Shown here piece after piece: positions 1 through 57,624 of a DNA stretch of 57,624 nucleotides; the stretch's first letter is position 1, and each line of letters begins with the position of its first letter. The stretch spans positions 1 through 57,624 of the IMG/VR virus record IMGVR_UViG_3300037488_002148, one strand, 5' to 3'. Source of the stretch: a virus. Position numbers and translations under genes: made by a program. The notes below the pieces were generated by a model. It saw only the letters and a program-made list of their open reading frames with translations, made no database searches and was not told the DNA's origin.

Positions 1-198
1 CTTCCAGAGAACAAAATCATAACATTGGCTACCCCAAACACTAAAATTTTAGCACAATATAACGAATTTGTTATCGAACAACGTCAAAAAATGGAGCAAA
101 AACGAACGCTTAAAAAGAATTTTGGGTCTGAAGAAGCTAATGAAATGGCAGTTCAGATATTAAATGAGATTGACCCCAAGAAAAGTATAAAACACTAA
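1..198 (+). CDS. C-terminal fragment of an unidentified protein
   Basis: The frame is open from the first base of the window to TAA at 196-198, giving the last 65 residues of a gene that begins upstream. The fragment is hydrophilic and charged, with a basic stretch followed by an acidic helix-like segment (EEANEMAVQILNEID). I see no motif that identifies it. It is followed by a 470-bp gap, so it is probably the last gene of its transcription unit. Confidence 0.6.
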   Translation, partial: LPENKIITLATPNTKILAQYNEFVIEQRQKMEQKRTLKKNFGSEEANEMAVQILNEIDPKKSIKH

Positions 199-366
199 AA
201 ATCACCTTTTATTTTATAATTAAATCAACATCTTACAAATGCACTTTTAACGAATTTGTGGGTATCAGACCTCAGAGCTGCCTTTAAAAATATCATTGCA
301 ATAGCTTTCATATTTTTAGCAGCCAATATTATTTTAAAAAAAGTTCTTGACAAGTGTATTTTTCTC

Positions 367-394
367 TTGACTTTTGCTTTTTTGTTGTTACAAT
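367..394 (+). promoter_or_regulatory. Sigma70-like promoter in the noncoding stretch
   Basis: TTGACT at 367-372 and TACAAT at 389-394 are separated by 16 bases. The predicted start is near 401, leaving about 270 bases before the gp55 start, so it either makes a long leader or a noncoding RNA. Confidence 0.4.
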
Positions 395-604
395 AGCGGT
401 GATCTGCGGAAAATGAGTCCTCATAAGAAGAACACTTAATAATCTTACGACTCTTCAATTCCTCAAAACAACCAAATAACATCAAAACAACTCAAGTGGC
501 AAACAAACGTCATTCATACTCTATATGAATAATTGTATCGAAAATCTAAATTACAATAATCAAAACTGTCCAATTATTAAACTTTATTATGATCGAAATA
601 ACAA

Positions 605-632
605 TTGACTTTAAATTCTAATTCTGTATAGT
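605..632 (+). promoter_or_regulatory. Sigma70-like promoter of gp55
   Basis: TTGACT at 605-610 and TATAGT at 627-632 are separated by 16 bases. The predicted start is near 639, about 30 bases before the gp55 ATG. It would use host sigma70 polymerase, as expected for a late sigma factor that must be made before late transcription. Confidence 0.55.
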
Positions 633-668
633 GAAAACATAGAGAGGGTTTATTAAACAATCTCTTAT

Positions 669-1289
669 ATGAAAAATTCAGAAACAAAAAATAAAATTGA
701 GAATTTTAAATTAAAACGCAAAAAGCAACCAAAAGAAAGAGAAAAAGCTAATTACATAAAAAATGCTGATTTTCTTGCTGAGATTATTGAGTATCGTAAA
801 CTTATGAAAGCTGCTGGCGGAGAAAGAGTGCCAGTACCAGATTCATTAGCAATTTATTTTTTGAAGTTAGCTCGAAATTTATCATCCAAAGGTAACTTCA
901 TTAATTATACATACAAAGAGGATATGGTAGCCGACGGCATTGAAAATTGTATTCAGTATGTCCATAATTTCAATCCAAAAAAGAGTAAGAATCCATTTTC
1001 ATATTTTACACAGATAATATATTATGCCTTTGTCAGACGAATTAAAAAAGAAAAGAAGCAGCTATATGTGAAGTATAAATCGTTTATGAACTCTGAACTG
1101 TCTGATAATGAAGAAATATTAAACATGATTCAGAAAAATGATGCACTAAAAGATTATAAACGCGAGTTTATTGATAGTTATGAGAAATCTATAGAAGCCG
1201 CTAAACAGAAAACTAAATCTAAGACTAAGAAAAAATCAAAAACCCTTGATTTATTTTTTGAATTGATAAGCGATGATAAATTGTTATAA
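669..1289 (+). CDS. 55: Late-transcription sigma factor, T4 gp55-like
   Basis: This 206-residue protein matches the small T4-type sigma factor that replaces sigma70 on host RNA polymerase and recognises TATAAATA-type late promoters. The diagnostic region is about residues 75-140, where KEDMVADGIENC and NPFSYFTQIIYYAFVRRI correspond to the sigma region-2-like core conserved in gp55 proteins. The N-terminus is lysine-rich, and the tail is lysine-rich ending in a hydrophobic segment that may contact the sliding clamp. Its partners gp33 (54406) and gp45 (11331) are also in the window. The only SD-like stretch (AGAGAGG at 641-647) lies about 21 bases upstream of the ATG inside a possible hairpin. 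The stop overlaps the next ATG (TAATG). Confidence 0.9.
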   Translation: MKNSETKNKIENFKLKRKKQPKEREKANYIKNADFLAEIIEYRKLMKAAGGERVPVPDSLAIYFLKLARNLSSKGNFINYTYKEDMVADGIENCIQYVHNFNPKKSKNPFSYFTQIIYYAFVRRIKKEKKQLYVKYKSFMNSELSDNEEILNMIQKNDALKDYKREFIDSYEKSIEAAKQKTKSKTKKKSKTLDLFFELISDDKLL

Positions 1290-1915
1290 TGAAATTTCCA
1301 CCACATTTGAAATTTTATCAAAATAGTGTTGATATGGACGGTTTAGAAAAAATAACTCCAGAAAAAGTTGGAACTATCGTATGGAACTATGGTTCCAATT
1401 ATCAGATATCATCTAAAGAAGCGGCAGCGTCAGTTGTAAAAGAATTGCGTGATCGGTTTGAAGCTTCTATTATGATCAACGATAACAAAGAAGATATGAT
1501 AGTACAGTATATCAAAGAATATAGATCTGGCACTACATTAGAGTTAGTATCACAAAAGATTATCAATCTAATTGAAGTTGTTGTGGCTGATAACAGCGGA
1601 AAATTGTCAGATGCTTTTGATGAAATATTAAAAAAGTTTACCCCGCCAACGAGCATTCAGCCAGGTGCATCAATATTTCAGACTTTTGCCATTGATCAGA
1701 TTGGTGATGTCGCATATACATGTAAAGATAATACTTGGCTCATAACCGACGGGAGTTTTGTATCAGACCTTGATTACCCAGATTTATACGATTTTATTAA
1801 AAACTGTAATTGGGACCCTACATGGGGTGCTAGATTATCGATAACATCAGCTGCTGGACCAACTAAATTCAAATTACCAACGATTATTGGTGGTTGGATT
1901 AAAGCGAAAAACTAG
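1289..1915 (+). CDS. Tail-collar-like virion protein (putative)
   Basis: The 208-residue product begins one base before the gp55 stop is complete. Its C-terminal third (about residues 140-208) has the order seen in phage tail-collar domains: a GDVAYT segment, WLITDGSFVSDLDYP with a following leucine/tyrosine helix, and a closing FKLPTIIGGWIKA resembling the FNLPDLRGRF ending of collar proteins. The N-terminal two thirds resemble nothing I know. Collar domains sit on short tail fibres or baseplates, so a virion role is likely. It is odd that it is coupled to a sigma factor gene. The family call rests only on this C-terminal pattern. Confidence 0.5.
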   Translation: MKFPPHLKFYQNSVDMDGLEKITPEKVGTIVWNYGSNYQISSKEAAASVVKELRDRFEASIMINDNKEDMIVQYIKEYRSGTTLELVSQKIINLIEVVVADNSGKLSDAFDEILKKFTPPTSIQPGASIFQTFAIDQIGDVAYTCKDNTWLITDGSFVSDLDYPDLYDFIKNCNWDPTWGARLSITSAAGPTKFKLPTIIGGWIKAKN

Positions 1916-1917
1916 AT

Positions 1918-2982
1918 ATGAAAATTGCCTTATTAACAGATACACACGCTGGAGCAAGAAACGATCAGCTTGTATTTAATAATTATTTTATAAAATTCTA
2001 TCAGGAAGTATTTTTTCCATATCTTGACAAGAACGGCATCGATACGATTATACATCTTGGGGATGTTTTTGATCGTCGAAAATATGTAAACTTCTATACA
2101 CTCAATTCTTGGCGAAAAAATGTATTTGAAGTATTAAATTCCCGATATAAGACGTTTATTATTACAGGCAATCACGATTGTTATCATAAAAATAATAATG
2201 ACATTAATAGTTTATCCGAACTTCTTGTGCCATATGAAAATATTTGTATAATAAATCGACCAATAACAATGGAATTTGATAATACAAATATCACATTTAT
2301 TCCATGGATAAGTCAAGACAACGAAGAAGCTTGTAAAACCAAGATGGAGAAAACCAAAGCTCAAATCGTAATGGGGCATTTTGATATCATTGGCTTTCAA
2401 ATGTATGAAGGTTTATTGAATTTTGATCAAGGATTTAAACCAGAAGTATTTCAAAAATTTGATATGGTACTTTCTGGACACTATCATCACAAATCGTCTT
2501 CTGATAACATACACTATCTTGGTGCTCCATATGAAATGGTTTGGAGCGATTATGAAGATCCAAAGGGGTTTCATGTTCTAGATACATCTACTCGTGAAGT
2601 CCAATTTGTGCAAAATCCTCTTCACATTTTCGAAAAGATAGTGTATGATGATACAAATAAAACGTATGAAGATTTGAACGTTCAATACAATCTTTCTAGA
2701 TATAAAGATTGTTATGTTAAAGTTGTTATCGAACAGAAAAATAATCAAAATCTTTTTGATCAATTTTTAGAATCTTTATACAAAGAAAATCCCGCTGATG
2801 TATCTATTATTGAAGCTATATTAGATTCAGATTTAAGCCCTGATAAGATAGATGAAACTAAAGATACTTTAACATTGTTGATTGACTATGTTGATGGGTT
2901 GAATATAGCGGAAGAGAATAAAGGTCCATTGATAGAATTGCTTAAAAATTTGTATATGGAGAGTCAGAATATCGATGTCTAA
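1918..2982 (+). CDS. 47: Recombination endonuclease subunit, T4 gp47-like (Mre11/SbcD)
   Basis: This 354-residue calcineurin-type phosphoesterase is the nuclease half of the gp46/gp47 complex that resects DNA ends for recombination-dependent replication. The metal-binding motifs are in order: DTH at residues 8-10, GD at 48-49, GNHD at 84-87 and GHYHH near residue 180. The remaining C-terminal part would form the capping and Rad50-binding region. The gene starts two bases after the collar-like gene and lies two genes upstream of gp46, as in T4, where one small ORF also separates 47 from 46. Confidence 0.93.
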   Translation: MKIALLTDTHAGARNDQLVFNNYFIKFYQEVFFPYLDKNGIDTIIHLGDVFDRRKYVNFYTLNSWRKNVFEVLNSRYKTFIITGNHDCYHKNNNDINSLSELLVPYENICIINRPITMEFDNTNITFIPWISQDNEEACKTKMEKTKAQIVMGHFDIIGFQMYEGLLNFDQGFKPEVFQKFDMVLSGHYHHKSSSDNIHYLGAPYEMVWSDYEDPKGFHVLDTSTREVQFVQNPLHIFEKIVYDDTNKTYEDLNVQYNLSRYKDCYVKVVIEQKNNQNLFDQFLESLYKENPADVSIIEAILDSDLSPDKIDETKDTLTLLIDYVDGLNIAEENKGPLIELLKNLYMESQNIDV

Positions 2983-3154
2983 TAAAAAAACTATTAAAAA
3001 AGAAATATTGTTAGATTGGATACACTATAGAATGGAAGAAGTTGATGTACAACGTATGCAAGCGACACAACTTAGACAATTAGCATATTCATTTGATCTC
3101 GAAGGCTTTCTACACGCGCTAGTTGAGTTTGAAGAGTTTATACAAAAACAATAG
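2975..3154 (+). CDS. Small protein of 59 residues between gp47 and gp46
   Basis: ATG at 2975 overlaps the last eight bases of gp47, and the frame runs to TAG at 3152-3154, four bases before gp46. The product is MSNKKTIKKEILLDWIHYRM followed by a leucine- and acid-rich helical segment that ends in FIQKQ. The basic N-terminus and amphipathic remainder look like a small folded or partner-binding protein. T4 has small genes (46.1 and 46.2) at this position. No function can be assigned. The tight overlaps on both sides are the main evidence that it is real. Confidence 0.65.
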   Translation: MSNKKTIKKEILLDWIHYRMEEVDVQRMQATQLRQLAYSFDLEGFLHALVEFEEFIQKQ

Positions 3155-3157
3155 TTC

Positions 3158-4876
3158 ATGCTTAAGTTTCGAAAAGTTAAGTTTCGCAATTTTCTTTCGT
3201 ATGGTAACTCCTTTACCGAAATTTGGCTTGATTATAAACCAACCACGATATTAATTGGTGAATCTGGAAGTGGTAAAAGTACTGTTACCGATGCAATCTC
3301 ATTCGCTTTATTTGGAAAACCATTTAGACCTATCAATAAACCACAACTAGTCAATTCCATTAACAATGCTGATTGTGTGGTCGAAATCGAATTTGACGTT
3401 GGTACTAATCATTATTTAATCCGTCGAGGATTAAAACCCGCTATATTTGAAATCTATTGTAACGACGTACTTATAAATCAAGATAGCCATACAAAAGACT
3501 ATCAAGATTATCTTGAACGGTATATTGTTCATATGAACTATCGTACATTTTCACAGATTGTTGTGTTGGGTTCATCTAATTTCACCCCATTTATGCAGAT
3601 GAAAACGATAGATCGAAGAGCGTTAGTAGAAGATTTATTAGATATTCAAATATTTTCAACAATGTCTTTGTTATTGAAAGATAGAATTTCTGATATCAAA
3701 ACTAATATAACTCAAACCAATTTAGAAATACAGACACATAAAGAAAGAATACAACTATACAATCGATATATTGACGATTTAAAGAAGAATAAAGAACGTC
3801 AGATAGAAGATAACAATAAGAAAATTATTGAATCGGAAGTTGAAATTTCTAAAAATAATGAGATTATACAAAAATATAATGATAGTATATACAGTTTACA
3901 TCAATTAATCGTAGATGAACAGTCGGTGGTTTCTAAAATATCACAATACAGTAGCTTAGAAAAAGATATTGAGAATAATATCCGAAAGTTGAAGAAAGAG
4001 TTGGCATTCTATGAAACTACAGATACTTGTCCAACATGTCACAGAGACTTTGAACAGAGTTACAAAGAAGAAGTTATAAAAATTAGACAAAACAAACAAC
4101 AAGAATATCAGATAGGTATTGAAAAAATTCAAAAAGTTCTTGTGAAGATTGAAACTCGGCACGATGAAATTGATAAAATTAAAAATGAAATAGCACAGTT
4201 ACAGAATAAGATATCACAAGTACAGATACATATCAGCTCGACCATGCAATATCTTGATAAAATTCGTCAAGAAAATAAAGAAATAGATAGTAAACAGAAA
4301 GATACTACAGAAGAATTGAATAAATTAAAAGAACTTACAGATAAGTTATTGGAATTTGAAAAGAATCGAGAAGCATTGAGCCATAGTAAACTGATACACG
4401 AAATTGCAACGAACCTATTAAAAGATGGTGGTATCAAATCTAAGATAATTAAACAATATCTACCTATTATAAACAAGTTAGTTAATAGGTTTTTATCAGC
4501 CATGAATTTTTATGTCACGTTTAATATTGATGAAAATTTTAATGAAACGATTCGTGCAAGAGGTAGAGACGATTATACATACTCGTGCTTTAGTGAAGGC
4601 GAAAGACAGCGACTGGATATAGCTATATTATTAACTTGGCGAACTATTGCCATTATGAAAAACTCGATTAGAACTAACTTATTGTTTATAGATGAGTTAT
4701 TAGACTCAAGTTTAGATCAGATAGCTACAGAAAATATAATTGAATTGATTACAAATGAGCCAATATTAAAGAATTCTAATATTTTTGTTATTAGCCATAA
4801 GACGAATATGCTTGACAAATTCTCAGAATATATTAAATTCGAGAAACAGAAAAATTTTAGTAGGATAGTACCATGA
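3158..4876 (+). CDS. 46: Recombination endonuclease subunit, T4 gp46-like (Rad50/SbcC)
   Basis: This 572-residue SMC-type ATPase is the partner of gp47. The Walker A motif GESGSGKST is at residues 34-42. Two long coiled-coil arms flank a zinc hook, CPTC at 291-294. The ABC signature FSEGERQRLD and Walker B LLFIDELLDSSLD lie in the last 100 residues, followed by an H-loop (VISHK). All parts needed for ATP-dependent end processing are present and the length is near the T4 protein. It ends in an ATGA overlap with the next gene. Confidence 0.94.
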   Translation: MLKFRKVKFRNFLSYGNSFTEIWLDYKPTTILIGESGSGKSTVTDAISFALFGKPFRPINKPQLVNSINNADCVVEIEFDVGTNHYLIRRGLKPAIFEIYCNDVLINQDSHTKDYQDYLERYIVHMNYRTFSQIVVLGSSNFTPFMQMKTIDRRALVEDLLDIQIFSTMSLLLKDRISDIKTNITQTNLEIQTHKERIQLYNRYIDDLKKNKERQIEDNNKKIIESEVEISKNNEIIQKYNDSIYSLHQLIVDEQSVVSKISQYSSLEKDIENNIRKLKKELAFYETTDTCPTCHRDFEQSYKEEVIKIRQNKQQEYQIGIEKIQKVLVKIETRHDEIDKIKNEIAQLQNKISQVQIHISSTMQYLDKIRQENKEIDSKQKDTTEELNKLKELTDKLLEFEKNREALSHSKLIHEIATNLLKDGGIKSKIIKQYLPIINKLVNRFLSAMNFYVTFNIDENFNETIRARGRDDYTYSCFSEGERQRLDIAILLTWRTIAIMKNSIRTNLLFIDELLDSSLDQIATENIIELITNEPILKNSNIFVISHKTNMLDKFSEYIKFEKQKNFSRIVP

Positions 4877-5571
4877 CAGAATATATTAACGCATTTACCG
4901 GCAATGTCTTAAAACGTCCAAATATTTTTAGACGGTTGCGAAGAAAACTTCTTTCAGCGATTCGTGATTTGGTATCATATAGAAGAAAAGCTGCCAACGT
5001 TGTTGTGATACCGACACTAGCAAAAAGAGAGTATTGTGATCCATGTGAAAAGTTATTACATGTTAATTTTGCCATATTAACGGAGTTTGTTGAAGTTGAA
5101 TTAGCCTCATGGCAAACCTGGCAAATGACCATACCACAATTTCGAAAAAAGGGATTTTCGTATTGGGACATTTTCAAATATAAAGCTTTTGGTATAATTC
5201 ATTCTGAAAAACTTGGAAAAGAATATCTTGCTTGGGAAAAACGATTAAGGAAGACAAGTCCAGAACAGGCTAAATGCGCTGTTGAAAAGGAAAAATTATA
5301 TAATTGGTGGAAACACGAAAGACCGGCAAGAAAAGACTCTGGTGATGTTTGTGGCTTGACCGCCTTTTATGATAAAAATCGTTCGAGAATGTTTAAATCT
5401 AAGAAATTAGAAAATGGTTGTTATGAAATGTATGACGAATTAACACCCAAAGAAAGAAAACAATATCATAAACTCTTAGACAAATCTATTAAACTAGATG
5501 CGCTACGCGATAAGGAAGACATGGAAATGACGATTCGTCTTATTAAAATTCGACAGTCTATTTGGACGTAA
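4873..5571 (+). CDS. Hypothetical protein translationally coupled to gp46
   Basis: The 232-residue product starts in an ATGA overlap with the gp46 stop and ends directly before the next ATG, so it belongs to the recombination operon. It is basic, especially at residues 15-45 (IFRRLRRKL). It contains a C-x2-C pair (CDPC, about residue 55) and many Trp/Lys residues in the middle. No known catalytic motif is visible. The composition would fit a nucleic-acid-binding protein, but that is a guess. Confidence 0.6.
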   Translation: MTEYINAFTGNVLKRPNIFRRLRRKLLSAIRDLVSYRRKAANVVVIPTLAKREYCDPCEKLLHVNFAILTEFVEVELASWQTWQMTIPQFRKKGFSYWDIFKYKAFGIIHSEKLGKEYLAWEKRLRKTSPEQAKCAVEKEKLYNWWKHERPARKDSGDVCGLTAFYDKNRSRMFKSKKLENGCYEMYDELTPKERKQYHKLLDKSIKLDALRDKEDMEMTIRLIKIRQSIWT

Positions 5572-7158
5572 ATGAAAGTTAAACATTTTCATGAAAGAAA
5601 TCACGAACTTTTAAATCATCCTATTAATAAAAAATTTGAAGAAGTTTTATGGATGGGTGATAGCGAATTTCGTGTATTCATCAAAACGTTACGTAAAGTT
5701 ATAATCGATATATGGGATAATAAAAACACACCACCAAGAACAGCATACGATGAACCAGAGATAATTGAACAGTTCAATCAACTAATGGGATATCCTGTAC
5801 ACGAATTTGAGTGCGCAGATGAGAAAACAGGCCAGAGAGATTGTATAAGAAACATAGTTCGTCTGGGAACTACATGCGTTAATCAGTGGTTTCCCCACAT
5901 GCTTAAAACTCGTATATGCACCCAAGATTCAGGCCAAGGTACGTCAATATACGATTTCAATTCCAAAAAAGAATTTTTTGAATCTCATTATAAAGCTTTA
6001 TACAGAAATTTAAAAAAGGATAGTTTCTATCATTATTCATCAGTTGTTGAAAAAAATAATATTAAATTTGGCATTTTTGCTGATACAGCTAAAGAATGGA
6101 TAACAAAATTCGAGAATCGACAACGTCGATATAATACACATGATTATTTTATATCTGAAAAAGAACTTGACGAAGTTTATACGGGAAATAATTTAGACGT
6201 ACGAAATAAGATATTTGCTGAATTGTTAGAAGACGATCTACTTGAACTATTAGACATAATTCCAAAACCCTGTTTATCAAATATTGATGTTAATAAAATC
6301 AAGAACGGTAATAAAAAATATCAAATTCGTTATTTTCCACTGGGACAAAAATTGTTCCCAATGGCTTTTAAATCATGGAAAGTGTCGGTTATACAACAAC
6401 CAGTCAACTTTCCTGTCTTAACAGCCAAGTGGTTATACGAAAAATATACTGAAGAATTTAAGAATGATGATAAGATCTATGTGTGGGATTGTTCATCCGG
6501 CTGGGGAGGAAGAATTGTAGGAGCAATGGCTGCCCGTAATGATAGAAATATACACTATATCGGAAACGATCCAAATACCGACAATTGGTTAACACCTGAA
6601 TATTCGATATATGATGACCTAGCAAATTATTATAATGAAAATTCAAATCGTTTAAAATGTTTATTTCCACAGTCTAACACACACGAAGTCTACTGTCTCG
6701 GTTCTGAAGTAATGAAAGATGATATAAACTTTCAAAAATATAAGGGAAAACTTAGCATTGCTGGCACATCTTGTCCCTATTTCAACAGAGAACAGTATTC
6801 TGACGACGAAACACAATCATATCTAAAGTTTAAAACTTATAATGAATGGCGCGACGGTTTTTTAAGAACGACCCTTGAAACGATTAACGAATGGCTCCGC
6901 CCCGGTGGTTATTGTTGGTGGAATGTGGCAGATCTAAGAATGCCAGATGGTACGTATTTACCACTTGAGAAAGATTCATTTAATATTCTTTCAGAATTAG
7001 GAATGAAACATATAATAACATGGAAGATGTGTCTTCACTCCTTTCCAGGGGCAGGCCGAACCACCGACGATGGAGAATCGACCTTTAAAAACTATTGTAA
7101 AATCAATGGGAAGCTTGTTAAATATGAACCCATCATGGTTTTTCAGAAACTTATATAA
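5572..7158 (+). CDS. SAM-dependent methyltransferase-like protein
   Basis: The 528-residue protein follows the previous stop without a gap. Its C-terminal half (from about residue 300) carries a Rossmann methyltransferase core: VWDCSSGWGGRIVGAM as the SAM-binding glycine motif, YIGNDPN as the acidic strand, and GTSCPYF in the place of the catalytic (D/T)PPY motif. It then has WLRPGGYCWWNVAD. This order (motif I before motif IV) fits DNA or RNA amino-methyltransferases, with TSCPYF a variant of TSPPYF. The N-terminal 300 residues are unassigned. A role in protecting or marking phage DNA is likely but not shown. Confidence 0.6.
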   Translation: MKVKHFHERNHELLNHPINKKFEEVLWMGDSEFRVFIKTLRKVIIDIWDNKNTPPRTAYDEPEIIEQFNQLMGYPVHEFECADEKTGQRDCIRNIVRLGTTCVNQWFPHMLKTRICTQDSGQGTSIYDFNSKKEFFESHYKALYRNLKKDSFYHYSSVVEKNNIKFGIFADTAKEWITKFENRQRRYNTHDYFISEKELDEVYTGNNLDVRNKIFAELLEDDLLELLDIIPKPCLSNIDVNKIKNGNKKYQIRYFPLGQKLFPMAFKSWKVSVIQQPVNFPVLTAKWLYEKYTEEFKNDDKIYVWDCSSGWGGRIVGAMAARNDRNIHYIGNDPNTDNWLTPEYSIYDDLANYYNENSNRLKCLFPQSNTHEVYCLGSEVMKDDINFQKYKGKLSIAGTSCPYFNREQYSDDETQSYLKFKTYNEWRDGFLRTTLETINEWLRPGGYCWWNVADLRMPDGTYLPLEKDSFNILSELGMKHIITWKMCLHSFPGAGRTTDDGESTFKNYCKINGKLVKYEPIMVFQKLI

Positions 7159-7187
7159 CCAATTGATATAATTACATAACAAATATA

Positions 7188-7216
7188 TTGCTTTTTGGCC
7201 TGTACTCTGCTATCAT
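7188..7216 (+). promoter_or_regulatory. Promoter candidate placing the start on the ATG of the vWA gene
   Basis: TTGCTT at 7188-7193 and TATCAT at 7211-7216 have a 17-base spacer. Counting seven bases from the end of the -10 gives position 7223, the A of the start codon, so the transcript would be leaderless. A second candidate is an extended -10 (TG-A-TATAAT at 7164-7172), which would give a leader of about 45 bases without an SD sequence. Confidence 0.4.
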
Positions 7217-7222
7217 TATGAT

Positions 7223-9337
7223 ATGGGTCAAGTGAAAATAAATTATATAGCGAAAGAAATTTTAGCTAAACTTATTGCACAAGAAAATCTAACAATAGAA
7301 CACCGAAAAATCAAAACCGCCGGTTTCGATGTTCAAAATCGGGTTTTAATACTTCCAATATATAAGAATGTAAGCGAAAATATATACGATTTATTCATAG
7401 GCCACGAATGTTCTCACGCGCTTAATACTCCTAGTAATTTATTGGATATTATAAAGGAAAAACTTAAGGTTTGTCCAGAATATAAAACTGTCATTAATAT
7501 ATTAGAAGATGCTAGGATTGAAAAAATAATTAAAAGAAAACTGCCCGGCTTGGCTAAATCATTCTTTTATGCATACCGAGAACTGTTTCAGCAAGATTTT
7601 TTTGGTATTAATGGTAAAAATGTAGCAGATCTTCATTTATTAGATCGAATAAATTTACATTTTAAGGTTGGTATCTGCGGAAATATTAAAATAAGTTTTG
7701 ACGATAAAGAAAAATCCATTGTAGACGAACTTGCTGCGGCTGAAACGTTTGAACAAATTATCAAAATTGCAGATAAAATAGTCGATGAATATGGAGAAAC
7801 TACTAACGTTATATCCGAATCTGATTTAAATTCTGATGAAAACGTTGAACAAAAACAATCCAAAGAACAAAATGGTAATGAAAATCAAAATTTAAGTGAA
7901 CAAAATGGTGATTCGCGGGATAGTAAACAAGAGCCAGACAAAAAATGTAAAAACTCAAAAGATCAAAACCAATTGAATAAAATGGGAGAAACCTATAACA
8001 ACGAACAGAAAAATTACGAAAAATTTAAAGACGAATCTCCATCATATAATCAGATAAATGAATATGTTAACATACCAGATATAACCAAAATTCGTCTAGA
8101 TAAAGTTATCATAGATTATAAAAAAGTACATCAGAAAATTTCTAATTATTATTCAACCAAACAGGATTTGATAGCGAGTGCGAAGAGTAAATACAACGAA
8201 TTTAGAATAAAAAATTCTCCAATCATTTCATATTTGGTAAAGGAATTTGAACTTAAAAAATCAGCCGACGAATATTCAAGAATCAAAACATCTAAAACAG
8301 GATTTTTAGACACAAATAAAATACATTCTTACATGTACAGCGAAGACGTATTTCTTAAAAAAGATACTATACAGGAAGGTAAGAACCATGGTTTGGTTAT
8401 GTTTTTAGATTGTTCAGATAGTATGAATGTAAATATGGCTGATACATATGAACAGCTTTTAATTTTAGTATCATTCTGTCAAAAAATTAATATACCATTT
8501 GTAGTCTATGGGTTTGCCGATAAAAATGCTGGTTATTCTGGTTCATCCATACCAGCAAAATGTATTGCCGCTAAACAAAATGATATGGTAATAGAGGATT
8601 TCGTTTTAAAAGAATATTTTTCAAATGAGATGTCAAGTATTGAATTTAATAATGCATGTGTAAACATACAAATGCTAATCAACCAATATCGAAACGTGTC
8701 GGCTTATTCTTCATTTTATTCATATGATTTACCCGAATCTGAAAGACTTACGAGCACCCCATTAAATTCAACTATATTATGTGCGACAAAGATAGTAACA
8801 GATTTTAAAAAAACATACAATTTGCAGAAAATTACAACAATATTTTTGACAGACGGAGAAAGCAATTCATCCTATAAATACGGTGAAAATTTAGTAGTAA
8901 AAGCTCTATACAATTCTAATAATGTTGTGTTTCGTAATCCAAAAAATAAAAAAGAATATAAATCTCAAGATGAAATGTTAAAACATACCTCGTGTTTATA
9001 TAATTGTTTTCGTGATATAACATCTTCTAAAGTAGTTGGTTTTTATTTAGAAAAACATACAACAAACATCACAAGTCTATTAACAACGGTCGTAGATCAA
9101 CAAAAAATACACAAAGAAAATAAAAAAGATTTAAGCCACGTTCTAGAAAAGTGTTTTGGTTATGACCAATTATATGTTATTAACACAAAAGAACTGCATA
9201 TTAGAGATGAAGAAATTGCGTTTGACACCAAAAAAACACCAACCAGCCAGAAGATTGCAAAGATTTTTACAAAAGTTTTAAAAAATAGACTGAAAAATAG
9301 AATTATTCTATCAAAGTTTATTGAACAAATTGCTTAA
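7223..9337 (+). CDS. von Willebrand factor A protein, CobT-like
   Basis: The 704-residue protein has an HExxH motif early (HECSH, residues 61-65), an acidic, low-complexity Gln/Asn/Glu linker (about 195-270), and a C-terminal vWA domain with the MIDAS motif DCSDSMNVN (about residues 395-403) and FLTDGES (about 550). This is the layout of CobT-like vWA partners of MoxR/CobS-type AAA+ proteins, and the AAA+ gene follows at 9721. Such pairs act as metal-chelatase-like or chaperone machines. In phages their substrate is unknown. There is no SD sequence before the ATG. The early HExxH is typical of this phage family, and a peptidase activity is not established. Confidence 0.75.
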   Translation: MGQVKINYIAKEILAKLIAQENLTIEHRKIKTAGFDVQNRVLILPIYKNVSENIYDLFIGHECSHALNTPSNLLDIIKEKLKVCPEYKTVINILEDARIEKIIKRKLPGLAKSFFYAYRELFQQDFFGINGKNVADLHLLDRINLHFKVGICGNIKISFDDKEKSIVDELAAAETFEQIIKIADKIVDEYGETTNVISESDLNSDENVEQKQSKEQNGNENQNLSEQNGDSRDSKQEPDKKCKNSKDQNQLNKMGETYNNEQKNYEKFKDESPSYNQINEYVNIPDITKIRLDKVIIDYKKVHQKISNYYSTKQDLIASAKSKYNEFRIKNSPIISYLVKEFELKKSADEYSRIKTSKTGFLDTNKIHSYMYSEDVFLKKDTIQEGKNHGLVMFLDCSDSMNVNMADTYEQLLILVSFCQKINIPFVVYGFADKNAGYSGSSIPAKCIAAKQNDMVIEDFVLKEYFSNEMSSIEFNNACVNIQMLINQYRNVSAYSSFYSYDLPESERLTSTPLNSTILCATKIVTDFKKTYNLQKITTIFLTDGESNSSYKYGENLVVKALYNSNNVVFRNPKNKKEYKSQDEMLKHTSCLYNCFRDITSSKVVGFYLEKHTTNITSLLTTVVDQQKIHKENKKDLSHVLEKCFGYDQLYVINTKELHIRDEEIAFDTKKTPTSQKIAKIFTKVLKNRLKNRIILSKFIEQIA

Positions 9338-9361
9338 TTTTTTATTATAGGAGAATATAAT

Positions 9362-9652
9362 ATGGCTACACTGACTAAAAATTTAACGAATGAACAGAAA
9401 ACGTTTGTTGATTTGCTTGTTAAAAACTACGGCCCGGTCGTATCTCGCAAGCAAATTATCGAATGTGCTACGATCAATACACTACCTTTTCCTTGGTGGT
9501 TATTGCGCCAGCCGTTCAAGTCTTATAGAACTAGTAGAGGAAATTATAACCTTGAAAGTATTTTAGCTGCTGATGTTACGTTAACAAATAACGATAATTC
9601 AACGCAACCACAGGTTGTTGCATCTACACCAGCGGTTAACGTTTCTTTGTGA
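9362..9652 (+). CDS. Small protein sharing the N-terminal domain of the CobS-like protein
   Basis: The 96-residue protein follows a good SD (AGGAG at 9350-9354). Residues 5-70 align by eye with the first 65 residues of the downstream AAA+ protein: LTNEQKTFVDLLVKNYGP against LTSEEAQFVQKTIENHSD. Both then have a VxS-x-x-xI-x-x-A segment and end in a GxYxLxxxL motif. It therefore looks like a free-standing copy of that domain, possibly an adaptor for the vWA/AAA+ complex. The last 25 residues are Thr/Asn/Val-rich and probably disordered. Confidence 0.65.
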   Translation: MATLTKNLTNEQKTFVDLLVKNYGPVVSRKQIIECATINTLPFPWWLLRQPFKSYRTSRGNYNLESILAADVTLTNNDNSTQPQVVASTPAVNVSL

Positions 9653-9659
9653 TTAAGGG

Positions 9660-9688
9660 TTGACATTAAGTCCACTTTTTGTTAAAAT
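9660..9688 (+). promoter_or_regulatory. Strong sigma70-like promoter before the CobS-like gene
   Basis: TTGACA at 9660-9665 and TAAAAT at 9683-9688 have a 17-base spacer. The predicted start near 9695 leaves a 26-base leader to ATG 9721. Confidence 0.65.
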
Positions 9689-9720
9689 GTGATTATATAA
9701 TGAATAAGTGAGTGTTTAAA

Positions 9721-10965
9721 ATGAATTATAAATTAACATCTGAAGAAGCGCAGTTTGTACAAAAAACTATTGAAAATCATAGTGATGGATTAGTCATCAG
9801 TTGGAATGATATAGTTTCGGCTGCTAATTCAAGTGGATTTAATGTCACCGATGCTTTTTGGGAACATTTAAAGAAGTTTTATAAAAGCTTAACCGGCGGT
9901 TATGACTTATATGCAATGCTGAAGGAGCCGGTATTTAAAAGACCCGGTCGACCTAAAGGTAGTAAAAATAAACAAACAAAAGACACAGTACCAATTTCAA
10001 AATCGATAATTCCATTAGAAAATGGTGAAGATAATGAAGCCATTTTTGTGCCAAAGAAAGATGAATTGTTTGTGTCGTTTGGACATTATTGTGATATTAA
10101 AAATATCGTAAAGTCTAAAATATTTTATCCAATTTATGTTACCGGTTTATCTGGTAACGGTAAAACTACAATGGTTGAACAGATTTGCGCCGATTTAAAA
10201 AGGCAAATGGTACGTGTTAATATAACACATGAAACAGATGAAGATAATCTATTAGGTGGGTTTAGATTGGTTAATGGGAATACCGTATGGTTTGATGGAC
10301 CTGTTGTTAAAGCGCTCAAGACAGGGGCCGTTTTATTATTAGATGAAGTTGATCTTAATGCCGTTAAAATTTTATGCCTACAGCCAGTACTAGAGGGTAA
10401 AGGTATTTTTTTAAAACGTATCAACCAATATATTTACCCAAAAGAGGGTTTCAACATCATTGCCACAGCCAACACAAAGGGAAAGGGCAGCGAGGATGGT
10501 AAATTTATTGGTACAAATGTTATGAACGAGGCTTTTTTAGAGAGATTTGCTGTCACGTTTGAACAAGAATATCCACAAAAAACAGTCGAACAAAAAATTT
10601 TAAAGATATTATTTAAACATCACGCGATTGTAGATGACGAATTTTGCGAAGTGTTGGTTAACTGGGCAGATTCTACAAGACTGACATATAAAGAAGGTGG
10701 CATCGACGAAATTATATCGACTAGACGGTTGGTACATATTGCTAGAGCCTTTGCTATTTTCAATAATAAAGAGAAAGCCATTGAATTGTGTATCAATAGA
10801 TTTGATACGAACACTAAAACCGCTTTATTGGACATGTATAGTAAATGTTTACCGCTAAAAGACATTGATGTTAAATTTTCTGAAGAAAAAATACAAGAAG
10901 AACCTAAAATCAAAAAGGTTATTTCAAACTGGGCGAGTTTACCAGAATTAGAGCCAATCAATTAA
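9721..10965 (+). CDS. cobS: CobS-like/MoxR-type AAA+ ATPase
   Basis: The 414-residue protein has an N-terminal domain shared with the gene at 9362, an AT-hook-like linker (RPGRPKGSKNK, about residues 78-88), then an AAA+ core. The core has Walker A TGLSGNGKTT (about 140-149), Walker B LLLDEVD (about 204-210) and sensor-1 IATANT. This matches CobS/MoxR ATPases that work with a vWA partner, here at 7223. I chose ATG 9721 rather than GTG 9712 because AGTGAG at 9707-9712 then lies at a usable distance. T4-like cyanophages carry a similar cobS gene. Whether it has any link to cobalamin is unknown. Confidence 0.82.
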   Translation: MNYKLTSEEAQFVQKTIENHSDGLVISWNDIVSAANSSGFNVTDAFWEHLKKFYKSLTGGYDLYAMLKEPVFKRPGRPKGSKNKQTKDTVPISKSIIPLENGEDNEAIFVPKKDELFVSFGHYCDIKNIVKSKIFYPIYVTGLSGNGKTTMVEQICADLKRQMVRVNITHETDEDNLLGGFRLVNGNTVWFDGPVVKALKTGAVLLLDEVDLNAVKILCLQPVLEGKGIFLKRINQYIYPKEGFNIIATANTKGKGSEDGKFIGTNVMNEAFLERFAVTFEQEYPQKTVEQKILKILFKHHAIVDDEFCEVLVNWADSTRLTYKEGGIDEIISTRRLVHIARAFAIFNNKEKAIELCINRFDTNTKTALLDMYSKCLPLKDIDVKFSEEKIQEEPKIKKVISNWASLPELEPIN

Positions 10966-10968
10966 TTC

Positions 10969-10997
10969 TTGACATGTGGTGATATTTTTGATATAGT
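10969..10997 (+). promoter_or_regulatory. Strong sigma70-like promoter before 11039
   Basis: TTGACA at 10969-10974 and TATAGT at 10992-10997 have a 17-base spacer. The predicted start near 11004 leaves a 35-base leader with a GAGG SD. Confidence 0.7.
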
Positions 10998-11038
10998 ATA
11001 ATTTATAATTTATTAAATTATTTGATGAGGATAATAAT

Positions 11039-11263
11039 ATGGCAACTTCAACACAAAAGCTTAGGCTATTTCAACTGCTATTGCGCTTTCGTAAGGGCGT
11101 TACAGCAAAGCAAGCCGAAGCTCGTGGTGTATCTCGCGTTCCTGCTCGTATCTTTGATTTGAGAAAAGAAGGTTTTCGCATTTATACCAATTACAGCGGC
11201 AAGCGCCGAAATGACTATGGACAAAAAGAGGCGGTCTATCGTTTAGATAACTCTCATAGATAG
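11039..11263 (+). CDS. Small winged-helix/HTH DNA-binding protein
   Basis: The 74-residue basic protein has the pattern of small phage HTH proteins: KLRLFQLLLRF, then VTAKQAEARGV as a helix-turn-helix start, RIFDLRKEGFRIYTNY as recognition helix and wing, and a basic tail. It has its own strong promoter upstream and an intrinsic terminator downstream, so it is a single-gene unit, as expected for an abundant early regulator. The target is unknown. Confidence 0.72.
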   Translation: MATSTQKLRLFQLLLRFRKGVTAKQAEARGVSRVPARIFDLRKEGFRIYTNYSGKRRNDYGQKEAVYRLDNSHR

Positions 11264-11282
11264 TCTATAAGTCAACGGTTTT

Positions 11283-11315
11283 TGTCCGTGTACCGTAAAA
11301 CACGGACATTTTTAT
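11283..11315 (+). terminator. Rho-independent terminator after the HTH gene
   Basis: TGTCCGTG (11283-11290) pairs perfectly with CACGGACA (11301-11308) around a 10-base loop and is followed by TTTTTAT. Confidence 0.85.
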
Positions 11316-11330
11316 CATGGAGAAATTTAT

Positions 11331-11993
11331 ATGAAACTATCATCTCGCACAACTAATATTCTTAAGAATTTTTCAACCATCAATAATAGCATCTTAATCA
11401 AACCGGGTAATGTTATAGAGACGATTACCAAAGAACAAAATGTTATTGGTTCAGCAACAGTCGAAGAAACCTTTCCTATCGAATTTGCAATTTACGATTT
11501 AAATGCTTTTTTAAATGCTATCAATTTAGTAAAGAACCCCGTATTCGAATTTAGTGAAAAGAGCGTAAAAATCGTAGGAGAAAACAGTCTTATAAACTAC
11601 GTATATTGTGATCCAAGAATGGTGCCAGATACTATTAAACGAAAGTTGACATTACCCGACCCTGCCTTTTCGTTTAAGTTGTCTGAAAGTGTTTTAAACG
11701 AAACGTTAAAGGCCAGTGCTGTCATTGGTCTACCTGATTTTGTTGTGGTCAGTGACATAGAACGACTTCAAATTATATTAACAGACTCTAAGAATCCATC
11801 ATCTAACACGTTCGTTATTGATTTAGATGAAAAAGTTAAGAATGAATTTCGTTATACCTTCAAGTGTGAAAATTTGAAGATATTACCTGGAAGTTATGCA
11901 GTCGAGATTTGTGCTAAAGGTAAACAGGCAATTGGAAAATTTAAACATTCAAGTGATCTATCATACTACATTGTAGTTGAAGATGTTTTATGA
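11331..11993 (+). CDS. 45: DNA polymerase sliding clamp, T4 gp45-like
   Basis: This 220-residue protein has the length and start of the T4 clamp: KLSSRTTNILKNFSTIN, followed by the FPIEFAIYDLNAFLNAI segment typical of gp45. It forms the trimeric ring that tethers DNA polymerase and, with gp33/gp55, activates late promoters. It lies after a terminator, with an SD (GGAG) before the ATG, and precedes the RNA ligase and clamp-loader genes. Confidence 0.9.
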   Translation: MKLSSRTTNILKNFSTINNSILIKPGNVIETITKEQNVIGSATVEETFPIEFAIYDLNAFLNAINLVKNPVFEFSEKSVKIVGENSLINYVYCDPRMVPDTIKRKLTLPDPAFSFKLSESVLNETLKASAVIGLPDFVVVSDIERLQIILTDSKNPSSNTFVIDLDEKVKNEFRYTFKCENLKILPGSYAVEICAKGKQAIGKFKHSSDLSYYIVVEDVL

Positions 11994-12039
11994 TAAAGTA
12001 AATTGCTTCTGATTTTTATAAAATCCGGAGTTTATAATT

Positions 12040-13095
12040 ATGTCAACATTCGCTGTACCAGTAGTCGAATACGTTTTAGAAAAACACCCCAACGCTGATG
12101 TTCTATCAATTGCTAAAATTAAAAATACCGATTGGCAATGTATCGTAAAGTCGAGTGAATTTGTCAATGAAGCCTCCACAATAGGAGTATATGTTAAAAC
12201 AGATTCCATCGCCGCAAAAGATAACCCATTTTTGGCCTTCTTGGAAGGCAAGAAAATCAAAACCGTTCGCCTGCGCGGTGTCATATCTCAAGGTATTCTA
12301 ATACCAGGATCAAAAGTTGAACAGGCACTTGGTAGGCAATTGGTTTTGGGAGAAGACTTAGCAAAGGAGCTTCGTATACGTAAGTATGAAGCTCCAGTTA
12401 ATAACGTTATAGGTTGTTGTGATGCCATTGCCGCCCCTCCGGATTTTATATCATATACTGAAATTGAAAATGTTAAAAATTTTCCAAATATATTCTTAGA
12501 GAATGAAGAAGTTTTTGTCACAGAAAAACTTCATGGTACAAACGTTCGCTATGGTTTAATAGATGATATTTTTTATATTGGCTCGCATCATAGAGCTTTA
12601 CGGCTCGATAATTATAAAAACTCTACAGGCGAAGACGTTTTTATCAAACGAACCGCCTGGCATAACATAGCAGAAGATATTAAAATTAAAGAAAAACTAT
12701 TGGAAATGCGAGCAGCTTTAAATACAAATTCGTTGATTGTTTTTGGTGAAATTTTTGGTAGAGGTATTCAGGATCTTTACTATGGACAAAGTGCGTACAC
12801 TTTTCGGTTGTTTGATATCACAGTCGATGGTTGCTATCTCCCTCCCAAAGAAAGATGTGAAATATCTAAACGTTTTCTTATCGAGACTGTCCCAATATTA
12901 TATACAGGCCCGATGAACAAAGACGTTCTTGATTTAAGATTTGGAAAAGATACAATTAGCCAAACCCATATAAGAGAAGGTATCATAATTGAACCAATAG
13001 TACCTCGATTTGATATTTCTTTGGGAAGGGTAAAATTAAAGTGTGTAAGCGAAGACTATTTGCTTCGGAAAAATGCAACAGATTTTGACGGATAG
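12040..13095 (+). CDS. RNA ligase with N-terminal OB-like domain (Rnl5/DRB0094 type)
   Basis: The 351-residue protein has two parts. Residues 1-110 resemble the N-terminal domain of DRB0094-type ligases. The rest is the ligase core with motif I KLHGTN (nucleotidyl Lys at 163), motif III FGEIFG, motif IV REGIIIEP and motif V with LKCVSEDYLLRK. It would seal nicked RNA or RNA/DNA ends through a covalent ligase-AMP. T4 uses such enzymes to repair host-cleaved tRNA. It begins after an SD (CCGGAG) between the clamp and clamp-loader genes. Confidence 0.85.
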   Translation: MSTFAVPVVEYVLEKHPNADVLSIAKIKNTDWQCIVKSSEFVNEASTIGVYVKTDSIAAKDNPFLAFLEGKKIKTVRLRGVISQGILIPGSKVEQALGRQLVLGEDLAKELRIRKYEAPVNNVIGCCDAIAAPPDFISYTEIENVKNFPNIFLENEEVFVTEKLHGTNVRYGLIDDIFYIGSHHRALRLDNYKNSTGEDVFIKRTAWHNIAEDIKIKEKLLEMRAALNTNSLIVFGEIFGRGIQDLYYGQSAYTFRLFDITVDGCYLPPKERCEISKRFLIETVPILYTGPMNKDVLDLRFGKDTISQTHIREGIIIEPIVPRFDISLGRVKLKCVSEDYLLRKNATDFDG

Positions 13096-13098
13096 TTA

Positions 13099-13126
13099 TT
13101 GATTTTTAATTAATTTGTGGTATAAG
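13099..13126 (+). promoter_or_regulatory. Promoter candidate placing the start on ATG 13133
   Basis: TTGATT at 13099-13104 and TATAAG at 13121-13126 have a 16-base spacer. The predicted start is 13133, the A of the next ATG, which predicts a leaderless transcript. Confidence 0.45.
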
Positions 13127-13132
13127 AAATAT

Positions 13133-13465
13133 ATGAAGAAAGTAAAAAAACAAAAACCCGGCAACGCAAAGCAGGAACTACGAGAATTTGAGAAAGAAAT
13201 GATATTAGTTTCCCACTTACTGAAGTATAACGTATACTTATTATCGAAATCAATAGTGTTTGGTTCAATTTTACAGGCAATCAAAGCAGAATCTAAAGAC
13301 GCCAATACTGCTGTCAATACAGCTGCCAATTATACTCATGCGATTTTAATGGCGTTTCACGATCAAGACCATCGTAAAAATCAGAATCCCGATCAACCTT
13401 CTCCTAATAATGAAGAATTAAATCAATTGACAGAACAGGCACAAAAATTAAAGATGGGATATTAA
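13133..13465 (+). CDS. Hypothetical protein before the clamp loader
   Basis: The 110-residue product starts KKVKKQKPGNAKQEL, continues with two predicted helices (about residues 15-75) and ends in a polar Asn/Gln/Pro-rich tail. I placed the start at ATG 13133 rather than an upstream TTG because the predicted promoter overlaps that longer frame. It lies 16 bases before gp44. No motif is recognised. Confidence 0.6.
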   Translation: MKKVKKQKPGNAKQELREFEKEMILVSHLLKYNVYLLSKSIVFGSILQAIKAESKDANTAVNTAANYTHAILMAFHDQDHRKNQNPDQPSPNNEELNQLTEQAQKLKMGY

Positions 13466-13481
13466 ATAAAAGTGAGTTATT

Positions 13482-14462
13482 ATGATAAATCATGAAAAAG
13501 ATGACTTTTTGTGGGTCGAGCGTTACCGACCAAAGACTATACAAGATTGTATTTTACCAGAGAAATTGAAATCTATATTTTTAGGAATATTAGAGAAGGG
13601 TGATATACCAAATTTATTATTATATGGCCCAGCAGGTTCAGGAAAAACAACTGTTGCTCGTGCGCTATGCAAACAACTCGATAATGATTGTATCATATTA
13701 AATGGCTCTCTTGGTGCTGAAGAATCTGGCATCGAAGCCTTTAGAACAAGAGTTAAATCCTTCGCATCTTCCGTAAGTTTTAATGGAAATCGTAAGGTTG
13801 TTATCATTGATGAATCAGATTATCTCAATCCAAACTCTTCTCAACCAGCTTTACGTGCTCTTATAGAAGAGTTTGCTCGTAATTGTGCATTCATTTTTAC
13901 GTGTAATTATAAAAATCGCATAATAGAACCCATACATTCGAGATGTTCTGTTATAGAGTTTAAAATTGATAAGGAAGAAAAACCAAAGATAGCTACAAGT
14001 TTTCTTAAGAGAATATTTCACATTCTTGAACAGGAAGGTATCAAGTTTGATGATAAAAAGATTGTAGCGGATTTAGTAATGAAACACTTTCCAGATTTCC
14101 GTCGGTCATTAAATGAACTTCAAAGATTTACAATAGCATCTGGTGGTATTATCGACGAAGGAGTTTTAGTACAAAACGTCGACGTGGACTTAAATTTTGC
14201 AGCATTATATAAAGCATTGAAAGAAAAAAATTTCAATTCTATTAGAAAGTGGGTCGTTGAATCGTTATCAGAAGAACCTTCTAAAATATATCGTAAAATT
14301 TACGATTCTTTATATCAGAAAGTTAAACCACAGAGCATACCCCCACTAATTGTACTACTTGCTGATTATTCGTACAAATCGGCTTTTGTAGCCGATCAAG
14401 AAATCAACCTTTTAGCCTTTTTAGTTGAAATGATGGTCGATAATTCGATTGAGATGTTATAA
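13482..14462 (+). CDS. 44: Clamp loader large subunit, T4 gp44-like
   Basis: This 326-residue AAA+ ATPase has the starting WVERYRP box of clamp loaders, Walker A GPAGSGKTT at residues 49-57, Walker B VVIIDESDYL (about 107-116), sensor-1 FTCNYKNRI and the arginine-finger SRC motif near residue 155. It opens the gp45 ring together with gp62. In T4, gene 62 follows directly, but here about 2.2 kb of other genes lie between (14462-16684). It ends in a one-base TAATG overlap with the next ORF. Confidence 0.93.
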   Translation: MINHEKDDFLWVERYRPKTIQDCILPEKLKSIFLGILEKGDIPNLLLYGPAGSGKTTVARALCKQLDNDCIILNGSLGAEESGIEAFRTRVKSFASSVSFNGNRKVVIIDESDYLNPNSSQPALRALIEEFARNCAFIFTCNYKNRIIEPIHSRCSVIEFKIDKEEKPKIATSFLKRIFHILEQEGIKFDDKKIVADLVMKHFPDFRRSLNELQRFTIASGGIIDEGVLVQNVDVDLNFAALYKALKEKNFNSIRKWVVESLSEEPSKIYRKIYDSLYQKVKPQSIPPLIVLLADYSYKSAFVADQEINLLAFLVEMMVDNSIEML

Positions 14463-14653
14463 TGATAGATTTTCAGACGGAAGTTATAGGATTTGCCCTA
14501 TCAAAAATATTAAAAGATACTGAAGGTATGTGCGTTAAATATCAAGACGGGCAATATCTTGTTTGTAATGAGGGTGGAAATATAACAGTTTATGATGCAG
14601 ATGGTATGCCAGAGTTTAAAGATGGGTGTTTTCTCTGGTTAAATCATCATTGA
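14462..14653 (+). CDS. Small hypothetical protein after gp44
   Basis: The 63-residue acidic product starts in a TAATG overlap with the gp44 stop. It has no recognisable motif. It is not gp62, which is found at 16668. It may be a native small gene or the first gene of the inserted block. Confidence 0.55.
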   Translation: MIDFQTEVIGFALSKILKDTEGMCVKYQDGQYLVCNEGGNITVYDADGMPEFKDGCFLWLNHH

Positions 14654-14662
14654 TGGTTTGTT

Positions 14663-15295
14663 ATGAATATAATCAACATTAAAAAAATCATTCACTTATA
14701 TACCATTCGCCGCTGGACTCTTCGAATGATTGCAAGAAAATTTAATATAAATGGTCGTTTGATTAAACGCCGACTAATAGCGAACGGGGTTACTATTACA
14801 CGAAAAGGCCGAGTGAAAAGGGTATTTACAGAACAACACAGAAAGAACATATCCGAAGGGTGTAAAGGAAGAATTAGTTGGAACAAAAACAAAAAAATGC
14901 ATAAAAAACTTTTGTATAAAAATATGAGCGCTCATTTAAAATATAATATAAATTTGAAATGGCTTATCAAATTTGATGATATTGAAAAATTAAAGTTTTT
15001 GAATAGAGTGATATCAAGACATCGAAAATATTTCAATCGCCAACGTTATTATCATTTTATTGAAAAATTTTATAAAGATAAAATCTTTAACAAAATATAT
15101 AAAAAATGGCTTTTATCCAATCAAAATCGATGGCTTCGACCATCAATCGATCACATTAAACCCAGGTCCAGGGGTGGCGGTTTTGATATTATAAATTTAA
15201 GATTTGTCACCTGGTTCGAGAACCGTGCCAAGGCCGATATGAATTTGGAAGAGTGGGAAAATATTAAAAATGATATTGGAAATTATTTAATATGA
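14663..15295 (+). CDS. HNH homing endonuclease
   Basis: The 210-residue, very basic protein begins with a resolvase-like HTH (about residues 5-45). It then has a NUMOD3-type DNA-binding motif (TEQHRKNISEGCKGRISWNK, about 52-71) and ends with an HNH nuclease core: IDHIKPRSRGG and NLRFVTWFENRAKADM (about residues 165-195). These are the parts of free-standing phage homing endonucleases, which cut a conserved site in rival phages and spread by repair. It lies in the gap between gp44 and gp62, and its stop overlaps the start of the disrupted methyltransferase (ATGA). Confidence 0.85.
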   Translation: MNIINIKKIIHLYTIRRWTLRMIARKFNINGRLIKRRLIANGVTITRKGRVKRVFTEQHRKNISEGCKGRISWNKNKKMHKKLLYKNMSAHLKYNINLKWLIKFDDIEKLKFLNRVISRHRKYFNRQRYYHFIEKFYKDKIFNKIYKKWLLSNQNRWLRPSIDHIKPRSRGGGFDIINLRFVTWFENRAKADMNLEEWENIKNDIGNYLI

Positions 15296-16073
15296 AAATA
15301 TTTAAAAACATTGAGGAGGTTCAAATCGTAGGGCAATTGCCAGCGAATTGTCTTATCAATGCCGATTGTCTTGGAGCTATGAAAAATATTCCTGACAAAA
15401 GCGTTGATATGGTGCTGTGCGACTTGCCCTACGGTTGAATTGCACTACTGCATGTCGCTGGGATGTTATAATACCATTTGCACTTCTCTGGGAACAATAT
15501 AAAAGAGTTCGTAAAGATACCACACCTATCGTTTTAACAGCCAGTCAACCATTTACTTCATTATTAATTAATAGTAATATTGAGGAATTTCGTTATGAAT
15601 GGATTTGGGAAAAACCACAAGGCACAAATCCCCTCAATGCCAAGATAATGCCTCTCAAAGCGCATGAAAATATTGTAGTTTTCTATAAAAAGACACCAAT
15701 ATATAATCCAATCATGACAAAGGGCAAACCGTATAAAGGTTTTTACGACGAAACCAAAACCATTGGTGAAATATACGACAATCAAATTAGCCAACACAAA
15801 GAAAATTTAGGTACTAGATATCCTAAATCGGTTATTAAATTTCCTCAGTCCCGTGAAGGTTTACATCCAACACAAAAACCACTTGAACTTATGGAATATT
15901 TGATACAAACATACACAAACCCTGAAGCAGTTGTATTCGATAGCTGTATGGGGTCGGGAACAACGGGAGTGGCTGCTAAAAAACTTAATAGAAGTTTTAT
16001 AGGTATTGAAAAAGAAGAGAAATATTTTGAAATTGCTAAGAAAAGAATTGCAAATTTAGAAATAATTATATAA
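15292..16073 (+). pseudogene. DNA methyltransferase (beta class) disrupted at catalytic motif IV
   Basis: The first frame runs from ATG 15292 for 48 residues, ending in LCDLPYG and then TGA (15436-15438). The -1 frame continues as TTACRWDVIIPF, exactly what should follow DLPYG in N6-adenine/N4-cytosine methyltransferases. It ends with FDSCMGSGTTGVAAKKL (SAM-binding motif I), the beta-class order, at 16073. Removing eight bases, for example 15436-15443, restores one frame of about 258 codons. No slippery heptamer is evident. It is either a pseudogene, a sequencing error, or an unusual recoding. It sits in the block between gp44 and gp62. Confidence 0.75.
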
Positions 16074-16087
16074 AATGTAGGTATATT

Positions 16088-16684
16088 ATGTTTTCTGTGA
16101 AAGAATTGAAACAACAAATAGGGTATCAACTCAGTCTTCATCATAAGAAGGATGCTTTATATAGATCTATTCCTGTTAACGATAAAATGTGGGAGTTGGT
16201 TTTAAAGCGTAGTTTTGAAAAAATGGGCGAAACGGTCGAATACGATTACAATAGTCATAGAAAAGATTACGATCTGAAAACCTGTAATATTAGAATTTCG
16301 TGCAAGTCTGGACGTATACGTAAATACGACGGCGATGTGTGTTATATTATATCATCACATCGTCTTGGTCGTTTTCCGGGGCTTTCGGAAAAAGTATCGT
16401 TTCTTAAAAAGAAAGAATTTGATGTGTATTATTCATTATCGTTAATCGACCAGATTAGTAAGAAAAATGGAAATATTATTTTTAGATATCGTTTAGTTAC
16501 AATTCCATATGATTTTTTTAAATGGGGTTATAAAAACTGGAAGAAACGTTCGAAGGTCTTAAAGTATAAAACTCGTAGATTTAATGCCGAAATACGAAAG
16601 AGCATGAGCGATCAGCTATGGCTGATGATACCAACAAAACATATTAAAAATTTCAAAGATTATGAATATGAAGTTAGAAAATAA
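16088..16684 (+). CDS. Possible PD-(D/E)XK-type restriction endonuclease
   Basis: The 198-residue basic protein follows the methyltransferase. It has a helix WELVLKRSFEKMG, then SHRKDYDLKTCNIRISCKSG (about residues 57-76). An acidic residue followed after a beta-strand by a x-x-K triad (SCK) resembles the PD-(D/E)XK nuclease core. Position next to a DNA methyltransferase and an HNH enzyme suggests a remnant restriction-modification-like unit. The nuclease call is weak because the acidic residue before the Lys is replaced by Ser. Its end overlaps the gp62 start. Confidence 0.4.
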   Translation: MFSVKELKQQIGYQLSLHHKKDALYRSIPVNDKMWELVLKRSFEKMGETVEYDYNSHRKDYDLKTCNIRISCKSGRIRKYDGDVCYIISSHRLGRFPGLSEKVSFLKKKEFDVYYSLSLIDQISKKNGNIIFRYRLVTIPYDFFKWGYKNWKKRSKVLKYKTRRFNAEIRKSMSDQLWLMIPTKHIKNFKDYEYEVRK

Positions 16685-17063
16685 AGAAATTTCCACATTT
16701 GATTATCTAGACTCAATCAACCTAAAAAAAGATGATTTAATGACACCAGATAATGAAAACAAATACAATTCATATTTGATTAATCATTTTCTAAGTGGTT
16801 CTATTGATACGCTTTTTTTTGCAAACGAAACCAACCAAAGACCCTTTCTAGATCGCCGCTTGCAGTATGATTATTTAAAATATTCTGTGCGAAAGAAATA
16901 TCGTCGTAGTAAGTGGTTAAAACCAGATCAAATCGAAAATCTGAAAATTATACAGAATTATTATGGTTATAACATAGCTAGAGCAAAGGAAGCTCTAAGG
17001 GTATTAACTACCGAGGATATTCAACAAATTAAATCTATTATGAATCTTGGCGGAACTAAATAA
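16668..17063 (+). CDS. 62: Clamp loader small subunit, T4 gp62-like
   Basis: The 131-residue product matches the divergent small subunit of the T4-type clamp loader as seen in T4-like cyanophages. It has FDYLDSIN followed by KKDDLM, YLINHFLSGSIDTLFFANE (the single-stranded tether region), a conserved YDYLKYSVRKKYRRSKW, and a C-terminal helix pair ending ...IKSIMNLGG. It overlaps the end of the upstream gene by 17 bases. It partners with gp44 (13482), from which it is unusually separated. Confidence 0.82.
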   Translation: MKLENKEISTFDYLDSINLKKDDLMTPDNENKYNSYLINHFLSGSIDTLFFANETNQRPFLDRRLQYDYLKYSVRKKYRRSKWLKPDQIENLKIIQNYYGYNIARAKEALRVLTTEDIQQIKSIMNLGGTK

Positions 17064-17097
17064 TAGTGATATCAATTTTTATATAAATGGTAGTGAT

Positions 17098-17541
17098 ATG
17101 GATGAAATAAAGAACGTTCAGACCGAACAAGAAAAAATAGTCAGTTCTTTCATTGAAGTACGTCTAAAACAGCCTGATGATTTTTTGAAGATCCGTGAAA
17201 CCCTTACACGCATTGGTGTGGCTTCAAAGCATCAAAATAAACTTTTCCAAACCTGTCATATTCTTTGTAAGCACAAAACAAGATATTTTATTGTAATGTT
17301 TAAAGAATTATTTCTACTAGACGGTAAACCGACCGATATAACCCCAAATGATATTGCAAGGCGTAATACCATTGCAAATCTTTTGGCTAGCTGGAACTTG
17401 GTTGAACTTGTCGACCCCGAAAAAAGCAAGCAGCCGATTGTGCCAGTGAATCAGATTAAGATCATTCCATATAAACAAAAGACGGAATGGGAATTGATAC
17501 AGAAATACACAATTGGTTCCAAAGCTGCCAAGAAGGTATAA
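17098..17541 (+). CDS. regA: Translational repressor RegA
   Basis: The 147-residue product aligns well with T4 RegA: VRLKQPDDFLKIRETLTRIG, then FQTCHILCKHKTRYFIV, DGKPTDITPNDIARR, LLASWNLVE, and the closing YKQKTEWELIQKYTIGSK. RegA represses early phage mRNAs by binding their start regions. The order gp62-regA is as in T4. I chose ATG 17098. It leaves a 14-residue extension before the conserved part, and a TTG at 17047 overlapping gp62 is a less likely alternative. Confidence 0.92.
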   Translation: MDEIKNVQTEQEKIVSSFIEVRLKQPDDFLKIRETLTRIGVASKHQNKLFQTCHILCKHKTRYFIVMFKELFLLDGKPTDITPNDIARRNTIANLLASWNLVELVDPEKSKQPIVPVNQIKIIPYKQKTEWELIQKYTIGSKAAKKV

Positions 17542-17627
17542 ATCAATTTAGCTTTTCTACCATGTGTAGAAGTAGTAACGGGGTTATTTAATATACATTA
17601 AGTAAACCCAGCTTTTAAAATATAATT
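17542..17627 (+). other. Intergenic region with weak hairpins
   Basis: It contains two small inverted repeats: TTCTAC/GTAGAA around CATGT near 17556-17572, and GGGTTA/TAAACCC spanning about 17581-17610. Neither is followed by a T-run, so termination is uncertain. The AT-rich end carries TAAAAT and TATAAT just before ATG 17628, without a clear -35. Confidence 0.3.
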
Positions 17628-18458
17628 ATGAAAATAGTATATACAAGTGATTTGCACATTATAGATGACCGATCAGTTTCTTATACAGTTATTTCAAAGA
17701 TTGCAATCGAAAGGCCAGATTATGTAGTTCTTGGGGGAGACTTAGTCGATTTTCATCGAGATTGGGATAATTTTCTTAAGACCTTCGCGACAATTCTAGA
17801 TCATACAAAAATATGTATATTATTAGGGAACCACGATCTTTGGTCGCTTGGTACTGATACATTGAGAGAGCGCGAAGATGTCTATGAACACGTATACGAA
17901 AAATGTCAGGAATACGGAATAACTTTTCTAGAAGAAGATCCTGTAATCGCAGATAAAACGTTGTTATGTGGTTCAATTGCATGGTACGACTATTCAGTTA
18001 AACCCGAAGCCACAAATAAAGAATTTTTGATTATTAATAAAAAACGATTTAATAATGATGGAAATTATATACATTCTAGATATTCTGATATAGAATATTC
18101 GGATATTTGCCAAAAGAAACTATTAAAGAATATTAAAAAAAATCAAAAATTGGTTGATAATATTTTTGTTTTTACTCATGTACCAATTCTCAAAGAATGT
18201 ATTGTACCGGCACCCCCCGGACACAAGCAGCATGAATGGGATATGTCAAATTGCTATTTTTTTAATTTATCACTAGGAGATAAGATTAAGAAGATTAAAA
18301 AGATTAAAATGATTATATCCGGGCACATACATCGTTATACCAAGGGAATTTTACCATCTGGTATACACTATGCAACATGTGGCTCCGATTATCAAAGACC
18401 TGAGATTTTGGTGATTAATTGTTTTGAAAATGATATTAACATTGAAAGGGTATCTTGA
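17628..18458 (+). CDS. Calcineurin-like metallophosphoesterase
   Basis: The 276-residue protein has the five metallophosphoesterase motifs: SDLH at residues 6-9, GGDLVD (about 36-41), GNHD (about 67-70), a central FTHVP, and GHIHRY near residue 240. It is distinct from gp47 and lacks its C-terminal Rad50-binding region. It could hydrolyse nucleic acids, nucleotides or phosphoproteins. T4-like phages often carry such a gene of unknown substrate. It ends directly before the hsp20 promoter. Confidence 0.8.
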   Translation: MKIVYTSDLHIIDDRSVSYTVISKIAIERPDYVVLGGDLVDFHRDWDNFLKTFATILDHTKICILLGNHDLWSLGTDTLREREDVYEHVYEKCQEYGITFLEEDPVIADKTLLCGSIAWYDYSVKPEATNKEFLIINKKRFNNDGNYIHSRYSDIEYSDICQKKLLKNIKKNQKLVDNIFVFTHVPILKECIVPAPPGHKQHEWDMSNCYFFNLSLGDKIKKIKKIKMIISGHIHRYTKGILPSGIHYATCGSDYQRPEILVINCFENDINIERVS

Positions 18459-18483
18459 CATTTGATCATATAATGCTTATGTG
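18455..18483 (+). promoter_or_regulatory. Promoter candidate of hsp20
   Basis: TTGACA at 18455-18460, overlapping the end of the phosphoesterase gene, is followed after 17 bases by a weak -10, TATGTG (18478-18483). A better TATAAT at 18469-18474 lacks a spaced -35. The predicted start near 18490 falls at the base of the hairpin at 18488-18522. Confidence 0.4.
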
Positions 18484-18487
18484 TAGT

Positions 18488-18522
18488 AATGTACATGAAA
18501 GGCGTGTGCGTTTATGTACATT
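18488..18522 (+). promoter_or_regulatory. Stem-loop in the hsp20 leader
   Basis: AATGTACAT (18488-18496) pairs perfectly with ATGTACATT (18514-18522) around a 17-base loop. It would lie at or near the 5' end of the mRNA, upstream of the SD AAGGAG, and may stabilise the message. It does not directly cover the SD. Confidence 0.45.
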
Positions 18523-18553
18523 TTAAATCTTGCTTTTTTAAGGAGATTGCACG

Positions 18554-19006
18554 ATGTTTACTTATAAAAACGATATATTTTCTGCTAAAGAATTCAATCA
18601 GATAGTTGATGATTTTTTTTGCCCGTTTATTAAATCTGAAGAATCAACCTTTCCACCCTATAATATTAAGAAAAATTCTGATAATACAGGATTTACCATT
18701 GAAATGGCTATTGCTGGTATTAAAAAGGAAGATTTGGCGATTTTGCTCGATAAAAATATATTAACAATCCGTCACAAACGAACCGATAAAGATGATAAAG
18801 AGGTGTTTATACACAAAGGAATAGCCAAAAGAGATTTTGAGCAGAGATTTCTTTTAGGTGAATATGTGCAAATCGAATTTGCCGATTTACAAAACGGAAT
18901 TCTTGTGATACAATTAAAAGTGATAATACCAGAAGATAAAAAACCGAAACAGATTGAGATTGGTTCATCTTCTGTTAAACTAGATCGTTGTCTTTTAAAT
19001 GAATAA
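18554..19006 (+). CDS. hsp20: Small heat shock protein Hsp20
   Basis: The 150-residue protein has the alpha-crystallin fold order. After FPPYNIKKN comes FTIEMAIAGIKKEDLAILLDK, then LTIRHKR, GIAKRDFEQRF and a C-terminal strand that includes NGILVIQLKVIIPE followed by a proline/lysine tail. It is an ATP-independent holdase. T4-like cyanophages carry a homologue, thought to help folding during infection. The start follows a strong SD (AAGGAG). The leader is structured, and a very stable hairpin follows the stop. Confidence 0.85.
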   Translation: MFTYKNDIFSAKEFNQIVDDFFCPFIKSEESTFPPYNIKKNSDNTGFTIEMAIAGIKKEDLAILLDKNILTIRHKRTDKDDKEVFIHKGIAKRDFEQRFLLGEYVQIEFADLQNGILVIQLKVIIPEDKKPKQIEIGSSSVKLDRCLLNE

Positions 19007-19010
19007 AAAC

Positions 19011-19029
19011 GGTGGGGGATACCCCCACC
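19011..19029 (+). other. GC-rich perfect hairpin after hsp20
   Basis: GGTGGGGG (19011-19018) pairs with CCCCCACC (19022-19029) around a three-base loop, five bases after the hsp20 stop. On the plus strand no T-run follows, so it may act in mRNA processing or stability. Read on the minus strand it is followed by GTTTTTATT and would work as a terminator. Confidence 0.6.
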
Positions 19030-19047
19030 AACAAAAGAGGTGAATGA

Positions 19048-19323
19048 ATGGGTTTATATCGTTCAGATATTTCAGATGATGTTTTTTTCAAAAATTATGA
19101 CACAAAACCGTGCATTTTACCCGAAAACGGTTATCGATATCGAGTTTTGATATATAAAAAGGAAGAAGTTCAACCAATCGCTGCCGCAGAGATGCAATTT
19201 GGTCATTGGAAAATCATAGGTGATGGTACAAAGGAATATCGAGATCTGAAACAAGCTCTTAAAGACGCCGTCAATATCTACCTACTATGCGAGGCCGAAT
19301 ATTCGGAGTTGACAAAGGTATGA
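19048..19323 (+). CDS. Hypothetical protein upstream of the lysis genes
   Basis: The 91-residue product begins after an AGAGGTG SD and starts GLYRSDISDDVFF. It contains YRYRVLIYKKEEV and a helix of alternating acidic and hydrophobic residues at the end. No known motif. Its stop forms an ATGA overlap with the next small membrane-protein ORF, so it belongs to the same operon. Confidence 0.6.
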   Translation: MGLYRSDISDDVFFKNYDTKPCILPENGYRYRVLIYKKEEVQPIAAAEMQFGHWKIIGDGTKEYRDLKQALKDAVNIYLLCEAEYSELTKV

Positions 19324-19439
19324 GTATCGATTTCATAACAGCCATTACTTTATTATATGTTTTTTTGAATTTGTTCATATGGGGGCTTTTCTTTTATGTG
19401 GCTTACAAGATTACGAGATATGTTTTTTGGAAAGAATAA
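19320..19439 (+). CDS. 39-residue single-span membrane peptide, holin-like
   Basis: ATG 19320 overlaps the previous stop (ATGA). The product begins MSIDFITAITLLYVFLNLFI and continues WGLFFYVAYK, then a basic end ITRYVFWKE. It is almost entirely one transmembrane segment with a positive C-terminus. TAA ends one base before the endolysin ATG. A short membrane protein directly before an endolysin is the usual place of a holin or antiholin, but 39 residues is very short for a holin, so the role is only suggested. Confidence 0.55.
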   Translation: MSIDFITAITLLYVFLNLFIWGLFFYVAYKITRYVFWKE

Positions 19440-19440
19440 A

Positions 19441-19887
19441 ATGAGAACTTCGCAAAAAGGACAAGATCTGATTAAAAATTTTGAATCTCTTCGTTTAGAA
19501 GGATATTTACCAACACCTAATGATGTTTTGACCATTGGCTACGGAAGTACCGAAATATTTGGTCGTAAAGTTAAATTAAACGAATCTATATCAATTGAAC
19601 AGGCACAAGAACAGTTTGAAAAAGATCTTTCGATTTTTGAAGATGTTATTCACAACACTGTTAAAGTACAAATAAATCAGAATCAGTTTGACGCGCTAGT
19701 TAGTTTTGTGTATAATATAGGCGGTACTAACTTTTCAAAGTCAACGCTTCTAAGATTATTAAATGAAAACAAATATGAGGAAGCCGCTGACCAGTTTCTA
19801 CGTTGGAACAAACAAGCTGGAAAAGTTTTAAATGGTTTGACTAGGCGTAGACAAGCCGAAAAAGATTTATTTTTGAATAAGGATTAA
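19441..19887 (+). CDS. Endolysin, GH24 lysozyme
   Basis: The 148-residue protein is a T4/P22-type muramidase. Residues 12-37 (KNFESLRLEGY followed by LTIGYGST) hold the catalytic Glu15 and the TIGYG strand, with Asp28 as the likely second acid. The middle has NQFDALVSFVYNIGGTNFSKSTLL, and the end GLTRRRQAEKDLFLN is typical of the family. There is no signal peptide, so it needs a holin. ATG 19441 is chosen because it aligns with family starts and directly follows the membrane peptide. An in-frame ATG at 19396 lies inside that upstream gene. Confidence 0.9.
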   Translation: MRTSQKGQDLIKNFESLRLEGYLPTPNDVLTIGYGSTEIFGRKVKLNESISIEQAQEQFEKDLSIFEDVIHNTVKVQINQNQFDALVSFVYNIGGTNFSKSTLLRLLNENKYEEAADQFLRWNKQAGKVLNGLTRRRQAEKDLFLNKD

Positions 19888-19888
19888 A

Positions 19889-20254
19889 ATGTCAGAAGTT
19901 AAAATTGTTAGATTATTAGGTATTTCAGATGATTTGATATGCGAAGTGCAAAGAAACGGGGGTAAATATCGCCTTGTTAATCCAACCATTGTTAGAATCA
20001 TACCAATCGAGCAAGAGCAACCAAAATCGGAATTGGATATTACACAACCCCAACAGAAAGCCAAAATATCGTTTCGTATTGAAATGGGGCCATTTCTGAT
20101 GCCCTATATGAAAAACGAACCTCTCGAATGTGATAAATGTCAAGTGGTTTTTGTGATCAGTCCAACAGATGAAATGGTTGATAAGTATAATTCTATTTTC
20201 AGTCCTATTATACAACCCCGATTGACAGCGACACGGCAAAATGTTACACTATAA
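19889..20254 (+). CDS. LSm-like phage protein (putative)
   Basis: The 121-residue product starts one base after the endolysin stop. Residues 5-40 (IVRLLGISDDLICEV, then a short turn and VNPTIVRIIPI) look like an SH3/Sm-like beta barrel found in small proteins of T4-like phages. The second half (EMGPFLMPYM, then PTDEMVDKYNSIF) is also typical of those proteins. Function is unknown, and RNA binding is only an analogy. The promoter for the DNA polymerase operon lies inside its last codons. Confidence 0.5.
   Translation: MSEVKIVRLLGISDDLICEVQRNGGKYRLVNPTIVRIIPIEQEQPKSELDITQPQQKAKISFRIEMGPFLMPYMKNEPLECDKCQVVFVISPTDEMVDKYNSIFSPIIQPRLTATRQNVTL
20222..20250 (+). promoter_or_regulatory. Promoter placing the start exactly on ATG 20257
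   Basis: TTGACA at 20222-20227 and TACACT at 20245-20250 have a 17-base spacer. The seventh base after the -10 is 20257, the A of the next start codon. No SD precedes this ATG. It predicts a leaderless mRNA for the operon carrying DNA polymerase. Confidence 0.6.
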
Positions 20255-20256
20255 AC

Positions 20257-20571
20257 ATGAATACATACCAACAATGCAAATTAAATGACGTTTTGCATAG
20301 GTATAAAATTAATAAAACGACACTAGAAGATGGTGTTAAAGAGATACTCGAAGCTTTTAATTTACCTGTTGATAGTCTTTATAAACAGCAATACGTAGAC
20401 CAGTTCAATGATTTGACACAAGAACTGATCGAATATAAGTTCAGTTCAACGGGTAGGAATATAGATGTAACAATTGAGAAAATTGGCGATTGGTTAGACC
20501 ATAACGGTAAAACGTTTTCGCCAAGATTTGATTATAATTATGATGAAAAAGATGACAATGATTGGACCTAA
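20257..20571 (+). CDS. Hypothetical protein leading the polymerase operon
   Basis: The 104-residue product is acidic and helical, with a C-terminal YNYDEKDDNDW. It overlaps the start of the split DNA polymerase gene. No motif is recognised. Its predicted leaderless start and position at the head of the operon suggest that its translation could feed ribosomes into the polymerase gene. Confidence 0.6.
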   Translation: MNTYQQCKLNDVLHRYKINKTTLEDGVKEILEAFNLPVDSLYKQQYVDQFNDLTQELIEYKFSSTGRNIDVTIEKIGDWLDHNGKTFSPRFDYNYDEKDDNDWT

Positions 20572-22033
20572 AGAGTTTTATACAAACTGTCAAGTTTCAT
20601 ATGACCACGTTCTATATCGGGGCATTCGAAATGGCAAGCGGTTTAACGAAAAGATTTATTACAAACCGACTCTTTTTGTACCATCGAACGAAGAATCAAA
20701 ATATAAAACGATTTTTAATCAGAACGTAAAACCTATAAAGTTTGATTCAATTACAGATGCTCGCAATTTTATCGACAACTATAAAGATGTTCAAAATTTT
20801 AAAATATATGGTAATACATATTATCATTATTGTTATCTATGTAGTATGTTTTCTACTCGTGTTGAATACGATTTAAAAGATATCCGCATAGCTAATATTG
20901 ATATTGAAACTACATCTGAAAATGGATTTCCACAACCAGAAGAAGCAAACGAACAGGTTATAGCAATCAGTATTAAAATATATGATAAATTTTACGTATT
21001 TGGGAATGGAGATTATGTAACCAGTTCTTCAAATATTCATTACTTTAAATGTAAGAACGAATATGATCTTCTTAAAAAATTTATAGATTTTTGGTCTTAT
21101 GACTATCCCGACATTATAACCGGTTGGAATACGAGTCTTTTTGATATACCATATCTTGTTAATCGCATTGGAAAGGTGTGCGGTCCAGATATGGCAAAGA
21201 AACTATCTCCTTGGGGAAGGTTTTCCGAAAGAAGTATGACCCTTCATGGTAAGACGTTCAAGACATTTTCAATCGTAGGCATTGCACAGTTAGATTACTT
21301 AGAACTATATAAAAAATACGCTCCCCACAACCACCAAGAGTCTTATAAATTAGATCACATTGCCCATGTAGAATTGGGCGAACGAAAAGTTAACTATGAC
21401 GAGTATGGTTCTTTGAGAAATTTATACAAAGAGAATTTTCAAAAGTTTATTGATTATAATATACAAGACACCAATCTTGTTGATAAAATCGATCAAAAAC
21501 TTCAGTTAATTCCAATGGTCATTGAACTTGCATATGATGCCAAAGTTAATTATAATGATATATTTGGTCAAGTTCGTATGTGGGATAATATAATTTTTGA
21601 TCAACTCAAAAAGAAAAATATAGCGGTTCCTTTGACCGATGATAGTGAAAAGGATACCTCATATGAGGGGGCATATGTCAAAGATCCAATTATAGGGCTG
21701 CACAAATGGGTAGCATCGCTTGACGTAAATTCTCTTTATCCCTCACTGATTCAGATGTTTAATATTTCTCCAGAGTGTTTGATGACAAACGATAAAAGGA
21801 GTGATATAACGGTCGAATCCTTGCTCAATCGCCAGATTGATACCAGTTTTTTAAAGAACAAAAATCAAACCATGGCCGCCAATGGTTGTTTTTTTCTTAC
21901 TGACCGTATCGGAATACTACCCGAAATGATGCGAATTAAGTATAGCGAACGCAAAGAATTTAAAAATAAGATGATGCAAGCCAAAAAAGATCTTGAGTTG
22001 GTTAAAAAAGAAATTGAAAAGAGGGGGCTATGA
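20552..22033 (+). CDS. 43: DNA polymerase N-terminal part, T4 gp43-like (split gene, part A)
   Basis: About 493 residues cover the N-terminal and 3'-5' exonuclease domains and the first part of the palm of a family B polymerase. The start matches T4 KEFY. Exo I is NIDIETTS, Exo II TGWNTSLFDIPYL, and Exo III YNIQDTNLVD. Polymerase motif A, SLDVNSLYPSLIQ, lies near the end, and the chain stops in the fingers helix after RKEFKNKMMQAKKDLEL. The rest of the polymerase is encoded at 22728. The ATG is uncertain (20540, 20543, 20552 or 20558, in frame). The stop overlaps the next gene's ATG (ATGA). Confidence 0.9.
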   Translation: MTMIGPKEFYTNCQVSYDHVLYRGIRNGKRFNEKIYYKPTLFVPSNEESKYKTIFNQNVKPIKFDSITDARNFIDNYKDVQNFKIYGNTYYHYCYLCSMFSTRVEYDLKDIRIANIDIETTSENGFPQPEEANEQVIAISIKIYDKFYVFGNGDYVTSSSNIHYFKCKNEYDLLKKFIDFWSYDYPDIITGWNTSLFDIPYLVNRIGKVCGPDMAKKLSPWGRFSERSMTLHGKTFKTFSIVGIAQLDYLELYKKYAPHNHQESYKLDHIAHVELGERKVNYDEYGSLRNLYKENFQKFIDYNIQDTNLVDKIDQKLQLIPMVIELAYDAKVNYNDIFGQVRMWDNIIFDQLKKKNIAVPLTDDSEKDTSYEGAYVKDPIIGLHKWVASLDVNSLYPSLIQMFNISPECLMTNDKRSDITVESLLNRQIDTSFLKNKNQTMAANGCFFLTDRIGILPEMMRIKYSERKEFKNKMMQAKKDLELVKKEIEKRGL

Positions 22034-22734
22034 TGCAGAAAGTTATCGTGGTAATGCTGGGCCATCGTTCTTTAAGTGGCAAGGATACCAGCGCCGAGTA
22101 TCTAAAACGGTTTAGCTGGCAACGAATGGCCTTTGCTGATAAATTGAAGAGTACAGTTGCAGATCTTTATAATTTTACACGCGAACAGATGCATGGCGAC
22201 CTAAAAGATATAGAAGATCCGAGATATAAAAATACCCTAGAGGAACCATACAAGTTTGGTTACGATGAAGACAGTGGCGCAGTATTAACGTGGGTGCCAA
22301 ATGATAACTATAAACCATTCTTTACACCCAGAAGAATTTTGCAGATATTCGGTCAACAACAAAGAATGATATACCCTGATATCTGGGCACAGTATGTATT
22401 TAATCAAATAGATATACAAAGAGGGCTAAGTTCAAATCCGACTCAAGTATTTAAATATGTTATTACAGATTTTCGTTTTAAAAACGAGTTTGATGTTGCA
22501 AAACGTTGGGCGCAGACCGCCGTCGACGGCCCAGTAGAGGTTGAAAAGTCCATTTATCCTGTTAAAATCAATAGAAATGTTATTGCTAAATCTGGAAGTA
22601 ATGATATAAGTGAACACGATTTAGACAATTTTACAGAGTGGTGTGATGTCGTGGATAATAATGGCACAATTGAAGATTTGCACAACCGTTTGTTAAGTAC
22701 AGTTGCCGAATTATTGGATAAAATAAAATGTTAG
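22030..22734 (+). CDS. 1: Deoxynucleoside monophosphate kinase, T4 gp1-like
   Basis: The 234-residue protein has the variant P-loop GHRSLSGKDTSAEYL (about residues 10-24), MAFADKLK, TPRRILQIFGQQQR and a VITDFRFKNEFD segment. These are the landmarks of T4 gp1-type dNMP kinases that make dNDPs for DNA synthesis. It sits between the two halves of DNA polymerase, with its ATG overlapping the stop of part A and its stop overlapping the ATG of part B. It therefore looks like a stable part of the operon. Start 22030 or 22033 (ATGATG). Confidence 0.85.
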   Translation: MMQKVIVVMLGHRSLSGKDTSAEYLKRFSWQRMAFADKLKSTVADLYNFTREQMHGDLKDIEDPRYKNTLEEPYKFGYDEDSGAVLTWVPNDNYKPFFTPRRILQIFGQQQRMIYPDIWAQYVFNQIDIQRGLSSNPTQVFKYVITDFRFKNEFDVAKRWAQTAVDGPVEVEKSIYPVKINRNVIAKSGSNDISEHDLDNFTEWCDVVDNNGTIEDLHNRLLSTVAELLDKIKC

Positions 22735-23834
22735 ACCTATCTACACTATCAAACGATCAACTGTTGCAGTATCAACAACAGTTAGAATATGATATTTCAA
22801 AATATAATAATACTCAATTGGCTAAAAAGGTTCAACTGAATTCAGCATATGGCGTGTGTGGCAACCAATTTTTTCGTTGGTATGATATACGTTTAGCAGA
22901 GGCTGTAACAAAGTCGGGTCAATTGGTTATACGGTGGTTAGAGTCGTATATTAATGAATATTTTAATAAAACTTTAAAAACTAATACAGATTATGTAATC
23001 GCTAGTGACACAGACTCTTTAATTGTTACATTAGAGAAACTAGTCGACAAATGTATACCAATAGATAAACAGCAGAACGTTGACAAGGTTATAGATTTTA
23101 TGAATAAGGTTTGTGAAGATGTTTTACAACCAGTAATCAATACTTCTTGTAACGATCTAGCCGAATATTTAAGCGTTAAAGCTCAAACGATTGTAATGAA
23201 ACGCGAAATTTTAGCAGACCGTGTTATTTGGGTAACAAAAAAACGTTATGTTATGAGCGTTCGCGATAACGAAGATGTTCGTTTGAAAGATCCAGAATTA
23301 AAGATTATGGGCATTGAAGCCATACGTACAAGTACACCAACTATATGTAGAGAAAAAATCAAACAAGCGTTGAAGATTATTTTACACGGAACTGAAATGG
23401 AACTACAAACCTTTGTCGAAGACTTTGAAAAAATTTTTAACACATTCAAAATTGAAGATATTGCATTCCCAAGAACCGTTAATGGGTTAAAAAAATACCA
23501 TTGCGATATTAATACGTTTATTAAAGGTACGCCTATACATGTAAGAGGTTCTTTGCTTTATAATAGTTGTCTAAAGATTAAAAATGTTAGTAAAAAATAT
23601 GAAACTATTAAAGAGGGAGAGAAGATCAAGTTCATATATTTAAAAGAGCCAAATATGATACAGGATACTGTAATAGCCTTTCCAGATATTCTACCGAAAG
23701 AATTTGAATTAAATGCGTTTATTGACTATAAAACACAGTTTGAGAAGACATTTGTCGAACCTTTAAGTTTAATTTTGAATATAGTTGGCTGGAAGCCGCG
23801 AACTGAAAAGAATCTTAGTGCATTTTTTAATTGA
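22728..23834 (+). CDS. 43: DNA polymerase C-terminal part, T4 gp43-like (split gene, part B)
   Basis: The 368 residues continue the polymerase from the second half of the fingers. A helix including DISKYNNTQLAKKV leads into motif B, QLNSAYGVCGN. Motif C, ASDTDSL, comes next, then KKRYVMSV and KIMGIEAIRTSTP of the thumb. The C-terminus (EKNLSAFFN) has the position and character of a clamp-binding peptide. With part A at 20552 it makes a full-length polymerase with all catalytic aspartates (motif A and motif C). The two chains must associate. The ATG overlaps the dNMP kinase stop. Confidence 0.92.
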   Translation: MLDLSTLSNDQLLQYQQQLEYDISKYNNTQLAKKVQLNSAYGVCGNQFFRWYDIRLAEAVTKSGQLVIRWLESYINEYFNKTLKTNTDYVIASDTDSLIVTLEKLVDKCIPIDKQQNVDKVIDFMNKVCEDVLQPVINTSCNDLAEYLSVKAQTIVMKREILADRVIWVTKKRYVMSVRDNEDVRLKDPELKIMGIEAIRTSTPTICREKIKQALKIILHGTEMELQTFVEDFEKIFNTFKIEDIAFPRTVNGLKKYHCDINTFIKGTPIHVRGSLLYNSCLKIKNVSKKYETIKEGEKIKFIYLKEPNMIQDTVIAFPDILPKEFELNAFIDYKTQFEKTFVEPLSLILNIVGWKPRTEKNLSAFFN

Positions 23835-23859
23835 TTTTTGATGATTTTTTTGATATGTT
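23831..23859 (+). promoter_or_regulatory. Promoter candidate of uvsX
   Basis: TTGATT at 23831-23836 and TATGTT at 23854-23859 have a 17-base spacer. The predicted start near 23866 leaves a very short leader containing an AAAGG SD. Confidence 0.4.
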
Positions 23860-23876
23860 TGTGAAAAAGGAAAAAC

Positions 23877-24920
23877 ATGAATAACATTTTAAAAGGCTTG
23901 ATTGAAGCAAGCGGAAATGATTTAGCAACAATTGTATCTGATGGTGTTTCGACGGGCGATTTTGCGACATATATTGATACAGGTTCATATATTCTAAATG
24001 CCCTGTTATCTGGTTCTATTTTTGGTGGAGCTGCCGATAACAAAATAACAGCATTTGCGGGTGAACAAAGTGTAGGTAAAACATTTTTCGTATTAAATGT
24101 TGTTAAAAGTTTTCTTGAAAAGGATAAAAACTCTGGGGTTGTATATTTTGAATCGGAATCGGCTCTAACAAAAGATATCATACAAAGTCGTGGTATCGAT
24201 ACAACAAGAATGGTTGTTGTTCCAGTTGCTACAGTGCAAGAATTTCGACATCAAGCATTAAAAATTTTAGACAAATATATTGAAACACCTGAAACAGATA
24301 GACCCAGACTGATGTTATGCCTAGACTCATTAGGAAACCTATCAACCACTAAAGAAATTGAAGATTCGACTGAAGGAAAAGAAACCCAGGACATGACCCG
24401 TTCGCGGCTAATTAAAGGAGTTTTTCGGGTATTGACCTTGAAATTAGCCAAAGCCAAGGTGCCGCTTTTTCTTACAAACCATACGTATCTCCAGGTAGGA
24501 ACAATGTTTCCGCAACAAATCATGGGCGGCGGTTCTGGGCTACAATACGCTGCCTCGACTGTTATTTTCTTATCCAAAAGAAAAGAAAAAGACGGCGATG
24601 AAGTTATTGGAAATATTATTCATTGTAAAAATGTTAAGAACAGATTTGTTAAAGAAAATAAGATCGTTGATACACTTTTAACATATGATAAAGGTTTAAA
24701 TCGTTATTATGGTTTAGTAGATTTGGCTTTACAAGCAGGTCTATTTCAAAAAAATACGACCCGTATAGAATTACCAGATGGCTCTAAGATTTTTGAAAAA
24801 CAGATTAATAATGAACCAGAGAAATACTTTACACAAGAAATTCTTGAAAAGCTTGATGAATATGCTAAAAAGACTTTTTTATACGGTCAAATTTCAACCG
24901 AAACGACTTTAAAAGAATAA
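23877..24920 (+). CDS. uvsX: Recombinase UvsX (RecA-like)
   Basis: The 347-residue protein is the phage strand-exchange ATPase. Walker [11 protein letters not shown] is at residues 61-70, a catalytic Glu region VVYFESES follows, and Walker [12 protein letters not shown] is near residue 145. Downstream come the L1/L2 loop regions, including LFLTNHTY, and [13 protein letters not shown]. It forms filaments on gp32-coated ssDNA for recombination-dependent replication. It lies between DNA polymerase and gp41 as in the core module of T4-like phages. Confidence 0.93.
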
Positions 24921-24942
24921 ATAAAACAACCATAAGGATAAT

Positions 24943-25272
24943 ATGACAACAAAAGAAAAATATACTGTGATTAAACCTCGGCGAAAGCGGAAAAGTAAAA
25001 CTCCAACTATTCGTTTTCATTTGACAGAAATGAGTAATTTTCCGGGAGTGATTGTAGAATTTCAATCTGTAAAAATGCTCGAAGCGCCTAAAGAAGATGG
25101 TTATAACTGTGAAGTTAATTATAATATTATTAAAGTTCCAAAGGGCAAATTCCAAAACATGGAAGATGCTGTTAAAGAACAGTTTGATAATACAATACGC
25201 GAAGTGCTTATAGACTTGTTAAAAGATGCGGTAAAAGAAGCCCCAGAAATTCAGACGTTAGATAAGCAATAA
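24943..25272 (+). CDS. Hypothetical protein between uvsX and gp41
   Basis: The 109-residue product has a strongly basic start (KPRRKRKSKTPTIRFHLTE) and an acidic helical second half. It occupies the place of gene 40 in T4, but I see no clear similarity. Its stop overlaps the gp41 start by one base. A helper role in replication is possible from position alone. Confidence 0.6.
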   Translation: MTTKEKYTVIKPRRKRKSKTPTIRFHLTEMSNFPGVIVEFQSVKMLEAPKEDGYNCEVNYNIIKVPKGKFQNMEDAVKEQFDNTIREVLIDLLKDAVKEAPEIQTLDKQ

Positions 25273-26711
25273 TGAAAGATCGAATAGAGACTTTGATTTT
25301 ATATAGTCTCATTAAGAATGAGACTTATACCCGAAAAGTATTACCTTTTTTAAAGGAAGAATACTTCTCCGAGAAAATTGAAAGACTCTTGTTCAATACT
25401 ATATCAGAATTTGTTAGTAAATATAATGCATTGCCTACAACGGAAGCTCTTTTAATTAGTATTAATAGCAGCACTCAAATCAAAGAACATGAATATAAAG
25501 ATATTGGCGATTATATTCAAAAAGAATTTAATAATGATGTGGTTTTTCCGGAAGAAAAATGGCTTTTGGATAAAACTGAAGAGTGGTGCAAATATCAAGC
25601 TTTGAGAAATGCTATATTAAATTCTATTAATATTATAGATGATCCAGCATCAAAAATCCAAACGGGGTCAATTCCCAAACTTTTGACTGATGCGCTATCG
25701 GTGGGATTTTCAACAGACATCGGGCACGATTACGTCAACGATTCAGAAAAACGATATGGTTTCTATCACATGATAGAACAAAAGTTAGAGTTCGATCTTG
25801 ATTTGTTTAATAAAATTACCGGTGGTGGAGTTAAAAAGAAGAGCTTGTTTGTTATAGTTGCGGGCACAGGCGCTGGAAAAAGTTTAAGTTTAAGCCATTT
25901 TGCCGCATCGTTTCTTAATCAAAATAAAAACGTGCTTTATATTACATTAGAAATGGCCGAGGAACAGATCGCAAAACGCATTGATGCAAATTTATTAAAT
26001 GTATCGATGATCGATTTAGATAAAATTCCTAAACAAGACTATGACAAGCGCATCGAACGGATGAAACACAAAGCAACTGGTCGATTGATTATCAAAGAAT
26101 ATCCCACTGCATCCGCGCATACAGGGCATTTTCGGGTTCTACTTCAAGAGTTGCATCTAAAGAAAAATTTCAAACCAGATGTTGTGATAGTCGACTATCT
26201 AAATATCGCCGCTAGTTCAAGAATTAAGCCCGGTTCATTGGTTAATAGTTATACCTACATTAAGAGTATTGCAGAAGAACTTCGGGGTCTAGCAATGGAG
26301 TTCGACGTTCCTTGCCTTACAGCCACACAGACTAACCGCCAAGGTCAAGCCAATACAGACTTAGATTTCACAGATGTTTCTGAATCCCACGGTCTTTCTG
26401 CAACGTGTGATTATATGGTTGGTATGGTTTCTACTGAAGAACTAGATAAAATGAATCAGGTTCTGTTTAAGCAGATTAAAAATCGGTATGGTGATATATC
26501 AAAATATAGACGATTTGTTGTGGGCATTGATCGAGACAAAATGCGATTATACGACGTAGAACAGTCTGCACAGAAAGACATTGCCGATTCTGGACAAGAA
26601 CCCGGTGAAGATCCGATAGGGTTTGACAAAACAGCATTCGGAAATCGTATGAACCAGAACAAGGATTTTTCAAAAATCAAATTCGATGACGATTCAGATG
26701 ATATGTTTTAG
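25272..26711 (+). CDS. 41: Replicative DNA helicase, T4 gp41-like
   Basis: The 479-residue protein is a DnaB-family hexameric helicase. It has an N-terminal helical domain, a linker, and a RecA-like core with FNKITGGGVKKKSLFVIVA leading into Walker A AGTGAGKS (197-204). Walker B VVIVDYLNI (about 310-318) and CLTATQTNRQG follow. It unwinds DNA at the fork with primase gp61 (43835) and is loaded by gp59 (54655). The C-terminal tail is acidic and ends DDDSDDMF. Confidence 0.94.
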   Translation: MKDRIETLILYSLIKNETYTRKVLPFLKEEYFSEKIERLLFNTISEFVSKYNALPTTEALLISINSSTQIKEHEYKDIGDYIQKEFNNDVVFPEEKWLLDKTEEWCKYQALRNAILNSINIIDDPASKIQTGSIPKLLTDALSVGFSTDIGHDYVNDSEKRYGFYHMIEQKLEFDLDLFNKITGGGVKKKSLFVIVAGTGAGKSLSLSHFAASFLNQNKNVLYITLEMAEEQIAKRIDANLLNVSMIDLDKIPKQDYDKRIERMKHKATGRLIIKEYPTASAHTGHFRVLLQELHLKKNFKPDVVIVDYLNIAASSRIKPGSLVNSYTYIKSIAEELRGLAMEFDVPCLTATQTNRQGQANTDLDFTDVSESHGLSATCDYMVGMVSTEELDKMNQVLFKQIKNRYGDISKYRRFVVGIDRDKMRLYDVEQSAQKDIADSGQEPGEDPIGFDKTAFGNRMNQNKDFSKIKFDDDSDDMF

Positions 26712-26724
26712 GAGATGATATTAT

Positions 26725-27279
26725 ATGTGTAATTCGGCGTGTATAAATTTTATAATTGATAATTTAAATGATTTTACTATTACGGGAAAAGACATAATAG
26801 AGGTTGGGTCATATAATGTAAATGGCTCTGTCAGTTTTAAAATCAAAGAAAGAAATCCACGAAGATACTTGGGCGTGGATATTTCTAATGGACCATGCGT
26901 CGACCAGATATGTGATGTTGGCAATTTAATTTCTACCTTCGGTAAGAATTCGTTTGATTGTGTTATAACAACTGAAATGTTGGAACACGTTGAAGATTGG
27001 CGAGCTGCTATTAGAAATTTAAAAGGTATATGTAAACCAAATGGTCATATATTCATCACAACAAGATCTTTTGGTTTTCCATTACATGGATATCCTAAAG
27101 ATTATTGGAGATTTGAAGTTTCTGATATGCAAAATATTTTTTCAGATAGTGAAATTATTTCTGTACAGAAAGACACAAACGACATTGGTGTTTTTGTACA
27201 TGCTATTAAAAAAGAGAATGTTGAAACCGATTTAAACGATATACAACTTTATAACATGATTCATTTAAAAAGAATATAA
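26725..27279 (+). CDS. Class I SAM-dependent methyltransferase
   Basis: The 184-residue protein has a type-11 methyltransferase core: DIIEVGSYNVNGS (motif I), YLGVDISNGPCVD (motif II acidic end), SFDCVITTEMLEHVEDW (motif IV and helix) and CKPNGHIFITTR. Such enzymes methylate sugars or small molecules. Substrate is unknown. It is the last gene of the rightward block and its stop lies inside a terminator shared with the leftward tail-fibre genes. Confidence 0.75.
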   Translation: MCNSACINFIIDNLNDFTITGKDIIEVGSYNVNGSVSFKIKERNPRRYLGVDISNGPCVDQICDVGNLISTFGKNSFDCVITTEMLEHVEDWRAAIRNLKGICKPNGHIFITTRSFGFPLHGYPKDYWRFEVSDMQNIFSDSEIISVQKDTNDIGVFVHAIKKENVETDLNDIQLYNMIHLKRI

Positions 27280-27309
27280 ACAAAGGAGCTTAGCCTCCTT
27301 GTTTATATT
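27273..27309. terminator. Bidirectional terminator between convergent genes
   Basis: A long stem (AATATAAACAAAGGAG against CTCCTTGTTTATATT, with one bulged A) surrounds a short loop. A/T-rich ends flank it on both sides. It lies between the stop of the methyltransferase and the stop of the leftward collagen-like gene. Confidence 0.75.
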
Positions 27310-27328
27310 GAATTCTTAGTATCGTTGT

Positions 27329-27913
<585 letters not shown>

Positions 27914-27935
27914 TCTATTTTTCCTATTTTTAAAT

Positions 27936-28187
27936 TTATGGGCATTGTTCTAATAAAAGAAAAGATTCATCGCCATCATGTTCCCACTGTTCTAACATAA
28001 TATTAAATCCATCTTCATATTCAAAATTGCAAACATCCTCATCTAATAGATGTATACAGACTAAAATTTCCCCGGCGATTCCATGTATACCATCACGTCT
28101 TTCCCAACCCGGCCTGGCTGATGTAACATTAGTGTCTGGAACGTTTGGTATCCAGTTTGGTTTTTTTGTACGAGTCCAAAGAGGCAT
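27936..28187 (-). CDS. Small virion-type protein with MPLWT start
   Basis: The 83-residue product begins [12 protein letters not shown] and has a [19 protein letters not shown] segment, then an acidic tail ([19 protein letters not shown]). The N-terminal pattern MP(L/I)WT...GWE...EILVxI is shared with the neighbouring gene at 28230, so the two probably belong to one virion protein family. An AAAGGA SD precedes the ATG. Confidence 0.6.
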
Positions 28188-28229
28188 TTGTATTTCCTTT
28201 GTGTTCTATAGTCTTGTTATTACATAGAA

Positions 28230-28739
28230 TTAGACAACAATTCGTGTACCAGCTGCCGCAGCAATGGGTGCACTAATAACCAATTCTGAAGCCAGTGGCG
28301 TTGTTCCAGCGGCATCAACAATCGTACCAACAATTGTCTGTGCAGACACGAACAAAGTTCCGGCTTCATTGAATAATACTAATGGTGCGGCTGCAACGTC
28401 AACATCAAAAACAACTTCGGTGACACCTAATTGGGCTAATGCATAACCGCGAAAATCGCCGTTAATACCAGTCCAAGATAAATTTAAATTCGCCCCAGCT
28501 GTAACATTAACTTTTTCATTGTATCTAACGATAACCTTAACGGCACCGCTACGCACATATGCGGCTTTATCAAAACCGACACCTAAAATATTTGCTTGGC
28601 CCGCCCGATCCGCTAGATTACTAATCTGAACAAGAATCTCTCTCGTACGAGCATCCTCCCAGCCGCGCTCTGTTGCAACAGCTTTCTTAGCAATTTTATC
28701 ATACGACTTAGGTGGGGTTTCTAAAGTCCAAATTGGCAT
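28230..28739 (-). CDS. Virion-type protein, beta-rich
   Basis: The 169-residue product starts MPIWTLETPPKSYD, then ERGWEDARTREILVQISNLA. The remainder is rich in Ala, Val, Gly and Thr, with alternating strands such as RSGAVKVIVRYNEKVNV, which fits a beta-sandwich decoration or fibre protein. It has a good SD (GGAGAAAG) and is the first gene of the leftward unit. A near-match to a T4-type late promoter, TATAAATT, lies upstream on the minus strand (28755-28762). Exact role unknown. Confidence 0.6.
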   Translation of the reverse strand: MPIWTLETPPKSYDKIAKKAVATERGWEDARTREILVQISNLADRAGQANILGVGFDKAAYVRSGAVKVIVRYNEKVNVTAGANLNLSWTGINGDFRGYALAQLGVTEVVFDVDVAAAPLVLFNEAGTLFVSAQTIVGTIVDAAGTTPLASELVISAPIAAAAGTRIVV

Positions 28740-28837
28740 ATACTTTCTCCAAAAAATTTATATTCTGTATTCTTATTTATTTGTATCGTAAATTTGATAA
28801 GATAAATATTATAGAACTTTGTGTTTAAAGGTTTCAT

Positions 28838-29461
28838 ATGCTATTTATTAAACGTTTCCTGTTCGGTTTAAGTGTCATATTATGCTTTTCTTGTCAAACA
28901 ATTCAACCAGTTAAATTGAAAAATAGAAAAATTGAATTTATTCCTATCATTTTAGGGTTTGATAAAAACGATATTTATAATAATGGAGAACATTTTCAAG
29001 TCTTAGCAATAGCAGAATATATGTTATTGAATCAATTGAATATAACATTAAAATCTTCTAAAATATTTTATACGAGTGAATATTTTGACATGCAATGGTG
29101 TAGTTATGAAGAATTTGATTATATAAATCGTATTGATATAGGCGAATTAGTTGGCTATCAGTGCGACGATACGAAAATTATTATATTCATGGAGTATGTT
29201 AATCAATGTCTGAATCTTCGTGGCTGTGCAGATTTGGCTGGGATTTTAAATACAGAACCAACTAGAATGTTTTTTTACCTTACAGGCAATTCATTTGACG
29301 ATAGCTATGTACTGGTTCATGAAATTGGCCACATCTTAGGCGCGGATCATATATCAAATGGTTATATAATGCATCCATATACAACGGAAACCAATAATTA
29401 CGAGTTTTGTGAAGAATCAAAAAAACAGATTGACGAAACGTTACAGAATATTGCCCTATGA
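28838..29461 (+). CDS. Secreted or lipid-anchored metzincin-type zinc metalloprotease
   Basis: The 207-residue protein begins with a signal sequence (KRFLFGLSVILCFSCQ) whose Cys19 could be lipidated, although the lipobox is imperfect. Near residue 160 is HEIGHILGADH, the full HExxHxxGxxH zinc-binding motif of metzincins, followed eight residues later by the Met-turn candidate GYIMHP. This is the layout of a matrixin-like protease, here of minimal size. Four other cysteines (C86, C107, C124, C130) could form disulfides in the periplasm. Targets in the envelope are possible. It heads the rightward block of late-type genes. Confidence 0.75.
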   Translation: MLFIKRFLFGLSVILCFSCQTIQPVKLKNRKIEFIPIILGFDKNDIYNNGEHFQVLAIAEYMLLNQLNITLKSSKIFYTSEYFDMQWCSYEEFDYINRIDIGELVGYQCDDTKIIIFMEYVNQCLNLRGCADLAGILNTEPTRMFFYLTGNSFDDSYVLVHEIGHILGADHISNGYIMHPYTTETNNYEFCEESKKQIDETLQNIAL

Positions 29462-29492
29462 GATTGCCAATCATCATGAATAACTAAATAAT

Positions 29493-29501
29493 TGATATAA
29501 T
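29493..29501 (+). promoter_or_regulatory. Extended -10 promoter candidate before 29517
   Basis: TG-A-TATAAT (29493-29501) is an extended -10 without a clear -35. The predicted start near 29508 leaves a very short leader. Confidence 0.35.
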
Positions 29502-29516
29502 TAGTAGGTTTAGTAT

Positions 29517-29765
29517 ATGAAAAAGGTTATATCGATTGAAAAGCTTGGTATTTACGCCAGGCTACCCGATGATTTGAATGAACTGTTAAATGGCCAACAG
29601 GTAAAGGCTTTGCAAGAACAGGTTGCAAAAAAACCAATAAGGTTTATAATGTATAGGGGTAAGTTAGCGATTCAGATAGGGCCAAAAATGATTTTTAATG
29701 TGTCAATAAAAGTCGATAACAAGAATCGTAAATATGTATTGGTCATTGACGATGAAAATGCGTAG
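29517..29765 (+). CDS. Hypothetical small protein
   Basis: The 82-residue product is mixed alpha/beta by appearance (KKVISIEKLGIYARLPDD, then a helix LLNGQQVKALQEQV, then strands RFIMYRGKLAIQIG). No motif known. It has an AGTAGG SD and lies just before the first gene with a capsid-targeting N-terminus. Confidence 0.6.
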   Translation: MKKVISIEKLGIYARLPDDLNELLNGQQVKALQEQVAKKPIRFIMYRGKLAIQIGPKMIFNVSIKVDNKNRKYVLVIDDENA

Positions 29766-29772
29766 AGGTAAA

Positions 29773-30282
29773 ATGAAAACATTTAAAGAATTAATATCAG
29801 AAGAAAATCTACAAGAGGCTTTTTTTGGAGAATTTGGGGAACTTGCTGACAAAAAAAGATTTGATTCACGGAACCCAGAAATCAATGTCAAGGGCGTTGG
29901 CAAATATAAACTAGAAGATCTGAAACGAAAAATTCACGCCAAGCTAACAGAAGTGTTGCGATATAGCGACGATGGTGACTATGATGCCGTTTCAGAAATG
30001 ATTAATCAAAAAGGAATACTTGTACATTTTATTAATGCAATTCTTGACGTTGAGCGGGAACTTCAGACACCAAACATGAAAAGAAAAGTTACAGTAATGA
30101 AAAAGGAAGCCGCCGAAAAAGAACTTCGTAAAAATATTATAAATGAAGTGGCTCCGCCAGATTCTGAAATAGAAGATTTCATAGTTCAGAATAAAAATAG
30201 ATTTATTAAACAGTATGGGCAAGAGAAAGGGTTAGAAGTTTTGTACAGCTTGGCATGGAAAAGATTTAACGAAAAGAAATAG
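29773..30282 (+). CDS. Putative packaged protein with capsid-targeting N-terminus
   Basis: The 169-residue product starts MKTFKELISE, which matches the T4 internal-protein capsid-targeting sequence (MKTYQEFIAE) and has the prohead protease consensus I-x-E at residues 8-10. The rest is charged and helical, ending with IEDFIVQNKNRFIKQYG and LYSLAWKRF, a C-terminus found in other T4-like phage proteins. I chose ATG 29773 (SD AGAGGT) over a 13-residue upstream extension that overlaps no signal. The function of the body is unknown. Confidence 0.7.
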   Translation: MKTFKELISEENLQEAFFGEFGELADKKRFDSRNPEINVKGVGKYKLEDLKRKIHAKLTEVLRYSDDGDYDAVSEMINQKGILVHFINAILDVERELQTPNMKRKVTVMKKEAAEKELRKNIINEVAPPDSEIEDFIVQNKNRFIKQYGQEKGLEVLYSLAWKRFNEKK

Positions 30283-30299
30283 ACATTAAAATTTGTAAA

Positions 30300-31538
30300 A
30301 TGAAATCTTTTATACAATACATAACAGAAGATATTTCTTCTGAGAAAAACCTACACATTTCCCATCTCGAAGAGTTGCCCGTCTTCGAAGGTCGCGATGG
30401 ACTAAAAAAAGTATTCACTTATATCAATTCAATCATTAAACAATTATCTGGCCAAGAAGAATCTAATATACAACTGAAATCTAAGATAGATGGTGCGCCT
30501 GCATTGATTGTTGGTATTAATCCAGAGAACGATCAGTTCTTTGTTGGAACGAAATCAGTCTTTAATAAATTTGAACCAAAAATAAACTATACAAATGAAG
30601 ATATTGACAAAAATCACGAAGATTCTGGTTTAAATAAAAAACTTAAGATTGCTTTAAAGTACTTACCGGAACTTGGTATTAAAACCATTTTTCAGGGTGA
30701 CATGCTTTATACACTAGAAGATTTAAAAAGAAAGAATATCAAAGGGCAAGACTATGTAATTTTTCGACCAAATACGATTACATATGCAGTTCCCGCAAAT
30801 TCTCCACTGGCAAAAGAAATTCTTGCTTCAAAAACGGGAATTGTTTTTCATACAGAATATCTTGGTTCGTCTATATCATCACTGAAAGCGCATTTCAAAA
30901 CAGACTTATCAAAACTAAAACCATCAAAGAATGTGTTTTATCGTGATGCTGATTTTGATAATGTTGGTCAGAAGACTGGCGTAACAAAAGAAAAATTGAA
31001 CAGTCTGAAAAAGAAAGAGAAAAATATTAAAGCTTTGGCCAGCTCAATCGATCAAACCTTTTTAGATAAGATGGAACACGATCAAGATTTACAAACTCTT
31101 ATATCGACATACACCAACTTCTTAGTTAGGAAGGGCGAATCAGAGAAAAGCGAAGAAGAGAAGTTTAAACAATTACAACAATATACTAGAGATAAGATTG
31201 AAGGCGAAATGTCAACTCTCAAAACCGAAAAAGGTAAAGAGCGCCGGAAGAAGAAACTTGACTATATAATGAACATTTTAATTCACAACGACGCCGCGAT
31301 TCGTAATTTTTTTAAATTACAAAATGAGATTACCAATTTTAAGCTGGACATTATTGATTTATTTAACAAGATGCAAAAAAATCTTCATACCTATCTTGAT
31401 AAAGATGGAACTTATGAAAAAACAAATCCCGAAGGTATTGTAGTTGTAAGTGATGCTGGCGCAACAAAGCTGATAGATCGTTCGGAATTTTCTCGTGCTA
31501 ATTTTAACCTTCCAAAACAGTGGGATAGGGAGAAATGA
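30300..31538 (+). CDS. Packaged KxDG-type nucleotidyltransferase/ligase-like protein
   Basis: The 412-residue protein starts MKSFIQYITE, a T4-type capsid-targeting sequence with I-x-E at 8-10. The body has the motifs of covalent nucleotidyltransferases (DNA/RNA ligases, capping enzymes): KIDGAPAL with candidate Lys62, IFQGDMLY, FHTEYLG, EGIVVVS (378-384) and a downstream Lys390 in TKLIDRSEF. It resembles the phage family annotated DUF6267. It could ligate or cap nucleic acid, perhaps carried in the capsid. No activity is established. Its stop forms an ATGA overlap with the next nucleotidyltransferase gene. Confidence 0.75.
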   Translation: MKSFIQYITEDISSEKNLHISHLEELPVFEGRDGLKKVFTYINSIIKQLSGQEESNIQLKSKIDGAPALIVGINPENDQFFVGTKSVFNKFEPKINYTNEDIDKNHEDSGLNKKLKIALKYLPELGIKTIFQGDMLYTLEDLKRKNIKGQDYVIFRPNTITYAVPANSPLAKEILASKTGIVFHTEYLGSSISSLKAHFKTDLSKLKPSKNVFYRDADFDNVGQKTGVTKEKLNSLKKKEKNIKALASSIDQTFLDKMEHDQDLQTLISTYTNFLVRKGESEKSEEEKFKQLQQYTRDKIEGEMSTLKTEKGKERRKKKLDYIMNILIHNDAAIRNFFKLQNEITNFKLDIIDLFNKMQKNLHTYLDKDGTYEKTNPEGIVVVSDAGATKLIDRSEFSRANFNLPKQWDREK

Positions 31539-32449
31539 AAAAAACCGCAGTATTCAGTTTCGGAAGATATAATCCCATAAGTCTTGGCCACCAAAAGCTT
31601 TTTGATGCTATGGCTATACTTGCTCGAAAGTTAGACGCCGACATGCATATATATTCCAGTCATACACAAGACGATAAAAAGAACCCTCTGAATTATAAAG
31701 ATAAAATCAAGTTTCTCAAGTTATCATTTCCAAAATATAAAAACGGTGTTATCGATTCAGATGCCAAAACCATTTTTGACGTGATTAAAGAACTTGCGGC
31801 TATGGGATATACCGATTTAGTATTCGCTGTTGGACAAGACCGCAAAAAACAGTTTAACGATGCCATTAAACCTTATATAAACACAGATCATAAAGATGCC
31901 ATAAAACTTAATAGTTTTAATATTATAAGTGCTGGCAAACGCGATCCAGATTCTGATGACGATGTTGAAGCTATAAGTGCCTCTAAACTCCGAGATTTTG
32001 CAAAAGATGGCGATTATATCAACTTTGCCAAGGGTATATCACAAGAATTAAGTACTGCAAATAAGAAGGTATTGTACGAATTAGTAAGAAATGGATTGAA
32101 AATAAATAACTTAGAGGCAAAAACTATGAAAGAAGAAACGAAACCCGGTTTTGATCCAGCTGGAAATCCAAGCCGTATGTGGCAAAGCTTTAGAAAGTGG
32201 TTCTATATTGAAGAAGAAGACAGTGAAAAACAACCAGATAGTGATTTTTTAGTGGTAGATAAAAAAACAAAAGAACGCCATTTACCCATTAAAGTAAATG
32301 GAAAAGTCGACACGAACCTAATGGGTGCTGCACATGCAGCTTTGACTAAAAATTTCAGAGGACAGGCGTATAAAGGACCCGACAAAGCCGGAGCATTGAA
32401 TACACTAAAAGCTCTATATAAAAAAGAAAAAATGGATTTACCAGAATAG
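31535..32449 (+). CDS. Cytidylyltransferase-like nucleotidyltransferase (NMN adenylyltransferase type)
   Basis: The 304-residue protein has the HIGH-type superfamily motifs GRYNPISLGHQKLF (about residues 10-23) and ISASKLRDF (about 149-157), the second the ISxSxxR signature. The core fits NMN adenylyltransferases or related cytidylyltransferases. After about residue 200 a second domain follows: an acidic linker, then PIKVNGKVDTNLMGAAHAAL and a KGPDKAGALNTLKALYKKE end, which occurs in phage virion-associated proteins. It lacks the capsid-targeting N-terminus but is translationally coupled to the KxDG gene. A role in NAD synthesis is possible. The substrate cannot be told from sequence. Confidence 0.7.
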   Translation: MKKTAVFSFGRYNPISLGHQKLFDAMAILARKLDADMHIYSSHTQDDKKNPLNYKDKIKFLKLSFPKYKNGVIDSDAKTIFDVIKELAAMGYTDLVFAVGQDRKKQFNDAIKPYINTDHKDAIKLNSFNIISAGKRDPDSDDDVEAISASKLRDFAKDGDYINFAKGISQELSTANKKVLYELVRNGLKINNLEAKTMKEETKPGFDPAGNPSRMWQSFRKWFYIEEEDSEKQPDSDFLVVDKKTKERHLPIKVNGKVDTNLMGAAHAALTKNFRGQAYKGPDKAGALNTLKALYKKEKMDLPE

Positions 32450-32457
32450 GAAAATAT

Positions 32458-33318
32458 ATGTATAATTTTACTAAATTTTTAACGGAAAAAACCAAAGAGG
32501 TTGATTCCGACAAAAATGAAAAAGAATTAAAAGATCAAAAACCAGAAACCGATGTTAAAGATTCTGAGATCGGTGAATGGACAAAGTCTGGTAAGGGTTG
32601 GATTGTACGCTTTGCGGTTAAAGATATTGACTATACTGCATACTTCTTTCCACTTGACGAACAAGAAAAGCATTGGAAATTTACATATTCGAGAATGGGT
32701 CAACGGGATAGTTCAGATATTAAAAAATTTGGACCAACATCAGATTGGCTAGATATTTGGAAAACTCTGGTTGAGATCTTAAAAGATTTTATTCGTATTT
32801 TTAAACCCACAACAGTTAAATATATTGGAATGTCGAGATCTAAACGACAGATATATTTTCGCGAACTATTTAAAATCTATATTAAACATTTTGTTAATGG
32901 CTTCCGCCGCTTGGGATATATTTCTTCCTTTGATAAGAAAAATTACGAGGCATCTCCGTTTCTAGTTATTTTTAAAAGTACAAAGAAAAAGACGGATGAA
33001 CCCAAAGACGAAGTTAAAGAAGATTTAGATGTTGATTATAAATTGATTGAACGTAAACCCGACCGGAGAATATCTAAAGGTATTTGGGTACAACCAGAAG
33101 AATATCGCAAAGAAGGCGATGATGGACAATATTTCGCATTTAAAGTGGAATTTATTGCTGATAAAGATAGAAAATCCGGGCAATCATATACTTCAATAGA
33201 AGGAAGATTTAAGAATGAAGTAGAGGGGTTGGAGTGGGCTAGAACGGTTGATGCTCCAGCTGAAATGAGTGATGATTATGTAAAGATGTTTGGTACGGCA
33301 GCTGAAAGCAAGGAGTAG
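32458..33318 (+). CDS. Putative packaged protein with capsid-targeting-like N-terminus, paralogue 1
   Basis: The 286-residue product starts MYNFTKFLTE, a variant of the capsid-targeting sequence with L-x-E at residues 8-10, then a Lys/Glu-rich linker. A folded domain (about residues 40-185) includes WIVRFAVKDIDYTAYFFPLD and IFKPTTVKYIGMSRSKRQ. The pattern recurs in the next gene, so the two look like tandem paralogues. The last 80 residues contain GIWVQPEEY and are unassigned. Confidence 0.6.
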   Translation: MYNFTKFLTEKTKEVDSDKNEKELKDQKPETDVKDSEIGEWTKSGKGWIVRFAVKDIDYTAYFFPLDEQEKHWKFTYSRMGQRDSSDIKKFGPTSDWLDIWKTLVEILKDFIRIFKPTTVKYIGMSRSKRQIYFRELFKIYIKHFVNGFRRLGYISSFDKKNYEASPFLVIFKSTKKKTDEPKDEVKEDLDVDYKLIERKPDRRISKGIWVQPEEYRKEGDDGQYFAFKVEFIADKDRKSGQSYTSIEGRFKNEVEGLEWARTVDAPAEMSDDYVKMFGTAAESKE

Positions 33319-33320
33319 AT

Positions 33321-34118
33321 ATGTCAAAGAAAATATTAGATGCTTTACAAGAAACCGATGAAAACAAGATTAAACAATCGATGTTTTTAGCTCTTTCGGA
33401 AAAGCTCACGGAAAAAATTAAAGAGATTAAACCAGAGTTGGCGAAGATCGTTGTAACAGAAGCTGGTGTTGTCGATGATACGCAGACATCAGATTTACCG
33501 GCAGGGAAAAAAGATAATCGACCACCAATCGGCTCGACTAAAATTGTGAAATTTCAATCAAAACCGGGACATTATATATACCAATTTCCATTTATGGGGA
33601 AAAGAATTAATGTTAATTTTGAACCGTTAGACAATTCCAATACGCGGTATCGTGCATATTTTAATGCAAAAGGTATGGAGAAATCTGATAAACCATCTGT
33701 TCGGTTGGGAATTTCTCAACCTACACAAATTACACAGATTTTTATGCACGTTTTAAAAACGGTTGAACAGTTTATGGCATTTAAAAAACCATCAATGATA
33801 AGATTTCAGGCCGGAGAAGGTATACAGTTTCCGCCGATGTCTTATTCTTTGATGTATCCATTTTTAAAAGACTTTGCGGCTTTGCCCGCAATTAAAAAGG
33901 CATATACGGTATTGCGAGGCGACGCAATCAAAGATGGAGCAGCATTTATCATTCGCCGAGGTGCGCAGCAAAGTAATCTAAAATCGAAGAGCTGGAAACC
34001 CCAAATGCCACAAAAAGAAGAAATTGCAAATGTTTCGGGCGCAGCAGTAGCAACGGATCGACCCATAAAACCGCCACTGGGGTTTCCGGGGTTGGCCATG
34101 GCTCGACGAAAAAAATAA
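33321..34118 (+). CDS. Hypothetical protein, paralogue 2 of the preceding gene
   Basis: The 265-residue product starts two bases after the previous stop. Residues 75-215 parallel the folded domain of the upstream gene: a YIYQFPFMGKRINVNFEPLD strand region, a helix around HVLKTVEQFMAFKKPSMIRF, and a closing GAAFIIRRG against FLVIFKS. It lacks the capsid-targeting start and has instead a Lys/Glu-rich helix. The C-terminus is Pro/Gly-rich with a basic RRKK end. Confidence 0.6.
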   Translation: MSKKILDALQETDENKIKQSMFLALSEKLTEKIKEIKPELAKIVVTEAGVVDDTQTSDLPAGKKDNRPPIGSTKIVKFQSKPGHYIYQFPFMGKRINVNFEPLDNSNTRYRAYFNAKGMEKSDKPSVRLGISQPTQITQIFMHVLKTVEQFMAFKKPSMIRFQAGEGIQFPPMSYSLMYPFLKDFAALPAIKKAYTVLRGDAIKDGAAFIIRRGAQQSNLKSKSWKPQMPQKEEIANVSGAAVATDRPIKPPLGFPGLAMARRKK

Positions 34119-34139
34119 AATGTATAGTAGTCTAAGACT

Positions 34140-34538
34140 ATGTTTGAAAAATTTGATAAATTGACTGAAGAAAATTATATCTTGTATGCTATGCGATGTT
34201 ATGACAATCCAAATTGTCATAATGTTAATGAGTTCAAAGAGGATTTGAATAGAGTTAAGTATATCAAACGGTTATTAAATCGTTATATACGAAAAGGTAA
34301 TTTAAAAGACCGCTTACTTTTGAATCATATTATTATATTTTGTAATACGTTTGGAAACGAAGCAGCAGTTAGAATGCTGTTTTTTAAATTAAATCGGGAG
34401 TTGTACCCCGCTTTAAAAACGTTTTTTGTATTTTTAAATATAATGCCTGAAGTTTTGCATTATATTGGAGATAGAACAATTTATAGCAGCGACATTTTGG
34501 TTGATAATACTGTCGCAAAGATTTTAAGGGCAATATGA
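34140..34538 (+). CDS. Conserved phage protein of unknown function
   Basis: The 132-residue product contains LTEENYILYAMRCYDNP, EFKEDLNRVKYIKRLLNRY, LLLNHIIIFCNTFGNEAAVRMLFFK and LKTFFVFLNIMPE. I recognise this pattern from many large T4-like phages, where it is highly conserved but uncharacterised. It is all-helical by appearance. It ends in an ATGA overlap with the next gene, another conserved phage protein. Confidence 0.7.
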   Translation: MFEKFDKLTEENYILYAMRCYDNPNCHNVNEFKEDLNRVKYIKRLLNRYIRKGNLKDRLLLNHIIIFCNTFGNEAAVRMLFFKLNRELYPALKTFFVFLNIMPEVLHYIGDRTIYSSDILVDNTVAKILRAI

Positions 34539-35026
34539 GCCAAGAAATAATAAACGAGGGACAGGTTTGGGGTACGTATATTGTATATGAGATACTAAAA
34601 AAGCTTATCGCCCCATTTAAAGAGACGCAAGCATATAAACTTGGCATTATAGATCAACGCGGAAAAGTTCTTCGGCCAAGGCATTCTCTAAAGACCCAAG
34701 AAGAAAAAAATTCGTATACAATTTTGGATACTATGATTTTCAATATTAAAAAGATGATCGAAAAGCTTCCTGGTGGTAAATCTCGATTAGCATCTTTCGC
34801 AGCAGCATTGTGGCTAATACGGGAAGCTAAGAATCACGAATTCTATGTTGAAAATGAAAATGAAATTGAAACTGATTTAACATCTTTTATTAATACAATT
34901 CAAATTAACGAAGATGTTAAGCAACAGATAAACAACCTATTTGAGAAAGATATTAAGTTTGATCCTAAACTAAAGCTTGAAAAAATTGAACTGTCTGCAA
35001 ATTTTGAATTGTTTTGGGAGAAATAA
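34535..35026 (+). CDS. Conserved phage protein of unknown function
   Basis: The 163-residue product has KLGIIDQRGKVLRP, then EEKNSYTILDTMIFNIKKMI and GKSRLASFAAALWLIREA, a combination seen in many myovirus proteins of unknown role. The start forms an ATGA overlap with the upstream gene. A likely companion of the 34140 product, by fixed pairing. No enzyme motif is visible. Confidence 0.65.
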   Translation: MSQEIINEGQVWGTYIVYEILKKLIAPFKETQAYKLGIIDQRGKVLRPRHSLKTQEEKNSYTILDTMIFNIKKMIEKLPGGKSRLASFAAALWLIREAKNHEFYVENENEIETDLTSFINTIQINEDVKQQINNLFEKDIKFDPKLKLEKIELSANFELFWEK

Positions 35027-35027
35027 T

Positions 35028-35477
35028 ATGTTTGCTTGGTCCGAATTGTCGATATACATTACAAGAAAAGTTGTCATTATTAGTGTTATTATAACCGCTA
35101 TTTTAAGCTTATATCTATACATTAGCTATCTAAGAAATACAATAGTTCGTTTAGAACAAGATAAAGCAACGTTACAAATAGCTGTAGAGACACAACAACG
35201 TACTATTGAAGGTTTACAAGAAGATTTTAAAAAGGTAATTGCTGCAAAAGATGCTATAGTAAACAAGACTAAAGAGTTAGAAAAAAAGAATGACGAGTTG
35301 CGTGAGACTTTATTTAGGGAAACGTTGGGTAAAACGAGTATAGAAGATCTCGCATTATTAGACAAGAAAGGTCGTATTCAGAAACTTATCAATGAAGCAA
35401 CTAAAAAAGTGCTACGTTGTTTTGAGATATTGACAGGTTCTCCTTTAAAAGAGAACGAAAAGAATGCATGTAACTAA
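35028..35477 (+). CDS. Inner-membrane spanin-like protein (Rz-like)
   Basis: The 149-residue product has a short cytoplasmic start, one transmembrane segment (VVIISVIITAILSLYLYI, about residues 14-31), then a long coiled coil in the periplasm and the ending RCFEILTGSPLKENEKNACN. This layout and ending fit i-spanins of large phages. With the lipoprotein gene eleven bases downstream it would join inner and outer membranes at lysis. ATG 35028 is chosen because it follows the GGGAG SD. A longer upstream frame overlaps the previous gene. Confidence 0.72.
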   Translation: MFAWSELSIYITRKVVIISVIITAILSLYLYISYLRNTIVRLEQDKATLQIAVETQQRTIEGLQEDFKKVIAAKDAIVNKTKELEKKNDELRETLFRETLGKTSIEDLALLDKKGRIQKLINEATKKVLRCFEILTGSPLKENEKNACN

Positions 35478-35488
35478 CTGAGGTAAAT

Positions 35489-35821
35489 ATGAAAAGATTG
35501 TTGGTTTTAATTGTTGTTTTATTTTTAATGTCTGGTTGTTCGGTATTGCGGGTGCTAACCTCCCCAATCGAAAAAACTCCTTTAAGTCTAGTTGAACCAG
35601 ACCCGCTGGAACTTAATAATGTAGAGTTTGTTGTCGTAACCCGTGTCAATGTAATGCAGATATTAGATGCGTTTGAGAAACAGGGAAAGAAACCGGTTAT
35701 TATTGGAATGTCGGGAAAAGATTATAAGATACTGGCTATTGATATTGATAAAATCAAAAACTACATCGAGTTGCAAAAAGAAATAATTCGTAAGTATAAG
35801 GAATATTACGAAGGTAAATAA
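35489..35821 (+). CDS. Outer-membrane spanin-like lipoprotein (Rz1-like)
   Basis: The 110-residue product starts with a lipoprotein signal peptide ending in the lipobox MSGC (Cys17). The mature part contains PIEKTPLSLVEPDPLELNNV and a C-terminal helix that reads IKNYIELQKEIIRKYKEYY. It directly follows the i-spanin-like gene, as o-spanins do when not nested. Its presence implies an outer membrane and thus a Gram-negative host. Confidence 0.72.
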   Translation: MKRLLVLIVVLFLMSGCSVLRVLTSPIEKTPLSLVEPDPLELNNVEFVVVTRVNVMQILDAFEKQGKKPVIIGMSGKDYKILAIDIDKIKNYIELQKEIIRKYKEYYEGK

Positions 35822-35823
35822 TA

Positions 35824-38535
35824 GTGAAAATATTCAGTAACTACATAAACGAAAATTTCATACAAGAAGGAAGACAGGACTATCTTAATTTTCTAGGAAA
35901 ATCTAACAACGAAAAATATGTTAAAACCGATTTAGAGTGGGCCATTAAGGTTCTTAAGAAACAAGATCGTATCATGTGGTTTCTAAGATTTGTGAAACTG
36001 GCTGACCAGCTTCATAGAGAAACGCCAGAGCATATTGCGGATTATAAAGCGGAAGTTGAAAAAATCAAGAAAAACCCTTCTAAAGATTTTTTTACAAAAC
36101 GTGACAAAGACGGCGTGTCAGCTGAGAATCAGTATAATACCGACTATTTTAACGCCACTGGCACAACCTATAACATCAAACAGAAGCTTGAACATTTTGT
36201 TGGCATGGAAGAGCAGATTCCTAAAATTAAAGGTTTTGTTTTTAAATACCAAACCCCTGGAGAAGTTTTTGACGCTTTTGAAAAAGCTGAAGAAGAATAC
36301 AAATCAGAAGTTTTAGATGATGCATCGCTTATACCAGACGAACCTGATGGGTATGAGGTTATTGAAGAATTTCCTGGCGATTGGTATTGGCTTAAATTGA
36401 ATCGTGGATATTGTGAAAAAGAAGCCGAGGCAATGGGGCATTGTGGGAACATTGCCGGAAAACAAAGAACCTCAGATCGTATACTATCACTAAGAAAGAA
36501 GATAACAAAGGGCAAGGAGACATATTGGCAGCCACATCTAACTTTCATTTTAATGGAAGGTGGAATGTTAGGGGAAATGAAGGGCAAAGCTAATGAAAAA
36601 CCCGCCGAACGATACCACAAGTATATTATTCCACTATTAAAGAAAGACGATCTGATTAAGGGTATCGTACCAAATTTTGGTTATTTGCCAAGTAGTAATT
36701 TCAAATTATCTGATTTAGATGAAAAGTCTTTTAACGAATTAGTTGAACTTAACCCAAACCTAGCTTCAATAGCAGAATTGGTTAAGGTTAAAGGAAAGAA
36801 TGATCCAAGCGTGATGAAACGTGCCGAAGATTATATGCAACAACTGGCATCGAGAAATGCTAAAAATATCAAAGATCCAACATTTATCGTCTTAGATATG
36901 ACAAAAAATTTCAATCATATAGCAGCTCATAATTATTTTCCTAAAATTACAGAACTCTTAAGATCTCTTATTGATGGAGATTATTTTGATCAGATAATGG
37001 GGTATGAGCCAAACTTCTACGCCCCTGGTAATATTGAAATGATCGATCAAGACAGTCTAGATGCTTTGGCAGAATACTATGGGTTAGATCCAGATGACTT
37101 TTCCCAATCAGATCTTGTCGAAAAAATGCAAGATGATACTGATCTGAGAGAGTATCTGCAACCAATTATACAAGATGCATATACTAATAGCTATTATGAT
37201 TCGGCAAGAAAGGCGATTTATAATTATCTAGCTAGTTATTTTGAGCGCGACTATTCAAAAGATCTACCATTTTCTATTGCATATAAAGATGAAGCAACTG
37301 GAGAACTTGAATATTTAAACGACAAGTCACCTAACGGGCTACTGTTTAAGGACGACGCTGCTTTATATTTGGTAGCACCAAAAGGCTTTCGGAAAAATGT
37401 CGACTTTCTTATTAACAACGAAAACGCCGGAGAATCTGATTTGTCACAAATTGATTTTCCGACGGCCACGGAATTTTTAACTTATGGGGAGCCAAGCTTT
37501 GAATTTGATTTTGAACCAGATTTTAACTATAAAGAACTGAGTCGCGAACTCAACAAAGGTGTTGAAAGGTTTCTTCATGATAAAGAACATGAAGCCGACC
37601 CTAGACAAACTGCACTCGATTTCACAAAGAAAGAAAGTCACCAGATTAAAGAGGCCGACCCAAAGACTGATGCCAAATATCGCCGTGAAGCAGAACAGAT
37701 CTGGAACAAGATGTTTCGAAAATTAAAAATCGTGTTACAAAACCCAAGTCTTGCTAGCGCACTCATAAGAAAAGAACTATTAGATCCAAAACATCCACAG
37801 ATTGGATATGCTTATTATTTCAGCCTCGGTCTTTTGTTAGGTGACAGTAAACTTACGAACATTCAACTTGGCATAGCTCCAATCGGCGCTGCAAATGCGG
37901 GCGCATGGTATCGACCTGGACATGGGGTAGCGAACGAAGAAATTGTTTTATTTTCCTTAGATCCCAAAAATTTCAGTGGCAGTATCAAATCTGACGCAAA
38001 GAAGATATTACAAGACCCGATGTTTAAGGAAACTGCTCCATACCATGCGGCCAATTTTGTGCATGAGTTTATACATTACTTAGACTCTAAACGCTATAAA
38101 ACTAAAGATTATAATCTTCAGGGAACCCAACAAAAGGCAGAGATAGATCTAAAAGCATACTTCAACGATCCAAAAGAATTTAATGCTCATACTCAAGACT
38201 TTATTTCTTTGTTTGATAAATTTTATCGCGAGCATTATTTTTATATAGCCAGACAGTTTGAAACCGGCAAGCGCGATGGAAGTAAAGACAACGATTTGTT
38301 AGAAAAAACAATTGATCGTGTTAGGTTGATGCAGCAACCAACCGGTTTTTATGAACTGTGGAATCATCTACTTCAAGCTAAAACGGATTTTGAAAAGTGC
38401 TTAACGGATATCAACAGGAAGAAACTTCGACAGAGAATTTATCAATATCATCAAGAAATACTAAAACCGCAGTTGTCTAAGGTTGAAAAGTCTCTAATGA
38501 AGACGTATAAAAAACTATCGGGCACAGTTGTTTAA
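35824..38535 (+). CDS. Packaged polyvalent-type protein: PcfJ-like domain plus metallopeptidase motif
   Basis: This 903-residue protein starts at GTG 35824 with MKIFSNYINE, a capsid-targeting sequence with I-x-E at 8-10. Around residues 185-270 is a domain with CEKEAEAMGHCGN (Cys207 of MGHCGN), LTFILMEGGMLGEMKGKAN, which resembles the PcfJ-type domain. A long acidic middle follows. Near the C-terminus HEFIH (747-751) followed by LD and a downstream EFNAH is a zinc-peptidase-type HExxH site. This modular build matches the polyvalent proteins that phages inject. Function is inferred, not shown. Confidence 0.65.
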   Translation: MKIFSNYINENFIQEGRQDYLNFLGKSNNEKYVKTDLEWAIKVLKKQDRIMWFLRFVKLADQLHRETPEHIADYKAEVEKIKKNPSKDFFTKRDKDGVSAENQYNTDYFNATGTTYNIKQKLEHFVGMEEQIPKIKGFVFKYQTPGEVFDAFEKAEEEYKSEVLDDASLIPDEPDGYEVIEEFPGDWYWLKLNRGYCEKEAEAMGHCGNIAGKQRTSDRILSLRKKITKGKETYWQPHLTFILMEGGMLGEMKGKANEKPAERYHKYIIPLLKKDDLIKGIVPNFGYLPSSNFKLSDLDEKSFNELVELNPNLASIAELVKVKGKNDPSVMKRAEDYMQQLASRNAKNIKDPTFIVLDMTKNFNHIAAHNYFPKITELLRSLIDGDYFDQIMGYEPNFYAPGNIEMIDQDSLDALAEYYGLDPDDFSQSDLVEKMQDDTDLREYLQPIIQDAYTNSYYDSARKAIYNYLASYFERDYSKDLPFSIAYKDEATGELEYLNDKSPNGLLFKDDAALYLVAPKGFRKNVDFLINNENAGESDLSQIDFPTATEFLTYGEPSFEFDFEPDFNYKELSRELNKGVERFLHDKEHEADPRQTALDFTKKESHQIKEADPKTDAKYRREAEQIWNKMFRKLKIVLQNPSLASALIRKELLDPKHPQIGYAYYFSLGLLLGDSKLTNIQLGIAPIGAANAGAWYRPGHGVANEEIVLFSLDPKNFSGSIKSDAKKILQDPMFKETAPYHAANFVHEFIHYLDSKRYKTKDYNLQGTQQKAEIDLKAYFNDPKEFNAHTQDFISLFDKFYREHYFYIARQFETGKRDGSKDNDLLEKTIDRVRLMQQPTGFYELWNHLLQAKTDFEKCLTDINRKKLRQRIYQYHQEILKPQLSKVEKSLMKTYKKLSGTVV

Positions 38536-38556
38536 CTCACAATAAATATTAAAGAT

Positions 38557-41500
38557 ATGAAAAGTTTTAATACATACATTTCAAATATTAACGAATCAAT
38601 AGTCGATACTCCGCGATCAACCTATTCAAGAGACATATTTGATGCGGCTGAAACCGAAGAACCTACAATGAAGCCAGAAGTCAAGGAGTTTATTGAGAAC
38701 GGTTTAAAACAATTTGAAACCATTGCGCGTGTTAAAAAATATCAATTGATTGGAAGTATCTTAACACACAACTATCGCGATGACGCTGATTTGGACATAA
38801 GTGTTTTATTCCACACTGACAACTTAGACGATCAACAAAAAGAATTTCTACAGAAAGAACTGAATGAACGTGCTGTTATAATCAATGGTAGCTTAGTTCC
38901 GGGCACCGAACATCCAGTTAACTACTATGCACTGTTAGATGAAAATGTATATAACACTTCTGCCGAAACCGCAGAAGCTGTATTTGATATTAAAGATAAC
39001 CACTTTATACGAAAAGAAAATAAAGTAGGGTTGAATCTTGATGATTATATTGAAAAATTTCGAAGCCTTGTCGGTGAAATTGATATCATTAAGGGTGAGT
39101 TAAAAAGAGATCTTATTGATTATAAAGAACTATCAAAATTTTCTGAGAGTGATGTCGAGTCATTAAAAGAAAAGCTTCAACAAAAGCTTAAAGAGATTCA
39201 AGAAGATATACAGCAACTGATTCAACTTTACGTAAAAACGAAAGAAGACCGAAACGAAATATTTACTCGGCCAATGACACCAGAAGAAATTCGGCGATAT
39301 GGACAAAAGAATCGATTGCCCGAAAACGTTCTATATAAAATGTTAGAAAGATATCACTATTTGATATTGTTAAAAGCATTAAAAGATTTTTATAAACATA
39401 ATATACAAGACGTTGAAATATCTGAACAGATAATTGCTGAAGCGACTGCGGAAGAGATACATACCAAATACTATTCTAAAATACCAAAAGAAACATTTGA
39501 TGAATTGTATAAACTTGATCCAACTTCTAAAGATAATAAGTTAGGCGAATACTCTAAGTGGATTTTGAACATCTATAACAAACTGACCTCGGTAACACAA
39601 AAAAATAGATTTATTGAAGAAGATGGTTACAAAATCACCAATGCTTTAGAGAGGTATAATAAAGCTAAGAAAGCCAATAAAATTGATAAAAAAGACATTA
39701 ACGTTTTTAAAACGCATAATGAACTAATAGATTATCTTGACACAAAAAATATCAAGAGCATCGAAGATGTCAAATCAAAAGCCGAGATTGATAAAGAAAT
39801 AAAGGAAGCTGGAGCCAAGAAAGTTTTTGAGAATGATGGTTGGTACGTTGTCGTACCAGAAACCCATGATGCTGCCTGTAAATATGGCGCTGGTACTCAG
39901 TGGTGTACAGCTAGCAAATCTAGTAATTTTTATGACAAATACACACATGATGGGCCTTTATATATCATCATATCTAAAAAAGAAAGAGATGCTGCTGATA
40001 GACCTGTAAAGTATCAATTTCATTTTCAATCTAATCAGTTCATGGATGCCAAAGATCGTTCAATTGCATCTACGTCTTCCCAGGCAAAGGAGTGGATCAG
40101 CGATGAGATGGGCGAAGCAGCCAGAGAGTTTTTTGATTCTGTTTACTCGTCTTTTGCTGAAAGGGTTGATCAGAAAGGATACAACGACCCAGAAATTAAG
40201 AAGGAAGCCGAAAAGATCGTTTCAAAGAAATATGCAAAATATAGCCGCGACAACGAATATTATGAATACGATTTTAATCGTGACATGGAAAGTGTGATCA
40301 CTTCCTTGCCATACGAAGCCCCGACATCTGAATTTATGGACTTGTATCATCGAATCGAAAGTTATAAACTTGGCGAAAACGAAGACGACGTGAACGCTCT
40401 TATTATACAAAGTCTTCGAGAGGATATTCCACAAGAATTGGAAGCTGCTTTGATAAAATATTATGAATTAAATCGCAAAGATTTTTTATCATATGACGAA
40501 TTACAAGATCATTTATACGATGAGAAGATTCTAGCTGACGATAAATTAATGGCGGAATTGCAAAACGTCTATAAGGAAATAGCCAATAACGAGTTAGCGG
40601 CTCAAGCGAAAGATCTATTCATTGACGAATTGTACAGCGTTCGTACATATATTAGTCAACCCTACAGCGACGATTCTTCAGAATTCAATCTAGATCTTCG
40701 TCTATTTGATGGCAACGGTAAACCGATTAATACAGATATGTCAGTTGCAGAGTTGGTTGATGCCAGGAATATAGTTTCAGTTTTTGATGGGTCTAACATT
40801 GTCGATCTTGCAATAATACTTGATAGCGATGACTGGGATGTTAATTCGTATTATGATGATTATGAATTTCGAGATAAACTGAAAGACCTCGATTTACCCG
40901 AAGTCAATTTCACCCAAATTAGATCAAAGGCTATACAAGCAATAAACAATTTTCTAGGTAAAGGTTCTGTAGAACACGAGAAACAATTAGCCCTTGATCT
41001 ATCACATAGAATACCTCTAAAGTTTAAAAACTTCTTAAACGAAGTACATTACCGTGACTATTTTCACGAAAATTTTGACGTATTTAGAAAAAAGTACCTA
41101 AAATTTCTAAAGAAGAATGCGACAGAAGCGAAAGATTTGTACGTGAATTTTACCAATCATACTGGTGATATGATTGATAAAACGTTCTCATTAAGTCCAA
41201 ATCATCGCGACCCCATCGGTTTATATGGCTATCCTTTAGAATATGTTTTGAAATATCCCGCCGATATCTGGTATGGCGCTAACGCCAAGTATCTTCGTGT
41301 CTTAAAACACGAAAAGAAGCAGATGACTTGTTATTTACAAGAAATAAGTGAGAATTCTGTCATTCGTAATATCGGAAAAATATATGATATAGGTTGGGGT
41401 GAGGCTAATGAAGTTTATTCTCAAACCCTTAAATGGCTCCGAAAGTGGGGAAGAGCAAATACTGTAAGCGAAGGTGCAATATTCTTTTTCAACATACAGC

Positions 41501-42369
41501 ATAACATGATGGCGGAACCTGAATACAAAGAAGATGGGTGGTCTTCATCGAAAGAAAAACCACTATACCCCGAAAGAAAGCCATTAGAGCAATCAAAGCT
41601 TCTATTGAAGATGGGATATCTTTCTGTGGTTGATTCGGGCCGTACTGGGCGCAAAGCAATCATTAATGACCGCGAACCAGAACAGATTATATTTTTACGC
41701 CGCGATGCTTTTGATACTGTCGAAACTATAACAATGAATCTGAAATCTGATTACGTTGCAACATCAAAAGACCCAAGTAGGGTTGAACGAAAACTTGTAG
41801 CCGATCTTGCTGGTGTTATGGGCGATAAGATTACAGAAGGCCCGGAACGTTCGGGTCTTGGAGGCTGGTCTTTTTATTGGACAAAGAACGGTCGGCGAAT
41901 TGGTGTAGACTTTGAGTGGTCGTCAGAATATTTTGAGAAAATGCAAGCAACCCGAAAAATGGGAGAAAAGAAACATAAAGAATATAAACTCAATGACATG
42001 AAACAGATTCTTATACAAGTTCAAACTGAATATGGGCCAATTGAGTTTACATATGAACCTGATAGCGAATTTTCAGAGATCGTAAAAGACTTTGAAAAGG
42101 ACTGGGAAGATATTCAAAAGAAAGAAAAGTCTGCTGTTTGGAAGTCTGAAAACAAAACCGAGTTCCTCAAGAAGAAAGAAATAGAAAAAACGTTGGCTTA
42201 TTATAAACAATGGTTTAAAGATTTTTTTCCTGGCAAATGGAACGACCATGCAGACGATAGAGGGTATCGTATTGAAACCGAAGAAGAATTGAAAAAACAT
42301 CTCATTAGCAAAAACCCCGAACTCAAAGATGATATTGAACGTGTTTACAAAGAAGCAATGGGTTTATGA
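38557..42369 (+). CDS. Giant packaged polyvalent-type protein with nucleotidyltransferase and PcfJ-like domains
   Basis: The 1270-residue protein is the largest in the window. It starts MKSFNTYISNINE, with I-x-E at residues 11-13. Residues 60-120 carry a Pol-beta-type nucleotidyltransferase signature, GS at 66-67 and DxD at 78-80 (DADLDISVLF). Residues 425-500 carry WYVVVPETHDAACKYGAG, then TQWCTA with Cys451, LYIIISKK and QFMDAKDRS, which parallels the Cys-containing PcfJ-like domain of the 903-residue neighbour. The remaining 750 residues are charged and unassigned. It ends in an ATGA overlap with the next gene. Confidence 0.65.
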   Translation: MKSFNTYISNINESIVDTPRSTYSRDIFDAAETEEPTMKPEVKEFIENGLKQFETIARVKKYQLIGSILTHNYRDDADLDISVLFHTDNLDDQQKEFLQKELNERAVIINGSLVPGTEHPVNYYALLDENVYNTSAETAEAVFDIKDNHFIRKENKVGLNLDDYIEKFRSLVGEIDIIKGELKRDLIDYKELSKFSESDVESLKEKLQQKLKEIQEDIQQLIQLYVKTKEDRNEIFTRPMTPEEIRRYGQKNRLPENVLYKMLERYHYLILLKALKDFYKHNIQDVEISEQIIAEATAEEIHTKYYSKIPKETFDELYKLDPTSKDNKLGEYSKWILNIYNKLTSVTQKNRFIEEDGYKITNALERYNKAKKANKIDKKDINVFKTHNELIDYLDTKNIKSIEDVKSKAEIDKEIKEAGAKKVFENDGWYVVVPETHDAACKYGAGTQWCTASKSSNFYDKYTHDGPLYIIISKKERDAADRPVKYQFHFQSNQFMDAKDRSIASTSSQAKEWISDEMGEAAREFFDSVYSSFAERVDQKGYNDPEIKKEAEKIVSKKYAKYSRDNEYYEYDFNRDMESVITSLPYEAPTSEFMDLYHRIESYKLGENEDDVNALIIQSLREDIPQELEAALIKYYELNRKDFLSYDELQDHLYDEKILADDKLMAELQNVYKEIANNELAAQAKDLFIDELYSVRTYISQPYSDDSSEFNLDLRLFDGNGKPINTDMSVAELVDARNIVSVFDGSNIVDLAIILDSDDWDVNSYYDDYEFRDKLKDLDLPEVNFTQIRSKAIQAINNFLGKGSVEHEKQLALDLSHRIPLKFKNFLNEVHYRDYFHENFDVFRKKYLKFLKKNATEAKDLYVNFTNHTGDMIDKTFSLSPNHRDPIGLYGYPLEYVLKYPADIWYGANAKYLRVLKHEKKQMTCYLQEISENSVIRNIGKIYDIGWGEANEVYSQTLKWLRKWGRANTVSEGAIFFFNIQHNMMAEPEYKEDGWSSSKEKPLYPERKPLEQSKLLLKMGYLSVVDSGRTGRKAIINDREPEQIIFLRRDAFDTVETITMNLKSDYVATSKDPSRVERKLVADLAGVMGDKITEGPERSGLGGWSFYWTKNGRRIGVDFEWSSEYFEKMQATRKMGEKKHKEYKLNDMKQILIQVQTEYGPIEFTYEPDSEFSEIVKDFEKDWEDIQKKEKSAVWKSENKTEFLKKKEIEKTLAYYKQWFKDFFPGKWNDHADDRGYRIETEEELKKHLISKNPELKDDIERVYKEAMGL

Positions 42370-42812
42370 AGAAGTTCTTAGAATACCTACAAGAATCTGT
42401 GTCAGATCTACCATTTGCAGAATCTATTGAACATGGTTATCACTTCGAAACTGGGAAACCTGTAACATTTCCTTATCTTCGTAACACCGAAAAATCGCCT
42501 TATATGGGTCAACGATTTCAACAAGATATAGAGCCAAATGGAACGTATTGCGTGTTTAACGAGGTTTCTGATGACGACCCCATGCCTGGTTGGGAAAGGG
42601 GTGAAATGACGCTTAAAAACCCCTTGGCGCTTTTATGGAACACTAAACCTACGGGCGGCTATGATGAAAACAGTTGGAAGGCCATATTAGTTCAAAAATA
42701 TGACCGAAAGGGTAAGGCGTTAACATCCGCTTTAAAAAAAGATGGTTATGATGGCATAGTGACAATTGACCCAAAAACAAATAAAACGTTAGAAATTGTT
42801 AAGTTAGCGTGA
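42366..42812 (+). CDS. Packaged ADP-ribosyltransferase-like protein (putative)
   Basis: The 148-residue protein starts MKKFLEYLQE, with L-x-E at 8-10. The body has YHFETGKPVTFPYL, then YMGQRFQQD and a C-terminal KKDGYDGIVTID with LEIVKLA. The GYDGIV...EIV ending is typical of small ADP-ribosyltransferase domains in polyvalent phage proteins. If correct, this is an analogue of T4 Alt, an ADP-ribosyltransferase packaged with the genome. It starts inside the stop of the giant gene. The catalytic residues cannot be assigned with certainty. Confidence 0.5.
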   Translation: MKKFLEYLQESVSDLPFAESIEHGYHFETGKPVTFPYLRNTEKSPYMGQRFQQDIEPNGTYCVFNEVSDDDPMPGWERGEMTLKNPLALLWNTKPTGGYDENSWKAILVQKYDRKGKALTSALKKDGYDGIVTIDPKTNKTLEIVKLA

Positions 42813-42834
42813 ATAACTTGTTGATTTCTTTATA

Positions 42835-42842
42835 TATAAATA
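42835..42842 (+). promoter_or_regulatory. T4-type late promoter candidate
   Basis: An exact TATAAATA lies in the intergenic gap before 42895. It is the sequence recognised by gp55-containing polymerase in T4. A sigma70-like promoter overlaps the next bases (42847-42876). Confidence 0.4.
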
Positions 42843-42846
42843 ACGG

Positions 42847-42876
42847 TTGACAATTACAAATGGCTTGTGTTAAACT
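42847..42876 (+). promoter_or_regulatory. Sigma70-like promoter before 42895
   Basis: TTGACA at 42847-42852 and TAAACT at 42871-42876 have an 18-base spacer. The predicted start near 42883 leaves a 12-base leader containing AGAGG. Confidence 0.5.
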
Positions 42877-42894
42877 TAAATTAGAGGTATCACA

Positions 42895-43530
42895 GTGAAA
42901 AACTTTAAAGATTTTTTAAAAAGTGATAGAGATGAAATACAGACTGGTTTAGATGTCTGTTTTTCCAGTGTATGTGAAAGCACTCTGAGCGGTCTATTAG
43001 ATAAGTCTCAAAAGAACGATTTTGCCATTCTCACAGCGTATCGTAAAAGTAATTCAAAAGAACAAAACGTATCATTAAATCGCGAATTGCGTGGCACTTT
43101 AAACGCAAAGAAAATGGGCGTGTATCCTCTTGTGGGCCAGTGGGAAGAATGTCAAGACGACTCTATACCATATGATCAGTGCCCACCGGAAAAGAAACGG
43201 GTCGTTGTTGAGAGGTCTTATTTTGTTCCACGAAATCCAAATATCTCACCAGACGAATTCAAAGATTTGATTTTTGAACTTGGAAAAAAATATAAACAAG
43301 ATGGTGTTATATTAAAGCTTGAAACACCACCTCTCTTTGGGGTGTATGATCCAACTGCCGGTAAAGAACTTGTGAAATTTGAAAAGGGTATTACTGTTGG
43401 TAAACTGTCAAGCATGTATTCTAAATTTGTAAAGAAGATGAACGTTCCGTTTGTCTTTGAAGGTGTCGAAACTCCTAATGGCATCGTATATGCTCTAAAG
43501 AAGTTTCATGACATGGGTTTTAGATGGTAA
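42895..43530 (+). CDS. Conserved phage protein with MKNFKDFL start
   Basis: The 211-residue product starts at GTG 42895 with MKNFKDFLKSDRDE. This resembles the capsid-targeting sequences of the neighbours but lacks the I/L-x-E site at 8-10. The body includes DFAILTAYRKSNSKEQNVSL, MGVYPLVGQWEE, ERSYFVPRNPN and ELGKKYKQDGVI, a layout I associate with a DUF3293-like phage family. Function unknown. Confidence 0.5.
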   Translation: MKNFKDFLKSDRDEIQTGLDVCFSSVCESTLSGLLDKSQKNDFAILTAYRKSNSKEQNVSLNRELRGTLNAKKMGVYPLVGQWEECQDDSIPYDQCPPEKKRVVVERSYFVPRNPNISPDEFKDLIFELGKKYKQDGVILKLETPPLFGVYDPTAGKELVKFEKGITVGKLSSMYSKFVKKMNVPFVFEGVETPNGIVYALKKFHDMGFRW

Positions 43531-43538
43531 GGTAAATT

Positions 43539-43796
43539 ATGACATTTTATGTATGTTTTGGAAAAACTGATTTTAGCGTGAACGCCAACTGGACTGTTGG
43601 TATTAGAATATCTTTATTTTATATATCAATTTGTCTTCTTCCTACTAATATTGAACAAGCTCTGATAACATCCCTATATCAAACCGATTTAGCAACATAT
43701 CAAAGCATGTTGTTGCTTGAGCTGATTAAAGAAAAACTTCCAGAAGAATATGAGAAATTGATCCCGCGAGTACCAGCGGAAGAAGAATTAAATTAA
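43539..43796 (+). CDS. Small hypothetical protein before primase
   Basis: The 85-residue product has a hydrophobic start (VGIRISLFYISICLL, residues 20-34, possibly a membrane segment) and an acidic helical end (LIKEKLPEEYEKLIP). No family recognised. It has a GGTAA SD-like stretch. The primase promoter starts just after its stop. Confidence 0.55.
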   Translation: MTFYVCFGKTDFSVNANWTVGIRISLFYISICLLPTNIEQALITSLYQTDLATYQSMLLLELIKEKLPEEYEKLIPRVPAEEELN

Positions 43797-43798
43797 GA

Positions 43799-43827
43799 TT
43801 GACATTGTAGAAGCAATAAGATAGACT
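43799..43827 (+). promoter_or_regulatory. Promoter placing the start on the primase ATG
   Basis: TTGACA at 43799-43804 and TAGACT at 43822-43827 have a 17-base spacer. The predicted start is 43834, one base before the A of ATG 43835, so the leader would be zero to one base. No SD is present. Confidence 0.6.
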
Positions 43828-43834
43828 TCTATAT

Positions 43835-44854
43835 ATGTCATTGTTTCATGATATAAAATTTGTCAATCTTCTAGCTTCACAGCTTCCTCGATTTAAACGT
43901 AAAAGCGAATACCTATGGAATTCGAGATGCCCCATTTGTGGGGACAGTGCTAAGAAAAAAAGCAAAGCCCGTGGCTACATATATCGGAAGAAAAATGATC
44001 TGTTCTATAAATGCCACAACTGTGGTATTGGCTTATCACTTGGTAACTTTATAAAATTTGTTTCGCCTTCGTTGTACAATACATATGTCTTTGAACGATA
44101 TCAAAACGGAGAATCGAAAAAGGCACATTCAACACCAAGTTTTGAAGAATACAAACCCAAGAAAACACAAGTAAATTTAAACCTTCCCAATATAATCGAA
44201 TTAAGGGAAACTCATCCAGCATATGAATATTTGATTAAACGCCAAATTCCATTGGAACATTTATCTCTTTTTTATTACGCCGAAGATTTTCAGCAATGGG
44301 CACTAGAAATAACTAAGGGCGAATATAAATCGAAGTATCACACTGAGGATTCTGACCCGCGTATTGTTATACCATTTTTAGATCGTACCGGAAAGTTGGT
44401 AGCAGTACAAGGTCGTTCATTGTTACCTTCTCACTTGCGATATATTACACTTAAATTTGATGAAGAGAGTCCAAAGATTTTTGGTTTAGAGCGCTGGAAA
44501 TCAAATGAAAAAACCTTCATAACAGAAGGCCCGTTTGATTCCCTGTTTCTTCCAAATGCTTTAGCGATGGCTGGAACAACGGTTGACATATCTGCTATTG
44601 TGGAAAACAAAGCTAACATTGTGTATGTGTTTGATAACGAGCGCCGTAGTAAAGATATAGTTCATTTGATGTTGAAGGTTGCTAAAGCGGGATATAAAAT
44701 TGCATTATGGAATGAATCTAATACACATAAAGATATAAATGAAATGGTGCTTTCGGGAAGAAGTAAAGAAAGTATATTGTCAGAGATTGATGACAACACT
44801 AAATCTGGCTTAGAAGCGATTCTACAAATTAATTGTTGGAAGAAATGCGAATAA
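43835..44854 (+). CDS. 61: DNA primase, T4 gp61-like
   Basis: The 339-residue protein has an N-terminal zinc-binding domain (CPICGD about residues 32-37 and CHNCGIG about 61-67) and a TOPRIM-type catalytic core with FITEGPFDSLFLPN (about 228-241) and VFDNERRS. It lays RNA primers together with helicase gp41. The predicted mRNA is leaderless. The last bases overlap the next gene. Confidence 0.88.
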   Translation: MSLFHDIKFVNLLASQLPRFKRKSEYLWNSRCPICGDSAKKKSKARGYIYRKKNDLFYKCHNCGIGLSLGNFIKFVSPSLYNTYVFERYQNGESKKAHSTPSFEEYKPKKTQVNLNLPNIIELRETHPAYEYLIKRQIPLEHLSLFYYAEDFQQWALEITKGEYKSKYHTEDSDPRIVIPFLDRTGKLVAVQGRSLLPSHLRYITLKFDEESPKIFGLERWKSNEKTFITEGPFDSLFLPNALAMAGTTVDISAIVENKANIVYVFDNERRSKDIVHLMLKVAKAGYKIALWNESNTHKDINEMVLSGRSKESILSEIDDNTKSGLEAILQINCWKKCE

Positions 44855-45153
44855 AACTAAATAATCATCAAAGATTTGCATTAGAGTTACTAGAGCAATT
44901 GCCCAGGTTTCTTGATCAACAAATCTCTATATCAGTTGATCAAGAATTCATTATTTTGGGTTCTCAACTTAAACAAACGGTTAACGAAATGTTAGATAAA
45001 AAATTAATACCTACGGTCGCGCATGTTACGCGCCTTGAACAAATTATCCGTCGACGGTGGATGGAAGATATTCGTTTAGAAATTATAGAATATCGAAAAA
45101 TATTAGAAGATCTGGATCATAAGACTCGTAAGAAAATTCCAGCCAAGAAATAA
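44845..45153 (+). CDS. Hypothetical protein after primase
   Basis: The 102-residue product starts at ATG 44845, overlapping the primase stop by ten bases. It is helical and basic, with FALELLEQLPRFLDQQISIS and LEQIIRRRWMEDIRLEIIEY, ending in a Lys-rich tail. No motif recognised. The overlap suggests coupled translation with primase. Confidence 0.6.
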   Translation: MRIKLNNHQRFALELLEQLPRFLDQQISISVDQEFIILGSQLKQTVNEMLDKKLIPTVAHVTRLEQIIRRRWMEDIRLEIIEYRKILEDLDHKTRKKIPAKK

Positions 45154-45217
45154 AATAAGTCTTTATTCTTTTTTAAAAATGACATATGATACGGGTGTTT
45201 CTTTTTAGGGGATAAGA

Positions 45218-47128
45218 ATGTCGGCATTACCAACTTTATATCAACAAATGATTCACATTTCAAGGTATTCACGATGGATTCCAGAAGAAAATCGTCGAGA
45301 AACTTGGGAAGAGACGGTCAAACGATACTTTGATTTCTTTCAAAAACACCTGTTAGATACTTGCGATTTCCATTTAAATAAAGATTTGCGAAAAGAATTG
45401 GAATCGGCAGTTTTAAATTTAGAAATTATGCCATCGATGCGTTGCTTGATGACAGCTGGTGCTGCGTTAGAAAAAGATGCTGTGGCGGGTTACAACTGTT
45501 CTTTTCTAGCTGTAGATACGCCCAGAGCATTTGATATCGCGATGTATCTTAGTATGTGTGGAGTTGGTGTTGGGTTTTCTGTCGAACGGCAATATGTATC
45601 ACTATTACCAACAATACCCGATGAACTATATACAACAGATACGACCATTGTTGTTGAAGACTCTAAAATTGGCTGGTCAAAAGCCTTTAAAGAATTGGTT
45701 GGAATGCTTTATATTGGACAGATACCTAAATGGGACTTATCTAAAATTCGCCCCGCCGGTACACCGTTAAGGACCTTCGGAGGCCGCTCCGCCGGTAGTG
45801 AACCCCTGAACAAACTATTTAAATTTGTCGTAAACGTTTTTAAAAATGCTCCTGGAAGAAAATTACAATCGATTGAGTGTCACGATATTATGTGCATGGT
45901 TGGTGAGATTGTTGTCTCAGGTGGAAAGAGACGATCAGCTCTCATTAGCTTATCTAATGTATCTGACGACAGAATGCGTGAAGCTAAGAGCGGTCAATGG
46001 TGGCTAGAGAATTCCCAGCGAGCATTGGCCAATAATTCTGCATGTTTTACCGAAAAACCCGATATGGGAATATTTTTTAAAGAATGGTATTCATTATACA
46101 CCTCAAGATCTGGCGAACGGGGAATATTTAATTTACAAGGCGCAAAAAAGCATATCAAAGAAAACGTCGAAAGACGTGATAGTAGTTTGATACTAGGCAC
46201 AAATCCTTGCGGCGAAGTACTTCTACGGAATCATGAATTTTGTAATCTTTCTGAAGTTGTTATTCGTGCCACAGATAAAAAAGACGACATCAAAAGAAAG
46301 ATCCAATTGGCAACGATTCTTGGAACATTCCAATCAACCTTAACAGATTTTCGTTATATACAAAAAGATTGGAAAAAGAATTGTGAAGAGGAGAGATTGT
46401 TGGGCGTCTCTTTAACTGGTATTATGGACAATAATCTCACAAACAAACCCAGCACTGATTTACAAACTTTTTTGGTTGAACTAAAACAGCTTGTGATAGC
46501 AACCAATGAAAAATTTGCAACCAAATTGAAAATTGACGCGGCGGCAGCCTGCACAGCCATAAAACCGTCAGGCACTGTTAGTTCTTTGGTCAATTCATCT
46601 TCTGGTATTCATGCCCGGCACTCAAAGTATTATATTCGTTCGATACGAATGGACAACAAAGATCCCGTGTGTAAACTATTAAAAGACGCAAATATACCCA
46701 ACGAACCCGATTGCATGAACGATTCGACGACGGTTTTTTTCTTTCCGATGAAAATACCAAACGAAAGTATTCTTCGCAACGACTTAACGGCTATACAACA
46801 ACTAGAGTTATATTTAATATATAAAAACTTTTACACAGAACATACGGTTTCCATTACTATCAACGTTAAAGAATCCGAATGGCTAGAGGTTGGAGCATTT
46901 GTATATAAGCATTTTAATGATATTAATGGTGTGTCTTTTCTTCCATACTCTGATTCGTGTTATAAACAATCGCCATATCAAGAATGTACTAAAGAAGAAT
47001 ATGAAGAAGCTGTTGTTAAAATGCCAAAAGTAGTGGACTGGACTAAGCTCAAAGAATATGAAACACAAGATAGTACAACGGCTAGTAAAGAATTGGCCTG
47101 TTCAGGTTCTAGCTGTGAGTTGATTTAA
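45218..47128 (+). CDS. nrdJ: Adenosylcobalamin-dependent ribonucleotide reductase (class II)
   Basis: The 636-residue monomeric enzyme resembles Lactobacillus-type RTPR. It has MPSMRCLMTAGAALEK, then GYNCSFLAVD (one redox cysteine), MCGVGVGFS, NPCGEVLL at about 329-336 with the thiyl-radical Cys331 of the finger loop, and IKPSGTVSSLVNSSSGIHARH. The C-terminal tail carries the reducing pair CSGSSC. It makes deoxynucleotides without a small subunit and needs B12 from the host. T4 itself uses class Ia and III enzymes. The start has an AGGGG SD. Confidence 0.9.
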   Translation: MSALPTLYQQMIHISRYSRWIPEENRRETWEETVKRYFDFFQKHLLDTCDFHLNKDLRKELESAVLNLEIMPSMRCLMTAGAALEKDAVAGYNCSFLAVDTPRAFDIAMYLSMCGVGVGFSVERQYVSLLPTIPDELYTTDTTIVVEDSKIGWSKAFKELVGMLYIGQIPKWDLSKIRPAGTPLRTFGGRSAGSEPLNKLFKFVVNVFKNAPGRKLQSIECHDIMCMVGEIVVSGGKRRSALISLSNVSDDRMREAKSGQWWLENSQRALANNSACFTEKPDMGIFFKEWYSLYTSRSGERGIFNLQGAKKHIKENVERRDSSLILGTNPCGEVLLRNHEFCNLSEVVIRATDKKDDIKRKIQLATILGTFQSTLTDFRYIQKDWKKNCEEERLLGVSLTGIMDNNLTNKPSTDLQTFLVELKQLVIATNEKFATKLKIDAAAACTAIKPSGTVSSLVNSSSGIHARHSKYYIRSIRMDNKDPVCKLLKDANIPNEPDCMNDSTTVFFFPMKIPNESILRNDLTAIQQLELYLIYKNFYTEHTVSITINVKESEWLEVGAFVYKHFNDINGVSFLPYSDSCYKQSPYQECTKEEYEEAVVKMPKVVDWTKLKEYETQDSTTASKELACSGSSCELI

Positions 47129-47150
47129 AAATCGTTTCATAAATATCAAT

Positions 47151-47696
47151 ATGAAGTGTTGTGTTGGTATTGATTATAGTTTGTGTTGTCCGGCAGTTTG
47201 TGTGCATCTTGGTGATATATTTTCCTTATCTAATTGCCAATTCTTTTTTTTAACCGACCGTAAAAAATTTGAATTGATATCTAAACAATTTCATGGATAT
47301 CCGCATAGAGACTATAATTCACCAGAACAACGATATGACCAATTGTCTGATTGGGTATTATCTCACACCCCCAAAGCTGCTACCATTGCAATTGAGGGTT
47401 ATTCTTTTGGCTCTCGTGGCGGAAGAGCATTCGATATCGGCGAGGCTGGGGGTATACTTAAACACAAGCTTTATAAAGCAAATTATAAAGTTGAAATAGT
47501 ACCACCAACCGTTGTAAAAAAAGTTGCTTCTGGTAAGGGGAATGCTGATAAAATTTTAATGGGAGAAGCGTTTCAAAAAGAAACTGGAAGAGATTTGTAT
47601 TGCGAATTCAATTGTTCTTTAGGTAAAAGTCCAATAGCCGATATTATAGATTCTTTTTATGTGTGTAAAATAGGGTATTTAAACAACAATAAATAA
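47151..47696 (+). CDS. ruvC: RuvC-like Holliday junction resolvase
   Basis: The 181-residue protein starts CCVGIDYSLCCPA (catalytic Asp8). It has IAIEGYSFGSRGG (Glu82) and PPTVVKKVASGKGNADK, with a final acidic pair in ADIIDSFYVCKIG. These are the four acidic positions and basic segment of RuvC-fold resolvases. T4 uses endonuclease VII for this step, so this phage seems to have a different enzyme. It lies right after RNR. Confidence 0.8.
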   Translation: MKCCVGIDYSLCCPAVCVHLGDIFSLSNCQFFFLTDRKKFELISKQFHGYPHRDYNSPEQRYDQLSDWVLSHTPKAATIAIEGYSFGSRGGRAFDIGEAGGILKHKLYKANYKVEIVPPTVVKKVASGKGNADKILMGEAFQKETGRDLYCEFNCSLGKSPIADIIDSFYVCKIGYLNNNK

Positions 47697-47720
47697 TTCA
47701 TATAAAACATAAAGAATTAT

Positions 47721-48056
47721 ATGCGTCTAAAAATATGCAGTGTGTTGGTCGGTCTTTTAATATTTCTTCAATTTTTGGATGGCTATTTTACATATCTCGG
47801 TTTATGTGCCCATGGTATAGCAATAGAAGCAAACCCGATTATTGTTTATTTTATAGACATATTTGGTTATTTTTGGGGGCTGGTTCTCCCAAAAGCAATA
47901 GGTATATTATTGATAATATTCATATATGATGCAATCCGTACAACATTAACTCCCAGGATTTATCATGTAGTTCTTTTAACAATACTAAATATGTTTTATA
48001 TTTGGGCAGTCTCCGATTGGTTTAATGCTCTTGTTTCAATGGGTTTACTATTATGA
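47721..48056 (+). CDS. Small membrane protein, DUF5658-like
   Basis: The 111-residue protein has three probable transmembrane segments (about residues 5-25, 45-70 and 80-108). LDGYFTYLGL followed by EANPI near residues 19-41 matches the conserved pattern of a family of small membrane proteins annotated DUF5658. Function unknown. The stop overlaps the ATG of the next gene (ATGA). Confidence 0.6.
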   Translation: MRLKICSVLVGLLIFLQFLDGYFTYLGLCAHGIAIEANPIIVYFIDIFGYFWGLVLPKAIGILLIIFIYDAIRTTLTPRIYHVVLLTILNMFYIWAVSDWFNALVSMGLLL

Positions 48057-48328
48057 AAATATTTAAAGAATTTAGATCGCAGCTTAAAGAAGCTACACAG
48101 TGCATTTCAGTTTTCGATGATAACACAGCAAGAATTGCAGGAAATTCGATTGGTGTTAATTGGGATGAAATAAACTTTGATGAGTTTGTAAAAGGCATGA
48201 ACGTCGAGACAGAACACGCGAACATAACTAAAGGTAGCCCCATGATGACGGCAAGAATTGCTCTAGCTCACCTTCAAGAAATACCAGATTATTACACACG
48301 TCTTGCAAAGATGGAAAAAAAGAAATGA
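48053..48328 (+). CDS. DUF5661-like protein with capsid-targeting-like N-terminus
   Basis: The 91-residue product starts MKIFKEFRSQLKE, a variant of the capsid-targeting sequence with L-x-E at 11-13. The body (IGVNWDEINFDEFVKGMNVE then EHANI and ARIALAHLQEIPDYYTRLAK) matches a widespread small family I know as DUF5661. The family's role is unknown. Combination with a targeting peptide suggests it travels in the capsid. Confidence 0.65.
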   Translation: MKIFKEFRSQLKEATQCISVFDDNTARIAGNSIGVNWDEINFDEFVKGMNVETEHANITKGSPMMTARIALAHLQEIPDYYTRLAKMEKKK

Positions 48329-48492
48329 CCAAAAAGGAATTGGAAAAGAGGGTTGAACAATTAGAACAGGATATCAACATTCTTAAAATGCAGATTGAAA
48401 TTCTAAGACAACCAATAATATATCCAATCTATCCACAGACAATAGAACCAACTGTTCCAATTCGTTCACCTTTCTGGTGCGAAAATACTTAG
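48325..48492 (+). CDS. Small coiled-coil protein of 55 residues
   Basis: ATG 48325 overlaps the previous stop (ATGA) and the frame ends at TAG 48490-48492. The product has a heptad-like coiled coil (KELEKRVEQLEQDINILKMQ) and then a proline/isoleucine-rich tail ending FWCENT. The overlap supports it. No function known. Confidence 0.55.
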   Translation: MTKKELEKRVEQLEQDINILKMQIEILRQPIIYPIYPQTIEPTVPIRSPFWCENT

Positions 48493-48520
48493 TTGACATT
48501 TAAATAATTTTTGATATAAT
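48493..48520 (+). promoter_or_regulatory. Strong sigma70-like promoter before 48546
   Basis: TTGACA at 48493-48498 and TATAAT (48515-48520, with TG-A extension) have a 16-base spacer. The predicted start near 48527 is followed by an AAAGGAG SD and ATG 48546. Confidence 0.7.
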
Positions 48521-48545
48521 TAAAGAACAATAAAGGAGAATTAGA

Positions 48546-48938
48546 ATGGGTTGTTTCGACTATGTTAATTATACTTGTAAGTGCCCCAAATGTGGTGCCG
48601 ATGTCAGCGGTTTTCAAAGCAAAGATGGCGGGTGTGTTTTTGAAACAAAAGAGATGTCGGATGTTTTAAATTTCTATACTTCGTGCGATCAATGTAGCGA
48701 ATGGATTGAATTTAATCGTATACAAAATTTCAAAGTGTCTGAAAATTTTAAAGCTGGAATGCAGGATATGTTTAATAAATTGAAAGTATCAATAAATTCG
48801 ATTGGTAACATCGAGGCATTAAAGAGCGATATACTGAAACAAATTGAAGATAAAGACACCATAGCAAATTTAAATAACATTGACGATTTTAAAATGATAC
48901 ATTATGAAATCAAACGAAACGAAGAAGACCTTAAGTAA
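48546..48938 (+). CDS. Small zinc-ribbon-like protein
   Basis: The 130-residue product starts with a metal-binding region: CKCPKCGADVSGFQS and, 40 residues on, CDQCSEWIEF, so two C-x2-C pairs. The rest is a charged helix. It has its own strong promoter and a perfect SD, so it is likely an early abundant protein. Target unknown. Confidence 0.65.
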   Translation: MGCFDYVNYTCKCPKCGADVSGFQSKDGGCVFETKEMSDVLNFYTSCDQCSEWIEFNRIQNFKVSENFKAGMQDMFNKLKVSINSIGNIEALKSDILKQIEDKDTIANLNNIDDFKMIHYEIKRNEEDLK

Positions 48939-49194
48939 AACCGAATATAAAGAAGCCCTAGCACAAGGAATCTATCAAGTTTGTTTTGAAAAGAAAGATG
49001 GCTCCTTTCGTGTGATGACTTGTACATTGGCCCCAGAATTAATACCCAAGACTCTCAAAGAATGTGCAGATGCTTTGATGATGAAACCAAAACGCAAAGA
49101 AAATGATACGGTATTAGCTGTATACGATTTAGAAAAAGGTTGCTGGAGATCGTTTCGTATAGATTTTGTTGCAACATTTAATAAAATCAAATAG
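48904..49194 (+). CDS. Sm/SH3-like beta-barrel protein (WYL_2 type, putative)
   Basis: The 96-residue product overlaps the end of the upstream gene by 35 bases. Residues 15-50 (EALAQGIYQVCFEKKDGSFR then VMTCTLAPELIPK) and the ending DLEKGCWRSFRIDFV follow the pattern of phage proteins with a small SH3-like barrel annotated DUF2693/WYL_2. A regulatory or RNA-related role is possible but unproven. Confidence 0.55.
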   Translation: MKSNETKKTLSKTEYKEALAQGIYQVCFEKKDGSFRVMTCTLAPELIPKTLKECADALMMKPKRKENDTVLAVYDLEKGCWRSFRIDFVATFNKIK

Positions 49195-49204
49195 TTATAT
49201 AAAC

Positions 49205-49234
49205 TTGACTTTCTTTGTCGTTTTATGTTATAAT
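49205..49234 (+). promoter_or_regulatory. Strong sigma70-like promoter before 49264
   Basis: TTGACT at 49205-49210 and TATAAT at 49229-49234 have an 18-base spacer. The predicted start near 49241 leaves a 23-base leader with a GAGGTG SD. Confidence 0.65.
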
Positions 49235-49263
49235 ATCTACAGAGATATTTGTGAGGTGCATTA

Positions 49264-50478
49264 ATGTATAATGAACAAGATTTGACAGCCACTACAACAA
49301 AAGAATCTACCGTTCGGAAACAACTTCGGAAGTATACTGCAAAGGGTTTGGTGTTTGCAGTCGAAGAGCCAGACGTTGAAATATTTGATGTCGATACAAT
49401 AGATGAAATCAAATTTAAGATGATCAAAGCCTTTAACTGGTATAGTTATGCTTGCGACACCAAGAAATCTAAATCCTGGATCGTCGATTATTTAAAATCT
49501 ATAGATGCAGATAAAACAACGATCAGTGCTATTAATAATTCCACGGCATACTTTTCATCAACTGCTGGTTGGATAGCTCGCTTGCTATTACGCGATACCA
49601 AAAACCTTCCACAAAAATATTATGATCATTTAAATAGTACAATCGACAAATTAAAACAGAATGGAATAAAGGATCTTGAGAAGTATAATAGAAAGATTGA
49701 TAAATTACTGGAAGGTAAACAAAAAGCAATATTAAACCAAAGACAAAATGTACAAAAGTTAACCGACAATTGTATATGTGATATTGAAGAGACTATCGAT
49801 ACATATGTCAATGGCCAACCGCGAGAATTGGATTTAAATAAAAGTTTAAAAGATAATAAAATTTCAAAAGAACAAGCTGATGAAATTATAAAACACCTAA
49901 TCAAATATCATGCACTAGAACTAAAAGATGCATACCAGGGAAAGGATACACAATTAGTTGAAGCATATTCATGTTTTTCAAAAAAAGAACTTAAATCTTT
50001 AATTGATATGGTAGATAGTTATATTAAAACATGTTTATCATATAAAAATTCAGCTCCTGATATATCAACGGTTTTAAAAAAACCTCGTAAACCACGACAG
50101 AAAAAAATTAAAACGCCCAAAGAACAGGTTAAGAAATTGTTTTATTTAGATACATTTCCAGAATATAATCTAACTAGTATTAATCCAGAACAGATTATTG
50201 GTTCTGAACAAGTGTGGGTTTTTAATACGAAATATCGATGCGTTGGTGTTTATTATGCGGCAGACGGTTCTGGTTTTAGTGTTAAAGGCTCGACTATACA
50301 AAATTTTGATACAAAGATATCGGTCGAAAAGAAATTACGAAAGCCAAAGGAGATCTTATCTAAAGTGCTTGAGAGCGGTAAGGTTGCGTTGCGAAAAATA
50401 TTAATACCTATAAGGTGTAAGGAAAAAAAGCTCACGGGCCGAATCAATAAGTATACGATTATATTAAGGGCACTGTAA
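49264..50478 (+). CDS. Large hypothetical lysine-rich protein
   Basis: The 404-residue product is strongly basic. It contains NWYSYACDTKKSKSWIVDYL near the start, two charged helical regions, a Lys/Pro-rich stretch (KKPRKPRQKKIKTPKEQ, about residues 272-288) and a beta-rich end that begins EQVWVFNTKYRCVGVYYAAD. I cannot assign a family. Basic composition and a strong promoter fit a DNA- or RNA-binding early protein. It is followed directly by a membrane-protein gene (TAATG overlap). Confidence 0.6.
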   Translation: MYNEQDLTATTTKESTVRKQLRKYTAKGLVFAVEEPDVEIFDVDTIDEIKFKMIKAFNWYSYACDTKKSKSWIVDYLKSIDADKTTISAINNSTAYFSSTAGWIARLLLRDTKNLPQKYYDHLNSTIDKLKQNGIKDLEKYNRKIDKLLEGKQKAILNQRQNVQKLTDNCICDIEETIDTYVNGQPRELDLNKSLKDNKISKEQADEIIKHLIKYHALELKDAYQGKDTQLVEAYSCFSKKELKSLIDMVDSYIKTCLSYKNSAPDISTVLKKPRKPRQKKIKTPKEQVKKLFYLDTFPEYNLTSINPEQIIGSEQVWVFNTKYRCVGVYYAADGSGFSVKGSTIQNFDTKISVEKKLRKPKEILSKVLESGKVALRKILIPIRCKEKKLTGRINKYTIILRAL

Positions 50479-50729
50479 TGTTCCCACGCAAAGACTTAAC
50501 ACCTGAAGAAGCTGAATTTTTTCAAAAAACCTTTTTAACAGATCAGATTGCTAATAAAATATCAGATCGTATCATAACAAATATACAAAAAGATATATTC
50601 ATAGCCGGTGGAGTTCTAGGTGCAGTTTTGGTTTCGTTCATGAGTTTTCACTCGATTTTCTGGGCTTTTGTTGCTGGATTATTTGGTTGGTTATATGTTG
50701 TTTATTATATAGTTGTATATTGTCTATAA
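50478..50729 (+). CDS. Small membrane protein with two hydrophobic segments
   Basis: The 83-residue product has an amphipathic acidic start (PRKDLTPEEAEFFQKTF) and two transmembrane segments (about residues 39-57 and 58-80, including FWAFVAGLFGWLYVVYYIV). It overlaps the genes on both sides by one base. No family recognised. Confidence 0.6.
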   Translation: MFPRKDLTPEEAEFFQKTFLTDQIANKISDRIITNIQKDIFIAGGVLGAVLVSFMSFHSIFWAFVAGLFGWLYVVYYIVVYCL

Positions 50730-50887
50730 TGAAACCGTTTGAACCTATCGACGATAAAAAAGTTTGTTGCCCACTATATGATAATATTTTTATCGGTCTA
50801 TTATTTTTATCAATAGCCAATGTAACCTTTCTTCCATTGGCAGCAGGTTATTGGATTTGGACCTATAAAATATCTAAGTTTTTTTGA
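50729..50887 (+). CDS. Small membrane protein of 52 residues
   Basis: ATG 50729 overlaps the previous stop (TAATG). The 52-residue product starts KPFEPIDDKKVCCPLYDN and has one long hydrophobic segment, IFIGLLFLSIANVTFLPLAA, then GYWIWTYKISKFF. It may pair with the upstream membrane protein. I excluded a longer upstream start that lies inside the previous gene. Confidence 0.55.
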   Translation: MKPFEPIDDKKVCCPLYDNIFIGLLFLSIANVTFLPLAAGYWIWTYKISKFF

Positions 50888-50895
50888 AATACTTC

Positions 50896-50923
50896 TTGAC
50901 ACTGCTTGAATACAATATATACT
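50896..50923 (+). promoter_or_regulatory. Sigma70-like promoter before RNase H
   Basis: TTGACA at 50896-50901 and TATACT at 50918-50923 have a 16-base spacer. The predicted start near 50930 leaves a 23-base leader. Confidence 0.6.
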
Positions 50924-50952
50924 GAAATTAGTTAATAATTAAGTGGTATCAT

Positions 50953-51795
50953 GTGCTGTTAATCGATTACAATCAAATCTTCTTAGCTAATATTTTCTCT
51001 CAGGGGGCGACAGACAACATTAATGAAAACTTGATTCGTCACACGATATTAAGTAGTACGCTTTATTATAAAAAAACATTTGGTTCAAAATACGGAAATG
51101 TTGTATTCTGTGGTGATGGACAGGGATCTTGTTGGCGAAAAACCATTTATCCTTTTTATAAAGCCAATCGCAGGAAAAGCCGAGACAAGTCTGAGTTGAA
51201 CTGGCATGTCATCTTTGAATCTCTTAATAAAATTCGCGACGAGATATTAGAATATTTACCATATAAGGTTGTTGTTATTAATAATACTGAAGCAGATGAT
51301 ACGATTGCAACCCTAGTAAAAAAGTATCATAAACAAGAACCTACAATGATATTATCGGGCGATCACGATTTTATACAACTTCATCGTTATACGAACGTCA
51401 TACAATACTCGCCGATACAAAAACGGTATGTTACGCACAACGATCCAGATTTATATCTAAGAGAAAAAATACTTCGTGGCGATCCTGGAGATGGCGTTCC
51501 TAATTTTTTATCAGACGATGACTGTTTTGTGTCACCCGACAAAAGACAGAAACCATTGCGCTCAAAGATACTCCAGGAGTATTTAAATAAGCCACTCAGC
51601 GATTTTGATAGTAAACTGTTGCAAAACTATAATCGAAATGAAAAAGTTATTGATCTGATTAGATTTATTCCATTTGATATTGAATGTCAAATCATCACCG
51701 AGTTTGAAAATCAAAAACCATCTAGGGGTAAAATGATGGGCTATTTTATGCAGAATGGTTTAAAAATTTTGATGGAAAATTTATCTGAATTTTAA
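50953..51795 (+). CDS. rnh: RNase H / 5'-3' exonuclease, T4 Rnh-like
   Basis: The 280-residue FEN-family nuclease removes RNA primers from lagging-strand fragments. It starts at GTG 50953 with LLIDYNQIF (first metal ligand). It has FCGDGQGSCWRKTIYPFYKA, then NNTEADDTIATLV with clustered acids, ILSGDHDFIQL, and GDPGDGVPNFL at the helix-hairpin-helix region. Length and motif order match T4 RNase H. No strong SD: AAGTGG lies 7 bases before the start. Confidence 0.9.
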   Translation: MLLIDYNQIFLANIFSQGATDNINENLIRHTILSSTLYYKKTFGSKYGNVVFCGDGQGSCWRKTIYPFYKANRRKSRDKSELNWHVIFESLNKIRDEILEYLPYKVVVINNTEADDTIATLVKKYHKQEPTMILSGDHDFIQLHRYTNVIQYSPIQKRYVTHNDPDLYLREKILRGDPGDGVPNFLSDDDCFVSPDKRQKPLRSKILQEYLNKPLSDFDSKLLQNYNRNEKVIDLIRFIPFDIECQIITEFENQKPSRGKMMGYFMQNGLKILMENLSEF

Positions 51796-51809
51796 ATTAA
51801 AAAGGAAAT

Positions 51810-52451
51810 ATGAGAGTTATAATCAACAAAGATCCATATATTAAAGGTTCAGTAAAAGATTTAATAGAGCCTCCTGTCATAATTCGGGTCGGTGAAATTA
51901 CAGAATTTGCAGCCAAAGAATTCTCAAAACAAATGACGGAAGCGTATAACACAGGCCAAGACGTTATTCCGGTCGTGATTGATTCCTTTGGCGGTGATGC
52001 GTATGCATTGTTATCGATGTTATCAGATATTGAATCTAGTAAGTTGCCAGTTGTTACCATATGTATTGGTAAAGCCATGAGTGCTGGGGCGATACTTTTG
52101 GCCCATGGAATTCCTGGTGGAAGATTTATAGACCCTACAGCTACAGTTATGATTCATGAAGTTTCAAGTTCTAATTGGTGGGCTAAACTATCAGATCTTA
52201 AAGTTGATGTGGCCGAAATATCTAGACTGAATTGTATTCTATTTACTAAAATGGCTTATGCATGTGGACATAAAGATCGAAACTTTTTCTTGAAATTAAT
52301 TGAAAAAAAGCATAATATAGATCTATACGTAAATGCTTTTGAAGCACAGAAACTTAAGATTATTGATCATCTTGGTATACCAGAGTTTCGTGTGACGATA
52401 AGTAGTAAGATAGAATTTTGTTTCGATAAACCAAAAATTAGGAAAAAATAA
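51810..52451 (+). CDS. ClpP-like serine protease
   Basis: The 213-residue protein has the Clp protease fold: VVIDSFGGDAYALLSML (oxyanion-loop glycines), CIGKAMSAGAIL with catalytic Ser91, and TVMIHEVSS with His116. The third residue (Asp) is not certain. Without a phage ATPase nearby it may use a host Clp partner or act alone. Many T4-like and cyanophages encode a similar protein of unknown target. Not the prohead protease, which has a different fold. Confidence 0.75.
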   Translation: MRVIINKDPYIKGSVKDLIEPPVIIRVGEITEFAAKEFSKQMTEAYNTGQDVIPVVIDSFGGDAYALLSMLSDIESSKLPVVTICIGKAMSAGAILLAHGIPGGRFIDPTATVMIHEVSSSNWWAKLSDLKVDVAEISRLNCILFTKMAYACGHKDRNFFLKLIEKKHNIDLYVNAFEAQKLKIIDHLGIPEFRVTISSKIEFCFDKPKIRKK

Positions 52452-52452
52452 A

Positions 52453-53043
52453 ATGAAATTGTTTATATCTGAAGTATTTGAAAAAATTAAGTCGTTCTCT
52501 TCTGATGAAGAGAAAGTTAAATTTTTAAAAGAAAATCTAAGCGTACCACTCCAACATTTTTTGTATCAAAATTTTTCAAGTAAAATTGAATTTTTGTTAC
52601 CATCAACCCCAGCACCATTTAAGCCCACGCCCTACCCAATTACTTTAGCCGATGCTAATCTATATCGGGAATTTAAAAAAATGTATTTGTTTTATAAGGG
52701 TGGTCATCCATCATTGCATCAGGCCCGCCGAGAGCAGTTATGGATTCAATTGCTTGAAGGTTTAGCCAAGGAAGAAGCGGAATTTTTAGAAACGCTGAAG
52801 AACAAAAAACTTGAACAGAGATATGGAATTACCCGAAAAATCGTCGATTTAGTTTTTCCTAATTTATTAGAAAAACTTCCTCCTCCACCGCCAGTGTTAG
52901 AAGAAACACCGGTCACTGTTTCTACTACTCCGCCCGTTGAAGCAGTCGCTTCTGAAGCCTCGTCTGACGTTGCTGAAAAGCCTGTTAAAAAAACTAAAAC
53001 AAGGAAAAAGAAAAATGAGAGCGAAACTGGAAATATCATATAA
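52453..53043 (+). CDS. Conserved phage protein, DUF6433-like
   Basis: The 196-residue product contains SDEEKVKFLKENLSVPLQHF, then FKKMYLFYKGGHPSLHQARR and LLEGLAKEEAEFLETLKNKK, with YGITRKIVDLVFPNLLEKL. This layout is familiar from T4-like phages (annotated DUF6433). The C-terminal 60 residues are Pro/Thr/Val-rich and end in a basic KKTKTRKKK tail, likely disordered. The function is unknown. It overlaps the next gene by 29 bases. Confidence 0.6.
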   Translation: MKLFISEVFEKIKSFSSDEEKVKFLKENLSVPLQHFLYQNFSSKIEFLLPSTPAPFKPTPYPITLADANLYREFKKMYLFYKGGHPSLHQARREQLWIQLLEGLAKEEAEFLETLKNKKLEQRYGITRKIVDLVFPNLLEKLPPPPPVLEETPVTVSTTPPVEAVASEASSDVAEKPVKKTKTRKKKNESETGNII

Positions 53044-53329
53044 TACCGATAAACCCGAAGACGTTGCAAAAATCAAATCGATCATGCACGTTGATGATTA
53101 TAAAATACTTTTGTGGGACCTAGATCAATATCTTCGTGGTATAGTTAAGTATGGCATTACTAATGAAGAAGTCTTAAAGGGAATCGCGGAATTTGATCCA
53201 ACGATCAATGATATACCCGAAAAAGAAAAGGAACGCATCATGACTGGATATGTAGAAGCGTGTGATGCGGTGCGGTCTAAGCTCTGGGAACTTTGTAAAG
53301 AAAATTCAATCGATATCAATGATCAATAG
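53015..53329 (+). CDS. Hypothetical conserved small protein
   Basis: The 104-residue product starts at ATG 53015 inside the previous gene. It has an RAKLEISYNTDKPED strand start and helices ILLWDLDQYLRGIVKYGI and ACDAVRSKLWELCKENSI. Similar small proteins occur next to the upstream family in T4-like phages. No function known. Confidence 0.6.
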   Translation: MRAKLEISYNTDKPEDVAKIKSIMHVDDYKILLWDLDQYLRGIVKYGITNEEVLKGIAEFDPTINDIPEKEKERIMTGYVEACDAVRSKLWELCKENSIDINDQ

Positions 53330-53636
53330 TGATAAAGATATTAATGAAGAAATACAAGAATTGAATGATTTGATATTATATTTCAACGTATTAATTGCTT
53401 CAAGTAAAGAACCTATACCGCCTGATGTCGTTTCGGTTGTGGTGAATATTTTTAGTAAGACGGCCAATATTATGAATCATTGTCTATGTATCAACAAAGA
53501 AAATAACGAACAGTTAGACGAAAGCTTACAGATGTGTCTATCTTTGGCTGATCAGGTTCGCGCTTTAGGAGATGAAAACGAAGAGCTACGGAAATTTGTT
53601 GATGCTGCTAAAAAATTTCCAGGGTTTAATTGTTAG
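53319..53636 (+). CDS. Hypothetical helical protein
   Basis: The 105-residue product starts at ATG 53319, overlapping the previous gene by 11 bases. It is an acidic all-helical protein (EEIQELNDLILYFNVLIASS and a heptad-like C-terminal ENEELRKFV). A longer upstream frame overlapping the previous gene is unlikely. No family recognised. Confidence 0.55.
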   Translation: MINSDKDINEEIQELNDLILYFNVLIASSKEPIPPDVVSVVVNIFSKTANIMNHCLCINKENNEQLDESLQMCLSLADQVRALGDENEELRKFVDAAKKFPGFNC

Positions 53637-53643
53637 ATAATAT

Positions 53644-53955
53644 ATGACAGTTATTATGTCTTTTCCCGTAATAGTAAAATCATTAATAAATCGAATTGTA
53701 TTGAGCTTGGTAGTGTTTGTAGTTTTTTTTATTGGTGCTCAATATTGTATCAATCGCGCACGAGTATATGTTCAACAGTATACACAGTACCGTGAGAGAA
53801 CGGAACAACTAATCCAAAAGGGCTTAAAACTAGAGGAAGCAGAAAAAGAAATAGATCGGCGTAATAAAAATTATGTAATTTGGGCAGAGGAATATAAAGA
53901 ATGGTTAAAGCGTGTATACATGATGCAACATACAGATTTATATCATGAAGTATAA
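53644..53955 (+). CDS. Small membrane protein with periplasmic coiled coil
   Basis: The 103-residue product has one transmembrane segment (IVLSLVVFVVFFIGAQYCI, about residues 18-36) and then a coiled coil (QYRERTEQLIQKGLKLEEAE). The topology is like an inner-membrane spanin, but a better spanin pair exists at 35028-35821. Function unknown. ATG 53644 or 53656. Confidence 0.5.
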   Translation: MTVIMSFPVIVKSLINRIVLSLVVFVVFFIGAQYCINRARVYVQQYTQYRERTEQLIQKGLKLEEAEKEIDRRNKNYVIWAEEYKEWLKRVYMMQHTDLYHEV

Positions 53956-53958
53956 TAT

Positions 53959-54156
53959 ATGGCATTGCGCGAATATTACTGTAAAAATTGTGGAGTTTTT
54001 GAGATCATTCAGAAAATCAATGACGAAAACCTTCAGGTGTGCCCAACGTGTCAATCAAAAGTTGAGAAGCTACAGTCCATACCCGCCTGTGCAATATTTA
54101 AGGGACCCGGATTCTATGCTACGGATTATAAATCAAAAACAAAAAAGGAATCGTAA
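53959..54156 (+). CDS. FmdB-type zinc ribbon protein, copy 1
   Basis: The 65-residue product has CKNCGVFEIIQKI and CPTCQSKVEKL, two C-x2-C pairs about 20 residues apart, and GPGFYATDYKSK near the end. This is the FmdB zinc-ribbon pattern. A second copy follows at 54159. The family is thought to be regulatory, but without clear proof. Confidence 0.7.
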   Translation: MALREYYCKNCGVFEIIQKINDENLQVCPTCQSKVEKLQSIPACAIFKGPGFYATDYKSKTKKES

Positions 54157-54158
54157 CC

Positions 54159-54404
54159 ATGCCACTATATGATTTTAAATGTAAAGCCTGTGACTATATA
54201 TTCGAAGAATCGCAGAAAATCGCCGATCGTTTTCTACCGACTCAACAACCCTGTCCAAAATGTGGTGGTGAAATTGAGTTGTGCATGAGCACTCCTGGTA
54301 TTGTCGACCCTATGCGTATTGGGGTTACAAAAAGACCCGAATGGTTTAAAGATCGTTTAAGAGAAATTAAGAAAAAACATCCGCTTGGAAAGTTAGAGAT
54401 ATAG
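54159..54404 (+). CDS. FmdB-type zinc ribbon protein, copy 2
   Basis: The 81-residue product starts MPLYDFKCKACDYIFEESQK and has CPKCGGEIELCMSTPG, the same zinc-ribbon layout as copy 1. Its tail is different (KRPEWFKDRLREIKKKHP). Two copies in tandem just upstream of gp33/gp59/gp32 suggest duplication followed by divergence. Confidence 0.72.
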   Translation: MPLYDFKCKACDYIFEESQKIADRFLPTQQPCPKCGGEIELCMSTPGIVDPMRIGVTKRPEWFKDRLREIKKKHPLGKLEI

Positions 54405-54405
54405 T

Positions 54406-54645
54406 ATGCTAAGACTAAAAAACATGGAAGAATTTTCCAGAGAAATTGAACGTATTGTTACAGCTCATAAACTAACATACCTCGAAGCCGTTATAGAACA
54501 GTTGGTAAAACTTGGTATTGATTATGATAATAATAAGATTAAGAACTTATTAAGTCCAACTATTCAACAAAAAATTTTCGATGAGGCCATTGAATATAAT
54601 ATGTTGGGTAAAAATAAGAAAATAAAGCAATTGCCGCTGAAGTAA
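54406..54645 (+). CDS. 33: Late transcription coactivator, T4 gp33-like
   Basis: The 79-residue product matches the short gp33 form of T4-like cyanophages: EEFSREIERIVTAHKLTYLE, then VIEQLVKLGIDYDNNKIKNL, and a C-terminal KQLPLK. gp33 binds RNA polymerase and the gp45 clamp and, with gp55, activates late promoters. The order gp33-gp59-gp32 is conserved in T4-like phages, which supports this call for a short, divergent protein. Confidence 0.78.
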   Translation: MLRLKNMEEFSREIERIVTAHKLTYLEAVIEQLVKLGIDYDNNKIKNLLSPTIQQKIFDEAIEYNMLGKNKKIKQLPLK

Positions 54646-54654
54646 TCTCTTGAT

Positions 54655-55293
54655 ATGATTAATGGTTTTGGGTGTTATTTAAAATATCTTGCAATCAAAT
54701 CACACTTCACTAATGAGAAGTATGATTATTTTAAATATAAAGGTAAAATCAAAGCCGACACCAATTCCTTCAATCAAAGGAATGATAAATTTTTCTTTGA
54801 GAGAATAGCCAAAAAACTTCAATCGCCATTTGAGGTTGAAAAGTTTTTTGTTTCCTGTATGGTTAAAAACACCCGAACGTGGATTGGAGATGTGTTCGGC
54901 GACAACGTAGAATCTGATTACATTGACTGGCAACGTAAGATAGAAAGCATTACATACGTGTTTGAACAGGACTTTCAGAAAATTGTTGATGTGGCTGAAC
55001 TGGAAGATATTATAGTACAGAATTTATTTCAGGTAAACGAGGGCCAGCATCCAAGAATTTTAAAAATGTTTTTAAAGAAAGATATATCTTTAGAAACATT
55101 AGTTTTATTAAACTTAGCCATCAAAGGAACTTTCAGTTATTGGAATCAGAATATACACGAAAACATTCTTTGGCCAGAAATTGAAAAGAATTGTATAAAG
55201 TACCAACCATTTCTTTTAAAATATATTGGAATAGCAAAAGTTGCGCATCTCGCGTTTTTCATATTTCAAAAATCATCATTGACACTTTCTTAA
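54655..55293 (+). CDS. 59: Helicase loader, T4 gp59-like
   Basis: The 212-residue product aligns with T4 gp59. INGFGCYLKYLAIKSHF parallels the T4 start, then NDKFFFERIAKKL, FVSCMVKNTRTWIGDVF (T4: ANQDAWIGDI) and DISLETLVLLNLAI. It loads gp41 onto gp32-coated DNA at forks and recombination intermediates. It lies directly before gp32. The start matches where T4 similarity begins. Confidence 0.87.
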   Translation: MINGFGCYLKYLAIKSHFTNEKYDYFKYKGKIKADTNSFNQRNDKFFFERIAKKLQSPFEVEKFFVSCMVKNTRTWIGDVFGDNVESDYIDWQRKIESITYVFEQDFQKIVDVAELEDIIVQNLFQVNEGQHPRILKMFLKKDISLETLVLLNLAIKGTFSYWNQNIHENILWPEIEKNCIKYQPFLLKYIGIAKVAHLAFFIFQKSSLTLS

Positions 55294-55306
55294 AATGTGT
55301 TATACT
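55279..55306 (+). promoter_or_regulatory. Strong sigma70-like promoter of gp32
   Basis: TTGACA at 55279-55284 and TATACT at 55301-55306 have a 16-base spacer, overlapping the end of gp59. The predicted start near 55313 leaves a 51-base leader with a TAGGAG SD. A dedicated promoter fits the high level of gp32 needed. Confidence 0.7.
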
Positions 55307-55363
55307 TGTTTTCAGATATTGTAAAATATCATCTATTAGATATTATAGGAGTTTAAAAAGTAT

Positions 55364-56359
55364 ATGTCGTTAATAAAAGAGTTAAAAAAGAACCGAGGAA
55401 ACTTTCTGGAGAAGCTTAAGACCGAGATTGATAAACTCAAGGTTGGGAATAGCGCTACTCAACAGACAGATGAACGGTTGTGGCAACCAACAAAAGATAA
55501 GGTCGGAAACGCTCTTGCAGTTATCCGTTTCTTGCCCCCAGCGTTAGAAGAAGAGATTCCATGGGCGCGGGTGTATTCGCATGGGTTCCAGAATAAGAAC
55601 ACTGGTAGTTGGTATATTGAAAATTGTCCAACAACTATCGGGCAAAAGTGTCCTCTATGCGAAGCTAATACCATATTGTGGAATACTGGTTTGGAAAAGA
55701 ATAAAAACGTAGTACGCGATCGTAAACGGCGTCTAAGTTATATGTCAAATATTCTTGTGATAAGTGATCCAGCAATGCCCGAAAACGAAGGTAAGGTAAA
55801 ATTATTTAGATATGGAAAGAAGATTTTTGATAAGATCAATTCTGCCATGTGTCCAGAATTTGCTGACATGAAACCGGTTAATCCATTTGACCCATGGGAA
55901 GGAGCCAATTTCAAACTTCGTGTAAGAAAGTATGAAGGTTTTACAAATTACGATAAAAGCGAATTCAGCGAACCTGCTGTTATCGGAGATGATGATATGA
56001 TTGAGAATTTACTCAAGCAAACATATCCCTTAGCAGAATTTGCTGAGGTTAAAAAGTTTAAGAGTTACGACGAACTAAAAGCGAGATTGAATAAGGTTTT
56101 AGCTGAAGATGTCGCTGTTAGAGAAAACGTCGAAGCCGACGATGAAGATGTAGCAGAAGAGGTTGCGGAAGATGAAAATTTTTCAAAGTTTATGGGGTTT
56201 AAGGCCAATGAACAACCTAAACCGCAAGCTGCTGTGGTAACGGCTTCAGCTGCTACGCCAGTTGCTAACAAGAAACCAATTACTCAGGAAGCCGGTGATT
56301 CGGAAGATGAATCGGAAATTGAGAATTATTTAAAAAAGTTAGCTGCCGATGATGACTAG
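55364..56359 (+). CDS. 32: Single-stranded DNA-binding protein, T4 gp32-like
   Basis: The 331-residue protein has the basic N-terminal LAST-like segment (LIKELKKNRGNFLEKLK). The core has RVYSHGFQNKNTGSWYIENC and then KCPLCEAN, giving the His/Cys3 zinc site. A long acidic C-terminus, ending in ENYLKKLAADDD, would bind gp59, gp43 and other partners. It coats ssDNA during replication and recombination. It follows a strong promoter and is followed by a perfect terminator. Confidence 0.92.
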   Translation: MSLIKELKKNRGNFLEKLKTEIDKLKVGNSATQQTDERLWQPTKDKVGNALAVIRFLPPALEEEIPWARVYSHGFQNKNTGSWYIENCPTTIGQKCPLCEANTILWNTGLEKNKNVVRDRKRRLSYMSNILVISDPAMPENEGKVKLFRYGKKIFDKINSAMCPEFADMKPVNPFDPWEGANFKLRVRKYEGFTNYDKSEFSEPAVIGDDDMIENLLKQTYPLAEFAEVKKFKSYDELKARLNKVLAEDVAVRENVEADDEDVAEEVAEDENFSKFMGFKANEQPKPQAAVVTASAATPVANKKPITQEAGDSEDESEIENYLKKLAADDD

Positions 56360-56379
56360 ATAGAGAATGATCGTTGTGT

Positions 56380-56415
56380 GGTCCAATGTAATTCGACTTA
56401 CATTGGACCTTTTTT
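56380..56415 (+). terminator. Rho-independent terminator of gp32
   Basis: GGTCCAATGTAA (56380-56391) pairs perfectly with TTACATTGGACC (56398-56409) around TTCGAC, followed by six Ts and ATTTT. It lies between the convergent gp32 and minus-strand gene. Confidence 0.92.
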
Positions 56416-56418
56416 ATT

Positions 56419-57624
56419 TTACGCAGACGATCCAGAAAAGTCGGTATTAAGAGCAACTTGTATCGTTGGCTCATTTCCTCTTGGTGCTTTCCGTGAAACG
56501 GGGCCAGACCCAGAACCTCCACTTCCACCGCGCTTACCCTTACCACCCCCGGCGTTGACCACGACTGGTTGCCTTCCTGCTGCATCGGTTTTCATTTTTG
56601 TACTTTGTAAGTCGTTGTTTAGCATAGCGTATCTTGTCGATGCCTGGTCGGGGCTAGGCTGTGGTTGTCTTCCAGCTTCTCCCCCAACGCCCGTTGGTTG
56701 TCCAGCATAGGCTAGTGCGTCTATCTTTTCGCGCTCATAGCGCCCGCTACCAGCGGCTTTATTGACAAACTGATCGGCATATTCACCTCGTGATTTATAT
56801 AACGCTTCAATTTGTTGTTGTGATGTCATGGTTTCAAAGTTGGGATTTTCTTTAGCTGTTTTTTCTAAAATCTTATTTACACCACCATGTTGAACGCTTG
56901 CGCTATAAATCGCCTCAGAAACTCCTCGATCAGAAGTTTTAAATCCCAATTTATCCGCTGCCGCCTTAGCCGGTTCAAAGTGAGTCTTAGCAATAAAATC
57001 TTTTTGTGACTGCTCAAACCCTGCACTATCCTTACCTGATATTTCTTTCCATTTAGCATCAAAAGCTGATGTACCGGGGTTTAACCCAGCAAATTCTTTT
57101 GCATATGGACTTTGATCGATAAACTTTTGTGCCGTGCCCGTTTTGGATGCTAATTGGAATGTACCATAAGATTTACCACCAGCGTCACCCACACCACTAG
57201 ATATTGTACCAGCACCGCCTTTTCCTGACTCGTACTTCGCCGAAACCGCGCCCAATCCACCAATAGGTTTACTTTGTGGTGCCCCAACCTGTGCGGCCCC
57301 TCGGTCGCCAGCGGTTTTTGATCCTTGGTGAAATTCTCCCCAGCGCTGCTTTTCATCGGCGGTTAATTTTTGGCCGCTTGTAATTTTCTGTCGGATATTA
57401 TATATATCATCTGGGTAATATGCTCCTTCTGGGCTATATTGTGTTTCGCCGCTTCGCTTTCCTACAGGTCCTTGTCCTGGAATTCCTGGAATTCCTGGAG
57501 CATCGGTGAGTGTTGTGTCAGTTCCCCGAAGTTTTTTGACTAATTCTTGATCTTTGTAGACTTTTCCACCGATTCGTGCAGATTTTTCTCCAGGTTTGCT
57601 ATACATTGGTTGTGTTGCAGCGGC
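56419..57624 (-). CDS. Virion protein with muralytic-type domain (5' end cut off)
   Basis: The minus-strand frame stays open to the window end, so 401 residues of a longer protein are visible, including six before the first ATG (57606). The N-terminal part has a collagen-like PGIPGIPGQGP. The middle has AVSAKYESGKGG and then GKSYGTFQLASKTG, followed by EISGKDSAGFEQSQKDFI and SVQHGG. This resembles peptidoglycan-degrading domains in virion or tail proteins, with Glu of YESG as candidate catalytic residue. The C-terminus is Gly-rich and basic. It is likely a virion-associated lysin or tail component. Confidence 0.6.
   Translation of the reverse strand, partial: AAATQPMYSKPGEKSARIGGKVYKDQELVKKLRGTDTTLTDAPGIPGIPGQGPVGKRSGETQYSPEGAYYPDDIYNIRQKITSGQKLTADEKQRWGEFHQGSKTAGDRGAAQVGAPQSKPIGGLGAVSAKYESGKGGAGTISSGVGDAGGKSYGTFQLASKTGTAQKFIDQSPYAKEFAGLNPGTSAFDAKWKEISGKDSAGFEQSQKDFIAKTHFEPAKAAADKLGFKTSDRGVSEAIYSASVQHGGVNKILEKTAKENPNFETMTSQQQIEALYKSRGEYADQFVNKAAGSGRYEREKIDALAYAGQPTGVGGEAGRQPQPSPDQASTRYAMLNNDLQSTKMKTDAAGRQPVVVNAGGGKGKRGGSGGSGSGPVSRKAPRGNEPTIQVALNTDFSGSSA

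Follow-up and report, generated by a model that had tools for sequence, protein, structure and literature searches.

A T4-type DNA polymerase gene split at the fingers tip around a dNMP kinase gene, and a probable insertion slot in related phages

Layout of the split polymerase locus

The window, that is, the whole stretch of DNA analysed here, is 57,624 nucleotides of a viral genome (positions 1 to 57,624 of IMG/VR record IMGVR_UViG_3300037488_002148). Its replication gene cluster encodes DNA polymerase gp43 in two ORFs, 43A and 43B, with a third ORF between them. The genes and junctions of this region are as follows.

13482 to 14462, plus strand: gp44-type clamp loader gene
18554 to 19006, plus strand: Hsp20 gene
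20552 to 22033, plus strand: gene 43A, N-terminal part of gp43, 493 aa (exonuclease, palm motif A with D391, first fingers helix with R467 and K471)
22030 to 22033, plus strand: ATGA overlap (4 nt) of the 43A stop and the kinase start
22030 to 22734, plus strand: dNMP kinase gene, T4 gp1 family, 234 aa, P-loop GHRSLSGKD
22728 to 22734, plus strand: ATGTTAG overlap (7 nt) of the kinase stop and the 43B start
22728 to 23834, plus strand: gene 43B, C-terminal part of gp43, 368 aa (second fingers helix, motifs B and C, thumb)
23877 to 24920, plus strand: uvsX recombinase gene, next downstream of 43B
25272 to 26711, plus strand: gp41-type replicative helicase gene

The start codon of 43A is the ATG at 20552 or the one at 20558, and a purine-rich stretch, AAAAGAGGGGGC, lies directly 5' of the overlap between 43A and the kinase gene. 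ATGA-type overlaps had been predicted on both sides of the kinase gene; the 43A side has one, but the junction with 43B is of the longer ATGTTAG kind. The cyanophage records examined likewise have an Hsp20 gene upstream of gene 43. Just past the clamp loader gene, a 210-aa ORF (14663 to 15295) matches a PHROG endonuclease VII/HNH family (2.6e-7), and an endolysin-like ORF (19396 to 19887; PHROG 7, 8.7e-55) sits within the replication gene cluster.

Gene 43A matches PHROG 262 and 2062, both 'DNA polymerase' (2e-164 and 1e-148), together with the Pfam exonuclease and DNA_pol_B families, and 43B matches PHROG 262 and 1918 (1e-129 and 1e-122). On PHROG 262, 43A covers positions 7-498 and 43B covers positions 500-852. 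These profile matches confirm 43A and 43B as the N- and C-terminal parts of one T4-type family-B polymerase. For residue mapping, both were aligned to the same chain of RB69 gp43 and residues were numbered by hand. The exonuclease residues D114, E116, D222, and D327 of RB69 correspond to D117, E119, D198, and D306 of 43A, motif A D411 corresponds to D391, and the fingers residues R482 and K486 correspond to R467 and K471. Likewise, motif B (K560, N564, and Y567 in RB69) is found in 43B as K34, N38, and Y41, and motif C (D621 and D623) as D94 and D96 of a DTD at 94-96. The exonuclease domain and motifs A, B, and C are thus present with their catalytic acidic residues, and the catalytic and dNTP-binding residues are divided between the two chains with none missing. 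The original prediction of a gp43 split in the fingers, with all catalytic residues kept and a dNMP kinase gene in between, is borne out by the ORFs, the PHROG and Pfam matches, and the RB69 mapping.

The polymerase is cut at the fingers tip, where one long fingers helix gives way to the other. The C-terminus of 43A, EIEKRGL, lies at this tip, and 43B begins with an N-terminal arm, MLDLSTLSNDQLL. Because the break is at the tip, the first fingers helix also belongs to 43A; the prediction that the cut falls between motifs A and B was correct, but 43A continues past motif A. In a junction alignment, the window, cyanophages S-CREM2, S-N03, S-H34, and ACG-2014f, and Aeromonas phage 44RR are all cut at one place, with 43A ending in RG(L/V) or a few residues beyond and 43B starting with a similar LS-containing arm. 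Both chain ends at the break bear extra helix-like arms, and the span from the fingers R to the motif-B K has a median of 60 residues in split polymerases (38 measured) versus 41 in contiguous ones (56 measured). The C-terminal tail of 43B, NLSAFFN, may serve in clamp binding.

The middle ORF, present once in the window, matches PHROG 139, deoxynucleoside monophosphate kinase (5e-36), and its Pfam DNMK match stays below the cut-off (score 21.2 of 27.1). A profile built from 20 kinase relatives matched T4 dNMP kinase 1DEK over its whole length (E 5.9e-21). Furthermore, the AlphaFold model (pLDDT 92.4) found 1dek_A as its best solved match in Foldseek (TM 0.60, 18% identity). By profile, predicted fold, and a P-loop with SGKD, the ORF is assigned as a T4 gp1-type dNMP kinase, and it would phosphorylate dNMPs. 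It resembles T4 gp1 (1DEK/1DEL) also in a conserved D/R/E motif beside the P-loop; it differs in its low identity in the Foldseek alignment and in being encoded between the halves of gene 43.

The same cut in related phages

Split gene 43 has a precedent in Aeromonas T4-like phages, as the original prediction stated. In phages 25 and 44RR (Petrov, Ratnayaka and Karam 2010, by way of PMC2988022), the same polymerase is divided at the same fingers-tip site. The 43A of 44RR ends in SRGVKLDH, and its 43B carries an LSTDEL arm similar to that of the window. PMC2988022 reports that 43A and 43B of phage 25 co-purify and are active, and places an untranslated spacer between the halves in 44RR (49 nt as measured here) and a seg homing endonuclease in phage 25, whereas the window has a metabolic gene there. 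The Aeromonas polymerases are on a tree branch distant from the window. Cyanophages S-CREM2, S-N03, S-H34, and ACG-2014f have the same site with ATGA after 43A, but their gaps hold one or two small ORFs of unassigned function (PHROG 703, 3571, 3538, or none) instead of a kinase. No discussion of a split gp43 was found in the available part of the S-CREM2 paper.

How widespread is the split? By script calls, 251 loci carry both halves; 183 are contiguous and 68 are split, of which 49 are distinct. This is not a natural frequency, because similarity searches with the window and its relatives supplied the loci, which are a non-random sample; the gap ORFs were likewise called by script, and several splits are known from single metagenomic contigs. 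Split gp43 occurs in isolates, namely cyanophages S-CREM2, S-N03, S-H34, MC09, and ACG-2014f and Aeromonas phage 44RR. That the split is peculiar to this phage is rejected by the 49 distinct split loci. In the MC09 record (L017, PP110486.1, Synechococcus phage), product names are apparently shifted by one gene, with an 81-aa ORF named 'DNA polymerase' and 43A named hypothetical. GTDB genome contigs yielded one relative only, which is contiguous (L366). Found in a Methanohalobium MAG, this contig carries a T4-type polymerase gene whose product is 48% identical to 43B; it is probably a misbinned phage.

The arrangement with a kinase gene is itself conserved. A search for other phages with the same split and inserted gene, as the original prediction proposed, found both in L025, a divergent 13.5-kb IMG/VR contig with the order 43A, kinase, 85-aa ORF, 43B, and found the same 43A with the start of the kinase gene in L037. 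Identity of L025 to the window is 56% for 43A, 64% for 43B, and 43% for the kinase. Its junction letters match those of the window (ATGA after 43A and ATGTTAG before 43B), and ATGTTAG is kept even though the 85-aa ORF, not the kinase gene, precedes 43B. The remaining kinase loci from this search have no 43A or 43B match nearby; therefore, the kinase and the split do not generally travel together. Between 43B and uvsX, L025 has a 393-aa ORF (8008 to 9189) whose C-terminal part looks GIY-YIG-like by eye, with no Pfam or PHROG match.

The contents of the gap vary widely. A dNMP kinase gene occupies it in the window and L025, a dCMP deaminase gene in nine loci, and an IMP dehydrogenase/GMP reductase gene in L096. 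Endonuclease-like contents comprise an HNH endonuclease in L107, with a homologue in L111, and a GIY-YIG-like family of ~200 aa in five loci, whose L322 member matches PHROG 681 endonuclease (2e-6) and whose L111 member has no match. Other gaps hold a 500-aa DGQHR/GmrSD-like protein (three loci, with a weak Pfam match in one), a 2OG-Fe(II) oxygenase (four loci), a HAD/phosphomannomutase-like protein (L315), a GXM-like protein (L158-160), or a metallophosphoesterase together with a tRNA (L111). A protein of ~90 aa recurs in ten loci (L258, L259, L267, L268, L270, L275, L278, L279, L281, and L291) and its predicted fold is a barrel of Sm/LSm type, with 3by7 as the best solved match (Foldseek E 1.7e-3, TM 0.72). 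Six representative split loci carry no cargo, and their 43A and 43B overlap by 8-14 nt. In 19 of the 36 cargo-bearing split loci, the overlap between 43A and the cargo is exactly 4 nt.

Some loci are unusual in themselves. The longest and most varied slot, in L111 (3586 to 5991), contains a GIY-YIG-like ORF, dCMP deaminase, tRNA, an HNH-like ORF, and metallophosphoesterase. An HTH plus DUF559/Vsr-like ORF of 254-259 aa lies between the halves in L145 (5116 to 5971) and L171 (1505 to 2360). In these two, 43B resumes only just before motif B, which may reflect either an intron or a damaged head, and there was no Rfam intron match. Gene 43 is also cut at another position, directly following motif A, by a GIY-YIG-like ORF of 173-180 aa in L214 (2824 to 3637) and L120 (4.9-5.8 kb). 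The 180-aa ORF of L214 is a recent insertion because the relatives L179, L182, and L185 are contiguous and >91% identical. In a check for a possible mobile cassette with docking arms, the heads of the motif-A-site insert in L120 and L214 resembled those at the fingers site, with a score as high in 1 and 3 of 2000 shuffles, and the tails did not.

A tree of 43 fingers-tip split and 77 contiguous representative polymerases, made by quick search with SH-aLRT support only, has at least 10 changes between the split and contiguous states, 9 of them forced by starred branches. A single origin of all splits may be hard to square with these changes. The window and L025 are sisters (support 100) in an all-split clade of 14 (support 99). 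The slots of this clade hold dNMP kinase (two members), dCMP deaminase (nine), IMP dehydrogenase/GMP reductase (one), HNH only (one), and DGQHR only (one). Since all 14 are split and have five kinds of slot content, the cut there predates at least some of the cargo. Contiguous and split forms adjoin elsewhere on the tree (contiguous L113 beside L140, split with no cargo; L159 beside L151), which argues that the two states are interchangeable, with both directions possible.

A probable standing insertion slot and its alternatives

The reading that probably accounts best for these observations is that gp43 works as two chains, the fingers-tip gap is a standing insertion slot, and the kinase gene is retained cargo. 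Relatives cut at the same tip with different genes suggest that the cut is a recurring landing site rather than a one-off. Chain A would contribute the exonuclease, motif A of the palm, and the fingers helix that bears the triphosphate-binding R and K; the second fingers helix with its motif B, together with motif C and the thumb, would come from chain B. By analogy with 43A and 43B of phage 25, the chains may refold together without covalent joining via the fingers arms and the palm. The gap would be a tolerated place for co-transcribed, translationally coupled genes, with endonuclease-like genes, metabolic genes, and small ORFs entering and leaving it in T4-related phages. The ATGA overlap with 43A, frequent among cargo, would couple translation. 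The lineage of the window would have kept a gp1-type kinase for dNMP phosphorylation, probably co-produced with the polymerase. Endonucleases may open or refill the slot; endonuclease-like genes in the slots of several relatives make homing a plausible source, and an endonuclease origin of the cut is not required because six split loci have no cargo. The endonuclease-type insertion at another gene 43 site in L214 also favors a slot. However, a content-neutral slot does not predict that 12 of the 14 clade members hold a nucleotide-precursor enzyme, from three unrelated families. This bias, observed post hoc, is suggestive of a link of some kind and is compatible with co-expression; it does not show a polymerase-kinase complex.

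An unlikely but not far-fetched alternative is that the gap is an ordinary junction of an early replication operon, holding precursor genes because co-transcription with gene 43 is useful, with no special slot and no mobile elements. The cargo-free splits and the lack of an endonuclease-like gene in the slot of the window would fit such a junction, as would the overlaps, since ATGA overlaps are frequent in phage operons. It does not sit well with the strong turnover of content within one clade, nor with the recurrence of endonuclease-like genes in the slot (HNH in two loci, GIY-YIG-like in five, one with its PHROG match).

It is improbable that the kinase gene was placed between 43A and 43B for its function, either co-assembly with the polymerase or local dNTP feeding. 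This would explain why the arrangement is kept in two divergent phages with coupled junctions, and the prevalence of nucleotide-precursor enzymes in the clade points the same way. However, that enrichment was noticed after the fact, and the dCMP deaminase may be one acquisition. Furthermore, the kinase is less conserved than either polymerase part, and nucleotide-precursor enzymes of both kinds occur away from gene 43 in contiguous relatives. The prediction that the kinase is positioned for co-assembly is unsupported as such: elsewhere the slot holds LSm-like, 2OG oxygenase, endonuclease-like, HAD, or small ORFs or nothing, and in a related phage with contiguous gp43, a dNMP kinase match lies ~15 kb away from the polymerase gene. 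A complex of polymerase and kinase is conceivable yet unsupported. Still less probable is that the gap itself was selected, with the added arms of 43A and 43B docking dNMP kinase, dCMP deaminase, or LSm-like proteins as exchangeable third subunits, which would modulate the replicase or channel precursors to it.

That the halves are joined after all, by a split intein, a group I intron, or a frameshift, or that the split is a sequencing fault, is scarcely credible. Gene 43 does contain introns in Aeromonas phage 25 and JSE (PMC2993671), and split inteins are known from fractured genes (Dassa 2009, as cited in PMC10448857). However, the window has no Rfam intron match at gathering or relaxed thresholds, the sole weak Rfam match being a CRISPR repeat inside the kinase gene, far below the cut-off; a group I intron was rejected on this ground. 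A split intein was rejected as well, because the end of 43A and the start of 43B are both only a few residues from the conserved junction, with no extra sequence or domain, leaving no room for intein halves. The original prediction had named an intron or intein joining the halves as evidence against it; neither was found in the window, and a contiguous gene 43 was found only in relatives. Chance or an assembly fault was rejected because L025 shows the arrangement independently, with L037 having 43A and the kinase start, and the split recurs in independent contigs and isolates.

What the split means for T4-related phages

The window is a variant of the already known split gene 43. As in NrdA of Aeh1 with mobE (PMC2988022) and the split-intein loci of Dassa 2009 (cited in PMC10448857), an essential replication gene is divided into two parts that flank another gene. 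Unlike fractured or HEG-split genes, the window has no intein and no endonuclease in the slot, and its interval holds only the kinase gene, a metabolic cargo. HEGs cluster near phage polymerase genes (PMC10448857), and these islands of T5orf172/HNH-type genes have unstable content, as the slot does; here, however, the changeable site lies within the polymerase gene itself, and genes other than endonucleases enter it too. No description of a fingers-tip gene slot was found in the open-access literature searched, which is weak evidence as most subscription papers lay outside the search.

In the literature consulted, split gene 43 is confined to Aeromonas phages, with an endonuclease or a spacer at the cut. 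With a probable standing slot at the fingers tip, the same cut now extends across marine and other uncultured T4-related phages, in which the cargo varies and the cut stays. The finding warns that split polymerases are readily missed or mislabelled in annotation, and natural two-chain family-B polymerases with recognisable arms would be useful split-enzyme parts. It also makes testable how a break in an essential enzyme gets fixed, and whether the fixed break then serves as a safe, strongly expressed site for genes.
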